The notes beneath the pieces were generated by a model. The model was given only the letters and a program-made list of their open reading frames with translations. It ran no database searches and had not been told where the DNA came from. Below, piece by piece: positions 1 to 64,000 of a DNA stretch of 64,000 nucleotides. The translations under genes were made by a program, and so were the position numbers. Location of the stretch: positions 1 through 64,000 of the forward strand of contig JAABSA010000004.1 of NCBI GenBank assembly GCA_011390635.1, in the 5' to 3' direction. Position 1 is the first letter of the stretch, and every line of letters begins with the position of its first letter. The DNA is from Desulfotignum sp. Its GTDB lineage: Bacteria > Desulfobacterota > Desulfobacteria > Desulfobacterales > Desulfobacteraceae.

Positions 1-1
1 G

Positions 2-385
2 AGCGAGCGGGTGGAATCCTGGATTCATGACCTGCATGCAGACGAGGTCAACTATGATGCGCTGGAAGAGCGCATGGACCCGGATGTGGCAGATGAGATA
101 TATGAACTGGAGCGGTGTGTGGAGTGCGGGGCCTGTGTGTCTGCCTGTGCCACCAAGCGGATGCGGCCCGAATTTCTGTCTGCCGTGGGATTCATGCGCC
201 TGGCCCGCTTTGCCCTGGATCCCCGGGATAAGCGCACCGATGATGAGTTTTATGAAATCATGGGCAATGATGACGGGGTATTCGGGTGCATGACCCTGCT
301 GGGGTGTGAAGATTACTGCCCCAAGGACCTGCCCCACCAGACCCAGATCGCGTATCTGAGACGTAAAATGGCGCTGACCAGATAA
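2..385 (+). CDS. Fumarate reductase / succinate dehydrogenase iron-sulfur subunit, C-terminal part (5' end outside window)
   Basis: The frame is open from base 2, so the gene begins upstream of the window and only about 127 C-terminal residues are seen. They carry the alpha-helical ferredoxin half of an SdhB/FrdB subunit. A CVECGACVSAC motif is followed by a second group in GCMTLLGCEDYCPKDLP, the pattern that holds the [4Fe-4S] and [3Fe-4S] clusters passing electrons between the flavoprotein subunit and the quinone site. The next gene is fumarase, so these are adjacent TCA-cycle steps (succinate-fumarate-malate). The upstream flavoprotein and membrane-anchor genes are presumably just outside. 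Whether it works as succinate dehydrogenase or fumarate reductase cannot be told from this fragment. Confidence 0.88.
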   Translation, partial: SERVESWIHDLHADEVNYDALEERMDPDVADEIYELERCVECGACVSACATKRMRPEFLSAVGFMRLARFALDPRDKRTDDEFYEIMGNDDGVFGCMTLLGCEDYCPKDLPHQTQIAYLRRKMALTR

Positions 386-445
386 AATACATCAATTCAC
401 CATTGTGTTTCCCATACATAATAGTGATTTTCAATAAGGTGAATC

Positions 446-2056
446 ATGACTGAATTCAAATACGACACCCTGTTCCCCCTGGGTGAGGATACCACGGAAT
501 ACCGCCTTTTGACCAAAGAGCATGTCCGGATCAGAGAATTCGAGGGCAGCGAGGTACTCCTGGTGGAACCCCGGGCATTGACCCAGCTGGCGGAAGCCGC
601 ATTCAAGGATGTGGCCCATCTTTACAGGACACAGCATCTGGAAAAACTGCGGGATGTCATTCATGATCCAGAAAGCTCGGACAATGACCGGTATGTGGCG
701 CTGGAACTGTTGAAAAATGCAGTGATTGCAGCCCAGAAAGTATATCCCATGTGCCAGGATACCGGCACTGCCATTATCATGGGCAAAAAAGGCCAGCAGG
801 TGTGGACCTGGTCTGATGATGGGCAGGAATTGTCCAGGGGGGCTTATCTGGCCTATACCAAAAATTATCTGCGCTATTCCCAGAATGCGCCGCTGACCAT
901 GTACAAAGAGGCCAATACCAAAACAAACCTGCCAGCCCAGGTGGATATCTCCGCAGTCCAGGGCGGGGAATATAGATTCTTGTTCATGGCAAAGGGCGGG
1001 GGATCTGCCAACAAAACCATGCTGTTCCAGATGACCAAGGCGGTGCTCAATTCAGAAAAATCCCTGCTGGATTTTATGACCCAAAAGATGAAAGGTCTTG
1101 GAACGGCAGCCTGCCCGCCGTATTACATCGCCTTTGTCATCGGCGGCACCTCTGCGGAGACCAATTTGAAGGCTGTGAAACTGGCTTCTGCCAGGTATCT
1201 GGATTCTTTGCCCGTAAAAGGCAGTGACACAGGACACGCGTTCCGGGATATCGACCTGGAAGAAAAAGTGCTGGCTGCATCACGAGAACTGGGTCTGGGT
1301 GCCCAGTTCGGAGGACGTCACTTTGCCCTGGATGTCCGGGTGATCCGCATGCCCAGGCACGGGGCATCCTGCCCCATCGGCATCGGTGTTTCCTGCTCTG
1401 CCGACCGCCAGATTAAGGGAAAGATTACCAAAGATGGCATTTTTTTAGAACAGCTGGAGGAAAACCCGGAACGGTTTCTGCCGGCTGCGGAACCGGAGAT
1501 GACACCGGCGGTGGCCGTAGACCTGAATCGGCCCATGCCTGAGATTCTGGCCCAACTGTCCCAATATCCCGTGTCCACCCGTCTGTCTCTCACTGGAAAG
1601 ATTATTGTGGCCCGGGATATCGCCCATGCCAAATTCATGGAACGGTATGAAAAGAAAGAAGGCCTGCCCGATTATATCAAACACCACATCATCTACTATG
1701 CCGGTCCTGCCAAAACTCCGGAAGGGGAAGCATCAGGTGCTTTCGGCCCCACCACCGCCGGACGGATGGACCCGTATGTACCGGTGTTTCAGGCCCAGGG
1801 GGCTTCCATGATCATGCTGGCCAAGGGCAACAGAAGCCAGCAGGTCACTGATGCCTGCAAAAAATACGGGGGATTCTACCTGGGTTCCCCCGGAGGCCCT
1901 GCAGCCCGTCTGGGCAAGGATTTTATCAAAAAAGTGGAGCTGGTGGAATACGAGGAACTGGGCATGGAGGCGGTGTACATGATCACGGTGGAAAATTTTC
2001 CCGCCTTTATTATTGTGGATGACAAGGGCAATGATTTTTATGCCGGCCTGCTGTAG
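446..2056 (+). CDS. Class I (iron-sulfur) fumarate hydratase, single-chain
   Basis: This 536-residue protein interconverts fumarate and malate in the cytoplasm. It has the full-length FumA/FumB layout, with the alpha part N-terminal and the beta part C-terminal in one chain. Cys103 (in CQDTG), Cys224 (TAACPP) and Cys310/Cys318 (in [10 protein letters not shown]) are candidate ligands for the three-cysteine [4Fe-4S] cluster of this family. The C-terminal beta domain shows the conserved [12 protein letters not shown] and [12 protein letters not shown] stretches. An AAGGTG ribosome site precedes the ATG by about 5 bases. It follows the SDH/FRD iron-sulfur gene by 60 bases and is probably cotranscribed with it. 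Class I fumarases are oxygen-sensitive, which fits an anaerobe. Confidence 0.95.
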
Positions 2057-2061
2057 GAATA

Positions 2062-2117
2062 GGTAACCCCTGCCTGGACCGTCAGATTACGCAATCTCGG
2101 GCCGGGCAGGGGTTACC
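2062..2117 (+). other. Perfect 13-bp inverted repeat after fumarase
   Basis: The 13-base arm at 2062-2074 (GGTAACCCCTGCC) is perfectly repeated in inverse at 2105-2117, and a small inner stem (GATT/AATC) lies in the 30-base loop. No T-run follows directly, so alone it is not a canonical terminator. It may protect the 3' end of the fumarase message, ahead of the terminator at 2151. Confidence 0.5.
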
Positions 2118-2150
2118 GGCAGGGGCGGGGTACTTGTCGGGCAAAAATGA

Positions 2151-2204
2151 AAAACCCCGGTGCCGCCTTTGAAAGTGGATGCGGCGGCATCAGGGTTTGT
2201 TTTT
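2151..2204. terminator. Bidirectional terminator between fumarase and hdrA-like gene
   Basis: The stem AAACCCCGGTGCCGCC / GGCGGCATCAGGGTTT has one mismatch and one G-U pair. It is followed by GTTTTT on the plus strand and preceded by an A-rich run that gives a T-run on the minus strand. It lies between the convergent fumarase (ending 2056) and the hdrA-like gene (ending 2246), so it can terminate both. Confidence 0.75.
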
Positions 2205-2245
2205 CAAGGCCGGCCGGAGCCGGTCATTTCACGGACGTCCGGTGA

Positions 2246-4534
2246 TCAGGCATACCGATAATATGCCGGTTCGTTCAGGGCGCTTTCGGCAAAATCAAAC
2301 TCTTCTTCAATGGCAGCGGTGAAGTCCCGGTCAAATTCCAGGGCATGCCTCTGGTCTCCACGGTAGGTTTTTTCCCAGGGCCGTCGTAACGCTACTGACA
2401 GCAGGGTGCGTATCCGGGTGTTATACTTGCACAGCTGGTAGATGGAGGCAAGATTGTCCAGATTGGCCTGTGTTTTCGGGATCGGTCCCAAGGCCGCAAT
2501 CAGAGCATTGAAGGAATCCACTGTTTTGACAAACTCTTCGGGTTTGTTCATATCTGCATGTGCAATAGCGATCCTCCGGCGGTCAAAACCGCACAATTCA
2601 AACAGTTTTTTTATAAGATTCACCCGGTTCCAGGCATGGTCGATGCCATAGGAATGGTGACACTCTTCCGGCAGGCAGCCGATGAGCAACAAACCGGGGG
2701 CACCTTCCAGAAATGCTTTGGCCATGACAGCAGGATCGATCTGGCCCACACAGGGGATTCCCAGTATATGGGTACGCGCATCATATGTGAGTTTTCGGCG
2801 GTGGGCATTGTCTGCAGCAGGCAGTCCACCCCATACACACGCCATGGCAACTACTTCATCCGGTTCCATCTGCCTGGAAAGAGAACCGATTCTGGCTTCT
2901 TTCTGGTCGGTACTGTTGTTCTGCAGCACCAGGGCACCATAGGGACAGGCAGCAGCGCAGGTGCCGCCGCCAGTGCAGAGCATGGGATCAACTATCCGCG
3001 GCAGTCCTCCGGATGACATCTCTATACCGATGCCGCCGCAGTCACACAATTCCTGGCACTGACCGCACGCCACGCATTTGTGAGGATCCACCACACAAAC
3101 GATGCGGGGCACCAGCAATTGGGCGGCTTTTGATTTGTCAATCATCTCGACATTTCTGATGCCCGCTTTTCTGCCCTGATTCAGTGCTTCCTGAAGGTCG
3201 CACGGGTAACGGGCGCTGCCGGCCAGATAGGTTTCTTCTCTGCCGATCATTTCCGGTCTTACCTTTGCGTGGTGTCCGGTGAGAAATGGGGTTTCCCGGT
3301 GAATCAGGCCCAGTATCCGGGCTGTGGTCTTTGCTTCTCCGCTGATTCCTCTTTTGGGAGAGAGCACCAGAAAATCCCAGGCAAGCTCGTGTTCCACATG
3401 ATCCCTGAGGTTGCAGAAAGTAATGTAGCCATCCTGGACACTGGGGCGGACAGCATTGTCATAGGGTATCCAGGCGATTCCCGCCTTCCGGTTGACAGCT
3501 CTTTCCGAACCGGTCAGGGGAACAGCCATTTTTTCGTTGTGAAAAATCATGATATTGGTTTCAGAAGAGCATGCTTTCATATGCATGGCCATTGACCACG
3601 CATTTTTTGCCGAAAGCCCGGCATGTTCCGGTGTGCCATATTCATAATCGCTGATCCAGAATACCACCTGTCCTTTCGGGGTGCCGTTTTGAGAAATATG
3701 CTCTTCCATTTCAGACTGGATGAGAACAGAGGCGCCGTCATAACCGAATTCCGGTCCAGGCGGTGATAATTCTGCGTCCAGTGCGGCGATAATCGCACCG
3801 GCTTTTACTGTTTCATTCTGCCCGTTCCGGTGTGTGAAAGTCAACGTATAGTTTCCTGTTACGCCGACCAGCGCTGTGAGCCTGCTGTGTTCGAAAACCG
3901 TCAGGTATTCGCTTTCAAGGGTATCCTTGATCATCGTTTTTAAACGGTCATAATGGGAGCGTTCGCCAGGGTAGGAAAGGTGCAGGTTTCGGATGATATT
4001 GTCAGGATCTGTTTCAGGAACCGATAAAATACATTTTATCCGGGATTCCGTGAGCTTCTGAACAGCCGGAAAAGAAGAGATCCCGTCGCCCAGCACCACC
4101 ACCGGACCGTCAATATCGGCACGTTTTTGTTCGGTTGCCTTGAGCACCCGCATTTCCGCAATGGACGCCAGGATAAGTTTTGCGGCTTTTCCGGCTTTTT
4201 CCAGGGGCGATTTGTCTGATACGCTGGCCACATGGCTGCGCAGATTGACCATATCAATCTGACCCTTTAAAATATCAATGGGTTCCAGGGCGGTTTCAAA
4301 TTTTTTGAGCATGGTGCGCCCTTCGCACCCTGCAATGATGATTCTGTTCAACCGGTTGGCGGCCGCAGCAGACAAAATTTTTTCCAGACCCGGCTGAAGG
4401 CACGGATAGGAGAGGATCTCACAATAATCCGCCTCCGGTTGAATGGTGCTGTAAAGACGGGGTAAATCAATCATGGGAGCAATTTCGTTCCCGCATTTAC
4501 ATAAAAACACGCCAATTTTTGTATCGGTCATCAT
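2246..4534 (-). CDS. HdrA-like / MvhD-like fusion protein (divergent, FAD motif lost)
   Basis: This 762-residue cytoplasmic protein has an HdrA-like N-terminus (IGVFLCKCGNEI, residues 7-18), a degraded nucleotide-binding strand, two ferredoxin-type cysteine groups and a C-terminal MvhD-like domain (about 560-680, with GIPCVGQID and GCLPEECHHSYG). In normal HdrA the FAD site begins GGGIAG; here residues 149-154 read GDGISS and the usual downstream glutamate/GG and CDMC stretches are absent. The first cluster motif (C487, C490, C493, C497) is complete. The second (C520, C526, C530) has Gly523 where the second cysteine belongs. It is the last gene of the nuoE-nuoF-nuoG-like operon, 14 bases after its neighbour, with AAGGAGG before the ATG. 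By family knowledge it should pass electrons between the NADH-oxidising subunits and ferredoxin or a thiol/disulfide partner, but without FAD it is unlikely to bifurcate itself. No HdrB or HdrC is nearby. Confidence 0.82.
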   Translation of the reverse strand: MMTDTKIGVFLCKCGNEIAPMIDLPRLYSTIQPEADYCEILSYPCLQPGLEKILSAAAANRLNRIIIAGCEGRTMLKKFETALEPIDILKGQIDMVNLRSHVASVSDKSPLEKAGKAAKLILASIAEMRVLKATEQKRADIDGPVVVLGDGISSFPAVQKLTESRIKCILSVPETDPDNIIRNLHLSYPGERSHYDRLKTMIKDTLESEYLTVFEHSRLTALVGVTGNYTLTFTHRNGQNETVKAGAIIAALDAELSPPGPEFGYDGASVLIQSEMEEHISQNGTPKGQVVFWISDYEYGTPEHAGLSAKNAWSMAMHMKACSSETNIMIFHNEKMAVPLTGSERAVNRKAGIAWIPYDNAVRPSVQDGYITFCNLRDHVEHELAWDFLVLSPKRGISGEAKTTARILGLIHRETPFLTGHHAKVRPEMIGREETYLAGSARYPCDLQEALNQGRKAGIRNVEMIDKSKAAQLLVPRIVCVVDPHKCVACGQCQELCDCGGIGIEMSSGGLPRIVDPMLCTGGGTCAAACPYGALVLQNNSTDQKEARIGSLSRQMEPDEVVAMACVWGGLPAADNAHRRKLTYDARTHILGIPCVGQIDPAVMAKAFLEGAPGLLLIGCLPEECHHSYGIDHAWNRVNLIKKLFELCGFDRRRIAIAHADMNKPEEFVKTVDSFNALIAALGPIPKTQANLDNLASIYQLCKYNTRIRTLLSVALRRPWEKTYRGDQRHALEFDRDFTAAIEEEFDFAESALNEPAYYRYA

Positions 4535-4548
4535 GGGGACCTCCTTGT

Positions 4549-5154
4549 TTACATGGCCAGCTGTGTCAGCGGCATTTTGGGTTCACCGCGAACGGTATCA
4601 AAGATATTCTGCATGGCACCTGTGGGGCATACGGTCAGACAGCAGCCGCAGGCAACACACACATCGGTTGGCCGCATAAACGGTGAGCCCACTTTCTTGT
4701 GAACCCCCCGGTCAACCACGGCAATGGCCGACAGGCCCACCACTTCTTCACAGATCCGCTGGCACAGTCCGCAGATCATGCAGTTTTGGGATGGGTCATG
4801 GATCTTGAACCGTGTGGATATCACCCCGTGGGCTTCGGCCAAAGCGCTGATTTCCGGGCTGGCCGGGCATGAGGCCAGCAGCATTTCCAGAATCCACCGC
4901 CGTACATTATGGACCCGCGGGGTTTCGGTATAGATGTTGATGCCTTCTGCAACCGGATAGATACATGACGCCACCAGTTTGGACCAGTCTCCGTCTTTGA
5001 GTTCCACCATGCACAGGCGGCATGCGCCACTGGGTTTTACAGCGGGATGGTGACACAGCGTGGGAATCTCAATGCCGTATTCCCGGGCTGTTTCAAGAAC
5101 AGTCCATCCTTTTCCGGCGGTTACTTTTTGATCATTTATCGTAAATGTTATCAC
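4549..5154 (-). CDS. NuoG/HndD-type N-terminal iron-sulfur subunit (short form)
   Basis: This small electron-transfer subunit of about 201 residues corresponds only to the N-terminal cluster-binding part of NuoG or of iron hydrogenases. A plant-type [2Fe-2S] domain has C34, C45, C48 and C64, followed by two [4Fe-4S] motifs (C125, C128, C131, C135 and C166, C169, C172, C176). The His-Cys cluster motif seen in full NuoG is not present, and there is no molybdopterin or H-cluster domain. I chose the GTG at 5154 because a GGAGG lies 8 bases upstream. An ATG at 5172 overlapping the nuoF stop (ATGA) is the alternative. It probably wires the NuoF-like flavoprotein to the HdrA-like protein encoded immediately downstream. 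Confidence 0.85.
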   Translation of the reverse strand: MITFTINDQKVTAGKGWTVLETAREYGIEIPTLCHHPAVKPSGACRLCMVELKDGDWSKLVASCIYPVAEGINIYTETPRVHNVRRWILEMLLASCPASPEISALAEAHGVISTRFKIHDPSQNCMICGLCQRICEEVVGLSAIAVVDRGVHKKVGSPFMRPTDVCVACGCCLTVCPTGAMQNIFDTVRGEPKMPLTQLAM

Positions 5155-5168
5155 TGGACAGACCTCCA

Positions 5169-7070
5169 TCATATGACATTAACAGCGTTAAATTTGCAGG
5201 TATCCATGCAGATACCGCATCTGATACATAAACTGGTATCAATCGCATGGGGTTTTTTCTTTTCTCCTGCAATACAGCTCACAGGACATTGTTTTGCACA
5301 AGCGGTGCAGCCGGTACAAACGTCAGGATCAATCTGATAGGTGATCAGGTTCTTGCAGACCCCGGCCGGACATTTTTGCCGGGTGACATGGGCCAGGTAT
5401 TCATCTTTGAAGTAATTGAGGGTTGTCAGCACCGGGTTGGGGGCGCTGGAGCCAAGGGCGCACAAGGCGCTGTCCTGGATAGCTTTGGAAAGGCTCAACA
5501 GATCTTCGATATCTTTTTCAGATCCTTTTCCTTCTGAAAAATTGTCCAGAATTTCCCGCATCCGTGATAATCCCAGCCTGCAGGGCATGCATTTGCCGCA
5601 GGACTCTTCTTCCAGAAACCGCAGAAAATACCGTCCCACATCCACCACACAGTCTCTGTTATCCATGACGATCATGGCACCGGATCCCATCATGGAGCCG
5701 GCTTTTGTCAATGAATCAAAATCCACCGGGGTATCTTTTAACTCATAGGGAATGCACCCGCCGGAGGGGCCGCCGGTCTGGACCGCCTTGAAAGGGGCAC
5801 CGCCGGGAACACCGCCGCCGATATCTTCCACGATGGTGGACAGCGGTACCCCCATGGGCACCTCCACAAGGCCGACATTGTTCACTTTGCCCACCAGGGA
5901 AAACACTTTTGTTCCGGTACTGTGGGGCACACCGATGGCTGCATACCAGTCTCCCCCCTTGTTCACGATAAGGGGAATATTGGCCCATGTTTCCACATTG
6001 TTCAACACAGTGGGTCTGCCCCAGAGCCCTTCTTCCACTGATCGCACATACTTGGGTCTGGGGTTCCCGGGATTTCCTTCTATGGAGGTGAACAATGCCG
6101 TGGATTCACCACATACAAACGCACCCGCACCCCGGTTGATCCGGGCATCAAATGAAAATCCGGAATTCAGGATATTATCTCCCAGCAGTCCATAAGCCCT
6201 GGCCTGTTCCATGGCAATGGTCAGATGTTTAATAGCCAGAGGGTATTCCGCACGGACATACAGATAGCCCTTGTTCGCACCAAGGGCATAGGCGCCAAGG
6301 ATCAACCCTTCCAGCACGGCATGGGGGTCACCCTCCATGATGGTTCGGTCCATGAATGCACCGGGATCACCTTCGTCGCCATTTACCACCACGTAAACCG
6401 GCCGTCCCTTTTTTTCAATAGCATTGAGAGCACTGCGCCATTTTCTGCCTGTGGGGAATCCTGCGCCACCCCGTCCTCTAAGGCCGGATATTTCTATTTC
6501 TGTAACCACCTGTTCCGGGGTCATGGTGGTAAGGGCTTTGGCCAAAGCCTGGTACCCGCCCGAAGCAATGGTATCGCAGATATCTGTGGGGTCGATTTTG
6601 CCGATGTTATGCAGCACCACACGGGTTTGGCGCTTGTAAAACGGGATATCCTGTTCATGAAGGATTTTTTTGCCGTCAGTGGGGTTCTTGTAAAGCAGGC
6701 GTTTGACAATGTCGCCTTGAACAATGGTTTTTTCAATGATCTCTTTTGCGTCCTTTGGTTTGACATTCTGGTAAAATATCCCCTGGGGACGGATCACCAC
6801 CAGGGGACCGTGTGAACAAAACCCCTGGCACCCGGTGGTTTTGATCCCTGGAAACACCTTTGCATCAATACCGGATGCTTCAAGGGCGGACCGGATGGCT
6901 TCGCTGACCTCGGCACTGCCGTTGGCCAGGCATCCGGTTCCATGGCAGACAACGATTTCCGGCTGGTCCGGATCTCTTTTGTCCATAATTTGTTTTCTGA
7001 ACCGGTTCAGATCATCAAGGGATCTGAGGCACAAGGATTCTGATTCTACGGCAAGGGCGTTATCATGCAT
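5169..7070 (-). CDS. NuoF/HndC-type NADH-binding flavoprotein subunit
   Basis: This 633-residue soluble subunit oxidises or reduces NAD(H) through FMN. In order it has a thioredoxin-like [2Fe-2S] domain (C42, C47, C81, C85), the glycine-rich NADH site GRGGAGFPTGRKW (about 199-211), the FMN motif NGDEGDPGAFMDR (about 231-242), the ESCGKCMPC [4Fe-4S] site (C491, C494, C497, with C535) and a C-terminal 2x[4Fe-4S] ferredoxin domain. This three-part layout is that of HndC, HydB and bifurcating enzymes rather than of complex I NuoF. The ATG at 7070 was chosen because GGAGG lies about 9 bases upstream; it overlaps the nuoE end by 8 bases. An upstream in-frame start at 7094 has weaker support. It is coupled to nuoE before it and the NuoG-like gene after it. 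Confidence 0.92.
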   Translation of the reverse strand: MHDNALAVESESLCLRSLDDLNRFRKQIMDKRDPDQPEIVVCHGTGCLANGSAEVSEAIRSALEASGIDAKVFPGIKTTGCQGFCSHGPLVVIRPQGIFYQNVKPKDAKEIIEKTIVQGDIVKRLLYKNPTDGKKILHEQDIPFYKRQTRVVLHNIGKIDPTDICDTIASGGYQALAKALTTMTPEQVVTEIEISGLRGRGGAGFPTGRKWRSALNAIEKKGRPVYVVVNGDEGDPGAFMDRTIMEGDPHAVLEGLILGAYALGANKGYLYVRAEYPLAIKHLTIAMEQARAYGLLGDNILNSGFSFDARINRGAGAFVCGESTALFTSIEGNPGNPRPKYVRSVEEGLWGRPTVLNNVETWANIPLIVNKGGDWYAAIGVPHSTGTKVFSLVGKVNNVGLVEVPMGVPLSTIVEDIGGGVPGGAPFKAVQTGGPSGGCIPYELKDTPVDFDSLTKAGSMMGSGAMIVMDNRDCVVDVGRYFLRFLEEESCGKCMPCRLGLSRMREILDNFSEGKGSEKDIEDLLSLSKAIQDSALCALGSSAPNPVLTTLNYFKDEYLAHVTRQKCPAGVCKNLITYQIDPDVCTGCTACAKQCPVSCIAGEKKKPHAIDTSLCIRCGICMDTCKFNAVNVI

Positions 7071-7560
7071 TTCCTGTTCCCTCCATCTCTGCAAGTGATG
7101 GGTCGGTTAAAGTTTTCAATACCTTTTCCATTTTTTGGGCGGTGGCATTGGGATGATATTTGTTGTCCACAGACACCACCGGTGCCAGGGCACAGGCACC
7201 GACACAGTTCACCGTGTTCAGGGTGAACCGCATGTCTTCAGTGGTTTCTCCGGGCGCCACCTTAAGCTTTCTTTCCAGATCTTCCACCAGGCGCTGGCCG
7301 CCTTTGAGATGACAGGCAGTTCCCAGGCAGACCTTGATTTCATGCTCCCCTAAGGGATCAAGGCGGAACGACTGGTAAAAAGTGGCCACGGCGTAGGCCT
7401 GGGTCATCGGCACATGAACATGGTCACAGGCCAGCCGCATGGCATCACTGGATATGTAGCCGTACTTGTTTTGAATGTCTTGCAAAATAACAATCAGGTA
7501 TTCCGGTTTGGCTGGATACTGATCCATCATTTCATCAATATAAAGGGCGTTGTCGGTCAT
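7063..7560 (-). CDS. NuoE/HndA-type [2Fe-2S] subunit
   Basis: This 165-residue thioredoxin-fold protein is the small partner of the NuoF-like flavoprotein. The N-terminal helical part is followed by the [2Fe-2S] ligands C78, C83 (CLGTACHLKG), C119 and C123 (CVGAC), and the length matches the family. It is the first gene of the operon, with AAGGAG 8 bases before the ATG, and starts 52 bases after a sigma-54 activator gene on the same strand. I found no convincing -24/-12 promoter in that short gap, so the operon promoter may lie inside or before the activator gene. Confidence 0.92.
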   Translation of the reverse strand: MTDNALYIDEMMDQYPAKPEYLIVILQDIQNKYGYISSDAMRLACDHVHVPMTQAYAVATFYQSFRLDPLGEHEIKVCLGTACHLKGGQRLVEDLERKLKVAPGETTEDMRFTLNTVNCVGACALAPVVSVDNKYHPNATAQKMEKVLKTLTDPSLAEMEGTGNA

Positions 7561-7612
7561 GGTGCTGCTCCTTTGGGATGTTGATACGGGTTGATTATAA
7601 AATTTTCCGTGC

Positions 7613-9310
7613 CTATAAGAGGCCGGCGCCTTTCATTCTCCGCCACAACGAGGTGCGGCTTATGGTCAGAAGCTTTGCAGCCTCTGCTCTTTTTCCGTCC
7701 GCTTTTTCCAGCGCCCATAGCAGGTTGTCCGGCTTTGGCCGGTTTTTTTTGCCGGCATTGGTGCTTTCAAAAATAGTGAAATCATTCATCTTTGGCAGAT
7801 ACCGGGGAAAGATGATGGGCCCCCTGACAAATACAAACGCGTGTTCCATGCAGCGCTCCAGTTCCCTGATATTTCCAGGCCAGTGATGTTTTTTGAAAAA
7901 ATCAAGCACCTTTGGATCCACCAGGCGGACGGCTTTGTCATATTTGTGATTGAATGTTTCAATAAAATGGTCCACCAGCAAAGGGATGTCTTCGATGCGC
8001 TCCCGCAGTGGGGGGATCCGTAAAGGGATGGTTTTGAGCCGGTAATAGAGATCTTCTCTGAAGTCGCCGCGGGCCATGGCCTTATCCAGGTTCTGGTTGG
8101 TGGCGGCAATGATTCTTGCAGTCAGTTTTATGGGTGAACTGCCTCCCACCCGTTCAAAATCTTTCTGCTCCAGAACCCTGAGCAGCTTTACCTGGAGGGC
8201 GGGTTTTAATTCACCGATTTCATCCAGAAAAAGGGTGCCGTGTTCAGCCAGTTCAAACCGGCCGTGTTTCATTTGATCCGCCCCGGTAAACGCCCCTTTT
8301 TCATGGCCGAATAGCTCTGATTCCAGCAGGTTTTCAGGCAGAGCGGAACAGTTGACCGCCACAAAAGGGGCGGTATCCGGATGGGAAAGCGTATGAATGG
8401 CCCGGGCAACCAGTTCCTTGCCGGTGCCGCTTTCACCTGTTATGAGAACATCAGCCTGACTTGCGGCCACATCCCTTATCATGGCAAAAAGCGATTTCAT
8501 AACCATGTTTTTGCTGATCATCCCCTGAAACGTATATTGACCAAGACAGGGACCACGTTGTATTTTTTTTGCAGGCAGCAGACAAAAGCTTTCAACCGCA
8601 CCGACAATACTGCCGTCAGCTGACGTCAATGGGCCGGCATTGATACGGATTTTTTGAAAAGACCCGGTGTGGGTCTGTATGGTCATTTCCTGGTTTTCAC
8701 AGGACCGCCCGTTTTGAAAAATATCTGCCAGGGGGCAGTGGTGTTGGCAATTTCCGGATTGAAACACCTGCCAGCAGTATTTGCCAATGATATCAGGCCG
8801 GGCATAACCGGTAATCATTTCAGCGGTTTTGTTAAAGGTGTTGATCCGCCATTCCCGATCTATTGAAAAAACCCCTTCGGGCAGGCTGTCCACCACCCCA
8901 TGGTATCCCAGCCTTGGCAGATATGTGAGGGAAGATGGCGTGGTGGACACCGATTTTTTGTCTTCCAAAGGGTTGAAGTGCAGGATAACCCCTATGGCCG
9001 ACTGCTGTCCGGACGTCAATGGAAGCGCTGATAAATTGCAGTGAAAGGGTCTGCCGGCCGCATTGATAAGGCATATTCCGGCATCTTTGATGCGCACCTG
9101 TTTTTCAATGACATCCGCAAAAAAATTGTGGACGGCTTCCAGGGATGCGGGGGCCACTATTTTTTCAAGGGGGCATGCAGCCCCTGGTGTTGATGCAATT
9201 CCCAGTAACCGGCATGCGTGCCGGTTTATCCCCATCAGAGTGAATGAGGGGGATAAAGCTAAGATGCCGGTTTCCTTGGACCTTGTATGGTGGATATCTG
9301 TTGTCTTCAT
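7613..9310 (-). CDS. PAS-domain sigma-54-dependent transcriptional activator
   Basis: This 565-residue activator has two N-terminal sensory regions (about 15-115 and a PAS domain at 135-245), a central AAA+ ATPase and a C-terminal Fis-type helix-turn-helix (about 525-560, ending [17 protein letters not shown]). Walker A is GESGTGKE at 292-299, the sigma-54 contact loop GAFTGA is at 339-344, and Walker B (FLDEIGE) is near 361. The PAS domain has a cysteine group, C179-x8-C188-x3-C192, shared with the next activator upstream, which suggests an iron-sulfur, metal or thiol redox signal. It lies directly before the nuoEFG/hdrA operon on the same strand and is the best candidate for its regulator. 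There is no receiver domain, so phosphorelay control is unlikely. Confidence 0.9.
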
Positions 9311-9562
9311 AAAATGGCCTTGCCCGAGAACATGGTTGCTTTTTATTCTTGCACGGCATACATCGCCTGACTGCTTGTTGGTTTGTCATAGTGCAAAGAG
9401 CAGGCCATTCTATGTATCTATTTGAAATAATGGATATATTTAAGTTTTTCTTGGCGCGGCTGTCCAGGGATCAGCCGTGATTGAAACAAAAAAGAGAGGA
9501 TGTTGGAAAATTGTAATTTTAACTATTTGAATTTATTTTATAATTTTCTAAAAACATGAAGA
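9311..9562. other. AT-rich gap between the two activator genes
   Basis: The stretch before the activator at 7613-9310 is AT-rich, especially 9420-9560, and must hold that gene's promoter. I find no clear -24/-12 pair and no strong -35/-10 pair. Only the tandem repeats at its right edge (listed separately) stand out. Confidence 0.4.
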
Positions 9563-9602
9563 TGAAACGTTTGAAACGTCTGAAACATAATTTTGAAACG
9601 TC
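9563..9602. repeat. Tandem TGAAACGTY repeats between two activator genes
   Basis: TGAAAC occurs at 9563, 9572, 9581 and 9594. The first three copies are spaced exactly 9 bases apart (TGAAACGTT, TGAAACGTC, TGAAACATA) and the fourth follows after 4 extra bases. The cluster sits just after the stop of the upstream activator gene and about 250 bases before the start of the next. That is a plausible place for upstream activator sites, although most sites for Fis-type activators are inverted repeats. Confidence 0.5.
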
Positions 9603-11349
9603 AATCCAGCAGGCCAAGGGATTTCATTTTCCGCCAGAGGGACGTTCGGCTGATGCCAAGCAATTGTGCCGCCTTCTGCCGGTTCCCGCCGGATGTTTCA
9701 AGTGCCGTTGAAACGGATGTTACGTCCAGACCGGGATCGGCATTGTGACATGTTTCAGTGGTTAAAGTGTTGCGGCCCATTTCCAGATGCGGCAGATTTT
9801 CCACCCGGATGATCGGTCCTTTTACAAAAACAAAGGCATGCTCGATGGTTCTTTCCAGTTCCCGGACATTGCCGGGCCAGTCATACGCTGAAAACAGTTC
9901 CATTGCTTTGGGGTCAACCCCTTTCACTTTTTTTTTGAAGGTGGTGTTAAACCACTGAATGTAATAGTGCACCAGTAAAGGAATGTCTTCTTTGCGTTCT
10001 CTCAGGGGCGGAATTACCAGGGGAACGGTTCTTAACCGGTAGTAGAAATCTTCCCTGAAAGAGCCGTTCTTCAAAGCCAGGGCCAGGTTTCGATTGGTGG
10101 CGCTGATAATGCGGGCCTCCAGCGGAAGGGTCGTGGTGCCGCCAACCCTTTCAAATTCTCTTTGTTCCAGAACCCGCAGCAGTTTGATCTGCAAACTGGG
10201 CTTGAGTTCACCGATTTCATCCAGAAACAGGGTCCCTTTTTTCACCAGTTCAAATCGACCGGCCCTGGTTTTTGTGGCACCGGTAAAGGCACCTTTTTCA
10301 TGGCCGAACAGTTCTGATTCCAGAATATTTTCGGCAAGGGCAGAGCAGTTGACAGCAATAAAAGGGTGTCTGGCCCGGGGAGAATTATCATGAAGGGTGC
10401 GTGCAAACAACTCCTTGCCGGTACCGCTTTCACCCGTAATAAACACATTGACTTCACTTGCTGCAAGATCCGGTATGATTGAAAAGATCTGTTTCATGGG
10501 CCGGCTGTTGCCGATAATATTGGGAAACGCATGGGGATTTTTTGTTCTTTCCTGTGAACTTTTTTCGCCGATCAATGGCCGGAAAGTTTCCACTGCCCCG
10601 GCAATCCGCCCTTTCTCATCCCTGAGAACACCGATATTCACCAATATGGTCAGTTGAATCCCTTCTTTTTTTACAATTCGGATATCTTGATCCATCTCTG
10701 ATTTTCCGGTGTCAATGGCTGCCCGAAGCGGACATCCCAGATCACAGAGATCTGAGCGGAAAACTTCCCAGCAGTAGCGGCCGAGCACTTCTTTGCGGGA
10801 ATATCCGGTGATCTTTTCAGCAGTCCGGTTGAAAGAGGCGATTCTCCATTTTGTGTTAATGGTGAATACCCCTTCGGGCAATGCTTCCAGAAGAGATTTT
10901 TGCTTTATCAATGTGTTGCTGGTGATGTCGTCCGCTGCATTGGCCATTGGCGGCTTGCGATACCGCTTGAAGGAAAAAATAGCGCCCAGGATTATCCGGG
11001 CGTTTTCATAGAGGGGGGTTATGGTATAACGGATGGAAATGAATTTTCCAGACGCGGTTTTTATCGCAGCTTTTACATCCGTTCGGGACCTGCCATGATG
11101 CAGTGTCGCTTCCACTGCATCTTCCAATATCGATAGATAGGGACCAGCGATAAATGTACCAAAATCCAATTGTTGACCATAGGTGAGTTCAGTGGGGATC
11201 ATGTCCCGGGCTGACAGATTGAAACTCATTATTCCCATGGACCTGTCCAGAACAATCAGTCCCTCATCCGCATTGGTCAATGCATCACGTGTATTGTTGT
11301 TCACGCCCCGGCATCCGTTTCCCTTTTGATTCTGTGCTTTCTCTTCCAT
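9601..11349 (-). CDS. PAS-domain sigma-54-dependent transcriptional activator (paralogue of the next one)
   Basis: This 582-residue activator has the same plan as the gene at 7613-9310: a sensory region, a PAS domain (about 150-255), an AAA+ ATPase (Walker A GESGTGKE near 305-312, GAFTGA near 353-358) and a C-terminal Fis-type DNA-binding helix ([18 protein letters not shown]). The PAS cysteines recur as C193-x8-C202-x3-C206, in nearly the same context ([18 protein letters not shown]). The two genes look like a duplicated pair. No good ribosome site precedes the ATG at 11349, and a later GTG about 16 codons in is possible. An inverted repeat sits just upstream. It may control the redox operon, the paralogous activator or both. 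Confidence 0.88.
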
Positions 11350-11352
11350 GTC

Positions 11353-11366
11353 TTGTCATTTGACAA
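11353..11366. promoter_or_regulatory. Inverted repeat TTGTCA-TT-TGACAA at the activator start
   Basis: Two perfect 6-base arms separated by 2 bases lie 4 bases before the start codon of the activator at 9601-11349. This could be an autoregulatory operator overlapping the leader. The protein that binds it is unknown. Confidence 0.4.
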
Positions 11367-11500
11367 CACAACTCTATGGCAATTGAAATCCGGTGTCAAC
11401 TGTTGCCTTGTAAAACAGCAGCAGGCGGCACATTTGTCCGGAGCCCTGGTACGGAGGTAAAAACCGCAGTGGGTTTGGTCAATGCCCAGGCGGATAAAAG

Positions 11501-11548
11501 AAACACCCGGTGCCGCCTTGAACAAGGATCGGGCAGCACCGGGTGTTT
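11501..11548 (-). terminator. Terminator of the betaine methyltransferase operon
   Basis: A perfect 13-base stem (AAACACCCGGTGC at 11501-11513 against 11536-11548) with a 22-base loop is followed, on the minus strand, by a T-rich tail (TTTCTTTTAT). It lies 51 bases after the stop of the methyltransferase at 11599. Confidence 0.8.
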
Positions 11549-11598
11549 ATGGAAAAGGCCCTGCAGGTATATATTGCCGGACAGGGGATCAAAAACGG

Positions 11599-12399
11599 TT
11601 AACTTTCAATGACCCCGGCTCTGACCCCTTTGAGGTAATTCATGCAGTAGTTGTCATGGCCCATCAGCATATCTGCTGTTTTGATGGTGGCCATGATTTT
11701 TTTGTCCAACGGATCGATGATGGCGGAATCCATACCTGCCGCCATCATCAGGGTGACAAAGGTGCGGTTGATGATGTGGCGCTGGGGCAGACCATAGGAA
11801 ATATTGGACAAGCCCCCGGTGATGTGCACTTCGGGAAACTGTGCCTTGATGGCCCGCACTGCATCCAGAACCATGACTCCCTTGGTGGAGTCTGTGGAAA
11901 TGGGTTGCACCAGTGGATCCACATAAATATTGGCCGTGGGAATACCGATCTTATTGAGTTCTGCCACCAGGGTTTTGGCCCGGCCCAGGATGTCATCGGA
12001 TGCCGTGGGCATGCCGCCGTCATCCATGCACAGGGCGATCACTTTGCAGTCCTTGCCTTTCAGAAACGGGATCATGTTGTCGAACCGTTCCTTTTCCAGG
12101 CTGATGGAGTTGATCATGGGGGTCTTTTTCACCATGGCAAATGCCATTTCCAGGATTGCCGGATCCGGGCTGTCCAGGGACAGTGGTACGGTGGCAATGG
12201 GCTGGATGGTGTCCAGCAGCCATTTCATATCCGCTTCCTCATGGCCGATGCGGGCACCGGCATTCACGTCTATAAAAGCGGCTCCTGCCTCCTGCTGTTT
12301 TTTGACATCGTCAATGATATAGTCGGCATTTCTATCTGCCACAGCCGCCTGGACCAGTTTTCTGGAGGTGTTGATACGTTCTCCGATTACTTCAAACAT
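11599..12399 (-). CDS. mtgA: Methyl-corrinoid : tetrahydrofolate methyltransferase (MtgA type)
   Basis: This 266-residue protein has the pterin-binding TIM-barrel fold of AcsE, MetH and MtgA. It starts FEVIGERINTSRK and contains AGAAFIDVNAGAR and LSLDSPDP, which are typical of the family. Its expected role is to move the methyl group from the methylated corrinoid protein to tetrahydrofolate, giving methyl-THF for oxidation through the reverse Wood-Ljungdahl route. It is the last gene of the BCCT / methyltransferase / corrinoid protein operon, starting 24 bases after its neighbour, with AAGGAGACACC before the ATG. The mtgA name rests on this context. The sequence alone does not exclude another methylated C1 donor. 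Confidence 0.85.
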   Translation of the reverse strand: MFEVIGERINTSRKLVQAAVADRNADYIIDDVKKQQEAGAAFIDVNAGARIGHEEADMKWLLDTIQPIATVPLSLDSPDPAILEMAFAMVKKTPMINSISLEKERFDNMIPFLKGKDCKVIALCMDDGGMPTASDDILGRAKTLVAELNKIGIPTANIYVDPLVQPISTDSTKGVMVLDAVRAIKAQFPEVHITGGLSNISYGLPQRHIINRTFVTLMMAAGMDSAIIDPLDKKIMATIKTADMLMGHDNYCMNYLKGVRAGVIES

Positions 12400-12423
12400 G
12401 GGTGTCTCCTTATCAGTATCCCT

Positions 12424-13056
12424 TTATGCTACAAGGCTTTTGGCCAGTTTGGCGGCCGATCCTGCATCAGCTGCAAACCCGTCCGCACCGATGTCATCGG
12501 CAAACGACTGGGTGACAGGGGCACCGCCCACCATGATTTTTACCTGATCTCTGATCCCTGCTTCCACAATAGCATCTATGGTTTGTTTCATCATGGGCAT
12601 GGTAGTTGTCAACAGTGCTGACAGACATACAATCTGGGCATTTTTTTCTTTTGCCTTGGTTACAAAATCTTCCGGCGGAATATCCACACCGATATTGTGT
12701 ACCTCCATGCCGGCGCTTTCCATCATCATTGCCACCAGGTTCTTGCCGATGTCATGGAGATCTCCTTTGACCGTGCCGATGATTACGGATGCGGCAGCTT
12801 TTCCTTCCCCTTCTGCGAGCAGGGGCTTGAGAATGGTGACACAACTTGCCATGGCATGGGCAGCCATCAGCACTTCAGGGATGAACATGTCACCATTTTC
12901 CATTTTTTCCCCCACAATGTCCATCCCGGCAATCAATCCTTTGTTGAGGATGTCGTTGGCAGATGTATTCTTGGCCAGGGCATCATTGACAAGGCTTGTG
13001 AGTTTGGCTTCATCGCAGGCAACCAGGGCTTCGGTCATGGCATTAAAATCAGTCAT
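12424..13056 (-). CDS. Corrinoid (cobalamin-binding) methyl carrier protein, MttC/MtgC type
   Basis: This 210-residue two-domain protein has an N-terminal four-helix cap (about 1-85) and a C-terminal Rossmann-like B12-binding domain. The D-x-H-x-x-G signature is present as GDLHDIGKN, with His101 expected to be the lower cobalt ligand. The later SALLTTTMP and VGGAPV stretches also fit the family. It would take a methyl group from the quaternary amine through the neighbouring MttB-type enzyme and give it to the MtgA-like enzyme. The three genes are tandem with gaps of 11 and 24 bases. No corrinoid-reactivating RamA gene lies in the window, so activation must be encoded elsewhere. Confidence 0.93.
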   Translation of the reverse strand: MTDFNAMTEALVACDEAKLTSLVNDALAKNTSANDILNKGLIAGMDIVGEKMENGDMFIPEVLMAAHAMASCVTILKPLLAEGEGKAAASVIIGTVKGDLHDIGKNLVAMMMESAGMEVHNIGVDIPPEDFVTKAKEKNAQIVCLSALLTTTMPMMKQTIDAIVEAGIRDQVKIMVGGAPVTQSFADDIGADGFAADAGSAAKLAKSLVA

Positions 13057-13067
13057 TTTTTTCTCCT

Positions 13068-14489
13068 TTATTTGTTTTTGCGTTTTTCAACGTAGTCAGT
13101 CAGTTCTTTTTCGATATCCGGGTTGATCTCCGGTTTCTCATAGGCAGCCAGGCGCTGGGCCACTTTGTCTTCCGCCACCTGGAAAATATGCTGTTTTCCT
13201 GCCTTGGCCCAGGCATCCTTGTTTTTCCGGTTCATGAGAGACGGCATATAAAATTCTGTCCGGCACAGCTGGAAAGTCTTGGGATGGGTCAGATACTGGC
13301 CGCCGATCCCCACCTGTTTGATCACATCCAGATCAATGGCATCATCTGTCAAAGAAACCGGTTTGAACATGTTTCTTATCATACCACAGACTTCTTCGTC
13401 CACCATAAATTTTTCAAAGCTCATGGCAATGTAGGAACCTAAGATGCCGCCGGCATGGAGAATAAAATTTACCCCTCCTCTGGCAGCCGTTAAAAGGGCC
13501 AGGGCGGATTCTGCACCAGCCTGGGCATCTGTGCACAACGCATCGGTGAGCCCGCCGCCGGATCTGGAGGGCAGGTTGTAAAACCGGGCCATCTGGGCAA
13601 CCAGGTGGATATTTTTATCTAATTCAGGGGCGCCGATGGACAGGGCACCGGTTTTCATGTCCATGGCAGATGAGGTGGAACCGTATACCACGGGAGCACC
13701 GGGTCTGACCAGCTGGGCCAGGGTGATGCCGGCCAGGATTTCCGCGTTCTGCAGGGCCATCACGCCCCCCAGGGTTACGGGGCCTGAGCCCCCTGCCATG
13801 ATCAAAGATGCCACCACGCAGGCCTGGTTGTTCTGGGCCAGGGCGATAAGCGCCCCGATCATTTCATCCGAAAACTGCAAAGGAGACAGGGAGTTGATCA
13901 GGGAGACGGACACGGTTTTGTCCATGATTTTTTCTTTGCCGCCCCAGAGGATTTCGGCCATTTCCACCCCTTCCAGGGCCGCTTTTTTGGATACCGGGCT
14001 GCCCATGAAGGGTTTGTCGCAAAGGAGCATGTTGGAGAGGTTCAGATCCAGGTGAACGGTCTGGTGGGGCATGTCCGATGGTTCCACCATCATCCATCCG
14101 TTCATGTCGATGTACGGAGATGTCTGGATCAGTTTGCAGAAGTTGTCATAGTCCTCCATGGTGGCCTGGCGTTCATTGCCTTTGGCATCCATGACAAAAG
14201 GGGCGCCGTAGCCGGGAAGAAAAACAAAGTCATCTTCTCCGATTTCCACACTTTTTTCCGGATTTCTGGCGTGTACGGTGAACCGCTTGGGGGCGGTTTC
14301 CAGGGCTTTCTGGATATCGGATTCCTGGAAAAACACTTTGTTGCCGTCCACTTTGAAGCCGTTGTCTTTGAAAATCTGAAGTCCTTCCTCATCATTGAAG
14401 GCCACGCCGGTGGTCTTCAACAGATCCATGGCAGCGTCATGGATTTTTTCCATATCCTGCCGGCTCAGTTCCTGCATTCGGTCATACAT
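13068..14489 (-). CDS. mtgB: Trimethylamine/betaine methyltransferase family protein (MttB superfamily, no pyrrolysine)
   Basis: This 473-residue member of the MttB superfamily has an uninterrupted frame without an internal amber codon. It therefore belongs with the non-pyrrolysine enzymes, which act on quaternary amines such as glycine betaine, proline betaine or carnitine, rather than with archaeal trimethylamine enzymes. The ATG at 14489 (MYDRMQELSRQDME) was chosen because AAGGAG sits 8 bases before it; a longer frame to 14552 would overlap the transporter gene. With the BCCT transporter upstream and corrinoid protein downstream it should demethylate an imported quaternary amine. Glycine betaine is the likeliest substrate, but the sequence does not fix it, so mtgB is provisional. 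Confidence 0.85.
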   Translation of the reverse strand: MYDRMQELSRQDMEKIHDAAMDLLKTTGVAFNDEEGLQIFKDNGFKVDGNKVFFQESDIQKALETAPKRFTVHARNPEKSVEIGEDDFVFLPGYGAPFVMDAKGNERQATMEDYDNFCKLIQTSPYIDMNGWMMVEPSDMPHQTVHLDLNLSNMLLCDKPFMGSPVSKKAALEGVEMAEILWGGKEKIMDKTVSVSLINSLSPLQFSDEMIGALIALAQNNQACVVASLIMAGGSGPVTLGGVMALQNAEILAGITLAQLVRPGAPVVYGSTSSAMDMKTGALSIGAPELDKNIHLVAQMARFYNLPSRSGGGLTDALCTDAQAGAESALALLTAARGGVNFILHAGGILGSYIAMSFEKFMVDEEVCGMIRNMFKPVSLTDDAIDLDVIKQVGIGGQYLTHPKTFQLCRTEFYMPSLMNRKNKDAWAKAGKQHIFQVAEDKVAQRLAAYEKPEINPDIEKELTDYVEKRKNK

Positions 14490-14541
14490 AGGTTTTTCTC
14501 CTTTGAAGACCCCCGGGGGTCCTCCTCTTAAGGGTTGGCAA

Positions 14542-16050
14542 TTATGTTGCATGAAAGTTTTGTGTCCTGTATCGGTGCAACCCCCTGAAGGTGCTGAACA
14601 GGGCCAGCAGCAGCAAAAACATCAGGGGAAAGGCCGTGGCAATGGAAGCTGTCTGAATGGCCTTGAGACTGCCTGATCCGGCCAGCACGGCTGCCACGGC
14701 ACCCAGGGCGATTCCCCAGAAAGCCCGCAGGTTTCTGCCTGGATTTTCATGGCCTGATACAAACATGGCCAGTGAAATGGCGGCAGAGTTGGCAGATGTC
14801 AAAAAAAAGGTTCCGATGAGAAAGATCAGCGCCACAGCCAGCAGTCCTGTCATGGGCAGATGCTGGGCAATGGCGAAAATAGCACTTTCCACCCCGTGTT
14901 CTTTGAGTGTGGCGGTGACGTCATAATGGATGCCGGCCCCGCCCACCACACCGTACCAGAGAAAATTTCCCAAAGACGGCAGGATCAGGGATGCAGCAAC
15001 CGTCTGCCGGATGGTCCTGCCCCTGGAGATACGGGCAATGAAAACAGCCACAAAAGGTGCCCAGCTCATCCACCAGGCCCAGTAGAAAACCGTCCATGAC
15101 CCGATCCAGTTGCCCTCATGTCCGGGTGCTGTGAACAGGCTCATGGGAATAAAATGCAGCAGATACTGGCCTATGGAATTAACAGTAAGGTTTATCAGAA
15201 AAATAGTGGGACCGAACACCAAAATGAAAAACCACACCAGGGCAAATACCCACATGTTGATGTCTCCGATAAGTTTGACCCCTTTTTGCAGGCCTGTGTA
15301 AACAGACAGGGTGAAAATGGCAGTCAGCGCGCCGATGATGATATAGGTGCTGGATGGACCCAGCTGGAGTCCGTATTGGTATTTGAGGCCGGCTGACAGC
15401 TGGAGTGCTACAAAACCGGTGGTGGTGGCAAGTCCGCCCAGGGTGGCGAAAACCGCAAAAATATCCAGGATTTTTCCCCAGATGCCATGGATTCTGTCAC
15501 CGATGGCATAGTAAAATGCTGAAGAAAACTTCAGGGGCAGGTTGCAGGTAAAACAGGCATGGGCAAGGGAAATGGTAAGCATGGCAAAGATGGACCATGC
15601 GCTCAGACCCCAGTGAAAAAAGGAATAGGTCATGGCGTTGGACCCGGTGACCGGGGTGTTGGCTTCCCCGCCGAAATAGGGGGGCGGGCTCATGTAATGG
15701 TATGCTGGCTCGGCCGGCCCCCAGAAAACAATCCCGGCGGCAATGGCAGATCCGAACAGCATGGCGAACCAGGAAAAATTGGAAAACTCGGGCGTGTCCC
15801 CGGGCAGTCCCAGTTTCATGGAGCCATATCCGGGACCCATGAGAATGAAACATCCCGTCACCAGGAAAAATACCGTGATCAGGTAAAGCCATCCCCATAC
15901 CGTGGTGGTCCAGTTGAAAACCGCATTGATGATTGATGCCATATTTTCAGGAAAGATAATGGACCAGAGCACAAACACAATGGTGATGCCGGCGGAAATC
16001 CAGAAAACAAAGGGGTCAAAGGCTCTGGGTGAAACGGTTTTTTGTGTCAC
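14542..16050 (-). CDS. BCCT-family betaine/carnitine/choline transporter
   Basis: This inner-membrane carrier of about 502 residues has roughly twelve hydrophobic segments. The BCCT signature is clear in FYWAWWMSWAPFVAVFIARI and SRGRTIRQ, as is the tryptophan-bearing substrate segment FHWGLSAWSIF. The GTG at 16050 was chosen because AGGAG stands 7 bases upstream; the longer frame to 16263 adds an unlikely leader and runs over the sigma-54 promoter. As first gene of the operon with an MttB-type methyltransferase, it probably imports betaine for catabolism rather than only for osmoprotection. No long C-terminal regulatory tail like that of BetP is visible. DMSP or carnitine are other possible substrates. 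Confidence 0.93.
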   Translation of the reverse strand: MTQKTVSPRAFDPFVFWISAGITIVFVLWSIIFPENMASIINAVFNWTTTVWGWLYLITVFFLVTGCFILMGPGYGSMKLGLPGDTPEFSNFSWFAMLFGSAIAAGIVFWGPAEPAYHYMSPPPYFGGEANTPVTGSNAMTYSFFHWGLSAWSIFAMLTISLAHACFTCNLPLKFSSAFYYAIGDRIHGIWGKILDIFAVFATLGGLATTTGFVALQLSAGLKYQYGLQLGPSSTYIIIGALTAIFTLSVYTGLQKGVKLIGDINMWVFALVWFFILVFGPTIFLINLTVNSIGQYLLHFIPMSLFTAPGHEGNWIGSWTVFYWAWWMSWAPFVAVFIARISRGRTIRQTVAASLILPSLGNFLWYGVVGGAGIHYDVTATLKEHGVESAIFAIAQHLPMTGLLAVALIFLIGTFFLTSANSAAISLAMFVSGHENPGRNLRAFWGIALGAVAAVLAGSGSLKAIQTASIATAFPLMFLLLLALFSTFRGLHRYRTQNFHAT

Positions 16051-16164
16051 TGATAATCTCCTGGATTGTTCCAAAAAATAGCAATAAATAAGAGATGAAA
16101 CCCGCTGGTATCCCGTAGGGACAATATAAAGGTGATTCTTTAAAAACAAGCCTGACCCTTTACA

Positions 16165-16181
16165 ATGCAGGATATGTGCCA
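16165..16181 (-). promoter_or_regulatory. Sigma-54 (-24/-12) promoter of the betaine operon
   Basis: On the minus strand the sequence is TGGCACATATCCTGCAT. The -24 GG is at 16180-16179 and the -12 GC at 16168-16167, with exactly ten bases between, matching the consensus TGGCAC-N5-TTGC at all key positions. It precedes the BCCT gene and follows an activator gene carrying GAFTGA. Confidence 0.8.
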
Positions 16182-16205
16182 GTTGTTTCCGGATCCAAAA
16201 AACGG

Positions 16206-16221
16206 TGCAGATTACTCTGCA
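16206..16221. promoter_or_regulatory. Inverted repeat TGCAGA-TTAC-TCTGCA, candidate activator site
   Basis: Perfect 6-base arms with a 4-base spacer are centred about 58 bases upstream of the predicted sigma-54 start. This form suits a dimeric Fis-type helix-turn-helix, such as that of the activator at 16351-17817. The distance is at the short end for enhancer sites. Confidence 0.5.
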
Positions 16222-16277
16222 AGACGTTGATATAAAAGACCATATAATAAAAAGATTGCCCATGGTATTCCGGGCAT

Positions 16278-16320
16278 GTCCTGCAAAAAGAGAAAAAAAT
16301 TTTTTTCTTTTTGCAGGACA
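16278..16320. promoter_or_regulatory. Long palindrome between activator gene and betaine operon
   Basis: Arms GTCCTGCAAAAAG and CTTTTTGCAGGAC are perfect over 13 bases and continue through an A7/T7 core with a small bulge. It lies 31 bases after the activator stop and may terminate that gene. Its CTGCA arms resemble the TGCAG arms of the 16206 repeat, so it could instead be a second activator site about 140 bases upstream of the sigma-54 start. Confidence 0.5.
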
Positions 16321-16350
16321 GAAAGAAAAATTTTTTTCAGGTGAAAAAAA

Positions 16351-17817
16351 TTATCTGTCTGGCCGGGGCAGATAATCGGCCCGGCACAACCGGTATTTTT
16401 TAATTTTATAGTGCAGCAGCTGTCTGGAAATCCCCAGGGTGCCGGCTGCCCGGGTCACGTTGCCCCGGCAGTTCAAAAGGGCTGCCTTCACAGCTTTTTT
16501 TTCACGGTTCTCCTGGATATCTGCAAGGGGCTGGAAAAAATCCTGTGCAACTGCCGGGGCAGGTGCAATGTCAATGTCTGTTTGCTTTGCATCAACAGGA
16601 TCCAGGGCATCCAGTCCCGGGGTGAACTGGTCAATTCCCAGAATTTTTTCCTGACCGGCCATGTTCATGGCACCTTCGATAAGATGCTCCAGTTCCCGTA
16701 TATTGCCGGGCCATTGATAGACCCGGAACAATTCCAGCACCTCGGAAGATATTTTTTGGATATGGGTTCCCAGGCGCAGATTATATTTTGCGATGAAATG
16801 GGAGACCAGCTCCTCCAGGCTGTCCAGTCGGTCCCGCAGGGGCGGCAGCTTGACCATGACCACCCCCAGCCGGTAATACAGATCCGTGCGCAGACGGTTC
16901 TCCCGGATGGCCACCCGGGGATCCTGGCTCACCGAAGAGATGATTTTCACATCCACACCAATTTCTTTGACAGAGCCCAGCCGGCGCACCTTTTTTTCCT
17001 GGATGGCCCGGAGCAGTTTGGCCTGCAGTTCCACAGGCATGGCCAGCAGTTCATCTAAAAACAGGGTGCCTCTGTGGGCGGTTTCAAACAGGCCGGGTTT
17101 GTCCAGGGCGCCGGTAAATGCGCCTTTTGTGGTGCCGAACAGCATACCTTCCATCAGGTAATGGGGAATGGCCGCACAGTTTACCGCCACATATTTTTCC
17201 TGGCGCCTGGGGCTGAAATTGTGGATGGACTGTGCAAACAGTTCTTTTCCAGTGCCGGTTTCCCCCTGAATCATGATAGGGGAAGGAGATGCAGATGCTT
17301 TCTGGGCGGTTTCTTTGACCCGGATAAAGTCGACACTGGTGCCGATGAGATCTTCAAAGGTGAAGCGGGTCCCGTTGCCCAGTTCAGAGCGGCATTCCGG
17401 TGCGGCTGTCCCGGGCATGGATCTGCGCAGCAGTTCATAATCCTTGACAAAGCAGATGACCCCGGTGATGGCATTTTCCACAAACAAAGGATAGACCGAG
17501 GTGATTGTATTGGCCACTTTTCCGGAAATGGTTTTGTAGAAAAATATCCGGTTTTTTATGGGGCTTTTCCGGGCGGTACACTGCATGATCATGCTGGTAC
17601 GGTTGTTCAGCTCATAGATGTCGGTTACCTTGAGGCCCATGGCTTTTTCGGGCAGAATTCCGTCAATTTTCGACTGGGCCTGGTTGTAGAAATGGATGAC
17701 CCCGTGTATGTCGGCAATGATCACTCCGTCATCCAGGTGATTCAGTACCGAAAAAAAATCGATGCGGTGCATGTCCAGCCGACCATACCCTGCCTTGGAT
17801 TTTGCCATATCTCTCAT
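16351..17817 (-). CDS. PAS-domain sigma-54-dependent activator, probable regulator of the betaine operon
   Basis: This 488-residue protein has an N-terminal PAS domain (about 18-130), an AAA+ ATPase with Walker A GETGTGKE (185-192), the sigma-54 loop GAFTGA (232-237) and Walker B FLDE (253-256), and a C-terminal Fis-type helix-turn-helix (about 450-482, GISRQLLHYKIKKY). There is no receiver domain, so the PAS domain probably senses a small molecule, as in RocR-like regulators. It sits immediately upstream of the sigma-54 promoter of the BCCT/mtg operon on the same strand and is the obvious candidate activator. The start is uncertain: the ATG at 17817 has a weak ribosome site and ATGs at 17808 and further in are alternatives. 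Confidence 0.88.
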   Translation of the reverse strand: MRDMAKSKAGYGRLDMHRIDFFSVLNHLDDGVIIADIHGVIHFYNQAQSKIDGILPEKAMGLKVTDIYELNNRTSMIMQCTARKSPIKNRIFFYKTISGKVANTITSVYPLFVENAITGVICFVKDYELLRRSMPGTAAPECRSELGNGTRFTFEDLIGTSVDFIRVKETAQKASASPSPIMIQGETGTGKELFAQSIHNFSPRRQEKYVAVNCAAIPHYLMEGMLFGTTKGAFTGALDKPGLFETAHRGTLFLDELLAMPVELQAKLLRAIQEKKVRRLGSVKEIGVDVKIISSVSQDPRVAIRENRLRTDLYYRLGVVMVKLPPLRDRLDSLEELVSHFIAKYNLRLGTHIQKISSEVLELFRVYQWPGNIRELEHLIEGAMNMAGQEKILGIDQFTPGLDALDPVDAKQTDIDIAPAPAVAQDFFQPLADIQENREKKAVKAALLNCRGNVTRAAGTLGISRQLLHYKIKKYRLCRADYLPRPDR

Positions 17818-17875
17818 TCTTTGTCATATCCTGCTTGCAGTATATGGAAGCATAAACCAGGGGATCTTCACAAGA

Positions 17876-17924
17876 AAAAAAAATAAAAAACCGGTGGTGA
17901 CGGAATCATTTTGTCACCACCGGT
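17876..17924 (-). terminator. Terminator of the acyl-CoA dehydrogenase gene
   Basis: A perfect 12-base stem (ACCGGTGGTGAC at 17890-17901 against 17913-17924) is followed on the minus strand by TTTTTTATTT and more T. It is a textbook intrinsic terminator, 58 bases after the stop codon at 17982. Confidence 0.92.
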
Positions 17925-17981
17925 CAAGTGATTATATAGAAGCGATGACCTGTCCGGCATGGAGGCTGCCTCTGTCCGGGG

Positions 17982-19796
17982 CTAGCTGGGAAACATATTG
18001 TCCTCTATTTCTACGGCAGCCCCACTGGTGTTCATCAGTGCCGCAAATCTGCCCAGGGTGATGGGCAGCATGGTTTCCGTATAAAACTGCAGCGATTTGA
18101 TGATACCCTGGTAAAAGGGTTTGTCTTTTTTCTTGGCCTTTTCCAGCTTCTGGGCCGCAATCACAGCACGCCACAACAGCATCCAGGCCATCACCGTATC
18201 ACCGGCCGCATCCTGGAACGGATGGGCATTGGCAAAGGCGGACAGCACTTTGTCGGACATGGCGGTCTGACCCATGTGGATGGACACTTCCGCAAGTTTG
18301 TTGATGACCGCTTCCACTTTGACGGCATAGCCCTGGATGGTGTCAATCTCTTTGGCCTGTGCAAGGGTTTTTTGCATTTCGCCAAACAGGTCCATGATGG
18401 GTTTGCCCTTGTTGAGCCCCAGTTTTCTGCCCAGAAGATCCATGGCCTGGATCCCGTTGGTGCCTTCGTAAATCAGGGTGATACGGCAGTCTCTGAGCAG
18501 CTGGGCCATGGGGTATTCTTCGATGAAACCGTAGCCCCCGTATACCTGCATGCCCTGGGAGCAGACCTCAAAGGCCCGGTCTGTGACATATCCTTTGGCA
18601 ATGGGGGTGAGCACCTCCACAAATCCCTGGTATTTTGCCTTTTCTTTGTCACTTTGGGCAAATTTTGCCATGTCCGAGCAATAGTGGACAAAGTAGAGCA
18701 GCGAGCGCATGCCTTCCACATAGGTTTTCATCACCATGAGCTGGCGCCGGACATCCGGGTGCCGAATAATGGGAACCCCTTTGGCATCAGGGTTCATGAT
18801 TTCCATCAGGTCCTTTCCCTGGATCCGGTTTCTGGCATAGTCCAGGGCATACATGTAAGCGGTGGTGGCGCAGGCAAATCCCTGGAACCCCACCAGGAGA
18901 CGGGCTGCGTTCATCATCAGAAACATGGCTTTCATACCCTTGTTTTCTTCTCCCAGCAGGGTGCCGATGCAGTTGCCTTTGGACCCCAGGGACAACGAGC
19001 AGGTTGAATTGCCGTGGATTCCCATTTTGTGCTCAATGCCCGTGCAGATCACATCATTGAATTCCCCCGGAGATCCATCCGGATTCACCCGGAATTTGGG
19101 CACCAGGAACAAAGAGATACCCTTGGTACCGGCCGGTGCCCCTTCAATACGCGCCAGGACCGGGTGAATGATGTTTTCCGCCAGATCATGGTCACCGCCG
19201 GAGATAAAGATTTTTTCTCCCACAATGGCATATGTGCCGTCCCCGTTGGGAACCGCTTTCGTGGTCAATGCCCCCACATCTGAGCCGGCTTCCGGCTCTG
19301 TCAACAGCATGGTGCCGCACCACTTGCCGGTGTACATGTTTTTCAAATACAGATCTTTCTGTTCTTTTGTGCCGAAATGTTCCACCAGATGACCGGCCCC
19401 CTGGGTCAGGCCCGGATACATCATGAACGGATAATTGGCCCCGTTGAAATATTCCGCCGCTGCCGAGGCCACGGTCCGGGGCATGCCCTGTCCGCCCCAC
19501 CGGGGATCTTCAGTGGGTGCCAGCCATTCGCCTTCATTGAACAACGCAAACAGCCGTTTAAAGGAATCGGGTGTGGTTACAATGCCATTTTCAAGGGAAC
19601 ACCCCTGCTGGTCGCCATCTTTATTTGCCGGAAGCAGTTCTTTGACAGCAAAATTTTTTGCTTCTGAAATGATCAGATCAATGGTTTTTTTGTTAAAGTC
19701 TGCAAAACCGTCATGGATTTTGGAAAGAGATTCAGCATTGAGTTGTTCATGCATGACAAACTCTATGTCCCGTCGATCGGAAATTACCTGTGCCAT
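17982..19796 (-). CDS. Acyl-CoA dehydrogenase, long (about 600-residue) DmdC-like subfamily
   Basis: This 604-residue FAD enzyme oxidises an acyl-CoA to the 2,3-enoyl-CoA in the cytoplasm. Landmarks are LTEPEAGSDVGAL (middle domain, FAD contact), GGYGFIEEYPMAQLLRDCRI and IYEGTNGIQAMDLLGRK (about 440-456), whose glutamate is at the position of the catalytic base of this family. It is longer than classical short-chain enzymes (about 380 residues) and has the extra C-terminal domain of the group that includes 3-methylmercaptopropionyl-CoA dehydrogenase (DmdC). Many such genes in sulfate reducers act on unknown substrates. AGGAGGG precedes the ATG, and it has its own terminator. It is next to, but not in, the betaine operon, so a link to DMSP use is only a hint. 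Confidence 0.88.
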   Translation of the reverse strand: MAQVISDRRDIEFVMHEQLNAESLSKIHDGFADFNKKTIDLIISEAKNFAVKELLPANKDGDQQGCSLENGIVTTPDSFKRLFALFNEGEWLAPTEDPRWGGQGMPRTVASAAAEYFNGANYPFMMYPGLTQGAGHLVEHFGTKEQKDLYLKNMYTGKWCGTMLLTEPEAGSDVGALTTKAVPNGDGTYAIVGEKIFISGGDHDLAENIIHPVLARIEGAPAGTKGISLFLVPKFRVNPDGSPGEFNDVICTGIEHKMGIHGNSTCSLSLGSKGNCIGTLLGEENKGMKAMFLMMNAARLLVGFQGFACATTAYMYALDYARNRIQGKDLMEIMNPDAKGVPIIRHPDVRRQLMVMKTYVEGMRSLLYFVHYCSDMAKFAQSDKEKAKYQGFVEVLTPIAKGYVTDRAFEVCSQGMQVYGGYGFIEEYPMAQLLRDCRITLIYEGTNGIQAMDLLGRKLGLNKGKPIMDLFGEMQKTLAQAKEIDTIQGYAVKVEAVINKLAEVSIHMGQTAMSDKVLSAFANAHPFQDAAGDTVMAWMLLWRAVIAAQKLEKAKKKDKPFYQGIIKSLQFYTETMLPITLGRFAALMNTSGAAVEIEDNMFPS

Positions 19797-19994
19797 ATTA
19801 CATTGCCCTCCTGGTGTTGGTGTCTGCCATGGATGCTGAATTGTTGTTCATTGGTTTGTTTCCCGTATTCTTCGGGAGTATATCCATGGAAAATGTGTGA
19901 TTGAAAAAAAATTTATTAATTAAAATAAGCTGTTGTATAATATATCCTGTTGTTTTTTTGTGCCCGTTACCCACGCTTTCCCAAGTTTATAAAA

Positions 19995-20012
19995 AATGAA
20001 TATCAATTCATT
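19995..20012. promoter_or_regulatory. Inverted repeat AATGAAT-ATCA-ATTCATT
   Basis: Perfect 7-base arms with a 4-base spacer lie about 200 bases upstream of the acyl-CoA dehydrogenase start and 170 upstream of the importer. This is the shape of a TetR- or GntR-type operator, but no such regulator gene is adjacent. Confidence 0.35.
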
Positions 20013-20061
20013 ACATGGAATTTTTAAATAGTCAATGATTATTTTCAGAATCTGATATTGC

Positions 20062-20090
20062 TTGACCCTGTATCATTTTTTTGGTAATTC
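20062..20090 (+). promoter_or_regulatory. Candidate sigma-70 promoter of the ABC importer
   Basis: TTGACC and TAATTC are separated by 17 bases, about 95 bases before the ATG of the binding-protein gene. The -35 box is good and the -10 box weak. The same TTGACCCTGT string occurs before the large glutamate dehydrogenase gene. Confidence 0.4.
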
Positions 20091-20123
20091 TGTGTAGTTG
20101 AAATATGTGGCTTGTTCAGCGCA

Positions 20124-20142
20124 ATTGAAAAGGATTTTCAAT
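20124..20142. promoter_or_regulatory. Palindrome ATTGAAAA-GGA-TTTTCAAT, candidate operator
   Basis: Perfect 8-base arms around a 3-base centre lie between the candidate promoter and the start codon of the importer operon. That is a natural position for a repressor site or an mRNA-leader hairpin. Confidence 0.45.
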
Positions 20143-20183
20143 GCGTTTCATGATATGATTAACTCTAAATTTGGAGGATAAGG

Positions 20184-21734
20184 ATGAAAAAATTACTACT
20201 GACTGTGTTAGCTGTTTTTATGGTGATGTCTTTTGCTGTTTCTGCCGGTGCAAAGACTTTTAAGATGGGGCTGGATGCCGATCCCGTATCCCTGGATCCC
20301 CAGGTGCAGCTCTCCGGCGGCATGCTCCAGTTGTCCCACTGGGTGTTTGATCCCCTGGTACGCTGGACCCAGGAAATGGATTTCGAACCCCGTCTGGCCA
20401 CCAGCTGGGAACGGCTGGATGATCTGACCATACGGTTTCACCTGAGAAAAGGTGTCAAGTTCCACAGCGGCAACACCTTTACCGCCAAAGATGTGAAATG
20501 GTCCTTTGACCGCATGAGAAAAAGCGTGGATTTCAAAGGCCTACTGGAACCCTTTGACGGATGTTATATCGTAGATGATTACACCGTGGACATCAAAACC
20601 AAAAAAGCGTATCCCCTGGTACTCAACATGGCCACCTATTTCTTTGCCATGGATTCCGAGTTTTATACCGGTACCGATGAAAACGGCCAGCCCAAAGATG
20701 CTATTTTAAAGATCGGTGAATCTTTTGCGTTGAACAACGCCTCAGGCACCGGTCCGTTTATTGTCACCAAGCGCCAGCACAACGTGGTACTGGAAATGAA
20801 ACGGTTTGCAGACTACTGGGACAAAAACAGCCCGGGCAATGTCACCGAATTCATCCTGAGCCCCATCAAGGAAAACGCCACCCGCGTGGCTGCCCTGCTC
20901 TCCGGAGGTGTGGACTGGATCTCTCCTGTGCCCCCCCAGGATTTTGCCAGAATCCAGAACGATGACAAGGTCAAACTGGTGAACATCAACGGCGGCCGGA
21001 TCATCACTTTTCAGATGAACCCCAACCGGGTGGAGGCTTTCAAGGATGTGAGGGTACGCCAGGCCATTGTCCATGCAGTGAACAATGAAGGGATCGTCAA
21101 ACAGATCATGAAAGGCACGGCCACGGTGGCGGCACAGCAGGGTCCCGAAGGCTATCTCGGCTACAAGGAAACCCTTACACCCCGCTATGACCTTGCAAAG
21201 GCCAAGGCCCTCATGAAAGAAGCAGGATATGAAAACGGTTTTGAAATCAGCATGATGGCCCCCAACAACCGGTATGTCAATGATGCCAAGATTGCCGAAG
21301 CAACCGCCCAGATGCTGGGAAAGATCGGCATCAAAGTGAATCTGAAAACCATGCCCAAGGCACAGTACTGGAATGAATTCGACGCACGGGCCGCTGACAT
21401 GATGATGATCGGGTGGCATTCTGATACCGAAGATTCCGGGAACTTTTCCGAATTTTTGACCATGTGCCCCAATGCGGAAACCGGCTACGGCCAGTATAAC
21501 AGCGGGTACTGCAATCCCAGGGTGGATGAACTGACCATCGCTGCTCAGTCCGAAACCGATGTGGAAAAACGGAAGGCCATGCTCCAGGAGATCGAGCAGA
21601 TCCTGTATGATGATGCCGCCTTTGTACCGTTTCACTGGCAGAACCATTCCTATGGCGTCAAAAAGAACGTCCGTGCGCAACCCGTTATCAATGCACAGAA
21701 CTTTCCGTATATCGGCGACCTGGTGATTGAATAA
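20184..21734 (+). CDS. ABC importer substrate-binding protein, family 5 (peptide/nickel type)
   Basis: This 516-residue exported protein starts with a signal peptide (MKKLLLTVLAVFMVMSFAVS, cleavage probably after the AGA near residue 23). It then shows the family-5 solute-binding pattern: DADPVSLDPQ near the mature N-terminus, LRKGVKFHSG and TAKDVKWSFDRM, the last two being the signature region of DppA, OppA and NikA proteins. It captures the ligand outside the inner membrane and feeds the two permeases and two ATPases encoded downstream. GGAGGATAAGG precedes the ATG. The ligand (peptide, oligosaccharide, nickel chelate or other) cannot be deduced from sequence. No lipobox cysteine is seen. 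Confidence 0.92.
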   Translation: MKKLLLTVLAVFMVMSFAVSAGAKTFKMGLDADPVSLDPQVQLSGGMLQLSHWVFDPLVRWTQEMDFEPRLATSWERLDDLTIRFHLRKGVKFHSGNTFTAKDVKWSFDRMRKSVDFKGLLEPFDGCYIVDDYTVDIKTKKAYPLVLNMATYFFAMDSEFYTGTDENGQPKDAILKIGESFALNNASGTGPFIVTKRQHNVVLEMKRFADYWDKNSPGNVTEFILSPIKENATRVAALLSGGVDWISPVPPQDFARIQNDDKVKLVNINGGRIITFQMNPNRVEAFKDVRVRQAIVHAVNNEGIVKQIMKGTATVAAQQGPEGYLGYKETLTPRYDLAKAKALMKEAGYENGFEISMMAPNNRYVNDAKIAEATAQMLGKIGIKVNLKTMPKAQYWNEFDARAADMMMIGWHSDTEDSGNFSEFLTMCPNAETGYGQYNSGYCNPRVDELTIAAQSETDVEKRKAMLQEIEQILYDDAAFVPFHWQNHSYGVKKNVRAQPVINAQNFPYIGDLVIE

Positions 21735-21853
21735 ATATCCGTTTGAAGGATAAAAAAGCGGCTGCTGTTTGTGCGGCCTGACCTGTCACTGCCGTTCCGG
21801 ATTACATTTTTCGGGACGGCAGTGTTAACCTTTCTGGACAAAGATACCATCCC

Positions 21854-22840
21854 ATGTTTGCATTTATCATACGCAGGATTCTCCAGGCCGTGGCGGTCAT
21901 GCTGGTTATCAGCCTGGTGGTGTTTGCCATACAAAAACAGTTTGGTGATCCGGTCAGAGATCTGGTGGGGGAGCGGGTCACCCCGGAAGAGCGGCAGCAG
22001 ATCGCCGATAAAATGGGGCTTAATGATCCGTTCCTGGTCCAGTACGGCCGTTTCGTCAAAAATGCTGTGACCAAAGGGGATCTGGGACGGTCTTTTTTAT
22101 ACAACAAACCCAACCTTGAGGTGATTGTGAACCATGCACCGGCCACCATCGAGCTGGTGCTGGGGACTGCGTTGATCATCATTGTCCTGTCTTTGCCCCT
22201 GGGGGTGTATTGTGCATTAAAACCCCGAAGTCTGCTTTCGCGGTTCACCATGAGCTTTTCCACTTTAGGGGTGTCCATGCCCGTGTTTCTGACCGCCATT
22301 TTGCTTATTTATCTGTTTGCAGTGCACTGGCGGATTCTGCCCTCCTACGGCCGGGGGGAAACCGTGGACCTGTTCGGGAACGGCATCTGGATGACCGGAT
22401 TTTTAACCATTGACGGGCTCAAACATCTGATTCTTCCCTGTATTTCCTTGTCCACGCTCATGCTGCCCCTGTTCATCCGCCTGATCCGTTCTGAGATGAT
22501 GGAGGTGCTGGAAACCGAATATATCAAATATGCCTGGGCCAAAGGGCTTTCACCCCGGCGGGTCTGGCTGGTCCATGCATTCAAGAACACCCTGCTGCCG
22601 GTGATTACGGTGTTCGGTGTACAGATCGGGATCATGTTTGCCTTTACCCTGCTCACGGAACTGGTATTCCAGTGGCCGGGTATGGGATTCATGTTCTTAG
22701 AGGCGGTGAACCGGGCGGATCTTTCCTTGCTCATTGCCTATCTGGTGGTGGTGGCAGCATTGTTTGTGGTGGTCAATACGGTTGTGGATATTCTCTATGG
22801 CTTTATCAATCCCACGGTCAGGATAGCAGGAACCAAATGA
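21854..22840 (+). CDS. ABC importer permease, DppB/OppB type
   Basis: This 328-residue inner-membrane permease has six expected transmembrane segments. The N-terminus (FIIRRILQAVAVMLVISLVV) is typical of DppB. The EAA-like cytoplasmic loop reads EYIKYAWAKGLSPRRVWLVH, where the coupling helix meets the ATPase. It follows the binding-protein gene after 119 bases, has only a weak ribosome site, and overlaps the next permease by 4 bases (ATGA), so the two are translationally coupled. Confidence 0.92.
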   Translation: MFAFIIRRILQAVAVMLVISLVVFAIQKQFGDPVRDLVGERVTPEERQQIADKMGLNDPFLVQYGRFVKNAVTKGDLGRSFLYNKPNLEVIVNHAPATIELVLGTALIIIVLSLPLGVYCALKPRSLLSRFTMSFSTLGVSMPVFLTAILLIYLFAVHWRILPSYGRGETVDLFGNGIWMTGFLTIDGLKHLILPCISLSTLMLPLFIRLIRSEMMEVLETEYIKYAWAKGLSPRRVWLVHAFKNTLLPVITVFGVQIGIMFAFTLLTELVFQWPGMGFMFLEAVNRADLSLLIAYLVVVAALFVVVNTVVDILYGFINPTVRIAGTK

Positions 22841-23757
22841 AAACAAAATTACAGCAGTTTACAGAATCCTATTTTTTATACAGTTTCCGGCGGGACATGG
22901 TGGCCATGGCAAGCTTTGCCGTCCTGGTGATTTTTTTGTTTATCGCATTTGCCGCTCCCTGGATTTCTCCCATGAACCCCTATGATTCCGTCAATATCGA
23001 CATCATGAATTCGGAAATTCCCCCCATGTGGATGGACGGCGGATCTAAGGAATTTCCCCTGGGCACCGATAACCAGGGCCGGGATATGCTGTCCACCATG
23101 TTTTACGGGCTGCGCACCTCCATTATCATCGGTCTTGGGGCTGTGGCCATCCAGGCGGCCATCGGTGTTGTCCTGGGGCTTATGGCAGGATATCTGGGGG
23201 GTAAAACCGATGCCATTCTCATGCGCCTGGCAGATATCCAGTTTTCCTTTCCCTATCTCATGGTGGCCATTTTCATGAGCGCCATTTTTCAGGTGGTGTT
23301 TGGTGCCGGCAGTTTTGAACAGATGGCCATACCCTTGTTGACCATTATCATCGGTCTGTCCAACTGGCCCATGTTCGCCAGGACTATCCGGGCATCTGTC
23401 ATGGGGGAAAAAAACAAGGAGTATGTGGAGGCGGCAAGGGTTATCGGCCTGCCCCAGCGCATCATCATGTTCCGCCATATTCTGCCCAATGCCCTGACCT
23501 CGGTGATGGTCATTTCCACAATCCAGGTGGCCAATGCGGTCATGAGCGAGGCAGCCCTGTCATTTTTAGGGCTTGGCATGCCCGTGACCAAGCCGTCTTT
23601 GGGGTCACTTATCCGGGCAGGACAGGAGTTCTTTTTTTCCGGATCATGGTGGATTACGGTGCTGCCGGGGTTGTGGCTGGTGCTCTTTGTCCTGGTGATC
23701 AACCTTTTGGGGGACTGGCTCCGGGATGTACTTAACCCGAAATTATACAAAGGATAA
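22837..23757 (+). CDS. ABC importer permease, DppC/OppC type
   Basis: This 306-residue second permease of the importer is recognised by the DppC-type periplasmic segment DNQGRDMLSTMFYGLRTS and the coupling loop YVEAARVIGLPQRIIMFRHI. The N-terminal hydrophobic helix (about 24-45) and five further membrane segments are evident. The ATG at 22837 overlaps the TGA of the first permease. A longer frame running upstream into that gene is not believed. It forms a heterodimer with the DppB-type protein. Confidence 0.92.
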   Translation: MKTKLQQFTESYFLYSFRRDMVAMASFAVLVIFLFIAFAAPWISPMNPYDSVNIDIMNSEIPPMWMDGGSKEFPLGTDNQGRDMLSTMFYGLRTSIIIGLGAVAIQAAIGVVLGLMAGYLGGKTDAILMRLADIQFSFPYLMVAIFMSAIFQVVFGAGSFEQMAIPLLTIIIGLSNWPMFARTIRASVMGEKNKEYVEAARVIGLPQRIIMFRHILPNALTSVMVISTIQVANAVMSEAALSFLGLGMPVTKPSLGSLIRAGQEFFFSGSWWITVLPGLWLVLFVLVINLLGDWLRDVLNPKLYKG

Positions 23758-23768
23758 CAACAGCTAAG

Positions 23769-24728
23769 ATGTCTCACCTTCTTGAAGTCAGGGACCTGGA
23801 AGTAAAGTTTGCCCTTCGCTCCGGTGATATCACGGCCATCGACGGGGTCAGTTTCAATCTGGATCCGGGAGAGCGCCTGGGCATAGTCGGGGAAAGCGGG
23901 GCCGGCAAATCCGTTACCGGGTTTGCCATCATCAATCTCATCTCCAAGCCCGGGTATATTTCCAGGGGCAGCATCTATTTTGAAGGCAATGAGATATCCG
24001 CTTATTCCCTGGCCCGGATGCGCAAAATCAGGGGAAACCGGATCTCCATGATTTTTCAGGATCCCATGATGACATTGAATCCGGTATATACCATCGGGTT
24101 CCAGATGATCGAGACCCTGCAGGCCCACCGGAACATATCCAAAACACAGGCGCGGGCCATTGCCCTGGACAAGCTTAAAAAAGTGTATATACCGTCTCCT
24201 GAAAAACGGTTGTCCCAATACCCCCATGAATTGTCCGGGGGCATGCGCCAGCGGATCATCATTGCCATATCCCTTCTGGCAGACCCGGCCATTATCATTG
24301 CGGATGAGCCCACAACCGCCCTGGATGTCACCATCCAGGCCGAAATCATGGACCTGCTCCAGGAATTGTGCGAACGCGATAGAATGGGGCTGATCCTCAT
24401 TACCCATGATCTGGGGGTGGTATCCCAGGTGACCGAGAAAATCGCGGTGATGTATGCCGGGAAAATCATTGAATACGGCCCCACGGAAACCGTAGTCCAC
24501 CATCCGGTGCATCCCTATACCATCGGCCTTATCGGGTCAATCCCGGGTTCCATTGAACCGGGAAAGGATCTCAAGCAGATTCCGGGCATGATGCCCACAC
24601 TCACCAATATTCCGCCGGGATGCGCCTTTAATCCCAGGTGTGAACTTGCTGCGGATATCTGCACAAAAAAAACCCCGGTTTTTGAAGAAAAACAAAATGG
24701 CATCATGGCTGCCTGTCACATGAAATAG
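23769..24728 (+). CDS. ABC importer ATPase, DppD/OppD type
   Basis: This 319-residue cytoplasmic ATPase has Walker A GESGAGKS (about 41-48), a Q-loop at IFQDP, the signature LSGGMRQR, Walker B IIADEPTTALD and the switch histidine in THDLG. The C-terminal region (PPGCAFNPRC and following cysteines) is the oligopeptide-transporter extension typical of DppD. It starts 11 bases after the permease stop and works with the second ATPase encoded 15 bases downstream. Confidence 0.93.
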   Translation: MSHLLEVRDLEVKFALRSGDITAIDGVSFNLDPGERLGIVGESGAGKSVTGFAIINLISKPGYISRGSIYFEGNEISAYSLARMRKIRGNRISMIFQDPMMTLNPVYTIGFQMIETLQAHRNISKTQARAIALDKLKKVYIPSPEKRLSQYPHELSGGMRQRIIIAISLLADPAIIIADEPTTALDVTIQAEIMDLLQELCERDRMGLILITHDLGVVSQVTEKIAVMYAGKIIEYGPTETVVHHPVHPYTIGLIGSIPGSIEPGKDLKQIPGMMPTLTNIPPGCAFNPRCELAADICTKKTPVFEEKQNGIMAACHMK

Positions 24729-24743
24729 GATGTAAAAAAACCA

Positions 24744-25766
24744 ATGACAACGCATCAGACCCCTTTATTGACTGTTGAGAACGTAGTCAAGCATTTTGAT
24801 ATTTCCGGCGGTTTTCTGGATCAACTGGCCTTCAAGGGCGGTATCCACCTGGAAAAAACCACTGTCAAGGCAGTGAATAATGTGTCTTTGTTCGTCAACA
24901 AAGGCGAGACCCTGAGTGTGGTGGGAGAAAGCGGATGCGGCAAATCCACCCTTGCCAGGGTGATCCTGGGGCTTTACCGGCCCAATTCCGGTAAAATTTT
25001 TTATGACGGCCAGCGTATCGACCACCTTTCCCATGAACAATGGCTGCCCTATCGCCGGAAAATGCAGATGATTTTCCAGGACCCTTATGCCTCCCTGAAT
25101 CCCAGAAAAACCGTGCGCCAGACCCTGGAAGAACCGCTGCGGTTCCATAACCCCAAAATGACGGCCCAGGAAGCCGTTGACAAGGTGGCCTATGTCATGG
25201 AACAGGTGGGTGTGGATCCGGCCTGGATTGGCCGGTATCCCCATGAGTTTTCCGGGGGCCAGCGCCAGCGGATCTCCATTGCCAGGGGGCTGATCCTTGA
25301 TCCCAATTTCATTGTTGCGGATGAGCCGGTCTCCGCTTTAGATGTATCCATCCAGGCCCAGATTCTGAATCTGCTCATGGACCTGCGGGAAAAACATGAC
25401 CTCACCTATCTGTTCATCACCCACGACCTTTCTGTGGTGCGCCACATCAGCTCCCGGGTGGCCGTGCTGTACCTGGGCACGGTGTGTGAACTGGCTTCGG
25501 CAAAAGATCTGTTCGAGTCTCCCCGGCATCCCTATACCCGGGCGCTTTTGTCCGCCATCCCCAGGATCGGGGAGAAAAAAGCCAAGCATATCAAGCTGAA
25601 AGGAGAGGTGCCCACGCCGGTGAACCTGCCGTCGGGATGTGTTTTCCACGGCCGGTGCGTGTATGCACGGGATCGGTGTCGTAAGGAATTTCCCCGTTTC
25701 AATGAATTGTCCAACAGCACCTTTGTGTCCTGCCACGGGGTGGAGGAAGGGTGGGATTTGGGGTGA
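24744..25766 (+). CDS. ABC importer ATPase, DppF/OppF type
   Basis: This 340-residue second ATPase of the heterodimeric motor has Walker A GESGCGKS (about 60-67), IFQDPYASLNPRKTV, the signature FSGGQRQR, Walker B IVADEPVSALD and the switch THDLS. The C-terminal oligopeptide extension is PSGCVFHGRC. An insertion near residues 20-40 (GGFLDQLAFKGGIHL) lengthens the N-terminal part compared with many DppF proteins. It ends the five-gene operon; the stop codon lies inside a small hairpin that may terminate transcription. Confidence 0.93.
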   Translation: MTTHQTPLLTVENVVKHFDISGGFLDQLAFKGGIHLEKTTVKAVNNVSLFVNKGETLSVVGESGCGKSTLARVILGLYRPNSGKIFYDGQRIDHLSHEQWLPYRRKMQMIFQDPYASLNPRKTVRQTLEEPLRFHNPKMTAQEAVDKVAYVMEQVGVDPAWIGRYPHEFSGGQRQRISIARGLILDPNFIVADEPVSALDVSIQAQILNLLMDLREKHDLTYLFITHDLSVVRHISSRVAVLYLGTVCELASAKDLFESPRHPYTRALLSAIPRIGEKKAKHIKLKGEVPTPVNLPSGCVFHGRCVYARDRCRKEFPRFNELSNSTFVSCHGVEEGWDLG

Positions 25767-25785
25767 CATCCGTCACCTGATCTTT
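25762..25785 (+). terminator. Possible terminator of the ABC importer operon
   Basis: The hairpin GGTGAC-ATCC-GTCACC (25762-25777) overlaps the stop codon and is followed by TGATCTTTT. The stem is short and the T-run brief. Confidence 0.45.
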
Positions 25786-26079
25786 TGCCGATACCAGCGG
25801 TTTTTCACACCGAAAAAAATAGTTTTGGTCGGTTCGATTTTTGCATAAAGCATTAAGATACGCACCGGGACAATATCCGTCAAAAACTGGGTTTCAAGCA
25901 AACCAGCGTGAATTTGAGATCCTATCTGGTGAATGTATGAAAAATACGTATTTTTACGCAGTGATACCACCGTAAATTTTTGAGGATTTTGTCCTCTTGT
26001 ATTATGTGTCTTGATATATTATACAGTGAGTGCAATAATAAACTAAGGTATGACCAAAATCTTTTTTGGAGTTGAAACA
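25786..26079 (+). promoter_or_regulatory. Gap before the receiver-domain gene
   Basis: About 290 AT-rich bases. There is a small hairpin GAGGA-TTTTG-TCCTC near 25982-25996 and a weak promoter-like pair (TTGTAT at 25997, TATACA at 26020, 17-base spacing), from which a leader of about 45 bases would run to the ATG. Nothing else was recognised. Confidence 0.3.
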
Positions 26080-26472
26080 ATGCCGGAAAACCTGCCAGCG
26101 CCAGCCAAAGTACTTGTCATTGATGACGAAACAGCAATTTTACGAATGCTGGCCATGGCATTGTCCAGAAAAGGATACCATGTTGATACTGCTGACAATG
26201 GTGAACTGGGCATAAAAATGATGAAATCCAATCAATACCACCTGGTGATAACCGACATGCAAATGGGTAAAGTGTCCGGTGAAGACGTGCTCAGGCAGGC
26301 AAGGCTCCTGAAAGGAAACAGCATCCCGGTCATTGCCATGTCCGGCACACCCTGGCTGATGGATAAACATATATTTGATGCAGTTCTTCCCAAACCCTAT
26401 TCCTTGAAACTGCTTTTTGAACTGGTACAAAATTTTTTATTCCCGCTTTCTGAAGAAGATTCCCTTTCCTGA
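26080..26472 (+). CDS. Stand-alone receiver-domain (CheY-like) protein
   Basis: This 130-residue single receiver domain has the acidic pair in VIDDE, the phosphoacceptor aspartate in ITDMQMG, the conserved Ser/Thr position in AMSGTP and the lysine in LPKPYS. No output domain follows. It could pass a phosphoryl group, bind a partner directly or regulate a histidine kinase. The ATG at 26080 was chosen because GGAG lies 8 bases before it; a longer frame from 26050 lacks a site. There is no kinase gene nearby, so its partner is unknown. Confidence 0.88.
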   Translation: MPENLPAPAKVLVIDDETAILRMLAMALSRKGYHVDTADNGELGIKMMKSNQYHLVITDMQMGKVSGEDVLRQARLLKGNSIPVIAMSGTPWLMDKHIFDAVLPKPYSLKLLFELVQNFLFPLSEEDSLS

Positions 26473-26525
26473 AGTGTAATACAGACCCTTTGTTTTGGTC
26501 AGCCTGTTTTCGCAAGGCATGTCTG

Positions 26526-26560
26526 AAAAAGATATCTCCTATGGTTCAAATCCCGGAGAT
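26526..26560 (-). terminator. Terminator overlapping the trmO stop codon
   Basis: On the minus strand ATCTCC ... GGAGAT (arms 26555-26560 and 26534-26539) is followed by ATATCTTTTT. The stop codon of the gene lies at the foot of the stem. The loop happens to resemble a tRNA T-arm but is not one. Confidence 0.6.
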
Positions 26561-27330
26561 GCCATGGGTTCAATGGACAGTACCAGAGCGGTTTCATTCA
26601 TGACCTGCCATTTCACATCCACATCAAAAAGACGGATCCCGTAGGTTTTATATCGGATTTTATCGTAATTTTTAGGCAAAGATGCAGAAAAACCGCTTTG
26701 GTAACCGGGTCTTGGGTCATTTTGCAGCACTTGGGTAATGATGGCTGCCAGATCGGGGATCTGATCGGCCATTTGCCGGGACTGTTCCCGTGCCGCGGCA
26801 GAAAAAACAACCCGGAGCCCGGGAGAAGGGCGTTCTGCTGCAAAGCCGCCTGTTGCATCTGTAATGGTGTCTGCCCAGGGCACATAGGGCTTGATATCCA
26901 GTATGGGGGTGCCATCCAGGATGTCTACCCCTGACAGGTGAAGGACCGGTCCCTGGCCGGTATGTTCCACAGTTTCAAGTTTTACGGCTGAGATACCTAT
27001 GGAATTGGGCCGGAACGGGGATCTGGAAGCAAATACCCCCACTTTTTTATTGCCCCCCAGCCGGGGCGGCCGGACCATGGGAGACCATGTATTGCCCATG
27101 GCCCGGTGAAAAACAAATACCAGCCATACATGGGAAAAGCCTTCCAAATGCCGCACTGCATCTGTGTCGGAAAATCGCGGATGAAAGACCAGGCGGCCTG
27201 TTGCGGCCGCTGCCAGATTCATTTGCCGGGGGATGCCGAATTTTTCCGCAAAACAAGTATGCAGGGTGGCTATGGGGATGAATGTGTACGCCAACGCAGA
27301 TGGTTCCCGTGGTTTTTTATTGCCCGTCAC
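26539..27330 (-). CDS. trmO: tRNA (N6-threonylcarbamoyladenosine-37) N6-methyltransferase, TrmO/TsaA family
   Basis: This 263-residue protein of the TrmO (YaeB/VirR/TsaA) family uses SAM to methylate t6A37 in certain tRNAs. The diagnostic RSPFRPNSIGIS motif is near residues 103-114, with HVWLVFVFHRA and VDILDGTPILDIKPYVPW in the expected places. The C-terminal segment (GYQSGFSASLPKNYDKIRYKT) is that of longer bacterial members. The GTG start overlaps the stop of the transporter gene before it (GTGA), so the two are translationally coupled, although no functional link is obvious. Confidence 0.9.
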   Translation of the reverse strand: MTGNKKPREPSALAYTFIPIATLHTCFAEKFGIPRQMNLAAAATGRLVFHPRFSDTDAVRHLEGFSHVWLVFVFHRAMGNTWSPMVRPPRLGGNKKVGVFASRSPFRPNSIGISAVKLETVEHTGQGPVLHLSGVDILDGTPILDIKPYVPWADTITDATGGFAAERPSPGLRVVFSAAAREQSRQMADQIPDLAAIITQVLQNDPRPGYQSGFSASLPKNYDKIRYKTYGIRLFDVDVKWQVMNETALVLSIEPMASPGFEP

Positions 27331-27761
27331 CGCATGGCCAGCCAGATTCCAAAAAGTATCACAAGCATGCCTGTCACCCGGGACAGCGTGATCTGCCTGA
27401 TGTCCGCCCCGAACAGCCCGAACTGGTCAATCAGGGCTGCTGCCATAAACTGGGCCGCCACCAGAATGGTGAATGCCGGTACCAGCCCCAGGCGGGGCAC
27501 ACTGTAACCGATGGCAGCGATGAGCACCAGCCCCATGGGACCGGATAACAGCGTATACCAGGGAATCTGGGACAAGCCTGATAAATTTCCGCCCCGCAGC
27601 AGAATCATGATGATGCCGATGATAAACCCGCCGCCGCCATAGGTCACAAATACGCTTTCAAGGGTTCCCACATGCCTGTCAATGCTCCCCATCAGCTGGC
27701 CCTGCACAGCCACGGCAATTCCCCCCACTGCTGCAATGATTACCAGGTATATGAAACTCAC
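27327..27761 (-). CDS. DMT-superfamily YdcZ-type (DUF606) membrane protein
   Basis: This protein of about 144 residues has four to five hydrophobic helices and matches the small YdcZ/DUF606 family, putative transporters that form half of a DMT-like pore. Typical features are the N-terminal VGGIAVAVQGQLMGSIDRHVG and the later PLGLVPAFTILVAAQFMAAALIDQFG region. The GTG at 27761 was chosen because AAGGAG lies upstream and the hydrophobic N-terminus begins there; the longer frame to 27833 adds a polar leader. Substrate unknown. Confidence 0.8.
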   Translation of the reverse strand: MSFIYLVIIAAVGGIAVAVQGQLMGSIDRHVGTLESVFVTYGGGGFIIGIIMILLRGGNLSGLSQIPWYTLLSGPMGLVLIAAIGYSVPRLGLVPAFTILVAAQFMAAALIDQFGLFGADIRQITLSRVTGMLVILFGIWLAMR

Positions 27762-28065
27762 CGTACCTTTCTCCTTTTGATAACAACATGATGATAAAAA
27801 ATGTGCCTTGTCTGCAAATCTGGTTTCTTTCACTGTTATGCTATTGGCGCCTGTTGGTTCGGGTATTTACTAAAAAAACGGTATAAAAGCAAGCAGGAGA
27901 AATGAGCCATTCAGGGTCATGGCCACCCGTCACGGCTCTTTTCAAACAGGCTGATGGTTATGGATTCATGCAGGTTTTTCTTTTCATATGAGGTTCCATG
28001 GGGTATTTTACACCCACCATGGTCGAATAACCAAAGGCATGATCGGGTAACCAAAGGAGACGGCA

Positions 28066-28899
28066 ATGAGGGTTTTATTCATTTTGGTGACAGCAGCTCT
28101 TGTTTTTCTGGTGGGACTGTATTTTTTTTCACGCAAACTATTGTATTTTCCTGTGTCCATAACGCCGGAACGGCTGGCAGACATCAACGCAAGAATACCG
28201 GAGGTAGAGGAAATACAGATCTTGGTGGAAAAAAAGGTTATTCTTCACGGCTGGTTATTACAAAAAGATCTGGCCGGCCTGCCCACTATATTTTATTTCG
28301 GGGGCAATGCAGAAGAGGTATCATTGAACCTGGAGGACTATGCGGCAAACGTATCCGCCAACTTGGTTCTGGTCAATTACAGGGGGTATGGTCTGAGCAC
28401 AGGGTCAACTGCTGAATACCATCTCAAATCAGATGCCCTGGCCATCTATGACCATCTGGCAGACCGGTTTGACCTTGATCCGGTCCGATGCGCGGCCTGG
28501 GGCAGAAGCCTGGGATCTTCCATTGCTGCACACCTGGTCCTGGAACGGGGCCTTGGCAGGCTGATCCTCACCTGTCCCTTTGACAGCATCCAGGATGTGG
28601 CTGCCGCTTATTATCCTTCCTGGCTGGTGAATCTGGTACTGCAGGACCGGCACCGCACCATTGATTTTGCACCCCGGATCACATCTCCCACCCTGGTTCT
28701 GGCGGCCGCGGATGATGAAGTGATTCCTTTCCGGCATACCCAGAAACTGTATGACAGCCTGACCTGTCCCAAACAACTGGTTCCCATAGCCGGGGCGGGC
28801 CATAATACCATTTCCGCTTTTGCGGCGTATTTTGATGCGGTGAATGTGTTTTTACAAAAAGATCCGGAAAAACATATGCCCTTAGGGTTGCCGGAGTAA
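28066..28899 (+). CDS. Alpha/beta hydrolase, membrane-anchored
   Basis: This 277-residue hydrolase resembles the YfhR/ABHD13-like group. Residues 1-24 form an N-terminal membrane anchor or uncleaved signal (LVTAALVFLVGLYFF). The oxyanion region is near YFGGNAEE, the nucleophile elbow is GRSLGS, the acid is in AAADDEVIP and the histidine in AGAGHNT, giving a complete Ser-Asp-His triad. Substrate and side of the membrane are not evident. AAAGGAG precedes the ATG. It is a single gene. Confidence 0.85.
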   Translation: MRVLFILVTAALVFLVGLYFFSRKLLYFPVSITPERLADINARIPEVEEIQILVEKKVILHGWLLQKDLAGLPTIFYFGGNAEEVSLNLEDYAANVSANLVLVNYRGYGLSTGSTAEYHLKSDALAIYDHLADRFDLDPVRCAAWGRSLGSSIAAHLVLERGLGRLILTCPFDSIQDVAAAYYPSWLVNLVLQDRHRTIDFAPRITSPTLVLAAADDEVIPFRHTQKLYDSLTCPKQLVPIAGAGHNTISAFAAYFDAVNVFLQKDPEKHMPLGLPE

Positions 28900-29169
28900 C
28901 CAACAGCATCCCCTCCACATCAGAAAACAGCAGAATCAATCGGTTCGATATCCGGTATGCTCGCAAGACCGGTATCACCAAAAGGATTTACACCTATGTT
29001 TATATATGATAGCAAATACCCTGTGTCGGGAAAAAGTTTTTGACATCCAGGTATATTCTTATATAATCAGATAATAGTGTTGAATCTCATGCTGGTATGT
29101 TTTGCTATCTGCCATTCGTTTTGTGCTCCCGCGTTTTATTTTTTTTCATGCATTTTAAAGGAGGGTATC

Positions 29170-29379
29170 ATGAGCGAAAGTGTCTACAAAATCATCGATC
29201 TTGTTGGATCCAGCACCACATCCTGGGAAGATGCAGCCAACAAAGCCATTGCAAAAGCATCCGGTTCTTTGCGGGATCTGCGGATCGCTGAAGTCCAGAA
29301 ACTGGATGTGAAAATTGAAGAGGGCAAACCCGCACAGTTTCGTACCAACATCAGGTTATCCTTTAAATATCAGGATTAA
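29170..29379 (+). CDS. Dodecin, flavin-binding protein
   Basis: This 69-residue protein matches dodecin over its whole length, with KIIDLVGSSTTSWEDAANKA followed by the strand-rich ASGSLRDLRIAEVQKLDVKI and a C-terminal FRTNIRLSFKY. Dodecins assemble as dodecamers that store riboflavin, FMN or CoA-type ligands; the tryptophan in TTSWEDA would stack on the flavin ring. AAAGGAGGG precedes the ATG. It is a single gene between the hydrolase and the LysE exporter. Confidence 0.95.
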   Translation: MSESVYKIIDLVGSSTTSWEDAANKAIAKASGSLRDLRIAEVQKLDVKIEEGKPAQFRTNIRLSFKYQD

Positions 29380-29522
29380 CCAAAGGTAAAATCAGTGTCA
29401 TGTCCGGATCTGGCCGCTGCCCGAGACCACAAATTTGGTGGTGGTCAGTTCCGGGATGCCCATGGTGGCGGCCTGTGACCGGCCCATGGTAAAATTGATA
29501 ATTTGGGATATACAATCGACAG

Positions 29523-30140
29523 ATGATACAATTTTTAACCATGGGTCTGGTACTGGGGCTGTCCGCAGGGCTTGCACCAGGGCCTTTGCTGACCCTGGTG
29601 GTGTCTGAAACCCTGCGGTGTAATGTGGGGGCAGGTATCCGGGTGGCACTGGCACCCTTGATCAGTGATCTGCCAATTATTTTCGTGTCAGTGGGCATCT
29701 TGTCCACCATGTCGGATTTCAAGGCGGTACTGGGAGGGATTTCCCTTGTGGGGGGAGGGGTGGTGTTTCGCATGGGCTTCAAGGGGCTCATGACCAGGGC
29801 CCTGGTTATAGACCCGGAAGTCTCCACAAAAAATGCCCTGGTAAAAGGTGTTCTGGTCAATGTGCTAAGCCCCCACCCCTATCTGTTCTGGATATCAGTG
29901 GGAGCCCCGGTGTTCCACCGGGCCATGGCGGTGCATATGGCCGCAGCTGCGGCATTTGTTGCCAGTTTTTATCTGCTTTTGGTGGGATCCAAAGTGGGCC
30001 TGGCCCTGGTGGTAGGCCGGTCCAGAGCGGTTATCAAAGGGCGGGCCTATGTGTATACCATGCGGGGGCTGGGTCTGGCCCTGTGTATTCTGGCCCTTGT
30101 CCTGGTAAAAGACGGGCTGACCCTTCTGGGTATTTTATAG
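29523..30140 (+). CDS. LysE-family exporter
   Basis: This 205-residue inner-membrane protein has about six hydrophobic segments and the LysE/RhtB family N-terminus LGLSAGLAPGPLLTLVVSETLR. LysE-type carriers export amino acids or related solutes; the substrate is not predictable. The ribosome site is weak. It converges with the psp genes, ending one base before the stop of the PspC gene. Confidence 0.85.
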   Translation: MIQFLTMGLVLGLSAGLAPGPLLTLVVSETLRCNVGAGIRVALAPLISDLPIIFVSVGILSTMSDFKAVLGGISLVGGGVVFRMGFKGLMTRALVIDPEVSTKNALVKGVLVNVLSPHPYLFWISVGAPVFHRAMAVHMAAAAAFVASFYLLLVGSKVGLALVVGRSRAVIKGRAYVYTMRGLGLALCILALVLVKDGLTLLGIL

Positions 30141-30141
30141 A

Positions 30142-30579
30142 TTACAGATCAAAATCCCGGGAAGTGACGGTATGTTCCATACGCTGGATCCGCTGGTCGA
30201 TATTTTCAAATTTGCGTTTGATGCGCTGGAGGGCTGATTCCCGGGAGGTGGTATAGGACTGATAAAACTCCTGGTCTCTTTCATTCTGGAACGGAACCAC
30301 CGGAGCGGGTTTTAAAATCAGTCCGGCGACGATATACAACACCCCCACCGGCCAGAATCCGGTGAACAAGAAAATCAGAAAGGTGATCATCCGCACCCAG
30401 AACACACTCAAATTGAAATGTTCGGCCAGCCCCCGGCACACCCCCATGAGGATGCCTTTTCTGGACCGGTAGATGCGGTGGTCTCCGGCAATATCATCCA
30501 GCCGGTCCCGGAATCTGCTGTATTGGTTTCTGCAACCGGCATACCCGGATTTTTGTTTGCGCTTGTAATGGTATCTCAT
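30142..30579 (-). CDS. pspC: PspC-domain protein of the phage-shock (envelope stress) system
   Basis: This 145-residue protein carries a PspC domain (about 38-95: RIYRSRKGILMGVCRGLAEH followed by a hydrophobic segment to LILKP). A charged C-terminal tail (about 105-145, SALQRIKRKFENIDQRIQ) is likely to form a coiled coil. In known systems PspB and PspC sense membrane damage and draw PspA off PspF. It is the last gene of pspA-pspB-pspC, 4 bases after the PspB-like gene. Confidence 0.9.
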   Translation of the reverse strand: MRYHYKRKQKSGYAGCRNQYSRFRDRLDDIAGDHRIYRSRKGILMGVCRGLAEHFNLSVFWVRMITFLIFLFTGFWPVGVLYIVAGLILKPAPVVPFQNERDQEFYQSYTTSRESALQRIKRKFENIDQRIQRMEHTVTSRDFDL

Positions 30580-30583
30580 TATG

Positions 30584-30832
30584 TTAACGGTCCTTTCTTT
30601 GGCGTTCGATCAGGATGGTTTCCAATGCTTCCACCCGCTCTTCCATTTTTGACAACCCATGGTATATGTCCTGGATCATCTGTGTTTCTTCATCATGTAC
30701 CTTGCGGTCTTTTTTGCTGATGCCGCCGGTTTTAGCGGCCCGGATGATACCGATGACAATGAGCCCGACGGTAGCCAGAAACAGGATGAATCCTCCCATG
30801 GCGATTCCGATGATTGTCGCACCATGCATCAT
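30584..30832 (-). CDS. pspB: PspB-like membrane protein
   Basis: This 82-residue protein has an N-terminal transmembrane helix (about 6-31, IIGIAMGGFILFLATVGLIV) and a C-terminal coiled coil (about 50-80, QDIYHGLSKMEERVEALETI), the same plan as E. coli PspB. Its place between pspA and pspC supports the call more than sequence identity does. It probably acts with PspC as stress sensor. Confidence 0.78.
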   Translation of the reverse strand: MMHGATIIGIAMGGFILFLATVGLIVIGIIRAAKTGGISKKDRKVHDEETQMIQDIYHGLSKMEERVEALETILIERQRKDR

Positions 30833-30859
30833 AAACTGCCTCCCTCTGATGTGGATAAT

Positions 30860-31543
30860 TTACAGCGTACTTGTATCATCTTTTTGTGCTGTTTGGGAGG
30901 ATTTTAAATTCCGCAGCTGACGTTCAATGTCATCATCCGCACTGAGTTCTTCAAAAGCCTCTTCCAGATTGGTTTTCCGGCCGTAGTTCACCAGATCTGC
31001 TTCCGCTTCCATCCGTTCGATATTCGATTCCATTTCCTCAAATTTGTTCATGACTTCGGCGGAATCCACGCGCCGGATTTCCTGGTGCGCCTTTTTTTTG
31101 CGCTGGGCCCGGATGTGGCGCTGGACCAGCATGCGTTGTTTTTCCCTGGCGGATTTCAGCTTGTTTTCCAGTTCCTGGATATCATCTTTGTATTGTTCCA
31201 CAATGGCGCCAAGTTCATCGAGTTCCTGTTCCACTGCCTCACACCGCTGGGCAAACCGCCGTTTTTCCAGCAACGCCTGCCGTGCCAGATCATCTCTGCC
31301 CCTGGACACAGCCAGACCGGCCTTGTTGTCCCAGAAGGCTTCCCTGTCCCGGGTGTCATCCAGTAGCCGGGACACCTTTTTCTGGTTGGCAATGGTGCCG
31401 GCGCAGGAGGATTTAAGCTCCACCAGGGTGTCCTCCATTTCCCGGATCATCAGTTTGATGAGTTTTTCCGGATCTTCCGCCCGGTCCAGCATGGCGTTGA
31501 TATTGGCAGATACAATGTCTCTGAATCGTGTAAAAATTCCCAT
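30860..31543 (-). CDS. pspA: Phage shock protein A (PspA/IM30 family)
   Basis: This 227-residue protein is almost wholly coiled coil. It begins with the amphipathic membrane-binding helix GIFTRFRDIVSANINAMLDR followed by AEDPEKLIKLMIREMEDTLVE, the PspA signature. PspA oligomers stabilise damaged inner membrane and, when unoccupied, inhibit PspF. AAGGAG precedes the ATG at a good distance. It is the first gene of the psp operon, transcribed from a sigma-54 promoter divergent from pspF. Confidence 0.96.
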   Translation of the reverse strand: MGIFTRFRDIVSANINAMLDRAEDPEKLIKLMIREMEDTLVELKSSCAGTIANQKKVSRLLDDTRDREAFWDNKAGLAVSRGRDDLARQALLEKRRFAQRCEAVEQELDELGAIVEQYKDDIQELENKLKSAREKQRMLVQRHIRAQRKKKAHQEIRRVDSAEVMNKFEEMESNIERMEAEADLVNYGRKTNLEEAFEELSADDDIERQLRNLKSSQTAQKDDTSTL

Positions 31544-31562
31544 GGTTCTTCTCCTTTTTTTT

Positions 31563-31588
31563 GGGGTCAGAAGTTACCTTCTGGCCCC
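31563..31588 (-). promoter_or_regulatory. Hairpin at the 5' end of the psp message
   Basis: The stem GGGGTCAGAAG / CTTCTGGCCCC (one bulge or mismatch) with a TTAC loop lies from about the predicted sigma-54 start site to just before the ribosome site of pspA. The message would begin with a hairpin, which commonly stabilises transcripts. Confidence 0.55.
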
Positions 31589-31594
31589 TAATAA

Positions 31595-31612
31595 AAGCAT
31601 GAAGTGTGCCAT
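31595..31612 (-). promoter_or_regulatory. Sigma-54 promoter of pspABC
   Basis: On the minus strand TGGCACACTTCATGC has GG at 31610-31609 and GC at 31598-31597 with ten bases between, matching the -24/-12 consensus. It lies about 55 bases before the pspA start, and the activator gene pspF diverges on the other side, exactly as in enterobacterial psp loci. Confidence 0.88.
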
Positions 31613-31637
31613 TGTTGAAATAAAACAGAATTTATGT

Positions 31638-31661
31638 GTTGTTTCAAGCGGTTGTAACAAC
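31638..31661. promoter_or_regulatory. Candidate PspF binding site
   Basis: GTTGTT (31638-31643) and AACAAC (31656-31661) form an inverted repeat, and the right half is itself a perfect palindrome, GTTGTAACAAC (31651-31661). It lies roughly 50-75 bases upstream of the predicted psp start and before pspF, so it could serve activation of pspA and control of pspF. Confidence 0.5.
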
Positions 31662-31761
31662 TTGCTTGGATTGACACAAGGGAAATACTGTGGTATTTAA
31701 TGCCAGTAAGTGGGTTTTTTTACCGTTTTTAGATTAATTTTACTATATTGTCAGGAAGCGT

Positions 31762-32892
31762 ATGGGTTATGCAGCATCTGATACATCCATGGACCATGTG
31801 TCCATGGATGGGGCAGTGGGGCAGTCTGAGGCATTTATTCAGTTCCAGGAACAGATTTCCCGGGTGGCCCCCATTGACCGGCCTGTGATGATTTTAGGGG
31901 AACGGGGAACCGGTAAGGAACTGGCAGCCACCCGAATTCATTTTTTATCCGGACGGTGGCAAAAACCGCTGGTTACCCTGAATTGTTCCGCATTGGCTCC
32001 CACCTTGATCGAATCTGAATTGTTCGGCTATGAAAAAGGGGCGTTTACCGGGGCAGGTGCGCGCCACAGCGGCCGGTTTGAGCAGGCATCGGACGGCACC
32101 TTGTTTCTGGATGAAATCGGCACCATTCCCATGGAGGTCCAGGAAAAAATTTTACGGGTGGTGGAATATGGGGTTTTTGAACGGGTGGGATCTTCCCGGC
32201 CGATTCGGGTGGATGTCCGCATTGTTGCCGCCACCAATGCGGATCTGCCAGCCATGACCAGGGCAGGAACCTTTAAGCGCGACCTTGTGGACCGGCTGTC
32301 TTTTGAAGTAATTTATGTGCCACCCCTGCGGTACCGCAAAGAAGATATCCTGCTGCTGGCCAATCATTTTGCCTCCCGCATGGCCTTTGAACTGGGGTGG
32401 GGACAGGTGCCTGAACTGACAACCCATGCCCAAAAAACCCTGTCAGCCTATCCATGGCCCGGCAATATTCGGGAATTGAAAAATGTGATCGAACGGGCGG
32501 TTTACAAAAGTACCACCCCCCGCATACATGATATTGTCTTTGATCCGTTTGAAAATCCCTATGATGACATCACCCATGGAGCCCAAAAAAAACCTCTTTT
32601 GCAATCGTCTGCATCAGTGTCATCAGTACCTTTGCAACCGGCATCCGGGACCGGAACCGTTTTTGCGCCACTGACCGCTTCACCGCCAAAAGAACCGCAA
32701 TCCGAAGGGTATGACCGGCAATTTACGGCAAAACTGATGACAATGCCCTTAAAAGAAGCGGTGCAGGCCCTGGAAACGCTTCGGGTGCAAAAGGCCCTGG
32801 CACAAAGCCGGTTCCATCACAAAAAAGCAGCAGCCATGCTGGGATTGTCCTATGACCAGTTCCGCGGGATTAAAAAACGCCTGGGGATATGA
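31762..32892 (+). CDS. pspF: PspF-type sigma-54 activator
   Basis: This 376-residue activator lacks a sensory domain: the AAA+ ATPase starts almost at the N-terminus, as in PspF, which is controlled by PspA binding. Walker A is GERGTGKE (46-53), the sigma-54 loop GAFTGA is at 93-98, and FLDEIGT follows. A linker rich in Ser/Pro/Ala (about 275-320) leads to a C-terminal helix-turn-helix (HHKKAAAMLGLSYDQFRGIK). It diverges from pspABC, and its stop abuts the stop of the convergent transglycosylase gene. Confidence 0.92.
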   Translation: MGYAASDTSMDHVSMDGAVGQSEAFIQFQEQISRVAPIDRPVMILGERGTGKELAATRIHFLSGRWQKPLVTLNCSALAPTLIESELFGYEKGAFTGAGARHSGRFEQASDGTLFLDEIGTIPMEVQEKILRVVEYGVFERVGSSRPIRVDVRIVAATNADLPAMTRAGTFKRDLVDRLSFEVIYVPPLRYRKEDILLLANHFASRMAFELGWGQVPELTTHAQKTLSAYPWPGNIRELKNVIERAVYKSTTPRIHDIVFDPFENPYDDITHGAQKKPLLQSSASVSSVPLQPASGTGTVFAPLTASPPKEPQSEGYDRQFTAKLMTMPLKEAVQALETLRVQKALAQSRFHHKKAAAMLGLSYDQFRGIKKRLGI

Positions 32893-34974
32893 TCACAGCA
32901 GTACATCGCCCCTTTTGCCCGCCACTACCGGGTAATTGAGTGTCTGGCCGGGATGCATGGCGCTGAAATCTGTTTTCGGGTTGTATTTTTTCAACAACCA
33001 GAAAGGAATTTCCAGCTGTTTGAGGCACAGGGACCAGATCGTATCGCCGGGTTGGATTTCATAGGTTTCTACTGCGGATACCATAAAAGAATCAAAAAAA
33101 TCTTCTTCAATTTCCCGGTGAAATTCAAACCGTTTTTCTTCAAATCTGTCTGGATCTGCAGCGGTTAAGGGAATTTTGATGGTCTGGCTGATGGAGATGG
33201 ATGTGCCAAAGGCAAGGCGGTTCAAGGACCGCATCCGGCTGGTGGGGATGTTTAGCCAGTCTGCGTAATGGCCTAAAGTTTCCTCAGCCTCCACCTGGAT
33301 TATGCCCACCCGGGCATTATTATCATCCACAATTTTTTGTATTTTCAGATTGCTGGTGTCAACCAGGGGATTTACCCGGTTGTCTGCGGTTGCCGGCAAG
33401 GCTGCCACTTCTCCTGAAACTGGTTGTGCCGGCCCGGGTGATCCAATGGCCTGAACCACAGGCAGTTGCGAGGCTGCAGGTTCCGGCAAAGAAACAGGCT
33501 GTTTTACCTGTGCGGACTTGGCAATTTTTTTGATAATTGTTTGCGGGCCGGGCTGCCGGGTGTCGGGCACTGGGTTTTCAGTAACGGTTTGATCTGCCAG
33601 AATGGCTGCAGGCGGGATATTGGGTTGTTCCCTGACCGGTATGCGCAGATTCTGGCCGATGAAGATAACCGCCTGCCGGCTAAGGCCGTTTGCCATGATC
33701 AGATCATTAAGGGAAACATTGTGGGTCCGGGCGATGGCACCGGCTGTATCGCCTTTAGCCACCACATGAAAACGGCTGGGTTTCTGTTTTGTCTGGTACA
33801 GGCCAAAAGCAATATCCCGGGCATGATGCAGGGCAATGCTGGGGGGCAGACGGATCTCAAATCCCTTTGGGATATATTTCTGGTCTTTGAACACCGGGCT
33901 TCGCAAAGAGGGATTCAAGGTGTGAAAATCCTGGATATCCATATCCACACCCCGGGTGAAAGATTGGGCGCAAAGAAAGCCTTTGGTGGTGAAGCGGGTA
34001 TAGTTCAAAGGTGTATCAAATTGCAGGTCACCAAAGTATTGCTGATAATTCTTGGCCACCTGCCGGGCTGCCACAAACTCCGGGTAAAAGTTTCTGGAGG
34101 CAAATTTAAAAGAACGGCTTGTGTAGTGTAAAAATATTTTTTCATAGGTGCCCCTGGCCTGTCTGGCCCGTTTCATGCCTGCCAGGCCATGATTGTAGGC
34201 CGTGATGGCCAAAGGCCAGGTGTTAAGTTCCGCATAGTTTCTTTTCAAAAGCCGGGCCGCGGCATCTGTGGAAATATAAGGATCGCGCCGCTGGTCCACT
34301 ACATAGCCAATTTCCATGAACTGTTTTCCGGTTCCCCGGGTAAACTGCCAGATTCCGGCGGCACCGAATTTTGAATAGGCGTTGAAATCAAAGGAAGATT
34401 CCACACAGGGAAGATACACCAGGTCTTCGGGCAGGCCATGGGATCTGAAAATGCGCCTGAATTCATCAATCACCGCCCCGGACCTTATCAGACCCGCCTT
34501 GAACTGGTCTGCAATGCCGGTCTGGCACCGGAGACGGAATGCGGCATGTTTATATTCTACAGGGTCCACATCAGGACTGAACAGGGCGGCGACTTTTTTT
34601 TCCAGACTGCCGGACGGGGTTTTACCGCCGGCCAGATCCAGTAGAACGGCTTTGTGTCTGTTGAAGGCGGCATCTTTGATGCGTTTGTTTTTCTTTGCCG
34701 CCGCAACGGTGAGGGCAGGATCCAGATCTATGACATCAAAAATCCGGTCCAGGTGAAGAGAATCATGAATCACCCCCCGGGACCGGTCATATTGGCTGAA
34801 AATTTTTATCCAGAATGCCACATTGGGTTTGATGGCTTCATAAACGGGGAAATCTTTTGGTGCGACACTACCGGGTTGTGATGTGGTTCCCGTAACAGGC
34901 AGGGCAGCGCCCAGCCACAGTATGAGAAAAAGAACCATTGTTTTACAACATTGTTTTTTTACCGGATGTGGCAT
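32893..34974 (-). CDS. LysM-containing membrane-bound lytic transglycosylase (MltD-like)
   Basis: This 693-residue exported murein enzyme has a signal peptide (hydrophobic stretch MVLFLILWLGAALPVTG). The family-1 transglycosylase domain includes ESSFDFNAYSKFGAAGIWQF, whose first Glu is the probable catalytic acid, and AITAYNHGLAG. Three LysM-type repeats follow, near residues 395-440, 555-600 and 640-685 (starting FHVVAKGDT and, for the last, YEIQPGDTIWSLC). A Pro/Gln-rich linker separates the first two. The ATG at 34974 was chosen for the AGGAGAATCC site and signal peptide; the longer frame to 35133 is unlikely. It cuts glycan strands with 1,6-anhydro-ring formation, in wall turnover or division. 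Confidence 0.9.
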   Translation of the reverse strand: MPHPVKKQCCKTMVLFLILWLGAALPVTGTTSQPGSVAPKDFPVYEAIKPNVAFWIKIFSQYDRSRGVIHDSLHLDRIFDVIDLDPALTVAAAKKNKRIKDAAFNRHKAVLLDLAGGKTPSGSLEKKVAALFSPDVDPVEYKHAAFRLRCQTGIADQFKAGLIRSGAVIDEFRRIFRSHGLPEDLVYLPCVESSFDFNAYSKFGAAGIWQFTRGTGKQFMEIGYVVDQRRDPYISTDAAARLLKRNYAELNTWPLAITAYNHGLAGMKRARQARGTYEKIFLHYTSRSFKFASRNFYPEFVAARQVAKNYQQYFGDLQFDTPLNYTRFTTKGFLCAQSFTRGVDMDIQDFHTLNPSLRSPVFKDQKYIPKGFEIRLPPSIALHHARDIAFGLYQTKQKPSRFHVVAKGDTAGAIARTHNVSLNDLIMANGLSRQAVIFIGQNLRIPVREQPNIPPAAILADQTVTENPVPDTRQPGPQTIIKKIAKSAQVKQPVSLPEPAASQLPVVQAIGSPGPAQPVSGEVAALPATADNRVNPLVDTSNLKIQKIVDDNNARVGIIQVEAEETLGHYADWLNIPTSRMRSLNRLAFGTSISISQTIKIPLTAADPDRFEEKRFEFHREIEEDFFDSFMVSAVETYEIQPGDTIWSLCLKQLEIPFWLLKKYNPKTDFSAMHPGQTLNYPVVAGKRGDVLL

Positions 34975-35203
34975 GGATTCTCCTGTAATCTGCAGGTTTG
35001 GGTAAATCATCCTGGAATCTATCACAGAAGTTTGGGATGTTAAACCATAAACAATGTTATTCTGATTATATGTTGCGCTGGTTCCTTGAAATTTACGCTT
35101 TAATTTTTTTGGAAGATAACATACAACACACATTTTATATATAAAAGCCTGTGGTTAAAAAAAAACGGGGCACACAAAAAAAAATCGGTGAGGAGACTGC
35201 TTA

Positions 35204-35686
35204 ATGACAAAGGATCATGACCGGTATAAACGACACTATCCCATCTCATGGGACCAGCTTCATCGGGATGCCAGGTCCCTAGCCCGGCGGCTTCACGACA
35301 CAAAAAAAACCTGGGAAAAAATGGTGGCAGTGACCCGGGGCGGGCTGGTGCCGGCGGCCATCATTGCCAGAGAACTGTCCATCCATCACATTGATACCGT
35401 TTGTGTCACCAGTTATGACTGGCAGCGCCAGGGAGAAACCACCATCCTCAAACAGGTGTCAGGTTCCGGCCGGGGGTGTCTGATCATCGATGATCTGGTG
35501 GATACCGGTGCCACCGCCCGGGTGGTCAGAAACATGCTGCCCCGGGCATATTTTGCAACGGTGTATGCCAAGCCTGCAGGAAAATCCCTGGTGGATGCCT
35601 ATGTCACAGAGGTGAGCCAGGACACCTGGATTCTGTTTCCCTGGGATTCAGAATCCAGATTCGTAGTGCCCATTGCCGGCCTTTAA
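35204..35686 (+). CDS. gpt: Xanthine(-guanine) phosphoribosyltransferase
   Basis: This 160-residue purine-salvage enzyme converts xanthine or guanine plus PRPP to the nucleotide. The PRPP loop is CLIIDDLVDTGATA (about 91-104), AVTRGGLVPAAIIARELSI is the N-terminal substrate region, and the C-terminal WILFPWDSE matches the E. coli Gpt type. GAGGAG precedes the ATG. It is a single gene diverging from the transglycosylase. Confidence 0.92.
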   Translation: MTKDHDRYKRHYPISWDQLHRDARSLARRLHDTKKTWEKMVAVTRGGLVPAAIIARELSIHHIDTVCVTSYDWQRQGETTILKQVSGSGRGCLIIDDLVDTGATARVVRNMLPRAYFATVYAKPAGKSLVDAYVTEVSQDTWILFPWDSESRFVVPIAGL

Positions 35687-35738
35687 CCGGCATTTTTTAC
35701 AAAAAAAATTTTCGCAAAAAATGCCGGAAAATTCCTGT

Positions 35739-36965
35739 CTACCCTTTATTGATAATGTTTCTATGGGCCATGAGACGGATGGCGTTGATGCGGATAAAGC
35801 CTTCAGCATCTTCCTGGTTATATCCGCCTTCAATGTCCATGGAAGAAAGATCCTGGTCATAGAGGGATGAAGCACTGGTTCTGGCCACAGGATAGGCAAC
35901 CCCCTTGTACAGCTTGAGGGTGACCTCACCGTCAATGACTTCCTGGCTCTTGTCCATTGCTGCCATGAGAAATTCCATTTCCGGGCTGAACCAGAATCCG
36001 TTGTAAATGAGTTCGGCAAACTTGGCCCCCAGCATATCCCGAAGCCGCATGACCTCCCGATCCATGGCAATCCCTTCGATATCCTTGTGGGCCTCGTGGA
36101 GAATGGTGCCGCCAGGGGTTTCATACACCCCCCTGGATTTGATGCCCACAAAGCGGTTTTCCACCATGTCCAGGCGGCCGATGCCGTTTTCTCTTCCCAG
36201 CTGGTTCAGGTATTCAAACAATTCCAGGGCATCTGTTTTTTGCGTGCCGTCTTCCAGGTTCATCACCTGGACCGGGATACCGTCCTTGAACCGGATCTTG
36301 ATGCGGGTGGGTGTGTCAGGTGCTTTTTCAGGAGACACGGTATGGGAGTAGATGCTTTCTTCGCATTCATGGGCCGGATCTTCCAGGATGCCGGCTTCAT
36401 GGGATATGTGCAGCAGGTTGTCATCTTCGCTGTAAGGCTTGGAAGCACTCTGCTTGGTGGGAATGCCGTGCTTTTCTGCATAGGCCAGCAGATCGCTTCT
36501 CCCTTTAAAGGCTTCCAGAAAAGCTGGGTTTTTCCAGGGAGCGATGATCTTGATCTTTGGATTCAGCGCATAGTAGGACAGTTCAAAACGCACCTGGTCG
36601 TTTCCTTTGCCTGTTGCCCCGTGGGAAACATAGGCTGCACCGACGGATTGGGCGATTTCAATCTGTTTTTTGGCGATCAGTGGCCTTGCAATGGCGGTTC
36701 CCAGAAGATACCGGCCCTCGTAAAGGGTATTGGCCTTGAAGACCGGAAAAATATAATCGGTTACAAATTCCTTGCGCATATCTTCGATGAAAACATCTGA
36801 TGCGCCGATATTCAGGGCTTTTTTTCTGGCGGCATCAAAATCTTCCTGCTGGCCGATATTGGCCATATAGGCATATACGTGATATCCCTGTTCCAGCAGC
36901 CATTTGAGGATGACCGAGGTATCCAGCCCGCCTGAGTAGGCCAGAACCACTTTTTGTTTTGACAT
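35739..36965 (-). CDS. argG: Argininosuccinate synthase
   Basis: This 408-residue ligase joins citrulline and aspartate, with ATP, in arginine synthesis. The ATP-binding P-loop is AYSGGLDTS (about residues 9-17). Other family landmarks are [16 protein letters not shown] and [24 protein letters not shown] lies before the ATG at 36965; the longer frame to 37052 covers the leader and is not believed. A short open frame rich in arginine codons ends 8 bases before this start (see 36974-37012), suggesting translational control by arginine. Confidence 0.96.
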
Positions 36966-36973
36966 GGTAACTC

Positions 36974-37012
36974 CTAACGCGGGAAACCCGCAACCCAAGA
37001 GCCCCTCCTCAT
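36974..37012 (-). CDS. Possible 12-residue arginine-rich leader peptide of argG
   Basis: An ATG at 37012 opens a 12-codon frame, [12 protein letters not shown], whose TAG stop runs into the argG ribosome site (TAGGAG) 8 bases before the argG ATG. Three of the twelve residues are arginine: two are consecutive AGG codons after the start and one is directly before the stop. The message can fold in two ways of interest. CTCCTCA (37044-37038) can pair with TGAGGAG (37011-37005) at the leader start, and GCGGG/CCCGC can form a hairpin inside it. No strong ribosome site precedes the frame, only an A-rich run. This is an inference from sequence; it could be chance. Confidence 0.35.
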
Positions 37013-37271
37013 TTTTTTTGTTTTTTTTGACAAGAACTGAGGAGTAAGGCACTAATGTATATAAAAATTCATGGGGCCTATTTAGACGAAAATCATTGCA
37101 ATAGTCAAGGACTTATGTGTATTCCCAAAATTGGTGTGTTTCGTCTTGCGTGCCACCAGGCGCTGGATCACAACTGCGCCATACTCACCTTTCAAAAGTG
37201 CTGCCATGGAACAGTTTATGTCAAAACAACCTGTCATGTCAAACTGATAGGGGACAGAAAGGAGGACAAGG
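37013..37271 (-). promoter_or_regulatory. argG upstream region and promoter candidate
   Basis: On the minus strand TTGACA (37242-37237) and CATAAA (37220-37215) are spaced 16 bases apart. This would give a leader of roughly 240 bases ahead of argG. The leader contains a second weaker promoter-like TTGACT near 37105 and an A-rich run before the leader peptide. No known riboswitch or T-box pattern was recognised. Confidence 0.4.
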
Positions 37272-38162
37272 TCAGGTGAAAATGGTGAGCAAAGCGCCTG
37301 ATACAGCCAGGCAGATGGCCAGTGCCTTATGTGTGGTAATTTTTTCTTTGAGAAACACCGCTGCCAGAATAAATATGAAAATGGTGGACATCTGGTTGAG
37401 GATGGCTGCCCGGGAAGCGGTGGTATATTTCATGCCCGCCACCCAGAGGATCAGGGCGATATAGTTGCCGCAGATGGATGCCGGCAGGGCAATGAGCCAG
37501 GCCCTGGACCATTTGAGTTCCGCTAGATAGCGTTTTCTGGCCGGCAGGCAGGCCACCAGGATCATGAGCGTGACAATACCCGCACTTACCCGCACCAGTG
37601 TGGCCCAGAACACATCGGTATGTACCAGGATTTCTTTGATGATGACAATCCCCAAAGATAAAAATATCATGGCCAGGATACCGGCAATGATGCCTGCCAT
37701 GTTGTCGGTGGGCGGCACAGTGGGATCCATGGCCAGATCCTTTTTTCGCAAAGACCCCACCAGAACGGCAGATAATACCATCAGGCCGCCGATGATACCG
37801 CCCAATCCCAGGCTTTCATCCAGCAGAAGAAAGGAAAAAAACAGCACACTGGGCAGATAGAGGCATTCCACAATGGCCACAAGGCCTGCCCCCAGGCGGT
37901 TCAAGGCCATGAAAAAGAACAGATCCGCCAGGGTGATGCCCAAAAATCCGGACAAAGACAGGATCACCCAGTCGTTCAAAGGTTGGTCCGGAAAAAAAGG
38001 GATTCGTAGTATCAACATGGTGGCAGTCACCAGAACCATGGCCACCAGGCTTTTATAAATATTTAGGGAAATGGGGGAAAACACTTCCCCGCTTTTTTTA
38101 AACAAAATAACGGCAGCAGCCCAGAAAAAAGCGGATCCCAGTGCAAAAACAGATCCCAGCAT
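37272..38162 (-). CDS. EamA/DMT-family transporter
   Basis: This 296-residue inner-membrane protein has two EamA repeats, about five helices each (1-137 and 155-296). The start SVFALGSAFFWAAAVILFKK and the ends of both repeats fit the drug/metabolite transporter superfamily. Members export amino acids, sugars or drugs; the substrate is not predictable. It starts 3 bases after the stop of the MaoC-like gene and is probably cotranscribed with it. Confidence 0.85.
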   Translation of the reverse strand: MLGSVFALGSAFFWAAAVILFKKSGEVFSPISLNIYKSLVAMVLVTATMLILRIPFFPDQPLNDWVILSLSGFLGITLADLFFFMALNRLGAGLVAIVECLYLPSVLFFSFLLLDESLGLGGIIGGLMVLSAVLVGSLRKKDLAMDPTVPPTDNMAGIIAGILAMIFLSLGIVIIKEILVHTDVFWATLVRVSAGIVTLMILVACLPARKRYLAELKWSRAWLIALPASICGNYIALILWVAGMKYTTASRAAILNQMSTIFIFILAAVFLKEKITTHKALAICLAVSGALLTIFT

Positions 38163-38165
38163 GGA

Positions 38166-39107
38166 TTACCTGTCCCGGTCCCCAAAATTCACATTTCCCT
38201 TAAGGTGCGGCCGGCGGCCGGCAGCATCCCGAAGTTCAAAACAGATCCGGTTCTGCCCGGGGCCGGCAATGATATGTTCATACCCCAGGGTCAGGGCTGC
38301 AGGCATGAAAATCGGCAGCTTGAATGCGGCATCCACTGTAAAGGTTCGGGAAAACGCCATGGGTTGTTCCAGTCCGGCCAGGGTCCGTGCCAGGCTCCAC
38401 ATCCCATGGGCAATGGCCTGTTTAAAACCGATGAGCCGGGCGGTGGTATCAAACAGGTGGTGGGGGTTGTAATCCCCTGATACCTGTGCATATCTGCGGC
38501 CGGTGTCTGCTGGTACCTGAATGGTGAGCCTCGGCGGCAGGAACTGGTCCTTAATCTGTTTTTTAGGCGTGGTTCCAGGAACCGGGTTCCTGGTCAGATA
38601 GGTGGAGATTCCCTGCCAGACCTGGGTGTTTTTTTTATGTATTTGCAGATGAAACCGGGTGGTTATGCCTTTTGAAGTCCGGGTCATATCCTTGAGGGTG
38701 CAGGTCAGATCCAGGGTGTCATATATCCCTACCGGGTGTATTGCTTCAAAGGACTGACCGGTCTGGATCAGCCCCATGGGGTTGACGGGGAAAAAATGCG
38801 AGGTAACGTACCTGCCCAGCATGCCGATGAAAAGGGTCTGAAGAAAGCTGGGTGGGATGGCAGGGTCTTTTGATGTATGGGAAAATCCGCACACCTGCCG
38901 GTATCGGTCGATCTTTTCCGGATCAGGCACAAAACCGGACAGACATAACTGCCCTTTTGGAACCCGGGCATTTAACGGCAGGCCCGGCTTTCGAACCAGG
39001 GACAAGGCCAGTAGTTTGCAGAATACCGCCGGCATGGGCGGCAGGGTTTTCAGACGGACACAAGGGATAGGTTCGGTCAGGGGAATCTGGGTGGTATCGG
39101 TTTCCAT
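38166..39107 (-). CDS. MaoC-like (R)-specific enoyl-CoA hydratase / double hot-dog protein
   Basis: This 313-residue protein has a C-terminal hydratase-2 motif: YAQVSGDYNPHHLFDTTARL, then GFKQAIAHGMW (about 215-247), containing the Asp and His of the catalytic dyad. The N-terminal half looks like a second, degenerate hot-dog fold. It would hydrate a 2-enoyl-CoA (or enoyl-ACP) to the (R)-3-hydroxy compound. The EamA transporter gene follows directly. A perfect 14-base palindrome lies 55 bases upstream of its start. The natural substrate is unknown. Confidence 0.82.
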   Translation of the reverse strand: METDTTQIPLTEPIPCVRLKTLPPMPAVFCKLLALSLVRKPGLPLNARVPKGQLCLSGFVPDPEKIDRYRQVCGFSHTSKDPAIPPSFLQTLFIGMLGRYVTSHFFPVNPMGLIQTGQSFEAIHPVGIYDTLDLTCTLKDMTRTSKGITTRFHLQIHKKNTQVWQGISTYLTRNPVPGTTPKKQIKDQFLPPRLTIQVPADTGRRYAQVSGDYNPHHLFDTTARLIGFKQAIAHGMWSLARTLAGLEQPMAFSRTFTVDAAFKLPIFMPAALTLGYEHIIAGPGQNRICFELRDAAGRRPHLKGNVNFGDRDR

Positions 39108-39161
39108 GTTTGCGTGTATTAATCCATATGTTCAAAAATGCCGGTATGCCAAAATATTGGG

Positions 39162-39175
39162 CGGTTCGCGAACCG
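39162..39175. promoter_or_regulatory. Perfect palindrome CGGTTCGCGAACCG
   Basis: A 14-base perfect palindrome lies between the divergent hydratase and large glutamate dehydrogenase genes, 55 bases upstream of the hydratase start. It is a good operator candidate. The binding protein is unknown. Confidence 0.5.
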
Positions 39176-39321
39176 TCCTTACGTTATAAGCTTTTGAGCC
39201 TATCCTTGTTTTTGTCTGAAGTCAATACGTAGGTCACGCTTTGACGGGACGATCTTGTGCAGACAATTTGCGCCAGGTATCTGAAAATTAACTCTTTTTT
39301 GTAAAAAAGATCCGATTATGG

Positions 39322-39350
39322 TTGACCCTGTCGGGATTAAAGTATACTAG
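39322..39350 (+). promoter_or_regulatory. Candidate sigma-70 promoter of the glutamate dehydrogenase genes
   Basis: TTGACC at 39322-39327 is followed by TATACT (15-base spacing) or TACTAG (17-base spacing), giving a leader of about 40 bases to the ATG at 39396. The -35 context TTGACCCTGT repeats that before the ABC importer. Confidence 0.5.
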
Positions 39351-39395
39351 CAAGACCGTAAGACCCGTTTGAAAATACAAAAAACAGGAGATATT

Positions 39396-42300
39396 ATGGA
39401 TACCCAGTCCGACAGCCCGCTGATGACAGTTTCAGAAGGCGCCCTTATCATAGCAAAAGCCAAACGCGTAAACCTTAACCCCAGCCTGTTGTACGAGGCG
39501 GTGATCGATCTGGCTTCCGAAGGTCTGATTACTGCCAACTGCATTAACCGGGCAGCCGGCATTCTTCTCAATGACCTGGGATTTCCCACCTATTTTTTTG
39601 AAACGATTACCAAAGATTCCTTGAAAAGCATTCTGGCATCCATTGCCAAAGGCATCCGCATCAGCGGGGACAAGGTCGCGCTTCATTCCTGGGTGGCGGA
39701 TATCGATTTCGACCTGAACCAGGACAGCAGTGTCCAGCGGGTACGCATTGCTACCGCCGAAACCCGGGACAGAATGGAACGGGTACTGGATAAGCTGTTG
39801 TCCGGCCATAGAAGAGAATATTATTACAACCCGGAAAAAGAATACTATACCTATGTGTTCCGGCCGGAAACCGTGGCGGATTTTCAGGATGCTGATTTTG
39901 CCGAGTCCCGGTTCCTTTTTAACCGGAACAAGGATTATATCGCCATCCCCCGGCTGACCCGGAACCGGTATGAAAAATTTCTGGGACAGGTTGACCAGCA
40001 TGTCACCCCGTTTGTGGAACTGTTCAACCTGTCGGATATCGGGGAAATCCGGTTCATGTTCAATTCTGATTTTGAGCGGCCCCAGCTGCCGGTTCTCAGA
40101 AAGCTGTTTGCCGATCACGGGCTGACCATCACCCGGGCCTATTGGGAACCTTATTTCACAGAAACCAGGGTACCCTCATCCATCTGCTCTCTGTATGTGG
40201 CAGGAGAATTGTCAAGGAACAAGGAAGCGCTGCTGCTGGAAGACCTGCGGGCTTTTTTGAGCTTCCACATCACCCGTATCACCCGGCTTTATGTGGAGGG
40301 TCTTCTCAGTTTTAAAGAAATGCTGTTTGCCGGCAATGCCGTGGATTTCACCCACATGTTTATTTTCAAGGAGCAGGGAACCAGAACAGACAGGGAGATC
40401 ATGGAAAGCCTGACTTCCGTGGATCATCAGGAAGCATTTTCAGCACGGATACATGAATCCAATAAATTCACCTATGTATCTGATATGATTCTGGATACTG
40501 CCATGGAACATCCAGACTTGGTGCAGTTTTTATATGGGCTCTTTGATGCCAAATTCAATCCGGACGGCCCTGGTGATTTGCCGGAAAAACAATTGCAGGC
40601 AAAGGCAGCGGAATTTGACCAATTGCTGGCAGTGCGTTTCATGGATGATCCTTTGGCCTATGATTTGTTCAAATTCATGTTGAAACTTGTGTCAGCATGT
40701 TTGAAAACCAATTTTTACAAACCGGAGAAACGTTCCTTTTCCTTCCGTCTGAATAATACAGTTCTGGATCCGCTGGTGTTCAAACAATTTGTATATGGCC
40801 TGTTCTTTGTCAATGGCCATTATTCATGCGGCACCCATCTGCGGGCCGATGATATTGCCAGAGGCGGTCTGCGCATGATCCGGGTAACACCGGCCAACCA
40901 TGGCATGGAACTGGATAATGCGGTTCTGCTCAATTATGCGTTGGGACCCAAGGCCCAGCGTCTCAAGCACAAGGATATCTGTGAAAGCGGATCCAAAGGG
41001 GTGGTGGTACCCCATCCCGTGTATGCAAGCTACAGCATGGATGCGCTATATGACTATACCGAGGGGATAATGGACCTGATGCTCAAACATGGGCGTGTGA
41101 AAGACTATTATGGCCGTCCTGAGATGATATTTTTCGGACCGGATGAAGGCACCGCACCCTTGATGGATGCTGTGGCCTTTCGGGCAAAGCAGCGGGGATA
41201 TGCCCATTGGCGGACCATCACCACGGGCAAGAGCTTCGGCATTCCACACGACACTTATGGGATGCTGTTAAACAAGGACCTGTTCGGTCTGGTACCGGCC
41301 GGTAAGGCCGGCACGGAACTGCTCATCAACGGCGAATCCTGCAGCACTACCACAGACATGGATGAAATCTATGCCCGTATCGGCGGGCAGGTGAACTTCA
41401 GCGGTATGACCACAACCTCGGTTATGGGCGCTTTCAGAACATTGATCAGCCATTACGGTGAAAAAGAAAAAGACCTGAACCTGATGATGACCGGCGGGCC
41501 GGACGGGGATCTGGGCAGCAATGAGATCCAGTGCTACAAAGGCAACATCTGCCTGTTGGTGGACGGCGGGTCCATCTTGTTTGACCCGGATGGTCTGGAT
41601 AAGCCCGCCCTCATGAAAATCGCCTTTATGCGCCACACTGCCCCAAGGGCCAATTCCCTGGCCTATCCGAAAGAAAAGCTGGGCAAAAACGGATTCCAGG
41701 TACCCTTGAAAGCCAAGGGTATTACCCTTCCTGATGGTACATTTGTGGCGGACGGAGCCATGTTCCACCGCAATTTCATCACCGATCCGGCCAACCGCAA
41801 ATATATCGAGCAGGCCAATATCCAGGCCTTCATCCCCTGCGGCGGGTTCAAAGACACCATCAACCAGCGCAACGTTACGCAGTTTACCGGCCTGTTCAGG
41901 GAGCTGCGGTTTATTGTGGAAGGCGCCAATGTATTTTTTGCTGATGCAGCCAGGCGGTACATCGCAAAAAAGACCGATATTCGCCAGATAAAGGACTCTT
42001 CGGCCAACAAGGGTGGGGTGTTTTCCTCGGCCGTAGCGGAAGTGCTTACCGCTTTTCTGTTTGAAGATGATTATGAAAAAAGGCTTTTGGAAGATACCGG
42101 CACCCGGTGGGCTTTGATCCGGGATATCCTGACCCTGGTGCATACCCATGCCTGCAATGAAGCCGGTATGCTTCTGAAAATTTATGACAAAAATCCGCAA
42201 GTGCCTTTGTTTGTGTTGTCTGAACAGACCAGTGAGCAGATTTTCACCTTCCAGAACCAGGTGGCGGCCCATCTGGATGCCATTGCTGCGGATCAGGATT

Positions 42301-42542
42301 TGCTCTGGCAGGTCCTGGCAGCCTATATCCCCGGTGTATTGGTGAAAATTTTAGGCAAAGAGGCGATTCTGAACATCATGAATGCGGATAAGCTCACAGC
42401 ATACCGCAATGCCATCGTGACCAAAAAACTGGCAGCCACGGCCTTTTACCGGTATGGCAGTGACTGGGATGCCTATGTGGCATCTGTTGATCCTGATTTT
42501 ATTGGTGCCATGAAACAATTGTTTGAAACAAATACCCAATAG
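39396..42542 (+). CDS. Large NAD-type glutamate dehydrogenase (about 115 kDa)
   Basis: This 1048-residue enzyme belongs to the large glutamate dehydrogenase class, whose catalytic core is embedded in long extensions. The core begins after about residue 480: HLRADDIARGGLRMIRV, KGVVVPHPVY, then the dinucleotide region with GGPDGDLGSNEI and CGGFKDTIN. Roughly the first 450 residues match the regulatory N-terminal region of such enzymes. It probably runs in the catabolic direction, glutamate to 2-oxoglutarate plus ammonium with NAD. The ATG at 39396 has AGGAG 5 bases before it. The GdhA-type gene follows after 39 bases, so both types may be cotranscribed. Confidence 0.88.
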   Translation: MDTQSDSPLMTVSEGALIIAKAKRVNLNPSLLYEAVIDLASEGLITANCINRAAGILLNDLGFPTYFFETITKDSLKSILASIAKGIRISGDKVALHSWVADIDFDLNQDSSVQRVRIATAETRDRMERVLDKLLSGHRREYYYNPEKEYYTYVFRPETVADFQDADFAESRFLFNRNKDYIAIPRLTRNRYEKFLGQVDQHVTPFVELFNLSDIGEIRFMFNSDFERPQLPVLRKLFADHGLTITRAYWEPYFTETRVPSSICSLYVAGELSRNKEALLLEDLRAFLSFHITRITRLYVEGLLSFKEMLFAGNAVDFTHMFIFKEQGTRTDREIMESLTSVDHQEAFSARIHESNKFTYVSDMILDTAMEHPDLVQFLYGLFDAKFNPDGPGDLPEKQLQAKAAEFDQLLAVRFMDDPLAYDLFKFMLKLVSACLKTNFYKPEKRSFSFRLNNTVLDPLVFKQFVYGLFFVNGHYSCGTHLRADDIARGGLRMIRVTPANHGMELDNAVLLNYALGPKAQRLKHKDICESGSKGVVVPHPVYASYSMDALYDYTEGIMDLMLKHGRVKDYYGRPEMIFFGPDEGTAPLMDAVAFRAKQRGYAHWRTITTGKSFGIPHDTYGMLLNKDLFGLVPAGKAGTELLINGESCSTTTDMDEIYARIGGQVNFSGMTTTSVMGAFRTLISHYGEKEKDLNLMMTGGPDGDLGSNEIQCYKGNICLLVDGGSILFDPDGLDKPALMKIAFMRHTAPRANSLAYPKEKLGKNGFQVPLKAKGITLPDGTFVADGAMFHRNFITDPANRKYIEQANIQAFIPCGGFKDTINQRNVTQFTGLFRELRFIVEGANVFFADAARRYIAKKTDIRQIKDSSANKGGVFSSAVAEVLTAFLFEDDYEKRLLEDTGTRWALIRDILTLVHTHACNEAGMLLKIYDKNPQVPLFVLSEQTSEQIFTFQNQVAAHLDAIAADQDLLWQVLAAYIPGVLVKILGKEAILNIMNADKLTAYRNAIVTKKLAATAFYRYGSDWDAYVASVDPDFIGAMKQLFETNTQ

Positions 42543-42581
42543 GGCTATAAAAGGGAAAATTACAGGATACAGGAGAGAAAA

Positions 42582-43931
42582 ATGACTACCATCATGGACA
42601 TCATTACGGCAAGAGATCCTTTTGAAAAAGAATTCCACCAGGCGGTCACAGAAGTGATTGAATCGGTGAAACCGGTTCTGGACCAGAATCCCGAATACCG
42701 CCATGCCGGTATCATGGAGCGCATGGTTGAGCCGGAACGTACCATTCAATTCAGGGTGCCCTGGATGGATGACCAGGGCAAGGTTCAGGTCAACAGGGGG
42801 TTCAGGATTGAAATGAATTCAGCCATCGGACCCTATAAAGGCGGCCTGCGGTTCCACCCGTCGGTCAATTTGTCCATCCTCAAGTTTCTGGCTTTTGAAC
42901 AGGTGTTTAAAAATGCGCTGACAACCCTGCCCATGGGGGGGGGGAAAGGCGGATCCGATTTTGATCCCAAGGGGAAATCAGACAATGAGGTTATGCGTTT
43001 CTGCCAGAGTTTCATGGCGGAACTGTACCGCCATTTGGGGCCGGATACCGATGTGCCGGCCGGGGATATCGGTGTGGGGAGCCGGGAAATAGGATATTTG
43101 TTCGGCATGTATAAAAAATTGAAAAATGAATTTACCGGCGTGCTCACCGGCAAGAGCCTGAACTGGGGGGGCAGTCTTATCAGGCCTGAAGCCACGGGAT
43201 ACGGGGCAGTATTTTTTGCCGATGAAATACTGGCTACGAAAAACCAGACACTGAAAGACAAAACCTGCCTGGTTTCCGGTTCCGGCAATGTGGCCCAGTA
43301 TACCACGGAAAAAATAATCGACCTGGGCGGCAGAGTGGTAACCCTGTCTGATTCTTCCGGGTATATCTATGATGAAAAGGGCATTGACAGAGGAAAACTG
43401 CAATTTGTCATGTACCTGAAAAATGTGAAGCGGGGACGTATCAAAGAATACGCAGACAAATATCCGGAAGCAGTCTATACAGAACTGGATCCTGGATCCG
43501 ACCATAATCCCTTGTGGGATCACAAAGCGGAATGTGCCTTTCCATCAGCCACCCAGAATGAAATCAATGAAAAGGATGCCCGGAATATGGTCAAAAACGG
43601 GGTCCAGGTGGTCGCTGAAGGGGCCAATATGCCCACCATGCCTGAAGGGGTTGATATTTTTCTGGACAGTAAGGTTCTTTTTGCCCCCGGCAAGGCGGCC
43701 AATGCCGGAGGGGTTGCTGTGTCAGGTCTTGAGATGTCCCAGAACGCCATGCGCATCAAATGGTCCAAGCAGGAAGTGGAGGCCAGGCTCAAAGGCATCA
43801 TGCAGCGCATTCATGCAGATTGTCTGACCGCATCCGAAGAATACGGCACCCCGGGCAATTATGTGAACGGTGCCAACATCGCTGGATTTGTTAAGGTGGC
43901 CGATGCCATGATGGACCAGGGCCTTGTGTGA
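42582..43931 (+). CDS. gdhA: NADP-type glutamate dehydrogenase (GdhA-like)
   Basis: This 449-residue hexameric-type enzyme assimilates ammonium onto 2-oxoglutarate. The substrate lysines lie in PYKGGLRFHP (K86), VFKNALT (K110) and GGGKGGSDFDP (K122), with PAGDIGVGSREIGY further on. The coenzyme domain SGSGNVAQYTTEKI with SDSSGYIYDEKG closely resembles the NADP enzymes of enteric bacteria, whereas the preceding gene is the NAD type. AGGAGAG precedes the ATG. Its stop directly abuts the stop of the convergent unknown gene at 43932, with no room for a separate terminator. Confidence 0.94.
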   Translation: MTTIMDIITARDPFEKEFHQAVTEVIESVKPVLDQNPEYRHAGIMERMVEPERTIQFRVPWMDDQGKVQVNRGFRIEMNSAIGPYKGGLRFHPSVNLSILKFLAFEQVFKNALTTLPMGGGKGGSDFDPKGKSDNEVMRFCQSFMAELYRHLGPDTDVPAGDIGVGSREIGYLFGMYKKLKNEFTGVLTGKSLNWGGSLIRPEATGYGAVFFADEILATKNQTLKDKTCLVSGSGNVAQYTTEKIIDLGGRVVTLSDSSGYIYDEKGIDRGKLQFVMYLKNVKRGRIKEYADKYPEAVYTELDPGSDHNPLWDHKAECAFPSATQNEINEKDARNMVKNGVQVVAEGANMPTMPEGVDIFLDSKVLFAPGKAANAGGVAVSGLEMSQNAMRIKWSKQEVEARLKGIMQRIHADCLTASEEYGTPGNYVNGANIAGFVKVADAMMDQGLV

Positions 43932-44339
43932 TTAAAAATCTGTGATATCCGGCGCGATGACAGCCATTTCATTGGGACGGATGGGCCGCCAGGATATGGA
44001 ATACAGGGTGTTGTCAGACAGTTTCCGGTCAGGGGTCAAATGGGCTACCATGACCGGATCGCCCATTTTTATCCACATCACCTTTGCCATATCCAGCTGG
44101 TATTCTTCGCTGATTTTTTCAGCAAAATTATGGATATAATTTCCCAGGGATGTGTTCATGACAGCCTTTGTTTTCAATGGCTTGAATACCACGGCAAAGG
44201 GAAACAGGTATTGGATACTGCCGTTTTCATCCCCTATCCGTATAATCCTGACCCGGTAGCGGCCGGGCCACCAGGTAATGGGTTTTTTGCCGGAACGGCT
44301 TTTCCCATCCCATTCATAGGTGATATCATGCACGATCAT
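43932..44339 (-). CDS. Unknown 135-residue protein coupled to the GalT/HIT-like gene
   Basis: I do not recognise this family. The protein is soluble, tryptophan- and proline-rich near the ends (KPITWWPGRYRVRI, SISWRPIRPNEMAV) and probably beta-rich, without signal peptide, membrane segment or cysteine clusters. The start overlaps the stop of the preceding 558-residue gene (ATGA), with AAGGAGATACC before it, so the two products are likely made together and may interact. Ordinary codon use and good ribosome sites support a real gene. Confidence 0.7.
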   Translation of the reverse strand: MIVHDITYEWDGKSRSGKKPITWWPGRYRVRIIRIGDENGSIQYLFPFAVVFKPLKTKAVMNTSLGNYIHNFAEKISEEYQLDMAKVMWIKMGDPVMVAHLTPDRKLSDNTLYSISWRPIRPNEMAVIAPDITDF

Positions 44340-46012
44340 GGTATCTCCTTTTTATCTTGGGCCACTCGTTTGAGGGTCCTGCGGCAGGCATGGGCAAAAT
44401 CTTCGGGAAAGATGCCACTGATCCACCGCAGCTGGGCTTCTGAAAAGGTGGCCGGGGCATAGGGCAGCCTGGGAATAAAAGAATAGAGCAAATGCTGACC
44501 AGTGTGTTTTTCATCAAATCGGCCGGATAATTCACTGCCTGTCACCATATCAGCCCCCAGCGTCTCAAGCACCTGAACGGCTGTGAGAATTCCCCTGTCC
44601 AGGGATTTTCGAGTGGCGGTGTCTGCCGCCAGAATGTGGGGAATCCTGGCTTTGGTCATGAGCTGCAGCTCCCATTCACTCACCTGGGCTTTTGGGGCAA
44701 AGAGTATGACATGGTCATCTTCATACACGATTAATGACTTTTCTCCTTTGCCCGTGCCGTCGGTGCGGTTATTGTTTTTAATGGCGGCAATATAAGTATC
44801 AAAAAACGGTTTGTCATGGGCTGCCTCATAGGCACGGACAAACGCGGCCACCAGATCGCCACAGGTAAAGGCCGGCAAAGGATCATGTGCATCATCCATT
44901 ACCTGTCTCGGGACCAGGGCGTTCTGCTGGTGGATCATCTGGTGGGAGGCATGGAGCCGGTGGCCGGACTGGGCAAACCCGAATCCGAAATTCCATCCCC
45001 ACAGGGCCGCATTGAACTGCAAAGGGGTTGAACAGCCATTGTCCAGGGCGGTCATGACTGCCAGGCGCAGGTCTTCCAATGCCTGTTGTGACAGACCGGT
45101 GCGATGCGGCGGCGGGCAGACACCCAGTTGTCCGGCCAGGCGCACATAGACCCGCTGGTAATACAGATGGCGCAACCCCTGCATGTCGTTGAAAGTCAAA
45201 TCCTGTGCCCGGTACCGGATGGCATCGCTGGCCATGTTGGATGCAAAATGGCCCCAGGGGATATAGGAATTGCGGCGCAGGTATTCAACTACATGGGTGG
45301 CGCCGTCGGTATATTCCCCTACGATTTCACTGTTTCCCTGTATTCCGGGCCGCAGTACCATGGCTTCTTTGTAATCGTCGGGCAGATGTGGGTTGTTCAC
45401 CAGCACTTCAAACAGATCATGGAACCGGATCTCGGGCACGGGCGTGCCTTTTTTGCCGGGGATAAATCCCATGCCTGCGGGTTTGGCGGATTCCTGGTCA
45501 AACACCAGAGTGCAGGCATGGCAGGCCAGGGAAGACAGTTCCACAGGGTCGGTGGAAGCCTGGGCCAAAGCGATTTTCAAAGGATGGGGCAACGATTCCA
45601 GCAGCCGGGTTTTGTCTTGTAATGTGAGCTTTGTTTTCCAGGTATCCAGGCTGGAAAACAAAGAGCATCTCCCGGGCTTGGTGATGCCTGTTTTTTCCGG
45701 CCGGCCGGCTTTGGGATCAGCCCAGGCGGAGTTGATAAACGTGGTACCCCGGAAAGGAAAGGGGTTGGCAATTTCATATATCCGGTCTGCTGCAGGCTCT
45801 TGTACGTTGTTTTTTGGAAAATTGGCATGGTTCCATACCGGGGTGCCGTCGGGCAGCATTCCCAGCCGGGATATAAAATCATTTTTGCGCAGATTGTCCA
45901 CTGCAAATGATGGCGTGTGAATACCCACCCGGAATCGGCCACAGGGACTGACGCAGGTTCGTAAAGATGCCGCAGCTGCGGGAGGGGTGTTTTCACAAGG
46001 CAGTGAATCCAT
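44336..46012 (-). CDS. Uncharacterised protein, possible GalT/HIT-superfamily nucleotide enzyme
   Basis: This 558-residue protein has no obvious signal peptide. A central stretch, GWNFGFGFAQSGHRLHASHQ followed by MIH, recalls the histidine-rich active site of the HIT/GalT superfamily (nucleotidyl transferases and hydrolases). The C-terminal part (VYEDDHVILFAPKAQVSEWE) resembles the second GalT-like half. A CxxC (ACHAC, about residue 165) could bind metal. The family call is inference from these fragments and the motif spacing is not canonical. The ATG at 46012 has AGGAG 6 bases upstream. It is transcribed before, and overlaps, the unknown gene at 43932-44339. Confidence 0.55.
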   Translation of the reverse strand: MDSLPCENTPPAAAASLRTCVSPCGRFRVGIHTPSFAVDNLRKNDFISRLGMLPDGTPVWNHANFPKNNVQEPAADRIYEIANPFPFRGTTFINSAWADPKAGRPEKTGITKPGRCSLFSSLDTWKTKLTLQDKTRLLESLPHPLKIALAQASTDPVELSSLACHACTLVFDQESAKPAGMGFIPGKKGTPVPEIRFHDLFEVLVNNPHLPDDYKEAMVLRPGIQGNSEIVGEYTDGATHVVEYLRRNSYIPWGHFASNMASDAIRYRAQDLTFNDMQGLRHLYYQRVYVRLAGQLGVCPPPHRTGLSQQALEDLRLAVMTALDNGCSTPLQFNAALWGWNFGFGFAQSGHRLHASHQMIHQQNALVPRQVMDDAHDPLPAFTCGDLVAAFVRAYEAAHDKPFFDTYIAAIKNNNRTDGTGKGEKSLIVYEDDHVILFAPKAQVSEWELQLMTKARIPHILAADTATRKSLDRGILTAVQVLETLGADMVTGSELSGRFDEKHTGQHLLYSFIPRLPYAPATFSEAQLRWISGIFPEDFAHACRRTLKRVAQDKKEIP

Positions 46013-46488
46013 GATCATCTCCTATGGTTTCAGATCGTCCATGGCAGAGTGATACCCCATATCCCGGTGCCTGTCAAGAAAGGGCAATCTGCATTTCAGG
46101 GTCATCACATGCAAAGCAGCATGGAGCGCCCTCCGGAAATACCTTCCTGCCGGCCTGAGATCCACAGGCTCTGACAGGCCGGCAGGAAGGTATCTCCGGA
46201 GGGTGTTGCCGATTTTTTTTATGTCTTGATGTTACTGCCGTTTTATGACAATATATACATATGTCAGGGTATCAGATGTAATGATACTGAACTGTACAGA
46301 GCTGTAGCAGAAAAAGACAAAATCACACGAGTTGCATTGCAGATTCAGGAACACCTTCACAAGGCCTTCAACGTGACAGCGGTAACATCAAGGACTCGCC
46401 AGGGCACTGTATCCATTGAGCTGATTGAAAAATGTGGTAAAAAAAAGCATCTGACCTCCTGTAATTATAATCAAAAAAAGGAGGCATC
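46013..46488. other. Intergenic region with long palindrome
   Basis: This 476-base gap between divergent genes contains a 29-base-arm palindrome (listed separately), a T8 run at 46213-46220 and a weak inverted repeat TGACA...TGTCA near 46246-46266. An open frame from 46226 overlaps the next gene and lacks convincing support. No RNA gene was recognised. Confidence 0.4.
46129..46203. repeat. 29-bp-arm palindrome (long hairpin)
   Basis: Arms 46129-46157 and 46175-46203 are inverted copies with one mismatch, around a 17-base loop. This is by far the longest hairpin in the window. T8 occurs on the plus strand 9 bases after it, but no plus-strand gene lies upstream. It may end a small RNA or be an intergenic repeat element. 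Confidence 0.7.
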
Positions 46489-46692
46489 ATGGGTTTTTCA
46501 GATTTATTTGTCCCCAAGTATTTACATTCCAATCCAAAGGTCAGGATAAAATTTGTCAACAAATGCAAAGACCTTCATCTTCTGGAGCAGATGACCGAAA
46601 AAGATGAAGATGAAAATGTGGTCCAGGCAGCAAGAGACCGTATTCAGGTGTTGAACACCAGTCAGTCTCAAACAGACTATCAGACCGGATAA
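46489..46692 (+). CDS. Small HEAT-like protein (67 residues)
   Basis: This 67-residue protein has an N-terminal GFSDLFVPKYLHSNPKVRIK and one or two short amphipathic helices resembling a HEAT repeat, where proteins of this kind have a 'pKw.hSdpevR..av' pattern. AAAGGAGG precedes the ATG, which supports translation. It ends inside the 3' end of the convergent thioredoxin/HEAT gene (13-base overlap). Function unknown; HEAT helices usually mediate protein contacts. Confidence 0.65.
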   Translation: MGFSDLFVPKYLHSNPKVRIKFVNKCKDLHLLEQMTEKDEDENVVQAARDRIQVLNTSQSQTDYQTG

Positions 46693-47663
46693 TCCGGGAG
46701 ATTTTCATCAATGGCTGCCAGGGCATCCCTGGCAGCCTCCAAAAGATCCGGATGGTCCAGGCCGGGCAGAATTTTTTTGATCCAGGTTTTTGTCTCAGCC
46801 GTTCCAACTTCTCCCAGGGCATATAAAATATCCCCCTGGACCGGAATATCCTTATCAGAAAATGCCTGGATGAGTCCGGGGCCAAGCTGTGCTGCGAGAT
46901 CCGGGGCTTCATCTGCCAGGGTTTCCACCACCACCATGGCACCCAGGCGCACCGACCATGTGCTGTCCAGCAAAAGTCCGATAAAACCATCAAAAAGTTC
47001 ACCTGCCTGGATCATCTGCCGGCTTATCCATTGGGCATCCCCCTGTTCCAGGATATGTTTCAGGGTCTCGGAACCCAACTGTGATGGATCCGGCCGGTGC
47101 ATCATGGCCAGAATTTCTTCGGGGTCGGTATGACCGGTCCATCTGAAATCCTGGTTCAAAATCAGACAAGGGGCAGATAACACATTATATTTTCGGGCGG
47201 TTTCAGAAAACAGGCTGCCGTCAATAATATGGAGAAAGATCTTTTTTGAGCGGGCTGCCAATGGCAAAAGGGTTCTGACCATGTCTGGGCAATGGGGACA
47301 TTGCATGGCAATGAAAAGGGTCAGACGGCTCTGATGGTCCAGGCTGTCCAGCATGTTTTGTATCGCTCGTGTCAGGGGAGGCCAGGAACCGGCAAGACAG
47401 GACAAGGCTTCCAAAAAGGGGGGCAGTTCTTTTTCCAGGGGAAGCGCACTCAACAGGATGTTGTCAGTCATAAAAAGGCCGGGCAAAGATGCTTTTTTGT
47501 CAGAGGGTCGGATATGTATACACGGGGCCAGCCGTGAAAATTCCCGAACAAAGGAATCAAATTGTGCCTGTTCCGGGTGGTGGGTTTGTGATAGAAAAAT
47601 CTCCTGAGCATGTGGCTGGTTTTTTGCCCAGGCGGAAAATTTTTCTTTGTCGGTTGTTTTCAT
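46680..47663 (-). CDS. Thioredoxin-like plus HEAT-repeat protein
   Basis: This 327-residue soluble protein has a middle thioredoxin/glutaredoxin-like domain with a CPHC active site near residue 121 (FIAMQCPHC, then the cis-Pro region SAPCLIL). HEAT-type helices follow from about 215 to 315 (SVRLGAMVVVETLADEAPDL, IPVQGDILYALGEVG). The CPHC centre is as in AhpF-like and protein disulfide oxidoreductases, so thiol-disulfide exchange on a partner bound by the HEAT part is plausible. The start overlaps the stop of the receiver/GGDEF-like gene by 4 bases, implying coordinated production. Confidence 0.75.
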   Translation of the reverse strand: MKTTDKEKFSAWAKNQPHAQEIFLSQTHHPEQAQFDSFVREFSRLAPCIHIRPSDKKASLPGLFMTDNILLSALPLEKELPPFLEALSCLAGSWPPLTRAIQNMLDSLDHQSRLTLFIAMQCPHCPDMVRTLLPLAARSKKIFLHIIDGSLFSETARKYNVLSAPCLILNQDFRWTGHTDPEEILAMMHRPDPSQLGSETLKHILEQGDAQWISRQMIQAGELFDGFIGLLLDSTWSVRLGAMVVVETLADEAPDLAAQLGPGLIQAFSDKDIPVQGDILYALGEVGTAETKTWIKKILPGLDHPDLLEAARDALAAIDENLPDYPV

Positions 47664-49327
47664 GGCTGAATCTGGTTACCACCTTTTTCTATTGAAAGTG
47701 CCAATGCGTGTAATGCCTGCTGGACCAGATCCGGCCCTGATATGGGTGTCGGATCCTGTGTTTTTGGTCCAAGGTTTTCGGCACGGTTGTTTTTTTCCTC
47801 AAAACAAGCCATTCCTATACTGATGGTCAACTGGATCATCCGGGTGCCCACCTGGATCTTATTGTCACCGATGTTCTGCCTGATACGTTCCGCAAGAATC
47901 TTTGCCATGGTAATCTGTGTATTGGGCAGCACAATGCCGAATTTTTGTCCTGCAAACCGGCACACCACATCCAGGTCCCGCACCATTGCCTGGATCTTTG
48001 CGGCACAGGCGGTTAAAATAATGTCCCCGGTCTTGAATCCGTATGTTTCATTGCATTGGTGAAACTGGTCCACTTCTACCAGCAAAAGGGACAAGGGCAG
48101 TTGATAACGTCTGGCTTTGGACATTTCCACAGCCAGGGTCCGGTTAAACCAGCTGCGGTTCAACAGCCGGGTCAGATGATCCCGTCGTGAAATCAGATCG
48201 ATCCGGTCCCTTGCACCCTTCACTTTATAGGTGAATCTGGCATGTGTAAGGGTTTTCTGGATGGTGTCAACCATATCCATTGCAGATGTCTGTTCCTGGA
48301 TCAAAAAAGTGTAGGCACCTGTAGCAATGGCAGCGGCCCCGGCATCGGTATGGCGTTTGTCCACAATGTAAATCACCGGAGCCCTGGTTCTCAGCCGTAT
48401 CAATTTTTCCAGCAGATGCAGGCCGGACCCGTCCGCCAGCCGGTGGTTGATGAAAATAATGTCCGGCCGGTGGACAGCGACATATTCCAGGGCCTGATCA
48501 GTGGAGTCGGCCTGGAACAGACTGACTTCTATTTTGCCGGCCAGATAATGCTGAAAAATCATAAAGTCATCCCTGAAATGGGTGGCAAACAGGATTCTGC
48601 CGGCCCGATTTTTGCCGGTTTTGTCCTGGAACCATATCTGGCTGCCCATTCCTCTGTTCCGGGATATACGCAGTTGACAGATCACCCGTGCGATGTGATC
48701 TGCCGCTGTCCGGATCTGGTTGACTCCTTGACGCAGCCGCGGGGGCATATCCTTTGCCTGCTGCAAAAAATAGGCACCTGCATGAATTTTTGATAGAAAT
48801 GGGGAAACCTGATTGGTAAATGCCGAAGACAATGCCAGGATGTCTTTAGTAAGTGCAGTTTCAGACAATGATGACTGGTGCTGATCCATGAAGCGGGAAT
48901 AGACTTTTTCCAGTTCCTGGATGCTTTGACCCACGGCAATGCGTTGGCGGAAAAGTGCCAGAAAGAGTAACAGCTTTGCCCTGACCAGAACCGGTTCAAG
49001 GGGTTTGATCACATGGTCCAGCAAAAGGGGAGGGACATTTTCATACAGATCCGGCAGCCCGGCAGTATCTGCTACAAGCAGCACCGGCGGGATCTGGGTA
49101 TGATTCAGGCGGGACAGTCCGCCTGCAATGGCATGGGGATCGATTTTGGTCAAAGACAGGTCCATGACAATAAAGGCCAGGGTCCGGCCAAAGATGTGTT
49201 CCATGGCATCAGCCGTGGTGTCTGCCTCAATAATGGCCAGCTCCGGGGTGTCTGCCAATGCGGCTTTGACAACCCTGGCAGTGTCCTGTGGCGCAATGAT
49301 CAGTGCCGTGTGCAAGGTGGCGGTCAT
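47660..49327 (-). CDS. Two-receiver response regulator with degenerate GGDEF domain
   Basis: This 555-residue protein has an N-terminal receiver-like domain (about 5-120), a helical middle (about 125-230), a second receiver-like domain (about 243-365) and a C-terminal GGDEF-type domain (about 385-540; DHLTRLLNRSWFNRTLA, VDQFHQCNETYGFKTGD). The signature position near residue 459 reads AGQKF instead of GG(D/E)EF, so the acidic residues needed to make cyclic di-GMP are missing and the domain is probably not a cyclase. It may instead bind nucleotide or partner protein. It is cotranscribed and coupled with the thioredoxin/HEAT gene. Confidence 0.85.
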   Translation of the reverse strand: MTATLHTALIIAPQDTARVVKAALADTPELAIIEADTTADAMEHIFGRTLAFIVMDLSLTKIDPHAIAGGLSRLNHTQIPPVLLVADTAGLPDLYENVPPLLLDHVIKPLEPVLVRAKLLLFLALFRQRIAVGQSIQELEKVYSRFMDQHQSSLSETALTKDILALSSAFTNQVSPFLSKIHAGAYFLQQAKDMPPRLRQGVNQIRTAADHIARVICQLRISRNRGMGSQIWFQDKTGKNRAGRILFATHFRDDFMIFQHYLAGKIEVSLFQADSTDQALEYVAVHRPDIIFINHRLADGSGLHLLEKLIRLRTRAPVIYIVDKRHTDAGAAAIATGAYTFLIQEQTSAMDMVDTIQKTLTHARFTYKVKGARDRIDLISRRDHLTRLLNRSWFNRTLAVEMSKARRYQLPLSLLLVEVDQFHQCNETYGFKTGDIILTACAAKIQAMVRDLDVVCRFAGQKFGIVLPNTQITMAKILAERIRQNIGDNKIQVGTRMIQLTISIGMACFEEKNNRAENLGPKTQDPTPISGPDLVQQALHALALSIEKGGNQIQP

Positions 49328-49463
49328 GGGCCTCTCCTATGTGTTGAAGGTAAAAATTTGGGTGTCTCCCTTGTTCTTTACCAGAATCCTGCTTTTAAAT
49401 TAAGTAAAAATCATGTACATAACATACACCAGACCCAAAACCTTTTATCCGGGCAGAAACAGT

Positions 49464-52400
49464 ATGCGCTTTTATGCAGATCTTCACATCCATTCCAAAT
49501 TTTCCCGGGCCACTGCACGGAACCTGGATTTTGAAAATATCTACCATGCTGCCCGGGTCAAGGGGATCAGTGTTGTGGGTACCGGTGATTTTACCCATCC
49601 TTCCTGGGTAAAAGAAATGGAATCCAAGCTGGAGCCTGCTGAACCCGGATTGTTTGCCCTCAAACAGCAGATCGCAGCACCAATTGATACCACCATACCC
49701 TTATCCTGCAAAAATCCGGTGCGGTTTATGCTTCAAGCGGAAATTTCCAATATTTACAAAAAAGACGGCCAGGTCAGGAAAAATCATAATATCATCTATT
49801 TTCCGGATTTGGCCAGTGTTAAAAAATTTAATGCCCGCCTGGATGCCATCGGCAATATTACCTCTGACGGCCGCCCCATTCTGGGGCTGGATGCCAGAGA
49901 TCTTCTGGAAATCATGCTGGAAACCAATGACCAGGGATTTTTGGTACCCGCCCATATCTGGACCCCCTGGTTTTCCCTGTTTGGATCCAAATCCGGTTTT
50001 GACCGAATGGAACACTGTTTCCAAGATTTGACTCCCCATGTTTTTGCGGTGGAAACAGGCCTGTCTTCAGATCCCCCCATGAACTGGCGGGTGGCTGACC
50101 TGGACCATGTCCGGCTGATCTCCAATTCCGATGCCCATTCACCGGGATATTTGGGACGTAATGCCTGTGTGTTCAATACGGATCTGGATTATTCTGCCAT
50201 GCGAAAATCCCTTGAAACCTATGATTCTGTCGCCTTTGAAGGAACCATTGATATGTATCCGGACCAGGGAAAATACCATTATGACGGCCACAGAAAATGC
50301 CATGTCAGCCTGGACCCGGATGACACCGCCCGGCTGGACGGGATCTGTCCGGAATGCGGTAATCCTTTGACACTGGGGGTGCTTTACCGGGTCAGGGAAC
50401 TGGCTGACCGGCCCCGGGGATTTGTGCCGGACAACCGCCAGGGCTATACCAGTATCATTCCGCTGACCGATATACTGTCTGAAATTTTCGGGGTGGGGCC
50501 CAAGACAAAAAAGGTTGCCCGGTATTATGAAAAAGCGGTGCATACACTGGGACCGGAGTTGTGCATCCTCACCGAGCGCTCTTATAACGACATTCAGGCG
50601 GCCGGCATACCGCTGCTGGCAGAGGCCGTCACCCGGATGCGGTCCGGAAATATTACCGTGGAACCGGGATTTGACGGAGAATATGGAAAGGTGCATATTT
50701 TTACGGCACGGGAAAAAGAGCTTCAAAAAGGTGATCTGCAATTAGAGATGACCCTGGGAAAAAAACCGCTGGACTATGAAAAAAAAAGCCGGCTTGTTGT
50801 CAAAATACCCTTGAACAGTCAGGCGGTTCCGCCCAAAACAACCCGTTCAAAACAACACAGGCCAACGCAAAACAAACCCCAAAAAAAACTGTCGGAAACC
50901 GGTGCTGCCAACGAAGCGGGTATTTTGGAAGGATTGAATGCAACACAGCGCCGGGCAGTGGATTCTCCATCCCGTGCGATTCTCATAACGGCCGGGCCGG
51001 GGACGGGAAAAACCCGGACACTCACAGCCAGGATTGCCCGCCTTGTGTCGGAAAAAGAAGTATCTCCCGGACAGATTCTGGCCCTGACCTTTACCAATAA
51101 GGCCGCCCAGTCGCTGTTCGGGCGCATAAAGGCGTTTTTGCCTCCGAACATGCCCCCGGTGACCGCTGCTACGTTTCATGCTTTCTGCCTGGCCATGCTC
51201 AAGGAATATGACGGACTCACTGCCGGGCTTATTGAGGAGGAACATAGAAAAGAGCTGGTGAAAACAGCCCTGCACCAGATGGTGGAAAAAACAACCGGCA
51301 CTGCCCGCCTGGCAGAACGTATGGATCTGCAAATCAGTTTGTGCAAACAGCAGCTTCTGGGGCCCCGGGATAATTTGTCCTGTGCTGCCGGGGACCAGAA
51401 AGTGCTGCAGCCGGTCTATGCCGCCTACCAGGAGCAGTTACAGGCTCTGAATCTCATGGATTTTGAGGATGTGATTTTCCGGTTCCACCACCTGCTCACC
51501 CAGTCTTCCCTTGTGTTGAACCAGGTACAGACCCGGTTTGCCCATGTGTTTGTAGATGAATACCAGGATTTGAATATGGGCCAGTACGAACTGGTAAAGC
51601 TGCTGGCCAGGAACAGCCACATATTTGTCATCGGGGATCCGGATCAGTCCATTTACGGGTTCCGGGGATCAAGCAACCAGTATTTCAACCGGTTTTCCAA
51701 AGACTATCCCGGGTGTGAACAGATAGTACTGACCCAAAATTACCGCTCCACCCAGACTATCCTGGATGCCTCTTTTCAGATGATTTCCCGGTCCGGCCAG
51801 GACAAGGGACCTCAAAAGATTTTTTCAGAGGTCGACAGTGCCCGTAAGCTGATCATCAAGGAAACCGCCACAGAAAAAGCAGAAGCGGTGGCTGTGGGAA
51901 AAATGATTGAAGCAGGGGTGGGGGGGCTGTCTTTTTTTTCCCTGGATACCCGGAACAAAGAAGCGTTTGTAGAGGCATCCTATGGATTTTCAGATTTTGC
52001 CGTTCTGTTCCGGACCCGCAGGCAGGGGAAAATATTTGCAGATGTGTTTGAAAAACATGGTATCCCGTTTCAAACGGCAGATAAAAAAGCGGGGCTTGAT
52101 CTTCCGGGTATCCGCCCTTTGTTAAGCTGTTTTCGGGTCATGACCCGCCGGTGGGGGACAAAAGATATGCAGACCCTGAACAGCCATTTTGCCGTGTCGC
52201 ATAAAGCCAGAGAGATGCAGAAGTGCCCGGAAAAAATCCTTGGACCTGTTTGGGATCAGCTCCCAGACCGATCCACCCGGGAATGTCTGGATCTGTTTGT
52301 CCGGTTTTTGGAAATTCAGCAGTCTCTGGCAGCATGCCCGGCTGCTGCAGATGCCAGAAAACGGCTTGCAGCCCTTGCCGAGGCATTTCCCGATCCCCAG

Positions 52401-52793
52401 GATTTCATGGACCGGCTGGCACTGGATCAGGATCCGGACCATCTGGCAGATGCAGGGGAAAAAGTGTCCCTTTTGACCATGCATGCAGCCAAAGGCCTTG
52501 AGTTTCCTGTGGTCTTTGTCACCGGGTCTGAACAGGGATTGATTCCCTTTGCCAGGGATGGAAAAACCTGTGAGAATGTGGCAGAAGAACGGCGCCTTTT
52601 TTATGTGGCAATGACCCGGGCCATGGATATTTTGTGCTTGACCTATGCCAGGAAAAGACGGGTATACGGCACTCTTGAAAATCGACAGCAATCTGTTTTT
52701 ATAAATGATATTGAAAATCGGCTGGCTCTGTATGAAAAACCAAAAAAAGTTTTGCCCCACAGACCAGAGCAGATCCAGCTGGAATTGTTTTAA
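49464..52793 (+). CDS. PHP-domain phosphoesterase fused to a UvrD-type DNA helicase
   Basis: This protein of about 1109 residues has two parts. Residues 1-400 are a PHP-type domain: YADLHIHSKFSRA at the start, GTGDFTHPSW, SNSDAHSP, and a zinc-ribbon CPECGNPLTLGV near 294, as in the PHP proteins annotated TIGR00375. Residues 480-1105 are a superfamily I helicase: Walker A TAGPGTGKTRT (about 507-515), VDEYQDLN (about 696), GDPDQSIYGFRGSS, and TMHAAKGLEFPVVFVTG near 1002. The combination suggests a DNA repair or recombination enzyme that pairs unwinding with nuclease or phosphoesterase cleavage. The ATG at 49464 starts exactly at the PHP strand; an ATG 17 codons earlier is the alternative. The lytic transglycosylase gene follows. 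Confidence 0.88.
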   Translation: MRFYADLHIHSKFSRATARNLDFENIYHAARVKGISVVGTGDFTHPSWVKEMESKLEPAEPGLFALKQQIAAPIDTTIPLSCKNPVRFMLQAEISNIYKKDGQVRKNHNIIYFPDLASVKKFNARLDAIGNITSDGRPILGLDARDLLEIMLETNDQGFLVPAHIWTPWFSLFGSKSGFDRMEHCFQDLTPHVFAVETGLSSDPPMNWRVADLDHVRLISNSDAHSPGYLGRNACVFNTDLDYSAMRKSLETYDSVAFEGTIDMYPDQGKYHYDGHRKCHVSLDPDDTARLDGICPECGNPLTLGVLYRVRELADRPRGFVPDNRQGYTSIIPLTDILSEIFGVGPKTKKVARYYEKAVHTLGPELCILTERSYNDIQAAGIPLLAEAVTRMRSGNITVEPGFDGEYGKVHIFTAREKELQKGDLQLEMTLGKKPLDYEKKSRLVVKIPLNSQAVPPKTTRSKQHRPTQNKPQKKLSETGAANEAGILEGLNATQRRAVDSPSRAILITAGPGTGKTRTLTARIARLVSEKEVSPGQILALTFTNKAAQSLFGRIKAFLPPNMPPVTAATFHAFCLAMLKEYDGLTAGLIEEEHRKELVKTALHQMVEKTTGTARLAERMDLQISLCKQQLLGPRDNLSCAAGDQKVLQPVYAAYQEQLQALNLMDFEDVIFRFHHLLTQSSLVLNQVQTRFAHVFVDEYQDLNMGQYELVKLLARNSHIFVIGDPDQSIYGFRGSSNQYFNRFSKDYPGCEQIVLTQNYRSTQTILDASFQMISRSGQDKGPQKIFSEVDSARKLIIKETATEKAEAVAVGKMIEAGVGGLSFFSLDTRNKEAFVEASYGFSDFAVLFRTRRQGKIFADVFEKHGIPFQTADKKAGLDLPGIRPLLSCFRVMTRRWGTKDMQTLNSHFAVSHKAREMQKCPEKILGPVWDQLPDRSTRECLDLFVRFLEIQQSLAACPAAADARKRLAALAEAFPDPQDFMDRLALDQDPDHLADAGEKVSLLTMHAAKGLEFPVVFVTGSEQGLIPFARDGKTCENVAEERRLFYVAMTRAMDILCLTYARKRRVYGTLENRQQSVFINDIENRLALYEKPKKVLPHRPEQIQLELF

Positions 52794-52857
52794 AAAGGAT
52801 GCCATACCTGCAGTGAAACATACTGAACATGTGAGCAGAATTCATTCTTTGCAAGGA

Positions 52858-53481
52858 ATGCAGTCATTTTCCGGAACAAAAGGATTTCGACCTGCCCGTT
52901 CCCGGCCAGTGTATTGGCTGGTGTGTCTTTTTCTGGCAGGCATTTTTTTTTCTGTTTTTGTGCCTGCCCATGCTGATATTTACCGGTACATTGACAGTGA
53001 GGGAGTTGTGCATTTTACCAACACCCCCACCGCATCCGGGTATGAGCTCTATATCAGGGAACAGTCTGTTTTTGCGGGCAGGTTTTTAGATCCAGACACC
53101 TATGATGATATTATCCGCAGGGCTGAAAACCGCTACGGGGTTTCTTTTGCCCTGATAAAGGCCGTCATACGCGTGGAATCGGCGTTTAATCCCCGGGCGG
53201 TATCAGTCAAGGGCGCCAGAGGCCTGATGCAGATTATGCCGGAAAATGATGCAGTACTTTTCCTGGCTGATCCTTTTGATCCATCTCAGAACATCATGGC
53301 CGGCACCCGGTATTTAAAACAGCTGCTGGACCGGTATCAACACAAGCTGCCCTTGGCCCTGGCCGCCTATAATGCCGGTCCCGGTGCAGTGGACCGGTAT
53401 CAGCATATCCCTCCCTTCAGGGAAACCCGGGCATATGTCCGAAAAGTGATGGACCTTTACAGCCGATATAAAGGGGCATAG
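52858..53481 (+). CDS. Exported lytic murein transglycosylase with N-terminal DUF4124
   Basis: This protein of about 207 residues has a signal peptide (hydrophobic VYWLVCLFLAGIFFSVFVPA, cleavage after AHA). A DUF4124-like segment follows (DIYRYIDSEGVVHFTNTPT), then a family-1 lytic transglycosylase domain in which Glu of RVESAFNPRAV is the likely catalytic acid, with GARGLMQIMP and AAYNAGPGAVDRY further on. It cuts peptidoglycan glycan strands in the periplasm. The start is uncertain: the ATG at 52858 gives a standard signal peptide but its ribosome site is too close, and a GTG at 52813 is possible. The gene lies just after the helicase fusion. Confidence 0.88.
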   Translation: MQSFSGTKGFRPARSRPVYWLVCLFLAGIFFSVFVPAHADIYRYIDSEGVVHFTNTPTASGYELYIREQSVFAGRFLDPDTYDDIIRRAENRYGVSFALIKAVIRVESAFNPRAVSVKGARGLMQIMPENDAVLFLADPFDPSQNIMAGTRYLKQLLDRYQHKLPLALAAYNAGPGAVDRYQHIPPFRETRAYVRKVMDLYSRYKGA

Positions 53482-53486
53482 ACCTG

Positions 53487-54356
53487 TCAGTCGGTCTGAA
53501 GGGTTTTGATGAATGCAAGCAATCTGTCCCTCATGTCAGGACGTTCCAGGGCAAATGCCAGGTTGGCCATTTGGAATCCTACCTTATCCCCGCAGTCGAA
53601 CCGGTTGCCATGGAATTTGTACCCGAAGATGGGTTGGGTCTTGAGAAGGGTTTTCATGGCATCGGTGAGCTGGATTTCATCACCGGCCCCTTTATTTTTC
53701 TTGCCCAGTAGTTCAAATATTTTGGGCATGAGAATATATCTGCCGATAATGGCCAGGTTGGAAGGTGCCTGATCGGGAGAGGGTTTTTCCACCATGTCGT
53801 TGATACGGTAAATATCTTCTTCCACAGGTGTGGCATCCAGGATGCCGTATTTATCGGTCTGGTCATTGGGCACTTCCATCACAGCTGCCATGGAAGCCCG
53901 GAGCCGGTCAAATTTTTGTATCATTGTTGACAGTACCGGCTTGTCGGTCTGGATCAGGTCATCTGCCAGAAGTACGGCAAAGGGTTCATCTCCCACAATA
54001 TCTCTGGCGCACCAGATGGCATGCCCCAACCCCAGCGGCTCGTGCTGCCGGGTATAGATAATGGTGCCGGTGGGGGGGACCAGTTCCTGTATCTGTTTGA
54101 GCAGATCTGTCTTTTTTTTTTTCTCCAGGGCCATTTCAATTTCATATGAGCGGTCAAAATGATCTTCCAGGGCTTTCTTGCCCCTGCCGGTAACAAAGAC
54201 GATCTGCTCGATCCCAGCCTCGAATGCCTCTTCCACTGCATACTGGATCAATGGTTTGTCCACCACCGGCAGCATTTCCTTTGCCATGGCCTTGGTGGCC
54301 GGAATAAATCTGGTGCCTAAACCTGCCACGGGAAAAACCGCTTTTTTTATCTTCAT
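53487..54356 (-). CDS. galU: UTP-glucose-1-phosphate uridylyltransferase
   Basis: This 289-residue nucleotidyltransferase makes UDP-glucose for cell-envelope polysaccharides. The N-terminal signature is AVFPVAGLGTRFIPATKAMA, then KEMLPVVDKPLIQYAVEEA. VLLADDLI and PSNLAIIGRYIL are further family landmarks, and the length is typical. AAAGGAGGG lies before the ATG. It is a single gene, convergent with the transglycosylase. Confidence 0.95.
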   Translation of the reverse strand: MKIKKAVFPVAGLGTRFIPATKAMAKEMLPVVDKPLIQYAVEEAFEAGIEQIVFVTGRGKKALEDHFDRSYEIEMALEKKKKTDLLKQIQELVPPTGTIIYTRQHEPLGLGHAIWCARDIVGDEPFAVLLADDLIQTDKPVLSTMIQKFDRLRASMAAVMEVPNDQTDKYGILDATPVEEDIYRINDMVEKPSPDQAPSNLAIIGRYILMPKIFELLGKKNKGAGDEIQLTDAMKTLLKTQPIFGYKFHGNRFDCGDKVGFQMANLAFALERPDMRDRLLAFIKTLQTD

Positions 54357-54578
54357 ATCCCCTCCTTTGGATCTAACGGGTTGGAATTTGCCTGCTGGTC
54401 TATGTCCTCTGTCTTAATGGGGATTCTTTGCCGTGTCAAATCTATTTTGGTGTTTTTTTTTTGCCCGCCGGCCAGAGGCCGGGAAGGCTATTTGTATCCG
54501 GTTGACATTATTGTATTTTTTTTATAGTATCCAGGACTTTTGATGCATACAATAAATTTTTATTTTAAGGACAAAAAT

Positions 54579-55370
54579 ATGAATGATCAAAAAATATCAG
54601 CAATTCCCCCAGAGCAGATGGGGCTTAATACCCGGTTCACGTTTCAATGCCACAAAGGGGTCAGGTGTTTTACCGACTGTTGCCGCGGGATTGATATCAT
54701 GCTCACCCCCTATGATATTCTGACCATGCGCCGGAAACTGGACCTGTCATCTGAAGAGTTTCTGGCAGTGTTTACCGAGCCTCAGATATTGGAAAAAGCG
54801 GATATGCCGGTGGTGACCCTTAAACTGCTGGATGATGACCGCAAATCCTGCCCGTTCGTGGAAGACAAAGACGGGTGTGTCATTTATGAAGACCGCCCTA
54901 CAACCTGCCGCTACTATCCCATCGGGGTGGGGGCCTTGAGTTATTCAGGAGAAAAAAAAGAAAAAGATGAGTTTTTTTTTACGGTCAAAGAGGCCCATTG
55001 TTTCGGATTTGAGGAAGACAAAGAATGGACAGTGGCACAGTGGCGCGAGGACCAGGGTATTGATCTGCGGGATGAGGTTAACGAAGGGTGGATGGACCTT
55101 ATGGTACGGAAAAAATCCCTGCCCCCCAGCATGAAGTTGTCCGAGGAAAGCAAAAAGATATTTTTCATGGTCTGCTATAATATTGATAAATTCAGAGACT
55201 TTGTCTTTCATTCGTCTTTTCTGGACCGGTATGAGATTGCTGCAGACCGGTTGGAAGAGATTCGGGCCGATGATGTCAAGCTGCTGCAGTTTGGATTTGA
55301 GTGGCTGAAGTCGGCATTTTTTCATGCCGGCAGGGAAAATTTTCAGGTTAAAGCAGGCAAAAAAGCGTAA
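54579..55370 (+). CDS. YkgJ-family cysteine-cluster protein
   Basis: This 263-residue cytoplasmic protein has the CxxxxxCxxxCC pattern of the YkgJ/UPF0153 family near its start (C24, C30, C34, C35 in FQCHKGVRCFTDCCRG). A second group follows in CPFVEDKDGCVIYEDRPTTC, then RYYPIG. These cysteines probably hold zinc or an iron-sulfur cluster; the molecular role of the family is unsettled. The C-terminal half is helical and charged. AAGGA precedes the ATG at 54579, which was preferred to the frame opening at 54540. Confidence 0.82.
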   Translation: MNDQKISAIPPEQMGLNTRFTFQCHKGVRCFTDCCRGIDIMLTPYDILTMRRKLDLSSEEFLAVFTEPQILEKADMPVVTLKLLDDDRKSCPFVEDKDGCVIYEDRPTTCRYYPIGVGALSYSGEKKEKDEFFFTVKEAHCFGFEEDKEWTVAQWREDQGIDLRDEVNEGWMDLMVRKKSLPPSMKLSEESKKIFFMVCYNIDKFRDFVFHSSFLDRYEIAADRLEEIRADDVKLLQFGFEWLKSAFFHAGRENFQVKAGKKA

Positions 55371-55431
55371 TTGCGGCATTGGTCCTTTGCGTTTTCCGGC
55401 TGATGACGATTGCCCGCTCCTTGTGGTATCC

Positions 55432-55464
55432 TGTGCCCGGCCCGATCCTGGGGGGCCGGGCACA
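55432..55464 (+). terminator. Terminator-like hairpin after the YkgJ-family gene
   Basis: TGTGCCCGGCCC (55432-55443) pairs perfectly with GGGCCGGGCACA (55453-55464) across a 9-base loop. Only GTTTGTCT follows, so it may be a factor-assisted or weak terminator. Confidence 0.55.
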
Positions 55465-55534
55465 GTTTGTCTGTATAAGGCGGGAACAGGTCAGCCAAAT
55501 GCGCGCCTGATATCCTGGCATATCTGATGGGTGA

Positions 55535-55560
55535 CTCCGGCTCTGACGGTCCGTTCACAG
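55535..55560. repeat. 26-bp direct repeat, copy A
   Basis: CTCCGGCTCTGACGGTCCG, one variable base, then TCACAG. The same sequence, with one difference, occurs at 57092-57117. The two copies lie on either side of the dapA/unknown gene pair, and each is followed by a GC-rich GGGGCTCC or GGAGCTCC core. Confidence 0.7.
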
Positions 55561-55591
55561 GACACCACAAGGGGCTCCCGCTGGACACCTT

Positions 55592-56014
55592 CTATCGCCG
55601 GTTTTTGTATTCTTTCAAAACCACTTTCGGTGCAAACCCGGGGTTGGTGATGTATTTGCCCATGTTTTTCAGGAAGGTCTTCACAAGGGATGCCAGCACG
55701 GTATCCTTTTCATGACTCATGATAAAGTTACGTTCCATGCGGTATTCATATACGACCTTTTCCCCCAGGGTTTCACGGATCTGTGCAAAGATGACCTCTG
55801 AAACCGGTTCGTTTTTAAACAGGTCCGGTTCCACTTTAATTTCCATGGCTGCCTGCATGATGACTACATGGGCATCATCGCTGATTTTCCGGGAAAAATC
55901 GGAAAGCACAAGGGTCTGACCGGTTTCCAGCGTGATCTTTTTGATGACGGTGCCGTTTTTTCGGAGTGGTTTCAAGAAGCGCTTTGCACCGGTTTTTGAA
56001 TTATTCATACCCAT
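55592..56014 (-). CDS. Unknown 140-residue protein overlapping dapA
   Basis: I do not recognise this family. The protein is soluble with a mixed strand/helix pattern; KKITLETGQTLVLSDFSRKI and SEVIFAQIRETLGEKVVYEY suggest a beta-rich first half and a helical end. The C-terminus is basic (KVVLKEYKNRR). The ATG at 56014 has AAGGA 7 bases upstream, while a second ATG at 56008 is also possible. It overlaps the 3' end of dapA by 14 bases and is almost surely cotranscribed with it. Confidence 0.6.
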   Translation of the reverse strand: MGMNNSKTGAKRFLKPLRKNGTVIKKITLETGQTLVLSDFSRKISDDAHVVIMQAAMEIKVEPDLFKNEPVSEVIFAQIRETLGEKVVYEYRMERNFIMSHEKDTVLASLVKTFLKNMGKYITNPGFAPKVVLKEYKNRR

Positions 56015-57038
56015 ACCACAGTCCTTGCTGGTGGATGGGGTTGTGAAGCCGTTCATCCAGGTCAAGGTTGAAAAATTCCGCAATGGGGATCAACAGTTCC
56101 GGATGGTTTGCCTGAACATGCTGCAGGGCCGCCACAATTTTGTCCAGACCCTGCCGGGTCATTTTGCCCAGGGGGCTGCGGCAGGGGCCGGAGGGCATGC
56201 CCAGCAGCTGCATCATGGTTTTTAAAGGCAGTGGATTTCTGGCCCGGCACAAGACCGGTCCAAAAGTTGTCTCTTCAGTGGTGGTAACTACTACCAGGTC
56301 CAGCAAAGGCCTAAGGGCTGTTTGAAGGCCATGGGCCGCATCTGTTTTTTTCTGGTTGATCAAGGACACCATCTGTGTCATGAATTTGGGAACGATATTG
56401 GACATAACGGATATGGCACCGCTGGCCAGGATGTCCGGATCAGTCATGATATCATATACCAGGGCATCATCACCGGAAAAGATCTGAAAGTCGGGCCCGC
56501 AGCACTTACGGGTGAGTTTCATGTTGTTTAGGTTGCCGGTGGCCTCCTTGACACTGGTGATATTGGGGCAGGACCGGGACAAAAGGGCCAGGTCCTGGGG
56601 CAGCATCTGGGTGCCGGTTCTGCCTGGGATAATATAAGGAATGATTTCCATATCCGGATACTGGACTGCCACCGCCTCATAATATTCTTTTCGGATTTCC
56701 AGAGAAGACGGTCCGTTATAATAGGGATCCACCATGAGAATGGCGTCCACCCCCTGGCTTGCCGCATGTCCGGCTGCCATCAGGGCCTCCTCCGTGTTGT
56801 TGCTGCCTGTCCCAGCAATGACGGCGCATCTGCCTCTGGCCTGTCTGGCAGCCAGGGCAATGACATGGTTGTGTTCCTGCCATTTGAAGGTGGGACTCTC
56901 TCCTGTGGTGCCGGTGACCAGAATGCCGGTGACCCCGTTTTGAATCTGAAAATTAATAAGCTTCTCCAAACCGTTTTGATCCAGTTCTCCAGCATCGGTG
57001 AACGGGGTGATAAGTGCAGTAAAGCATCCTTGTATCAT
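56001..57038 (-). CDS. dapA: 4-hydroxy-tetrahydrodipicolinate synthase (long form)
   Basis: This 345-residue aldolase condenses pyruvate with aspartate semialdehyde in lysine and diaminopimelate synthesis. All key residues are present: Thr44-Thr45 in TGTTGESP, Tyr107 in DPYYNG, Tyr135 and Arg140 in PYIIPGRTG, and the Schiff-base Lys164 in TSVKEATGN. It is about 50 residues longer than the usual 292-residue enzyme, through a C-terminal extension after GMPSGPCRSPLG. The ATG at 57038 has AGGAG 9 bases before it. A different function within the DapA/NanA lyase family is possible but the full active site argues for DapA. Confidence 0.88.
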   Translation of the reverse strand: MIQGCFTALITPFTDAGELDQNGLEKLINFQIQNGVTGILVTGTTGESPTFKWQEHNHVIALAARQARGRCAVIAGTGSNNTEEALMAAGHAASQGVDAILMVDPYYNGPSSLEIRKEYYEAVAVQYPDMEIIPYIIPGRTGTQMLPQDLALLSRSCPNITSVKEATGNLNNMKLTRKCCGPDFQIFSGDDALVYDIMTDPDILASGAISVMSNIVPKFMTQMVSLINQKKTDAAHGLQTALRPLLDLVVVTTTEETTFGPVLCRARNPLPLKTMMQLLGMPSGPCRSPLGKMTRQGLDKIVAALQHVQANHPELLIPIAEFFNLDLDERLHNPIHQQGLWYGYE

Positions 57039-57091
57039 AACAATCAACTCCTGGGATTGAAAAAAGGTTGTAAAATAAAGATCCAGGCCCC

Positions 57092-57117
57092 CTCCGGCTC
57101 TGACGGTCCGGTCACAG
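57092..57117. repeat. 26-bp direct repeat, copy B
   Basis: This second copy of the repeat at 55535-55560 (25 of 26 bases equal) lies upstream of dapA and is followed by the perfect palindrome CAGGAGCTCCTG (57126-57137). Confidence 0.7.
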
Positions 57118-57266
57118 CACCTCTCCAGGAGCTCCTGTCAAGGTCCTCCCGTTAGAGCAAATAGCCAGAGGTACCCAAAGGTCTTGACTCCTGTGACAGA
57201 ACGTCTATTATAGTAAATTTTACCCGTAATACAAGATACAAATGTATAAAATATAAGGAGTTGTTC

Positions 57267-57944
57267 ATGTCAGATGCGCAGCAAAGGGACCATTTGCCCC
57301 GGAATGCGGATGAGCATATTGCAAAACTCAGATACCAGTTGACCCAGAATTCGGAATGCGGGACCACCCATTACAACCTGGGGGTAGCCCTGCTGGGCAA
57401 GCAGGAATATATGGAAGCGGAGAAAGTTCTCCACGAGGCCATTGAACACAGTCCCACCCTGGCTGAGGCGTATGTGCTTCTGGGCGGGATCTGCCTTCAG
57501 CGCGGAGACCTGGAGGGGTGCTTTCGGTTTAACCAGCGGGCCACCAAAGCCCGGGCCGGATTTGCCGAAGGCTATGCCAACATGGGTTTTGTTCTGCTTC
57601 AGCTGGTGGATGGCAAAGATGCCAAAGAAGATGAAGAAAAAGTGGACAAGGCCATTAAAAATTTAAAAAAAGCCATTATCCATAACAAATATTTTGTCCA
57701 GGCCTATGCCACCTTGGGAACCGCCTACTTTATGAAGGGACTATACCGGGAAGGTGTCCAGGCCAACCTGGAAGCCATTGGGGTACAGCCTGAATTTCCC
57801 ATTGCACACAACAACCTCGTAGTGGGATACCTGGAGCTCGGAGAGTATCAAAAAGCCATCCATCATTGCGACCAGGCCCAGCGTCTGGGGTATGATGTTG
57901 CACCGGATCTTTTGGAAGAACTGGCCGCCCATAAGAAAGGATGA
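57267..57944 (+). CDS. Tetratricopeptide-repeat protein upstream of dsr genes
   Basis: This 225-residue soluble protein has at least four TPR units (GTTHYNLGVALLGKQEYMEA, PTLAEAYVLLGGICLQRGDL, KYFVQAYATLGTAYFMKGLY, EFPIAHNNLVVGYLELGEYQ), so a protein-binding scaffold is expected. AAGGAG precedes the ATG at 57267. The last codons overlap the start of the unknown gene at 57941 (ATGA), so the two are translationally coupled. The pair stands directly before dsrAB, and a link to sulfite reductase assembly or regulation is possible but unproven. Confidence 0.85.
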   Translation: MSDAQQRDHLPRNADEHIAKLRYQLTQNSECGTTHYNLGVALLGKQEYMEAEKVLHEAIEHSPTLAEAYVLLGGICLQRGDLEGCFRFNQRATKARAGFAEGYANMGFVLLQLVDGKDAKEDEEKVDKAIKNLKKAIIHNKYFVQAYATLGTAYFMKGLYREGVQANLEAIGVQPEFPIAHNNLVVGYLELGEYQKAIHHCDQAQRLGYDVAPDLLEELAAHKKG

Positions 57945-59164
57945 CCTTTCATCCTCAGATAACGTTTTCTGTGCCGGGACATGCCCGGGCGGTGATTCCC
58001 GGCAGCCCGCTGTGGCAGATGCCCCTGTCCGGCAAAATGGGTCATAACCGACAAAAAAGCGGGAATAAAAAAACGATTGCCCGCAATATCTCTTTGCAGA
58101 ATGCTGCTGATGCATTCACCGTGGGAGACTATTTTCTGGCAGCCCGAGATTTTGTAATCCGTAATCAGGGGCAGATGCTTTATGAGGCTGTAACATCGCT
58201 TGCAGAAAACTGCGGCAGAATCGTGACAATTGACATCTGCCTGGAAAAACACGGGGCCTTTTATCACCCCCTCAAAATAACAGTAAACACCCAGCGTTTT
58301 TCTCCGCTTTATCTGGTTCTCAATGGTGCGGTTACAGAACCGGGCCTGACCCTTATCAAAACAGAGCATCAGCTGCTTGGAGACATGTCCGGAAAAGTTG
58401 TGCCGTCTTATATTCCCCGGATTTTCGGGACGGCAAAAATCGCACGTGTCCGCCGGGAGGCGGCATTTTTTCTGGGGGAATGGTTTGCCGGGTTTTCTGA
58501 ATTTCATGTGACCCCTACCAGCAGCGGAAACCAGGTGGCAGTGTGGGAAAATGACGGAGAACATGTGTTGATCACCTGGGATCAGGCTGCCGGGATCTAC
58601 GAGAAAATTGCCTATGTGCTGACAGCCTATTATGACATACGCACAGGGCATGAGATTTATCCCTGGCACCATGCAGCCGGCGATTTTGTGGTGAATTTTG
58701 CCAAAGATGCCCCTTTGGATGTCCGGTTGATCACGGTAAGGGGATACGCCCCTTTGGGTGAAATGAGGCAGGATTCTTTTGCACCCGGTGTGAAGTTGCT
58801 CGCCTGCCTGCTGTTTTATTTTTTGAACCTGACGCTGCGCATGCGCCTGGATCGGCTGGATGGGACAGGCCCACTGGTTTTTCTGCCCCGGATTGTGCTG
58901 GATGCCACCATAAAAGGGGCGCTGAAAGCCCTGGAGCACCGTGCAGAAGGACGTCTTGGAAGAGATGCCGACACCCTTCCCGCTCCTGTGGATTTGCAAC
59001 CGGCATTTGCACACTTTATATCTGGTTTTTCCCGAGAACAATTGATGGGTATCATGACCAATCTTATGGATGTCTGGCATCCGGATGCAGGTGAACAGGA
59101 TCTGGTGCAGGAAAATCTTTTTTCCCATTGCTGTCGGATTTGCAAGACATTTGAGGCAGTATGA
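57941..59164 (+). CDS. Unknown 407-residue protein coupled to the TPR gene, upstream of dsrA
   Basis: I do not recognise a named family. The protein has no signal peptide or membrane segment. Parts recall the protein/sugar-kinase fold: a strand-rich N-terminal lobe (IVTIDICLEKHGAFYHPLKI), AFFLGEWFAGFSEFH like the hinge of aminoglycoside-phosphotransferase-type kinases, and EIYPWHHAAGDFVVNFA where their catalytic loop would be. This is weak inference, and the usual HxD...D residues are not clearly placed. A CCRIC group ends the protein. The ATG overlaps the TPR stop (ATGA). A nearly equally long antisense frame exists but has shadow-like composition. Confidence 0.65.
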   Translation: MTFHPQITFSVPGHARAVIPGSPLWQMPLSGKMGHNRQKSGNKKTIARNISLQNAADAFTVGDYFLAARDFVIRNQGQMLYEAVTSLAENCGRIVTIDICLEKHGAFYHPLKITVNTQRFSPLYLVLNGAVTEPGLTLIKTEHQLLGDMSGKVVPSYIPRIFGTAKIARVRREAAFFLGEWFAGFSEFHVTPTSSGNQVAVWENDGEHVLITWDQAAGIYEKIAYVLTAYYDIRTGHEIYPWHHAAGDFVVNFAKDAPLDVRLITVRGYAPLGEMRQDSFAPGVKLLACLLFYFLNLTLRMRLDRLDGTGPLVFLPRIVLDATIKGALKALEHRAEGRLGRDADTLPAPVDLQPAFAHFISGFSREQLMGIMTNLMDVWHPDAGEQDLVQENLFSHCCRICKTFEAV

Positions 59165-59402
59165 TCAGATTTTCCTGGCCAAGGTGTGAAAAACAGGGGT
59201 GACGCAGGTTTTTTTATTGACATGTGCAAACAGAAATTCTATACCTGCAATGGTATTTTGTTGAAGCTGTACCTTTATGGTGGATGGTATTTGCAGGACA
59301 AATATTTGATTTGAAATGATACAAAATCAGACTATTGAATGAAAAGTTTGGAAATTCTTTTCATTAATTGAGTGTAATTTAACTTTTAACGGAGGTAAGT
59401 AA
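59165..59402 (+). promoter_or_regulatory. Upstream region of dsrAB
   Basis: This 238-base AT-rich region must carry the dsr promoter, since dsrA is preceded by no close gene. An inverted repeat ATGAAAAG...CTTTTCAT (59339-59346 / 59357-59364) lies about 40 bases before dsrA. CCTGCAA and TTGCAGG (59244-59250 / 59291-59297) form a wider one. No confident -35/-10 pair was found. CGGAGG precedes the ATG of dsrA. Confidence 0.5.
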
Positions 59403-60731
59403 ATGGCTAAGCATGAAACTCCTTTACTGGACCAGCTGGAATCCGGCCCATGGCCTAGCTTTGTCTCTGACCTGAAATTTCAGGCTGAAAAGAGAGCAAA
59501 GAATGAGGAAGGCATTGAGTTCCAGATGCCCGTGGATGTTGTTGAGGATCTTCTGGGAATTTTGGAACTTTCTTTCAAACACGGCAGAACCCATTGGAAA
59601 CACGGCGGCATCGTCGGTGTGTTCGGTTATGGCGGCGGGGTTATCGGCAGGTACTGTGACCAGCCCAAGAATTTTCCCGGTGTTGAGGCCTTTCATACCA
59701 TGCGTGTGAACCAGCCTGCCGGTAAGTACTACAAGACTGACTATCTCAAACAGCTGTGCGATCTGTGGGATTTCAGGGGGTCAGGCATTACCAATATGCA
59801 TGGCTCCACAGGGGATATCATCCTTCTGGGCACTACCACCAAGCAGCTGGAAGAAATTTTCTGGACCCTTACCCATGACATGAACCAGGATCTGGGCGGC
59901 TCCGGCTCCAACCTGAGGACCCCGTCCGATTGTCTGGGACAGTCCCGGTGTGAATATGCCTGCTATGACACCAATGCCCTGGTGTATTTTCTGACCAATG
60001 AATACCAGGACGAACTGCACAGGCCTGCTTTCCCCTATAAGTTCAAGTTTAAACTGGACGGCTGTCCCAACTGCTGCGTGGCATCCATTGCCCGGTCTGA
60101 CATGTCCTTTATCGGTACCTGGAAAGATGACATCCGCATTGACCAGGATGCGGTAAACAAATATGTTGAAAACGACCCGGCATATCCTGCCAATGCCGGT
60201 GCTTACAAGGGCAGCAAAGACTGGGGTCCCTTTGATCTTGAAAAAGAAGTGCTTGGTCTTTGCCCCACAAAATGTATGAAATTTCAAAACAAAAAACTGT
60301 TCATCGACAATGCCAACTGCACCCGGTGCATGCACTGCATCAATGTCATGCCAAGAGCTTTGAAAATTGGTAAAGAAACCGGCTGTTCTATTCTTTGCGG
60401 GGCGAAAGCACCGATTCTTGATGGTGCCCAGATGGGGTCTTTGCTGGTTCCGTTTATTGAAGTCAATCCTGACAATGATTATGAAGCGATTACGGAAGTT
60501 ATTGAAAACATCTGGGACTGGTGGATGGAAGAAGGCAAGAACCGTGAACGTCTGGGTGAGCTGATCATGCGCCAGGGTTTCCAGAAACTGCTGGAAGTCA
60601 CCGGTATCGATCCCATGCCCCAGCATGTTGCCTATCCCAGAACCAACCCCTACATCTTCTGGAAAGAAGATGAAGTACCGGGCGGCTGGGAACGTGATGT
60701 GGACGAATACAGAAAACACCATCAGAGATAG
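59403..60731 (+). CDS. dsrA: Dissimilatory sulfite reductase, alpha subunit
   Basis: This 442-residue alpha subunit of the cytoplasmic DsrAB complex catalyses the reduction of sulfite in sulfate respiration. The siroheme-linked [4Fe-4S] cluster ligands C177, C183, C221 and C225 lie in CLGQSRC and CPNCC. The inserted ferredoxin domain has C287 (LGLCPTKC) and C306, C309, C312 (CTRCMHC). TMRVNQPAGKYYKTDYLKQL and the long C-terminal arm fit reductive, bacterial-type DsrA. CGGAGG stands before the ATG. dsrB follows after 15 bases. Confidence 0.99.
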   Translation: MAKHETPLLDQLESGPWPSFVSDLKFQAEKRAKNEEGIEFQMPVDVVEDLLGILELSFKHGRTHWKHGGIVGVFGYGGGVIGRYCDQPKNFPGVEAFHTMRVNQPAGKYYKTDYLKQLCDLWDFRGSGITNMHGSTGDIILLGTTTKQLEEIFWTLTHDMNQDLGGSGSNLRTPSDCLGQSRCEYACYDTNALVYFLTNEYQDELHRPAFPYKFKFKLDGCPNCCVASIARSDMSFIGTWKDDIRIDQDAVNKYVENDPAYPANAGAYKGSKDWGPFDLEKEVLGLCPTKCMKFQNKKLFIDNANCTRCMHCINVMPRALKIGKETGCSILCGAKAPILDGAQMGSLLVPFIEVNPDNDYEAITEVIENIWDWWMEEGKNRERLGELIMRQGFQKLLEVTGIDPMPQHVAYPRTNPYIFWKEDEVPGGWERDVDEYRKHHQR

Positions 60732-60746
60732 AAAGGGAGAATAATA

Positions 60747-61895
60747 ATGGCATTTATTTCGACTGGTTATAATCCAGAAAAACCGATGGAAAACCGGATT
60801 ACCGACATCGGTCCCAGAGACTATAACGAATTTTATCCTCCTGTGATCGCAAAAAACAAGGGCAAATGGTCTCACCATGAAATCCTTGCGCCCGGCGTTC
60901 TCGTGCACGTGGCTGATTCAGGAGATGAAGTATACACGGTAAGAGTGGGCGGGGCACGTCTGATGTCCACCAGCCTGATCAATGAAATCTGTGAGATTGC
61001 AGACAAACATTGTGACGGATATGTGCGGTTCACCACCAGAAATAATGTGGAGTTCATGGTGGATTCCAAAGATAAGCTGGAGCCTTTGAAAAATGAGTTG
61101 TCCTCCAGAAAATTTGCCGGCGGCTCTTTCAAGTTCCCCATCGGCGGCACCGGTGCAGGTATTACCAATATTGTCCATACCCAGGGCTGGATTCACTGCC
61201 ATACCCCGGCAACCGATGCATCAGGTACGGTGAAAGCCGCCATGGACGTGCTGTTCGATGATTTTCAGGACATGAGACTGCCGGCACAGCTGCGGGTTTC
61301 CATGGCCTGCTGCCTGAACATGTGCGGTGCTGTGCATTGCTCTGATATCGCCATCCTGGGATATCACAGAAAACCGCCCATGCTGGACCATGAATATCTG
61401 GACAAGGTCTGCGAAATTCCTCTGGCTGTTTCCGCCTGTCCCACCGCAGCCATCAAGCCTGCCAAGATAAAGCTGGACAGCGGAAAAGAGGTCAAGTCTG
61501 TTGATGTCAAGAACGAACGGTGCATGTACTGCGGTAACTGCTACACCATGTGCCCGTCCATGCCCCTGGCGGATACGGAAGGGGATGGTATTGTTCTGAT
61601 GGCCGGTGGAAAGGTATCCAACCGGATTTCCGATCCCAAATTTTCCAAAGTGGTTGTGGCCTTTCTGCCCAATGAAATGCCCCGGTGGCCGTCCATGACC
61701 GATGCCATCCAGAGAATGGTGGAGGCCTATGCCAAAGGCGCCAATAAATACGAACGTCTGGGTGACTGGGCGGAAAGAATCGGATGGGAAAAATTCTTTG
61801 AGGTGTGTGAGCTTGATTTTACCCATCACCTGATTGATGATTTCCGTCAGCAGGCATACATGAGCTGGCGTCAATCCACTCAGTTCAAATTCTAA
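60747..61895 (+). CDS. dsrB: Dissimilatory sulfite reductase, beta subunit
   Basis: This 382-residue beta subunit contributes the catalytic siroheme site of DsrAB. Cluster cysteines C151 ([13 protein letters not shown]), C188, C189 and C193 (MACCLNMC) are at the expected positions. A ferredoxin domain follows with [11 protein letters not shown] near 260-270. AAAGGGAG precedes the ATG. It is cotranscribed with dsrA; a strong hairpin separates it from dsrD. Confidence 0.99.
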
Positions 61896-61937
61896 TGTAC
61901 CTTTGTTTTTGAACAGATCCTGCTACATATGATGAAA

Positions 61938-61968
61938 AGCCGGGACTTTCCGCAAGGTTGTCCCGGCT
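61938..61968 (+). other. Intercistronic hairpin between dsrB and dsrD
   Basis: AGCCGGGAC (61938-61946) pairs perfectly with GTCCCGGCT (61960-61968) over a 13-base loop, and ATCCATTTT follows. It may protect the 3' end of the highly expressed dsrAB message and reduce read-through into dsrD. Confidence 0.7.
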
Positions 61969-61998
61969 CATCCATTTTAAATCAAAGGAGTTAAGACA

Positions 61999-62256
61999 AT
62001 GAGTGATCTTCTTGACAACAAAGAAGCTGCACAAGAGGCAGTCGTGGAATGGCTGAACAAAAAAGCCAAAACCAAATCCAAGTTTTATATCAAGGATTTT
62101 TATAAGATTTTCCCGGATGACAAACCCAGAATGATTAAAAAAGTAGTCAATAAAATGGTGGAAGACGGAATCCTTGAATTCTGGTCTTCCGGTTCCACCA
62201 CCATGTATGGTCTCAAAGGCGGGGGTATCCAGCACTCTTCTGAAGGTGAAAATTAA
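61999..62256 (+). CDS. dsrD: DsrD, small winged-helix protein activating sulfite reduction
   Basis: This 85-residue protein has the DsrD winged-helix pattern: EAVVEWLNKKAKTKSKFYIK then DFYKIFPDDKPRMIKKVVNK, with MVEDGILEFWSSGSTTMYGL at the C-terminal wing. It is found in sulfate reducers, downstream of dsrAB, and has been reported to stimulate DsrAB activity rather than act as a DNA-binding regulator. AAAGGAG precedes the ATG. dsrN follows after 23 bases. Confidence 0.97.
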   Translation: MSDLLDNKEAAQEAVVEWLNKKAKTKSKFYIKDFYKIFPDDKPRMIKKVVNKMVEDGILEFWSSGSTTMYGLKGGGIQHSSEGEN

Positions 62257-62279
62257 GATAAGATAAAAGAAACAAACCC

Positions 62280-63743
62280 ATGCAGGCAAGTTGTGAAAGT
62301 GTCCCTGGCGTAGTGGTGGCAGGTCTCAGGGGTGGATCGGGCAAAACCATTATCTCCCTGGGGATCACCGCTGCATGGAAGCGCATGAATATTGCGGTCT
62401 CCCCGTTTAAAAAAGGTCCTGATTATATTGATGCCGGCTGGCTTTCCCTGGCAGCCGGCCGCCCCTGCTACAATCTTGACACCTATCTGTGCGATTCTGC
62501 TGTTGTGCAGCAATCCTATCTATCACACTCCCAATATTGCGACATCGCCCTTGTGGAAGGAAACCGCGGTCTTTATGACGGCATTGATACCGATGGTTCC
62601 ACCTCCACGGCAGAACTGGCCAAACTGCTGAATTTGCCGGTGGTGCTGGTGCTGGACTGCACCAAAAGCACTCGGACCATGGCTGCGCTGCTGCTGGGGT
62701 GCATGCATTTTGATCCACAGGTGCGCATTGCCGGGGTGATCCTCAACCAGGTGGCCGGCAAACGCCACCAGAAAAAAGTTGCGGCCAATATTGAACGGTT
62801 CTGCAAAATACCGGTATTCGGTGCCGTTCCCAAACTGGGATCCGAAGATTTTCCCGAACGTCATATGGGGCTGGTACCATCGGCAGAACATGGGTCTTCT
62901 CACAAAGCCCTTGCCGCAGTCGCAAAAATGGCCACTGACCACATTGATCTCAACGCCCTGTACCGGGCAATAATTGATGACTGCACAACCTGTGGGAAAC
63001 AAAAAATTCCGATTGCCCATCAACATCTTCTCGCCGGCCACAAGCCGACGGCCCCGGCAGTTTCAGTGCCGACAAAAAATCAGCAACCACAGAATCAGGT
63101 GGTTATTGGTGTCATCAGGGATTCTGCTTTCCAGTTTTACTATCCGGATAATCTGGAGGCATTGAAAAACCTGGGAGCCCACATTGTATTCATCAGTCCG
63201 CTAAACCAGAAAACCCTTCCTGATGTCGATGCACTTTACATGGGCGGGGGATTTCCGGAAACCCATGCGCCCCAGCTGGCAGAAAACACACATTTTCGGG
63301 ATCATCTCAAACGCCTTTCCCTGAAAGGACTGCCCATTTATGCTGAATGCGGCGGTTTGATTTTCCTGGGCCAAAGTATCAGCCTAAAAGACAAAGAATA
63401 CCCCATGTCCGGCATTCTGCCCATCTGGTTCGGTCTTTCCATAAAGCCCCAGGGCCATGGTTATACCCGGGTGCAAGTGAAGCATGAAAATCCATTTTAC
63501 CGCTTCGGGGAGATGTTAAAAGGCCATGAGTTCCGGTATTCAAAAATTTTGAAAATCGATTTTCAAGACCATGAAATGGCCTTTTCCATGGAACGGGGCA
63601 AGGGCATTCTGGATAAAAAAGATGGTTTTTTTAAAAACAATACCTTTGGTACCTATACCCACATCCATGCCCTGGGATCGGTTTCCTGGGCCCCTTCCCT
63701 GGTGGCAAACGCCAGGGCGTATAAAGCGAGGAGATATCCATGA
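62280..63743 (+). CDS. dsrN: DsrN, cobyrinate a,c-diamide synthase-like siroheme amidase
   Basis: This 487-residue glutamine-dependent amidotransferase belongs to the CobB/CbiA family. Its N-terminal ATPase domain has the P-loop GLRGGSGKT (15-23). The C-terminal triad-type glutaminase domain has [11 protein letters not shown] and the nucleophile Cys357 in IYAECGGL. In dsr loci this gene is called dsrN and is thought to amidate siroheme for DsrAB. A cobalamin-synthesis role (cbiA/cobB) is the alternative, but position directly after dsrD favours dsrN. The ribosome site is weak. The stop overlaps the start of panC (ATGA). Confidence 0.9.
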
Positions 63744-64000
63744 AGGTAATAGCAGCAATAGATGAAATGACCCGGTTTTCACAAAAGCTGCGATGCGATG
63801 GCCGAACCATCGCGTTTGTACCCACCATGGGATTTTTGCATGAAGGCCATCTGGCACTTATGACCGAAGGCAAAAATAAAGCCGATCACCTGGTGGTATC
63901 CATTTTTGTGAACCCGGCCCAGTTCGGTCCCAGCGAAGATCTTTCCACCTACCCCCGGGCGTTGGACCAGGACCTGGAAAAATGTCGGGATATCGGTGCC
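63740..64000 (+). CDS. panC: Pantothenate synthetase, N-terminal part (3' end outside window)
   Basis: The first 87 residues of PanC, which joins pantoate and beta-alanine with ATP in coenzyme A synthesis. The nucleotide-binding HxGH motif is seen in [16 protein letters not shown] (about 27-41), and [20 protein letters not shown] is the next family block. The ATG overlaps the dsrN stop, with GAGGAG before it, so it is translated from the dsrN message even though the pathways differ. The frame runs open to the window edge. Confidence 0.96.

Follow-up and report, generated by a model that had tools for sequence, protein, structure and literature searches.

A TPR-repeat gene and a gene for a predicted kinase-fold protein accompany dsrAB in Desulfobacterota and may form an accessory module of DsrAB

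We analyzed a 64,000-nucleotide stretch of a Desulfotignum sp. genome (assembly GCA_011390635.1, contig JAABSA010000004.1, positions 1 to 64,000), hereafter the window, in which two genes lie ahead of dsrAB. DsrAB catalyzes the sulfite-reducing step of sulfate respiration. The first gene encodes a TPR-repeat protein (hereafter TPR) and the second a protein here called P2. The locus comprises the following features, the name dsrN having been given by position and from the literature:

54540..55370, + strand, gene for a CxxCxxCC (PF03692) protein, start codon uncertain
56001-57047, - strand, DHDPS-family gene, divergent from TPR
57184..57211, + strand, promoter-like site of the TPR-P2 unit, TTGACT-N16-TATTAT, consensus match only
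57267..57944, + strand, TPR-repeat protein gene, 225 aa (Pfam match; alignment A3)
57941..59164, + strand, P2, 407 aa, predicted kinase fold with an apparently altered active site
59189..59215, + strand, terminator-like hairpin and T run 3' of P2, from the folding of relatives
59217..59245, + strand, promoter-like site of dsrA, TTGACA-N17-TATACC, found by eye from the alignment
59403..60731, + strand, dsrA (TIGR02064, E 2e-178)
60747..61895, + strand, dsrB (TIGR02066, E 1e-144)
61999..62256, + strand, dsrD (PF08679, E 4e-34)
62280..63743, + strand, dsrN/cobB-type cobyrinate a,c-diamide synthase homologue (NF002204, E 3.5e-131)

The initial annotation had described a TPR gene and a 407-aa gene before dsrAB, and the ORFs, coordinates and products were recovered as described. 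It had also proposed that the two genes are coupled; the stop codon of TPR and the start codon of P2 share the letters ATGA (57941-57944), a 4-nt overlap that agrees with this proposal and fits translational coupling. An overlap of 1 or 4 nt was found in 28 of the 66 loci in which both ORFs were callable, all from closer genera; in remoter families the spacing was mostly 0 to about 400 bp. P2 ends 238 bp before dsrA. Against the nearest relative (L061), the third codon position was the most-changed one in both genes (48 of 63 differences in TPR and 59 of 132 in P2), and dN was lower than dS, with dN/dS about 0.06 for TPR and about 0.35 for P2. Judged by these sequence comparisons, both reading frames are real genes under purifying selection. 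The antisense frame of P2 has no stop in the window and 1 to 9 stops in the five relatives examined. P2 was the single match in the source genome, and the nearest P2-pattern matches beyond it were in Desulfobacteraceae and Desulfotignum records.

The first gene matched the Pfam model TPR_1 in three stretches at 67.3 bits against a cut-off of 27.8 (E 6e-19), and its group is tightly conserved, with a mean column identity of 67% in an alignment with 39 relatives. Searches with the P2 sequence returned no Pfam family (best SGT1, E 0.44), 0 NCBIfam families and, by phmmer, 0 matches in the PDB, and suggested no enzyme class. PF01636 (APH) was absent from the 25 of 26 Pfam families listed up to E 1 for 62 P2 members, and alignment of P2 by hhalign with eight APH-type proteins, from the 8 of 16 loci that passed the motif filter, gave E 0.35, that is, no sequence support. 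Scattered weak Pfam matches, the best of them to Inositol_P (one member, E 0.0017) and FolB (three members, E 0.0034), were attributed to chance because no family was common to the members; a PDB match of the 62-sequence P2 profile to Prox1 (E 0.2) was likewise taken as chance.

The structure of P2 was predicted with AlphaFold2 at full length from 62 sequences (pLDDT 89.1, pTM 0.89) and for residues 55-407 from 41 sequences (pLDDT 90.7, pTM 0.91). All 50 matches listed by Foldseek were kinases or kinase-like by title (best E 1e-4), at low TM-scores of about 0.24-0.46, and the matches listed by VIA were also all kinases or kinase-like by title. With the core of P2, VIA gave NahK 4wh3 (Z 13.2, rmsd 3.9 A, 248 residues), PsiK 8zic (Z 13.0, 5.2 A, 261 residues), Bud32 (Z 12.9, 4.7 A, 220 residues), APH(2'')-IVa 4n57 (Z 12.9, 3.9 A, 218 residues) and choline kinase (Z 11.7, 5.2 A, 253 residues); with the full-length model it gave PsiK (Z 13.1) and NahK (Z 13.0). 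P2 is thus predicted to have a two-lobed protein-kinase-like fold, and the "faint kinase-fold features" that the initial annotation had seen in the 407-residue protein became, in AlphaFold2, Foldseek and VIA, its predicted fold. Among the matches listed, the nearest branch by the model is the APH/choline-kinase group in general; only the group as a whole is named because rows within one Z unit tie.

The site residues of P2 were assigned from the predicted secondary structure rather than from coordinates, and counted in 124 non-identical ORFs, some perhaps from one genome present twice. L127, with a wrongly called P2 start, was left out of the alignment A2. Strands 1 and 2 are joined by a loop of sequence K-H-G-x-x-Y-H-P, in which K103 is kept in 123/124 (one gap), H104 and Y108 each in 122/124 and H109 in 121/124. 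Strand 3 is without a Lys, N128 being present in 111/124, and the helix-C acid is kept as E142 (Glu in 118/124, Asp in 6/124). Beyond the hinge, W181, E187 and H189 are found in 124/124. The place of the catalytic loop, residues 242-249, reads W-H-H-A-A-G-D-F and does not match HxDxxxxN; W242, G247, D248 and F249 occur in 124/124, H243 in 121/124 and H244 in 119/124. Residues 263-268 read LITVRG, with R267 in 124/124 and no acid where a DFG motif would have its Asp, and D304 and G308 are again present in 124/124. By this placement, the usual kinase catalytic residues appear to be replaced, and the conserved ones would be grouped in one cleft. Since such invariance is unlike that of a decaying pseudokinase, the site suggests a new ligand or reaction.

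A reaction would be expected if P2 were an active, unorthodox kinase-fold transferase, in which K103 and the His/Asp set modify a protein or small molecule of the Dsr pathway and TPR presents the substrate. Kinase-fold enzymes with a moved lysine or other chemistry exist (WNK, SelO), and the presence of K103, W181, E187, H189, D248 and R267 in 123-124 of 124 ORFs, far above the rest of P2 and unlike the pattern of a decaying pseudokinase, would suit such an enzyme. However, the secondary-structure placement shows no acid in the position of the DFG Asp, which normally binds the metal, and the sequence points to no enzyme class; we regard an active transferase as improbable.

The arrangement of control signals suggested how the pair is transcribed. 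The promoter-like site ahead of TPR was visible in 8 of 9 aligned upstream regions and missing in L061. The hairpin after P2 is well folded in two relatives, L063 (z -3.3) and L064 (z -2.4), and its folding is weak in L065, L069 and the window (z -0.2). The TTGACA and TATAxC of the dsrA site were present in 9/9 aligned sequences, all from closer genera; the site did not appear in the promoter scan list, its last base not being T. Because this promoter-like site between P2 and dsrA is conserved, the pair is probably transcribed as a separate unit preceding dsrAB, with read-through possible, and a single operon TPR-P2-dsrAB was dropped for the same reason. The earlier description of the pair as directly upstream of dsrAB consequently holds for position and not in the sense of one operon.

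The initial annotation had made its suggestion depend on gene order, with non-adjacency to dsrAB in relatives counting against it. The family sample comprised 86 genomes including the source genome, and contained TPR (cut-off E<=1e-20) in 78/86, dsrA in 73/86 and P2 in 64/86. Adjacency was found nearly throughout: among same-contig pairs, TPR preceded dsrA by at most 3 kb on the same strand in 66/66, P2 preceded dsrA by at most 1.5 kb, likewise on the same strand, in 51/53, and TPR preceded P2 by at most 1 kb in 55/58. P2 was 0.25 Mb from dsrA in G021 and 0.88 Mb in G020, and in G008 a distance of 1152 bp separated TPR from what is only a partial match to P2. P2 was on a different contig from TPR and dsrA in G077; TPR and P2 were together with dsrA on a different contig in G067, and TPR was on a separate contig in G009. 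Eighteen family genomes had TPR without P2, 17 of them with dsrA, and here TPR lay 229-525 bp before dsrA, a gap too small for P2, showing that P2 can disappear from this position. Of the two genes, TPR is the more constant partner of dsrAB; in genus g4 of the family, P2 was missing in 15/19 genomes. Two genomes (G064, G071) had two P2 contigs each of unequal similarity, representing either mixed bins or true duplicates.

Beyond the family, contigs from one genome per species (84,980 species) were scanned with two exact peptide patterns for P2, yielding 354 stretches with P2 relatives. Among the best 80 of these 354, which were kept, TPR adjoined P2 in 74 and dsrA followed in 66. In five of the six TPR misses the contig ended less than 400 bp away on the TPR side, and L124 was a true miss; of the 14 dsrA misses, 8 had less than 600 bp left, and L096, L102, L107, L112, L124 and L128 lacked dsrA despite more room.

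An evenly drawn phylum sample of 395 genomes (TPR cut-off E<=1e-45) contained P2 in 64/395, dsrA in 190/395 and TPR in 75/395. Nearly every genome with one of the pair was dsrA-positive, namely 63/64 with P2 (exception G182) and 73/75 with TPR (exceptions G127 and G382), giving Fisher p values for co-occurrence with dsrA of 6e-22 (P2) and 9e-25 (TPR) in which shared ancestry is ignored. Gene order again agreed with the expected adjacency: with the source genome left out, 36/41 same-contig pairs of P2 and dsrA, 44/53 of TPR and dsrA (G275 being far, at 126 kb) and 32/36 of P2 and TPR were within 5 kb. Eight P2-positive genomes were without dsrA coordinates, seven of them dsrA-positive and the eighth G182. 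This genome is 99% complete and has a P2 relative at L227:7486-8637 (-), no dsrA match, and near P2 a radical-SAM-like gene (below cut-off) and a DUF362 gene; it possibly represents an independent use of P2.

The linkage had its exceptions. In 20/63 P2 genomes, P2 was not placed within 10 kb of dsrA or TPR, being on other contigs, with coordinates missing, or truly far. P2 was more than 100 kb from both partners in G296 and G419, while TPR there adjoined dsrA, and it was on a contig other than that of the TPR-dsrA pair in G220, G247, G272 and G401. In family f50, TPR was 0.1-2.9 Mb from dsrA in all six same-contig genomes (G125, G161, G275, G362, G402 and G476). The pair itself stayed united in G123, G159, G295 and G339 although dsrA is well away there, which speaks for a common module, and also in G248, where dsrA is on a different contig. 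At E<=1e-45, TPR was missing from 20/63 P2 genomes and from 117/190 dsrA-positive genomes, and 127/190 dsrA-positive genomes had no P2 match, so DsrAB can be made without the pair. P2 in particular is not indispensable to DsrAB, given its absence from these 127 genomes and from most of genus g4.

At least four gene orders among TPR, P2 and dsrAB were found in the phylum sample. Desulfobacterales have TPR-P2-dsrA on a single strand. In a second order, found in 17 genomes, TPR-X faces P2-Y with a TPR-P2 gap of 616-744 bp, dsrA being within 5 kb in 12 of them and dsrD and dsrB standing before TPR in loci L211-L213, which gives dsrABD-TPR-X facing P2-Y. In L217, P2 and dsrABD face each other, and X, Y, TPR and dsrN lie on the far side of P2; divergent orders occur, for example, in G397, G381 and G456. 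X is a CxxCxxCC protein (PF03692) lying between TPR and P2 in other families, and Y is a zinc-ribbon protein with DVU0298-type HEAT repeats (NF045662), the zinc ribbon having been recognized by eye. Both were present in 11/11 loci examined of the 17-genome type, two of which were the query sources. A DVU0298-family match above cut-off was obtained in 22/24 genomes searched, the source genome included, and in G362 and G476 the DVU0298-type gene is beside TPR. P2 follows dsrN in G362; a supposed extra fused domain of this P2 (586-aa ORF) was rejected, the N-terminal addition having no profile, Pfam or NCBIfam match and overlapping the stretch of the dsrN match. The neighbors in these other families include:

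L217:10641-11729, zinc-ribbon and DVU0298-type HEAT protein beside P2 or TPR
L213:11176-12255, the same type beside P2 or TPR
L211:4182-5303, the same type beside P2 or TPR
L214:8877-10205, - strand, YcaO-family gene between dsrB and TPR (G316)
L215:8276-8824, + strand, SlyD-like prolyl isomerase (below cut-off) beside TPR (G381)
L215:9281-10261, - strand, siroheme-decarboxylase-like gene beside TPR (G381)

Many Desulfobacterales loci carry a CxxCxxCC gene a few kb ahead of TPR, and the protein encoded at 54540..55370 possibly belongs to the module as well. Identity between the two CxxCxxCC types is only 28-35%, over 50-72 residues, and we do not claim them as orthologues.

These orders bear on whether the pair has any function tied to DsrAB or is kept near it only by inheritance of the whole dsr block. 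In Desulfobacterales, the DHDPS-like gene divergent from TPR is nearly as faithful a neighbor, so some of the adjacency reflects inheritance of the block as a whole; this gene and the CxxCxxCC gene upstream are also widely kept there, and in some genomes P2 lies apart from dsrA, all of which would suit mere hitch-hiking. On the other hand, TPR and P2 still stand by dsrAB in other families, in other orders and orientations and without the DHDPS gene, and P2 is nearly confined to dsrA-positive genomes (63/64). The DHDPS-like gene was not found in 19 other stretches examined besides that of G295, in which it stays beside TPR-P2 and away from dsrA. Hitch-hiking alone is very unlikely in our estimate, and the repeated company in differing orders is the strongest argument for a functional link of TPR and P2 with dsrAB.

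As the nature of this link, we tentatively favor, at somewhat below an even chance, a dedicated accessory module of DsrAB, most likely for assembly or cofactor loading. TPR would act as a helical scaffold, probably binding DsrA, DsrB or their apo-forms. P2 would provide a kinase fold in which a conserved Lys/His/Arg-rich set has taken the place of the catalytic residues and, because the site is rich in these residues, would probably bind an anionic ligand or cofactor rather than carry out the usual phosphate transfer; the candidates are siroheme, siroheme amide, a nucleotide and sulfite. Together they may help to load a cofactor into DsrAB, or to assemble it. From the observed linkage and co-occurrence, the predicted fold, the invariant residues and the conserved promoter-like sites, we infer the partnership of the two proteins, their binding to DsrAB, the ligand and the role in assembly. 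We lean towards assembly because the neighbors in other families, namely the CxxCxxCC, zinc-ribbon/HEAT, siroheme-decarboxylase-like, SlyD-like, YcaO and dsrN proteins, point that way circumstantially.

The same locus could instead encode a control switch, in which P2 senses a metabolite such as sulfite, APS, ATP or AMP in its altered cleft and, via TPR, alters DsrAB activity or dsr expression. It is generally known that kinase-fold proteins without catalysis often serve as switches, and the promoter-like site of the pair, with a terminator-like hairpin before dsrA, means that its level could be set apart from that of dsrAB. The neighboring DsrD is moreover described as an allosteric activator of DsrAB (PMC10591310). 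Nevertheless, Pfam and NCBIfam searches found a DNA-binding or known sensor domain in neither TPR nor P2, and the neighbors in other families resemble cofactor and folding proteins, making control a possible but somewhat unlikely role, and the closest competitor of assembly.

Within the favored reading of an accessory module for assembly or cofactor loading, a bolder form would have P2 found an unrecognized branch of the kinase fold, its ATP cleft rebuilt into a basic, His-rich pocket that takes up siroheme or a different anionic cofactor, and TPR-P2 serve as a dedicated DsrAB maturation machine in Desulfobacterota that takes in the CxxCxxCC and zinc-ribbon/HEAT proteins in some families; we consider this form rather unlikely. 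We know of no dedicated factors that fit DsrAB with siroheme and iron-sulfur clusters, and none was found in the literature searched. In many sulfate-reducing bacteria, TPR and P2 stand by dsrAB and are good candidates to build or tune DsrAB. As candidates that travel with DsrAB, they are open to deletion, purification and co-expression, and they offer a concrete reason for a trial in the recombinant production of active DsrAB.

No description of TPR or P2 was found in the literature searched, most subscription papers being outside its reach. Clustered sulfate-respiration genes were reportedly treated by Mussmann et al. in 2005, who may mention these ORFs. As far as searched, both proteins are unnamed, the kinase fold is known and the P2 site is new. 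TPR shares its repeats with scaffold proteins such as MamA, PilW and Tgl, whose models match it below their cut-offs; it differs from these as a distinct, tightly conserved protein of about 205-225 aa tied to dsrAB. P2 resembles the APH/choline-kinase branch in its two predicted lobes over most of the chain and its kept helix-C acid, whereas its identity in VIA is about 8-12%, no sequence profile matches, the places of the strand-3 Lys, catalytic Asp and DFG Asp are otherwise filled, and new residues are invariant. WNK, SelO and UbiB/COQ8 are pseudokinases or atypical kinases, and the residue set of P2 (KHGxxYHP loop, WHHAAGDF loop and R after the next strand) is not known to us from any protein of these types; P2 is like them in its predicted kinase fold with altered catalytic residues, which in those proteins goes with a switch or other chemistry. 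In the same dsr cluster, DsrN is described as possibly amidating siroheme (PMC6018796). TPR and P2 are like DsrD and DsrN in being kept in the dsrAB gene cluster, and unlike them in their unrelated sequences, their less wide spread and an apparent promoter of their own.
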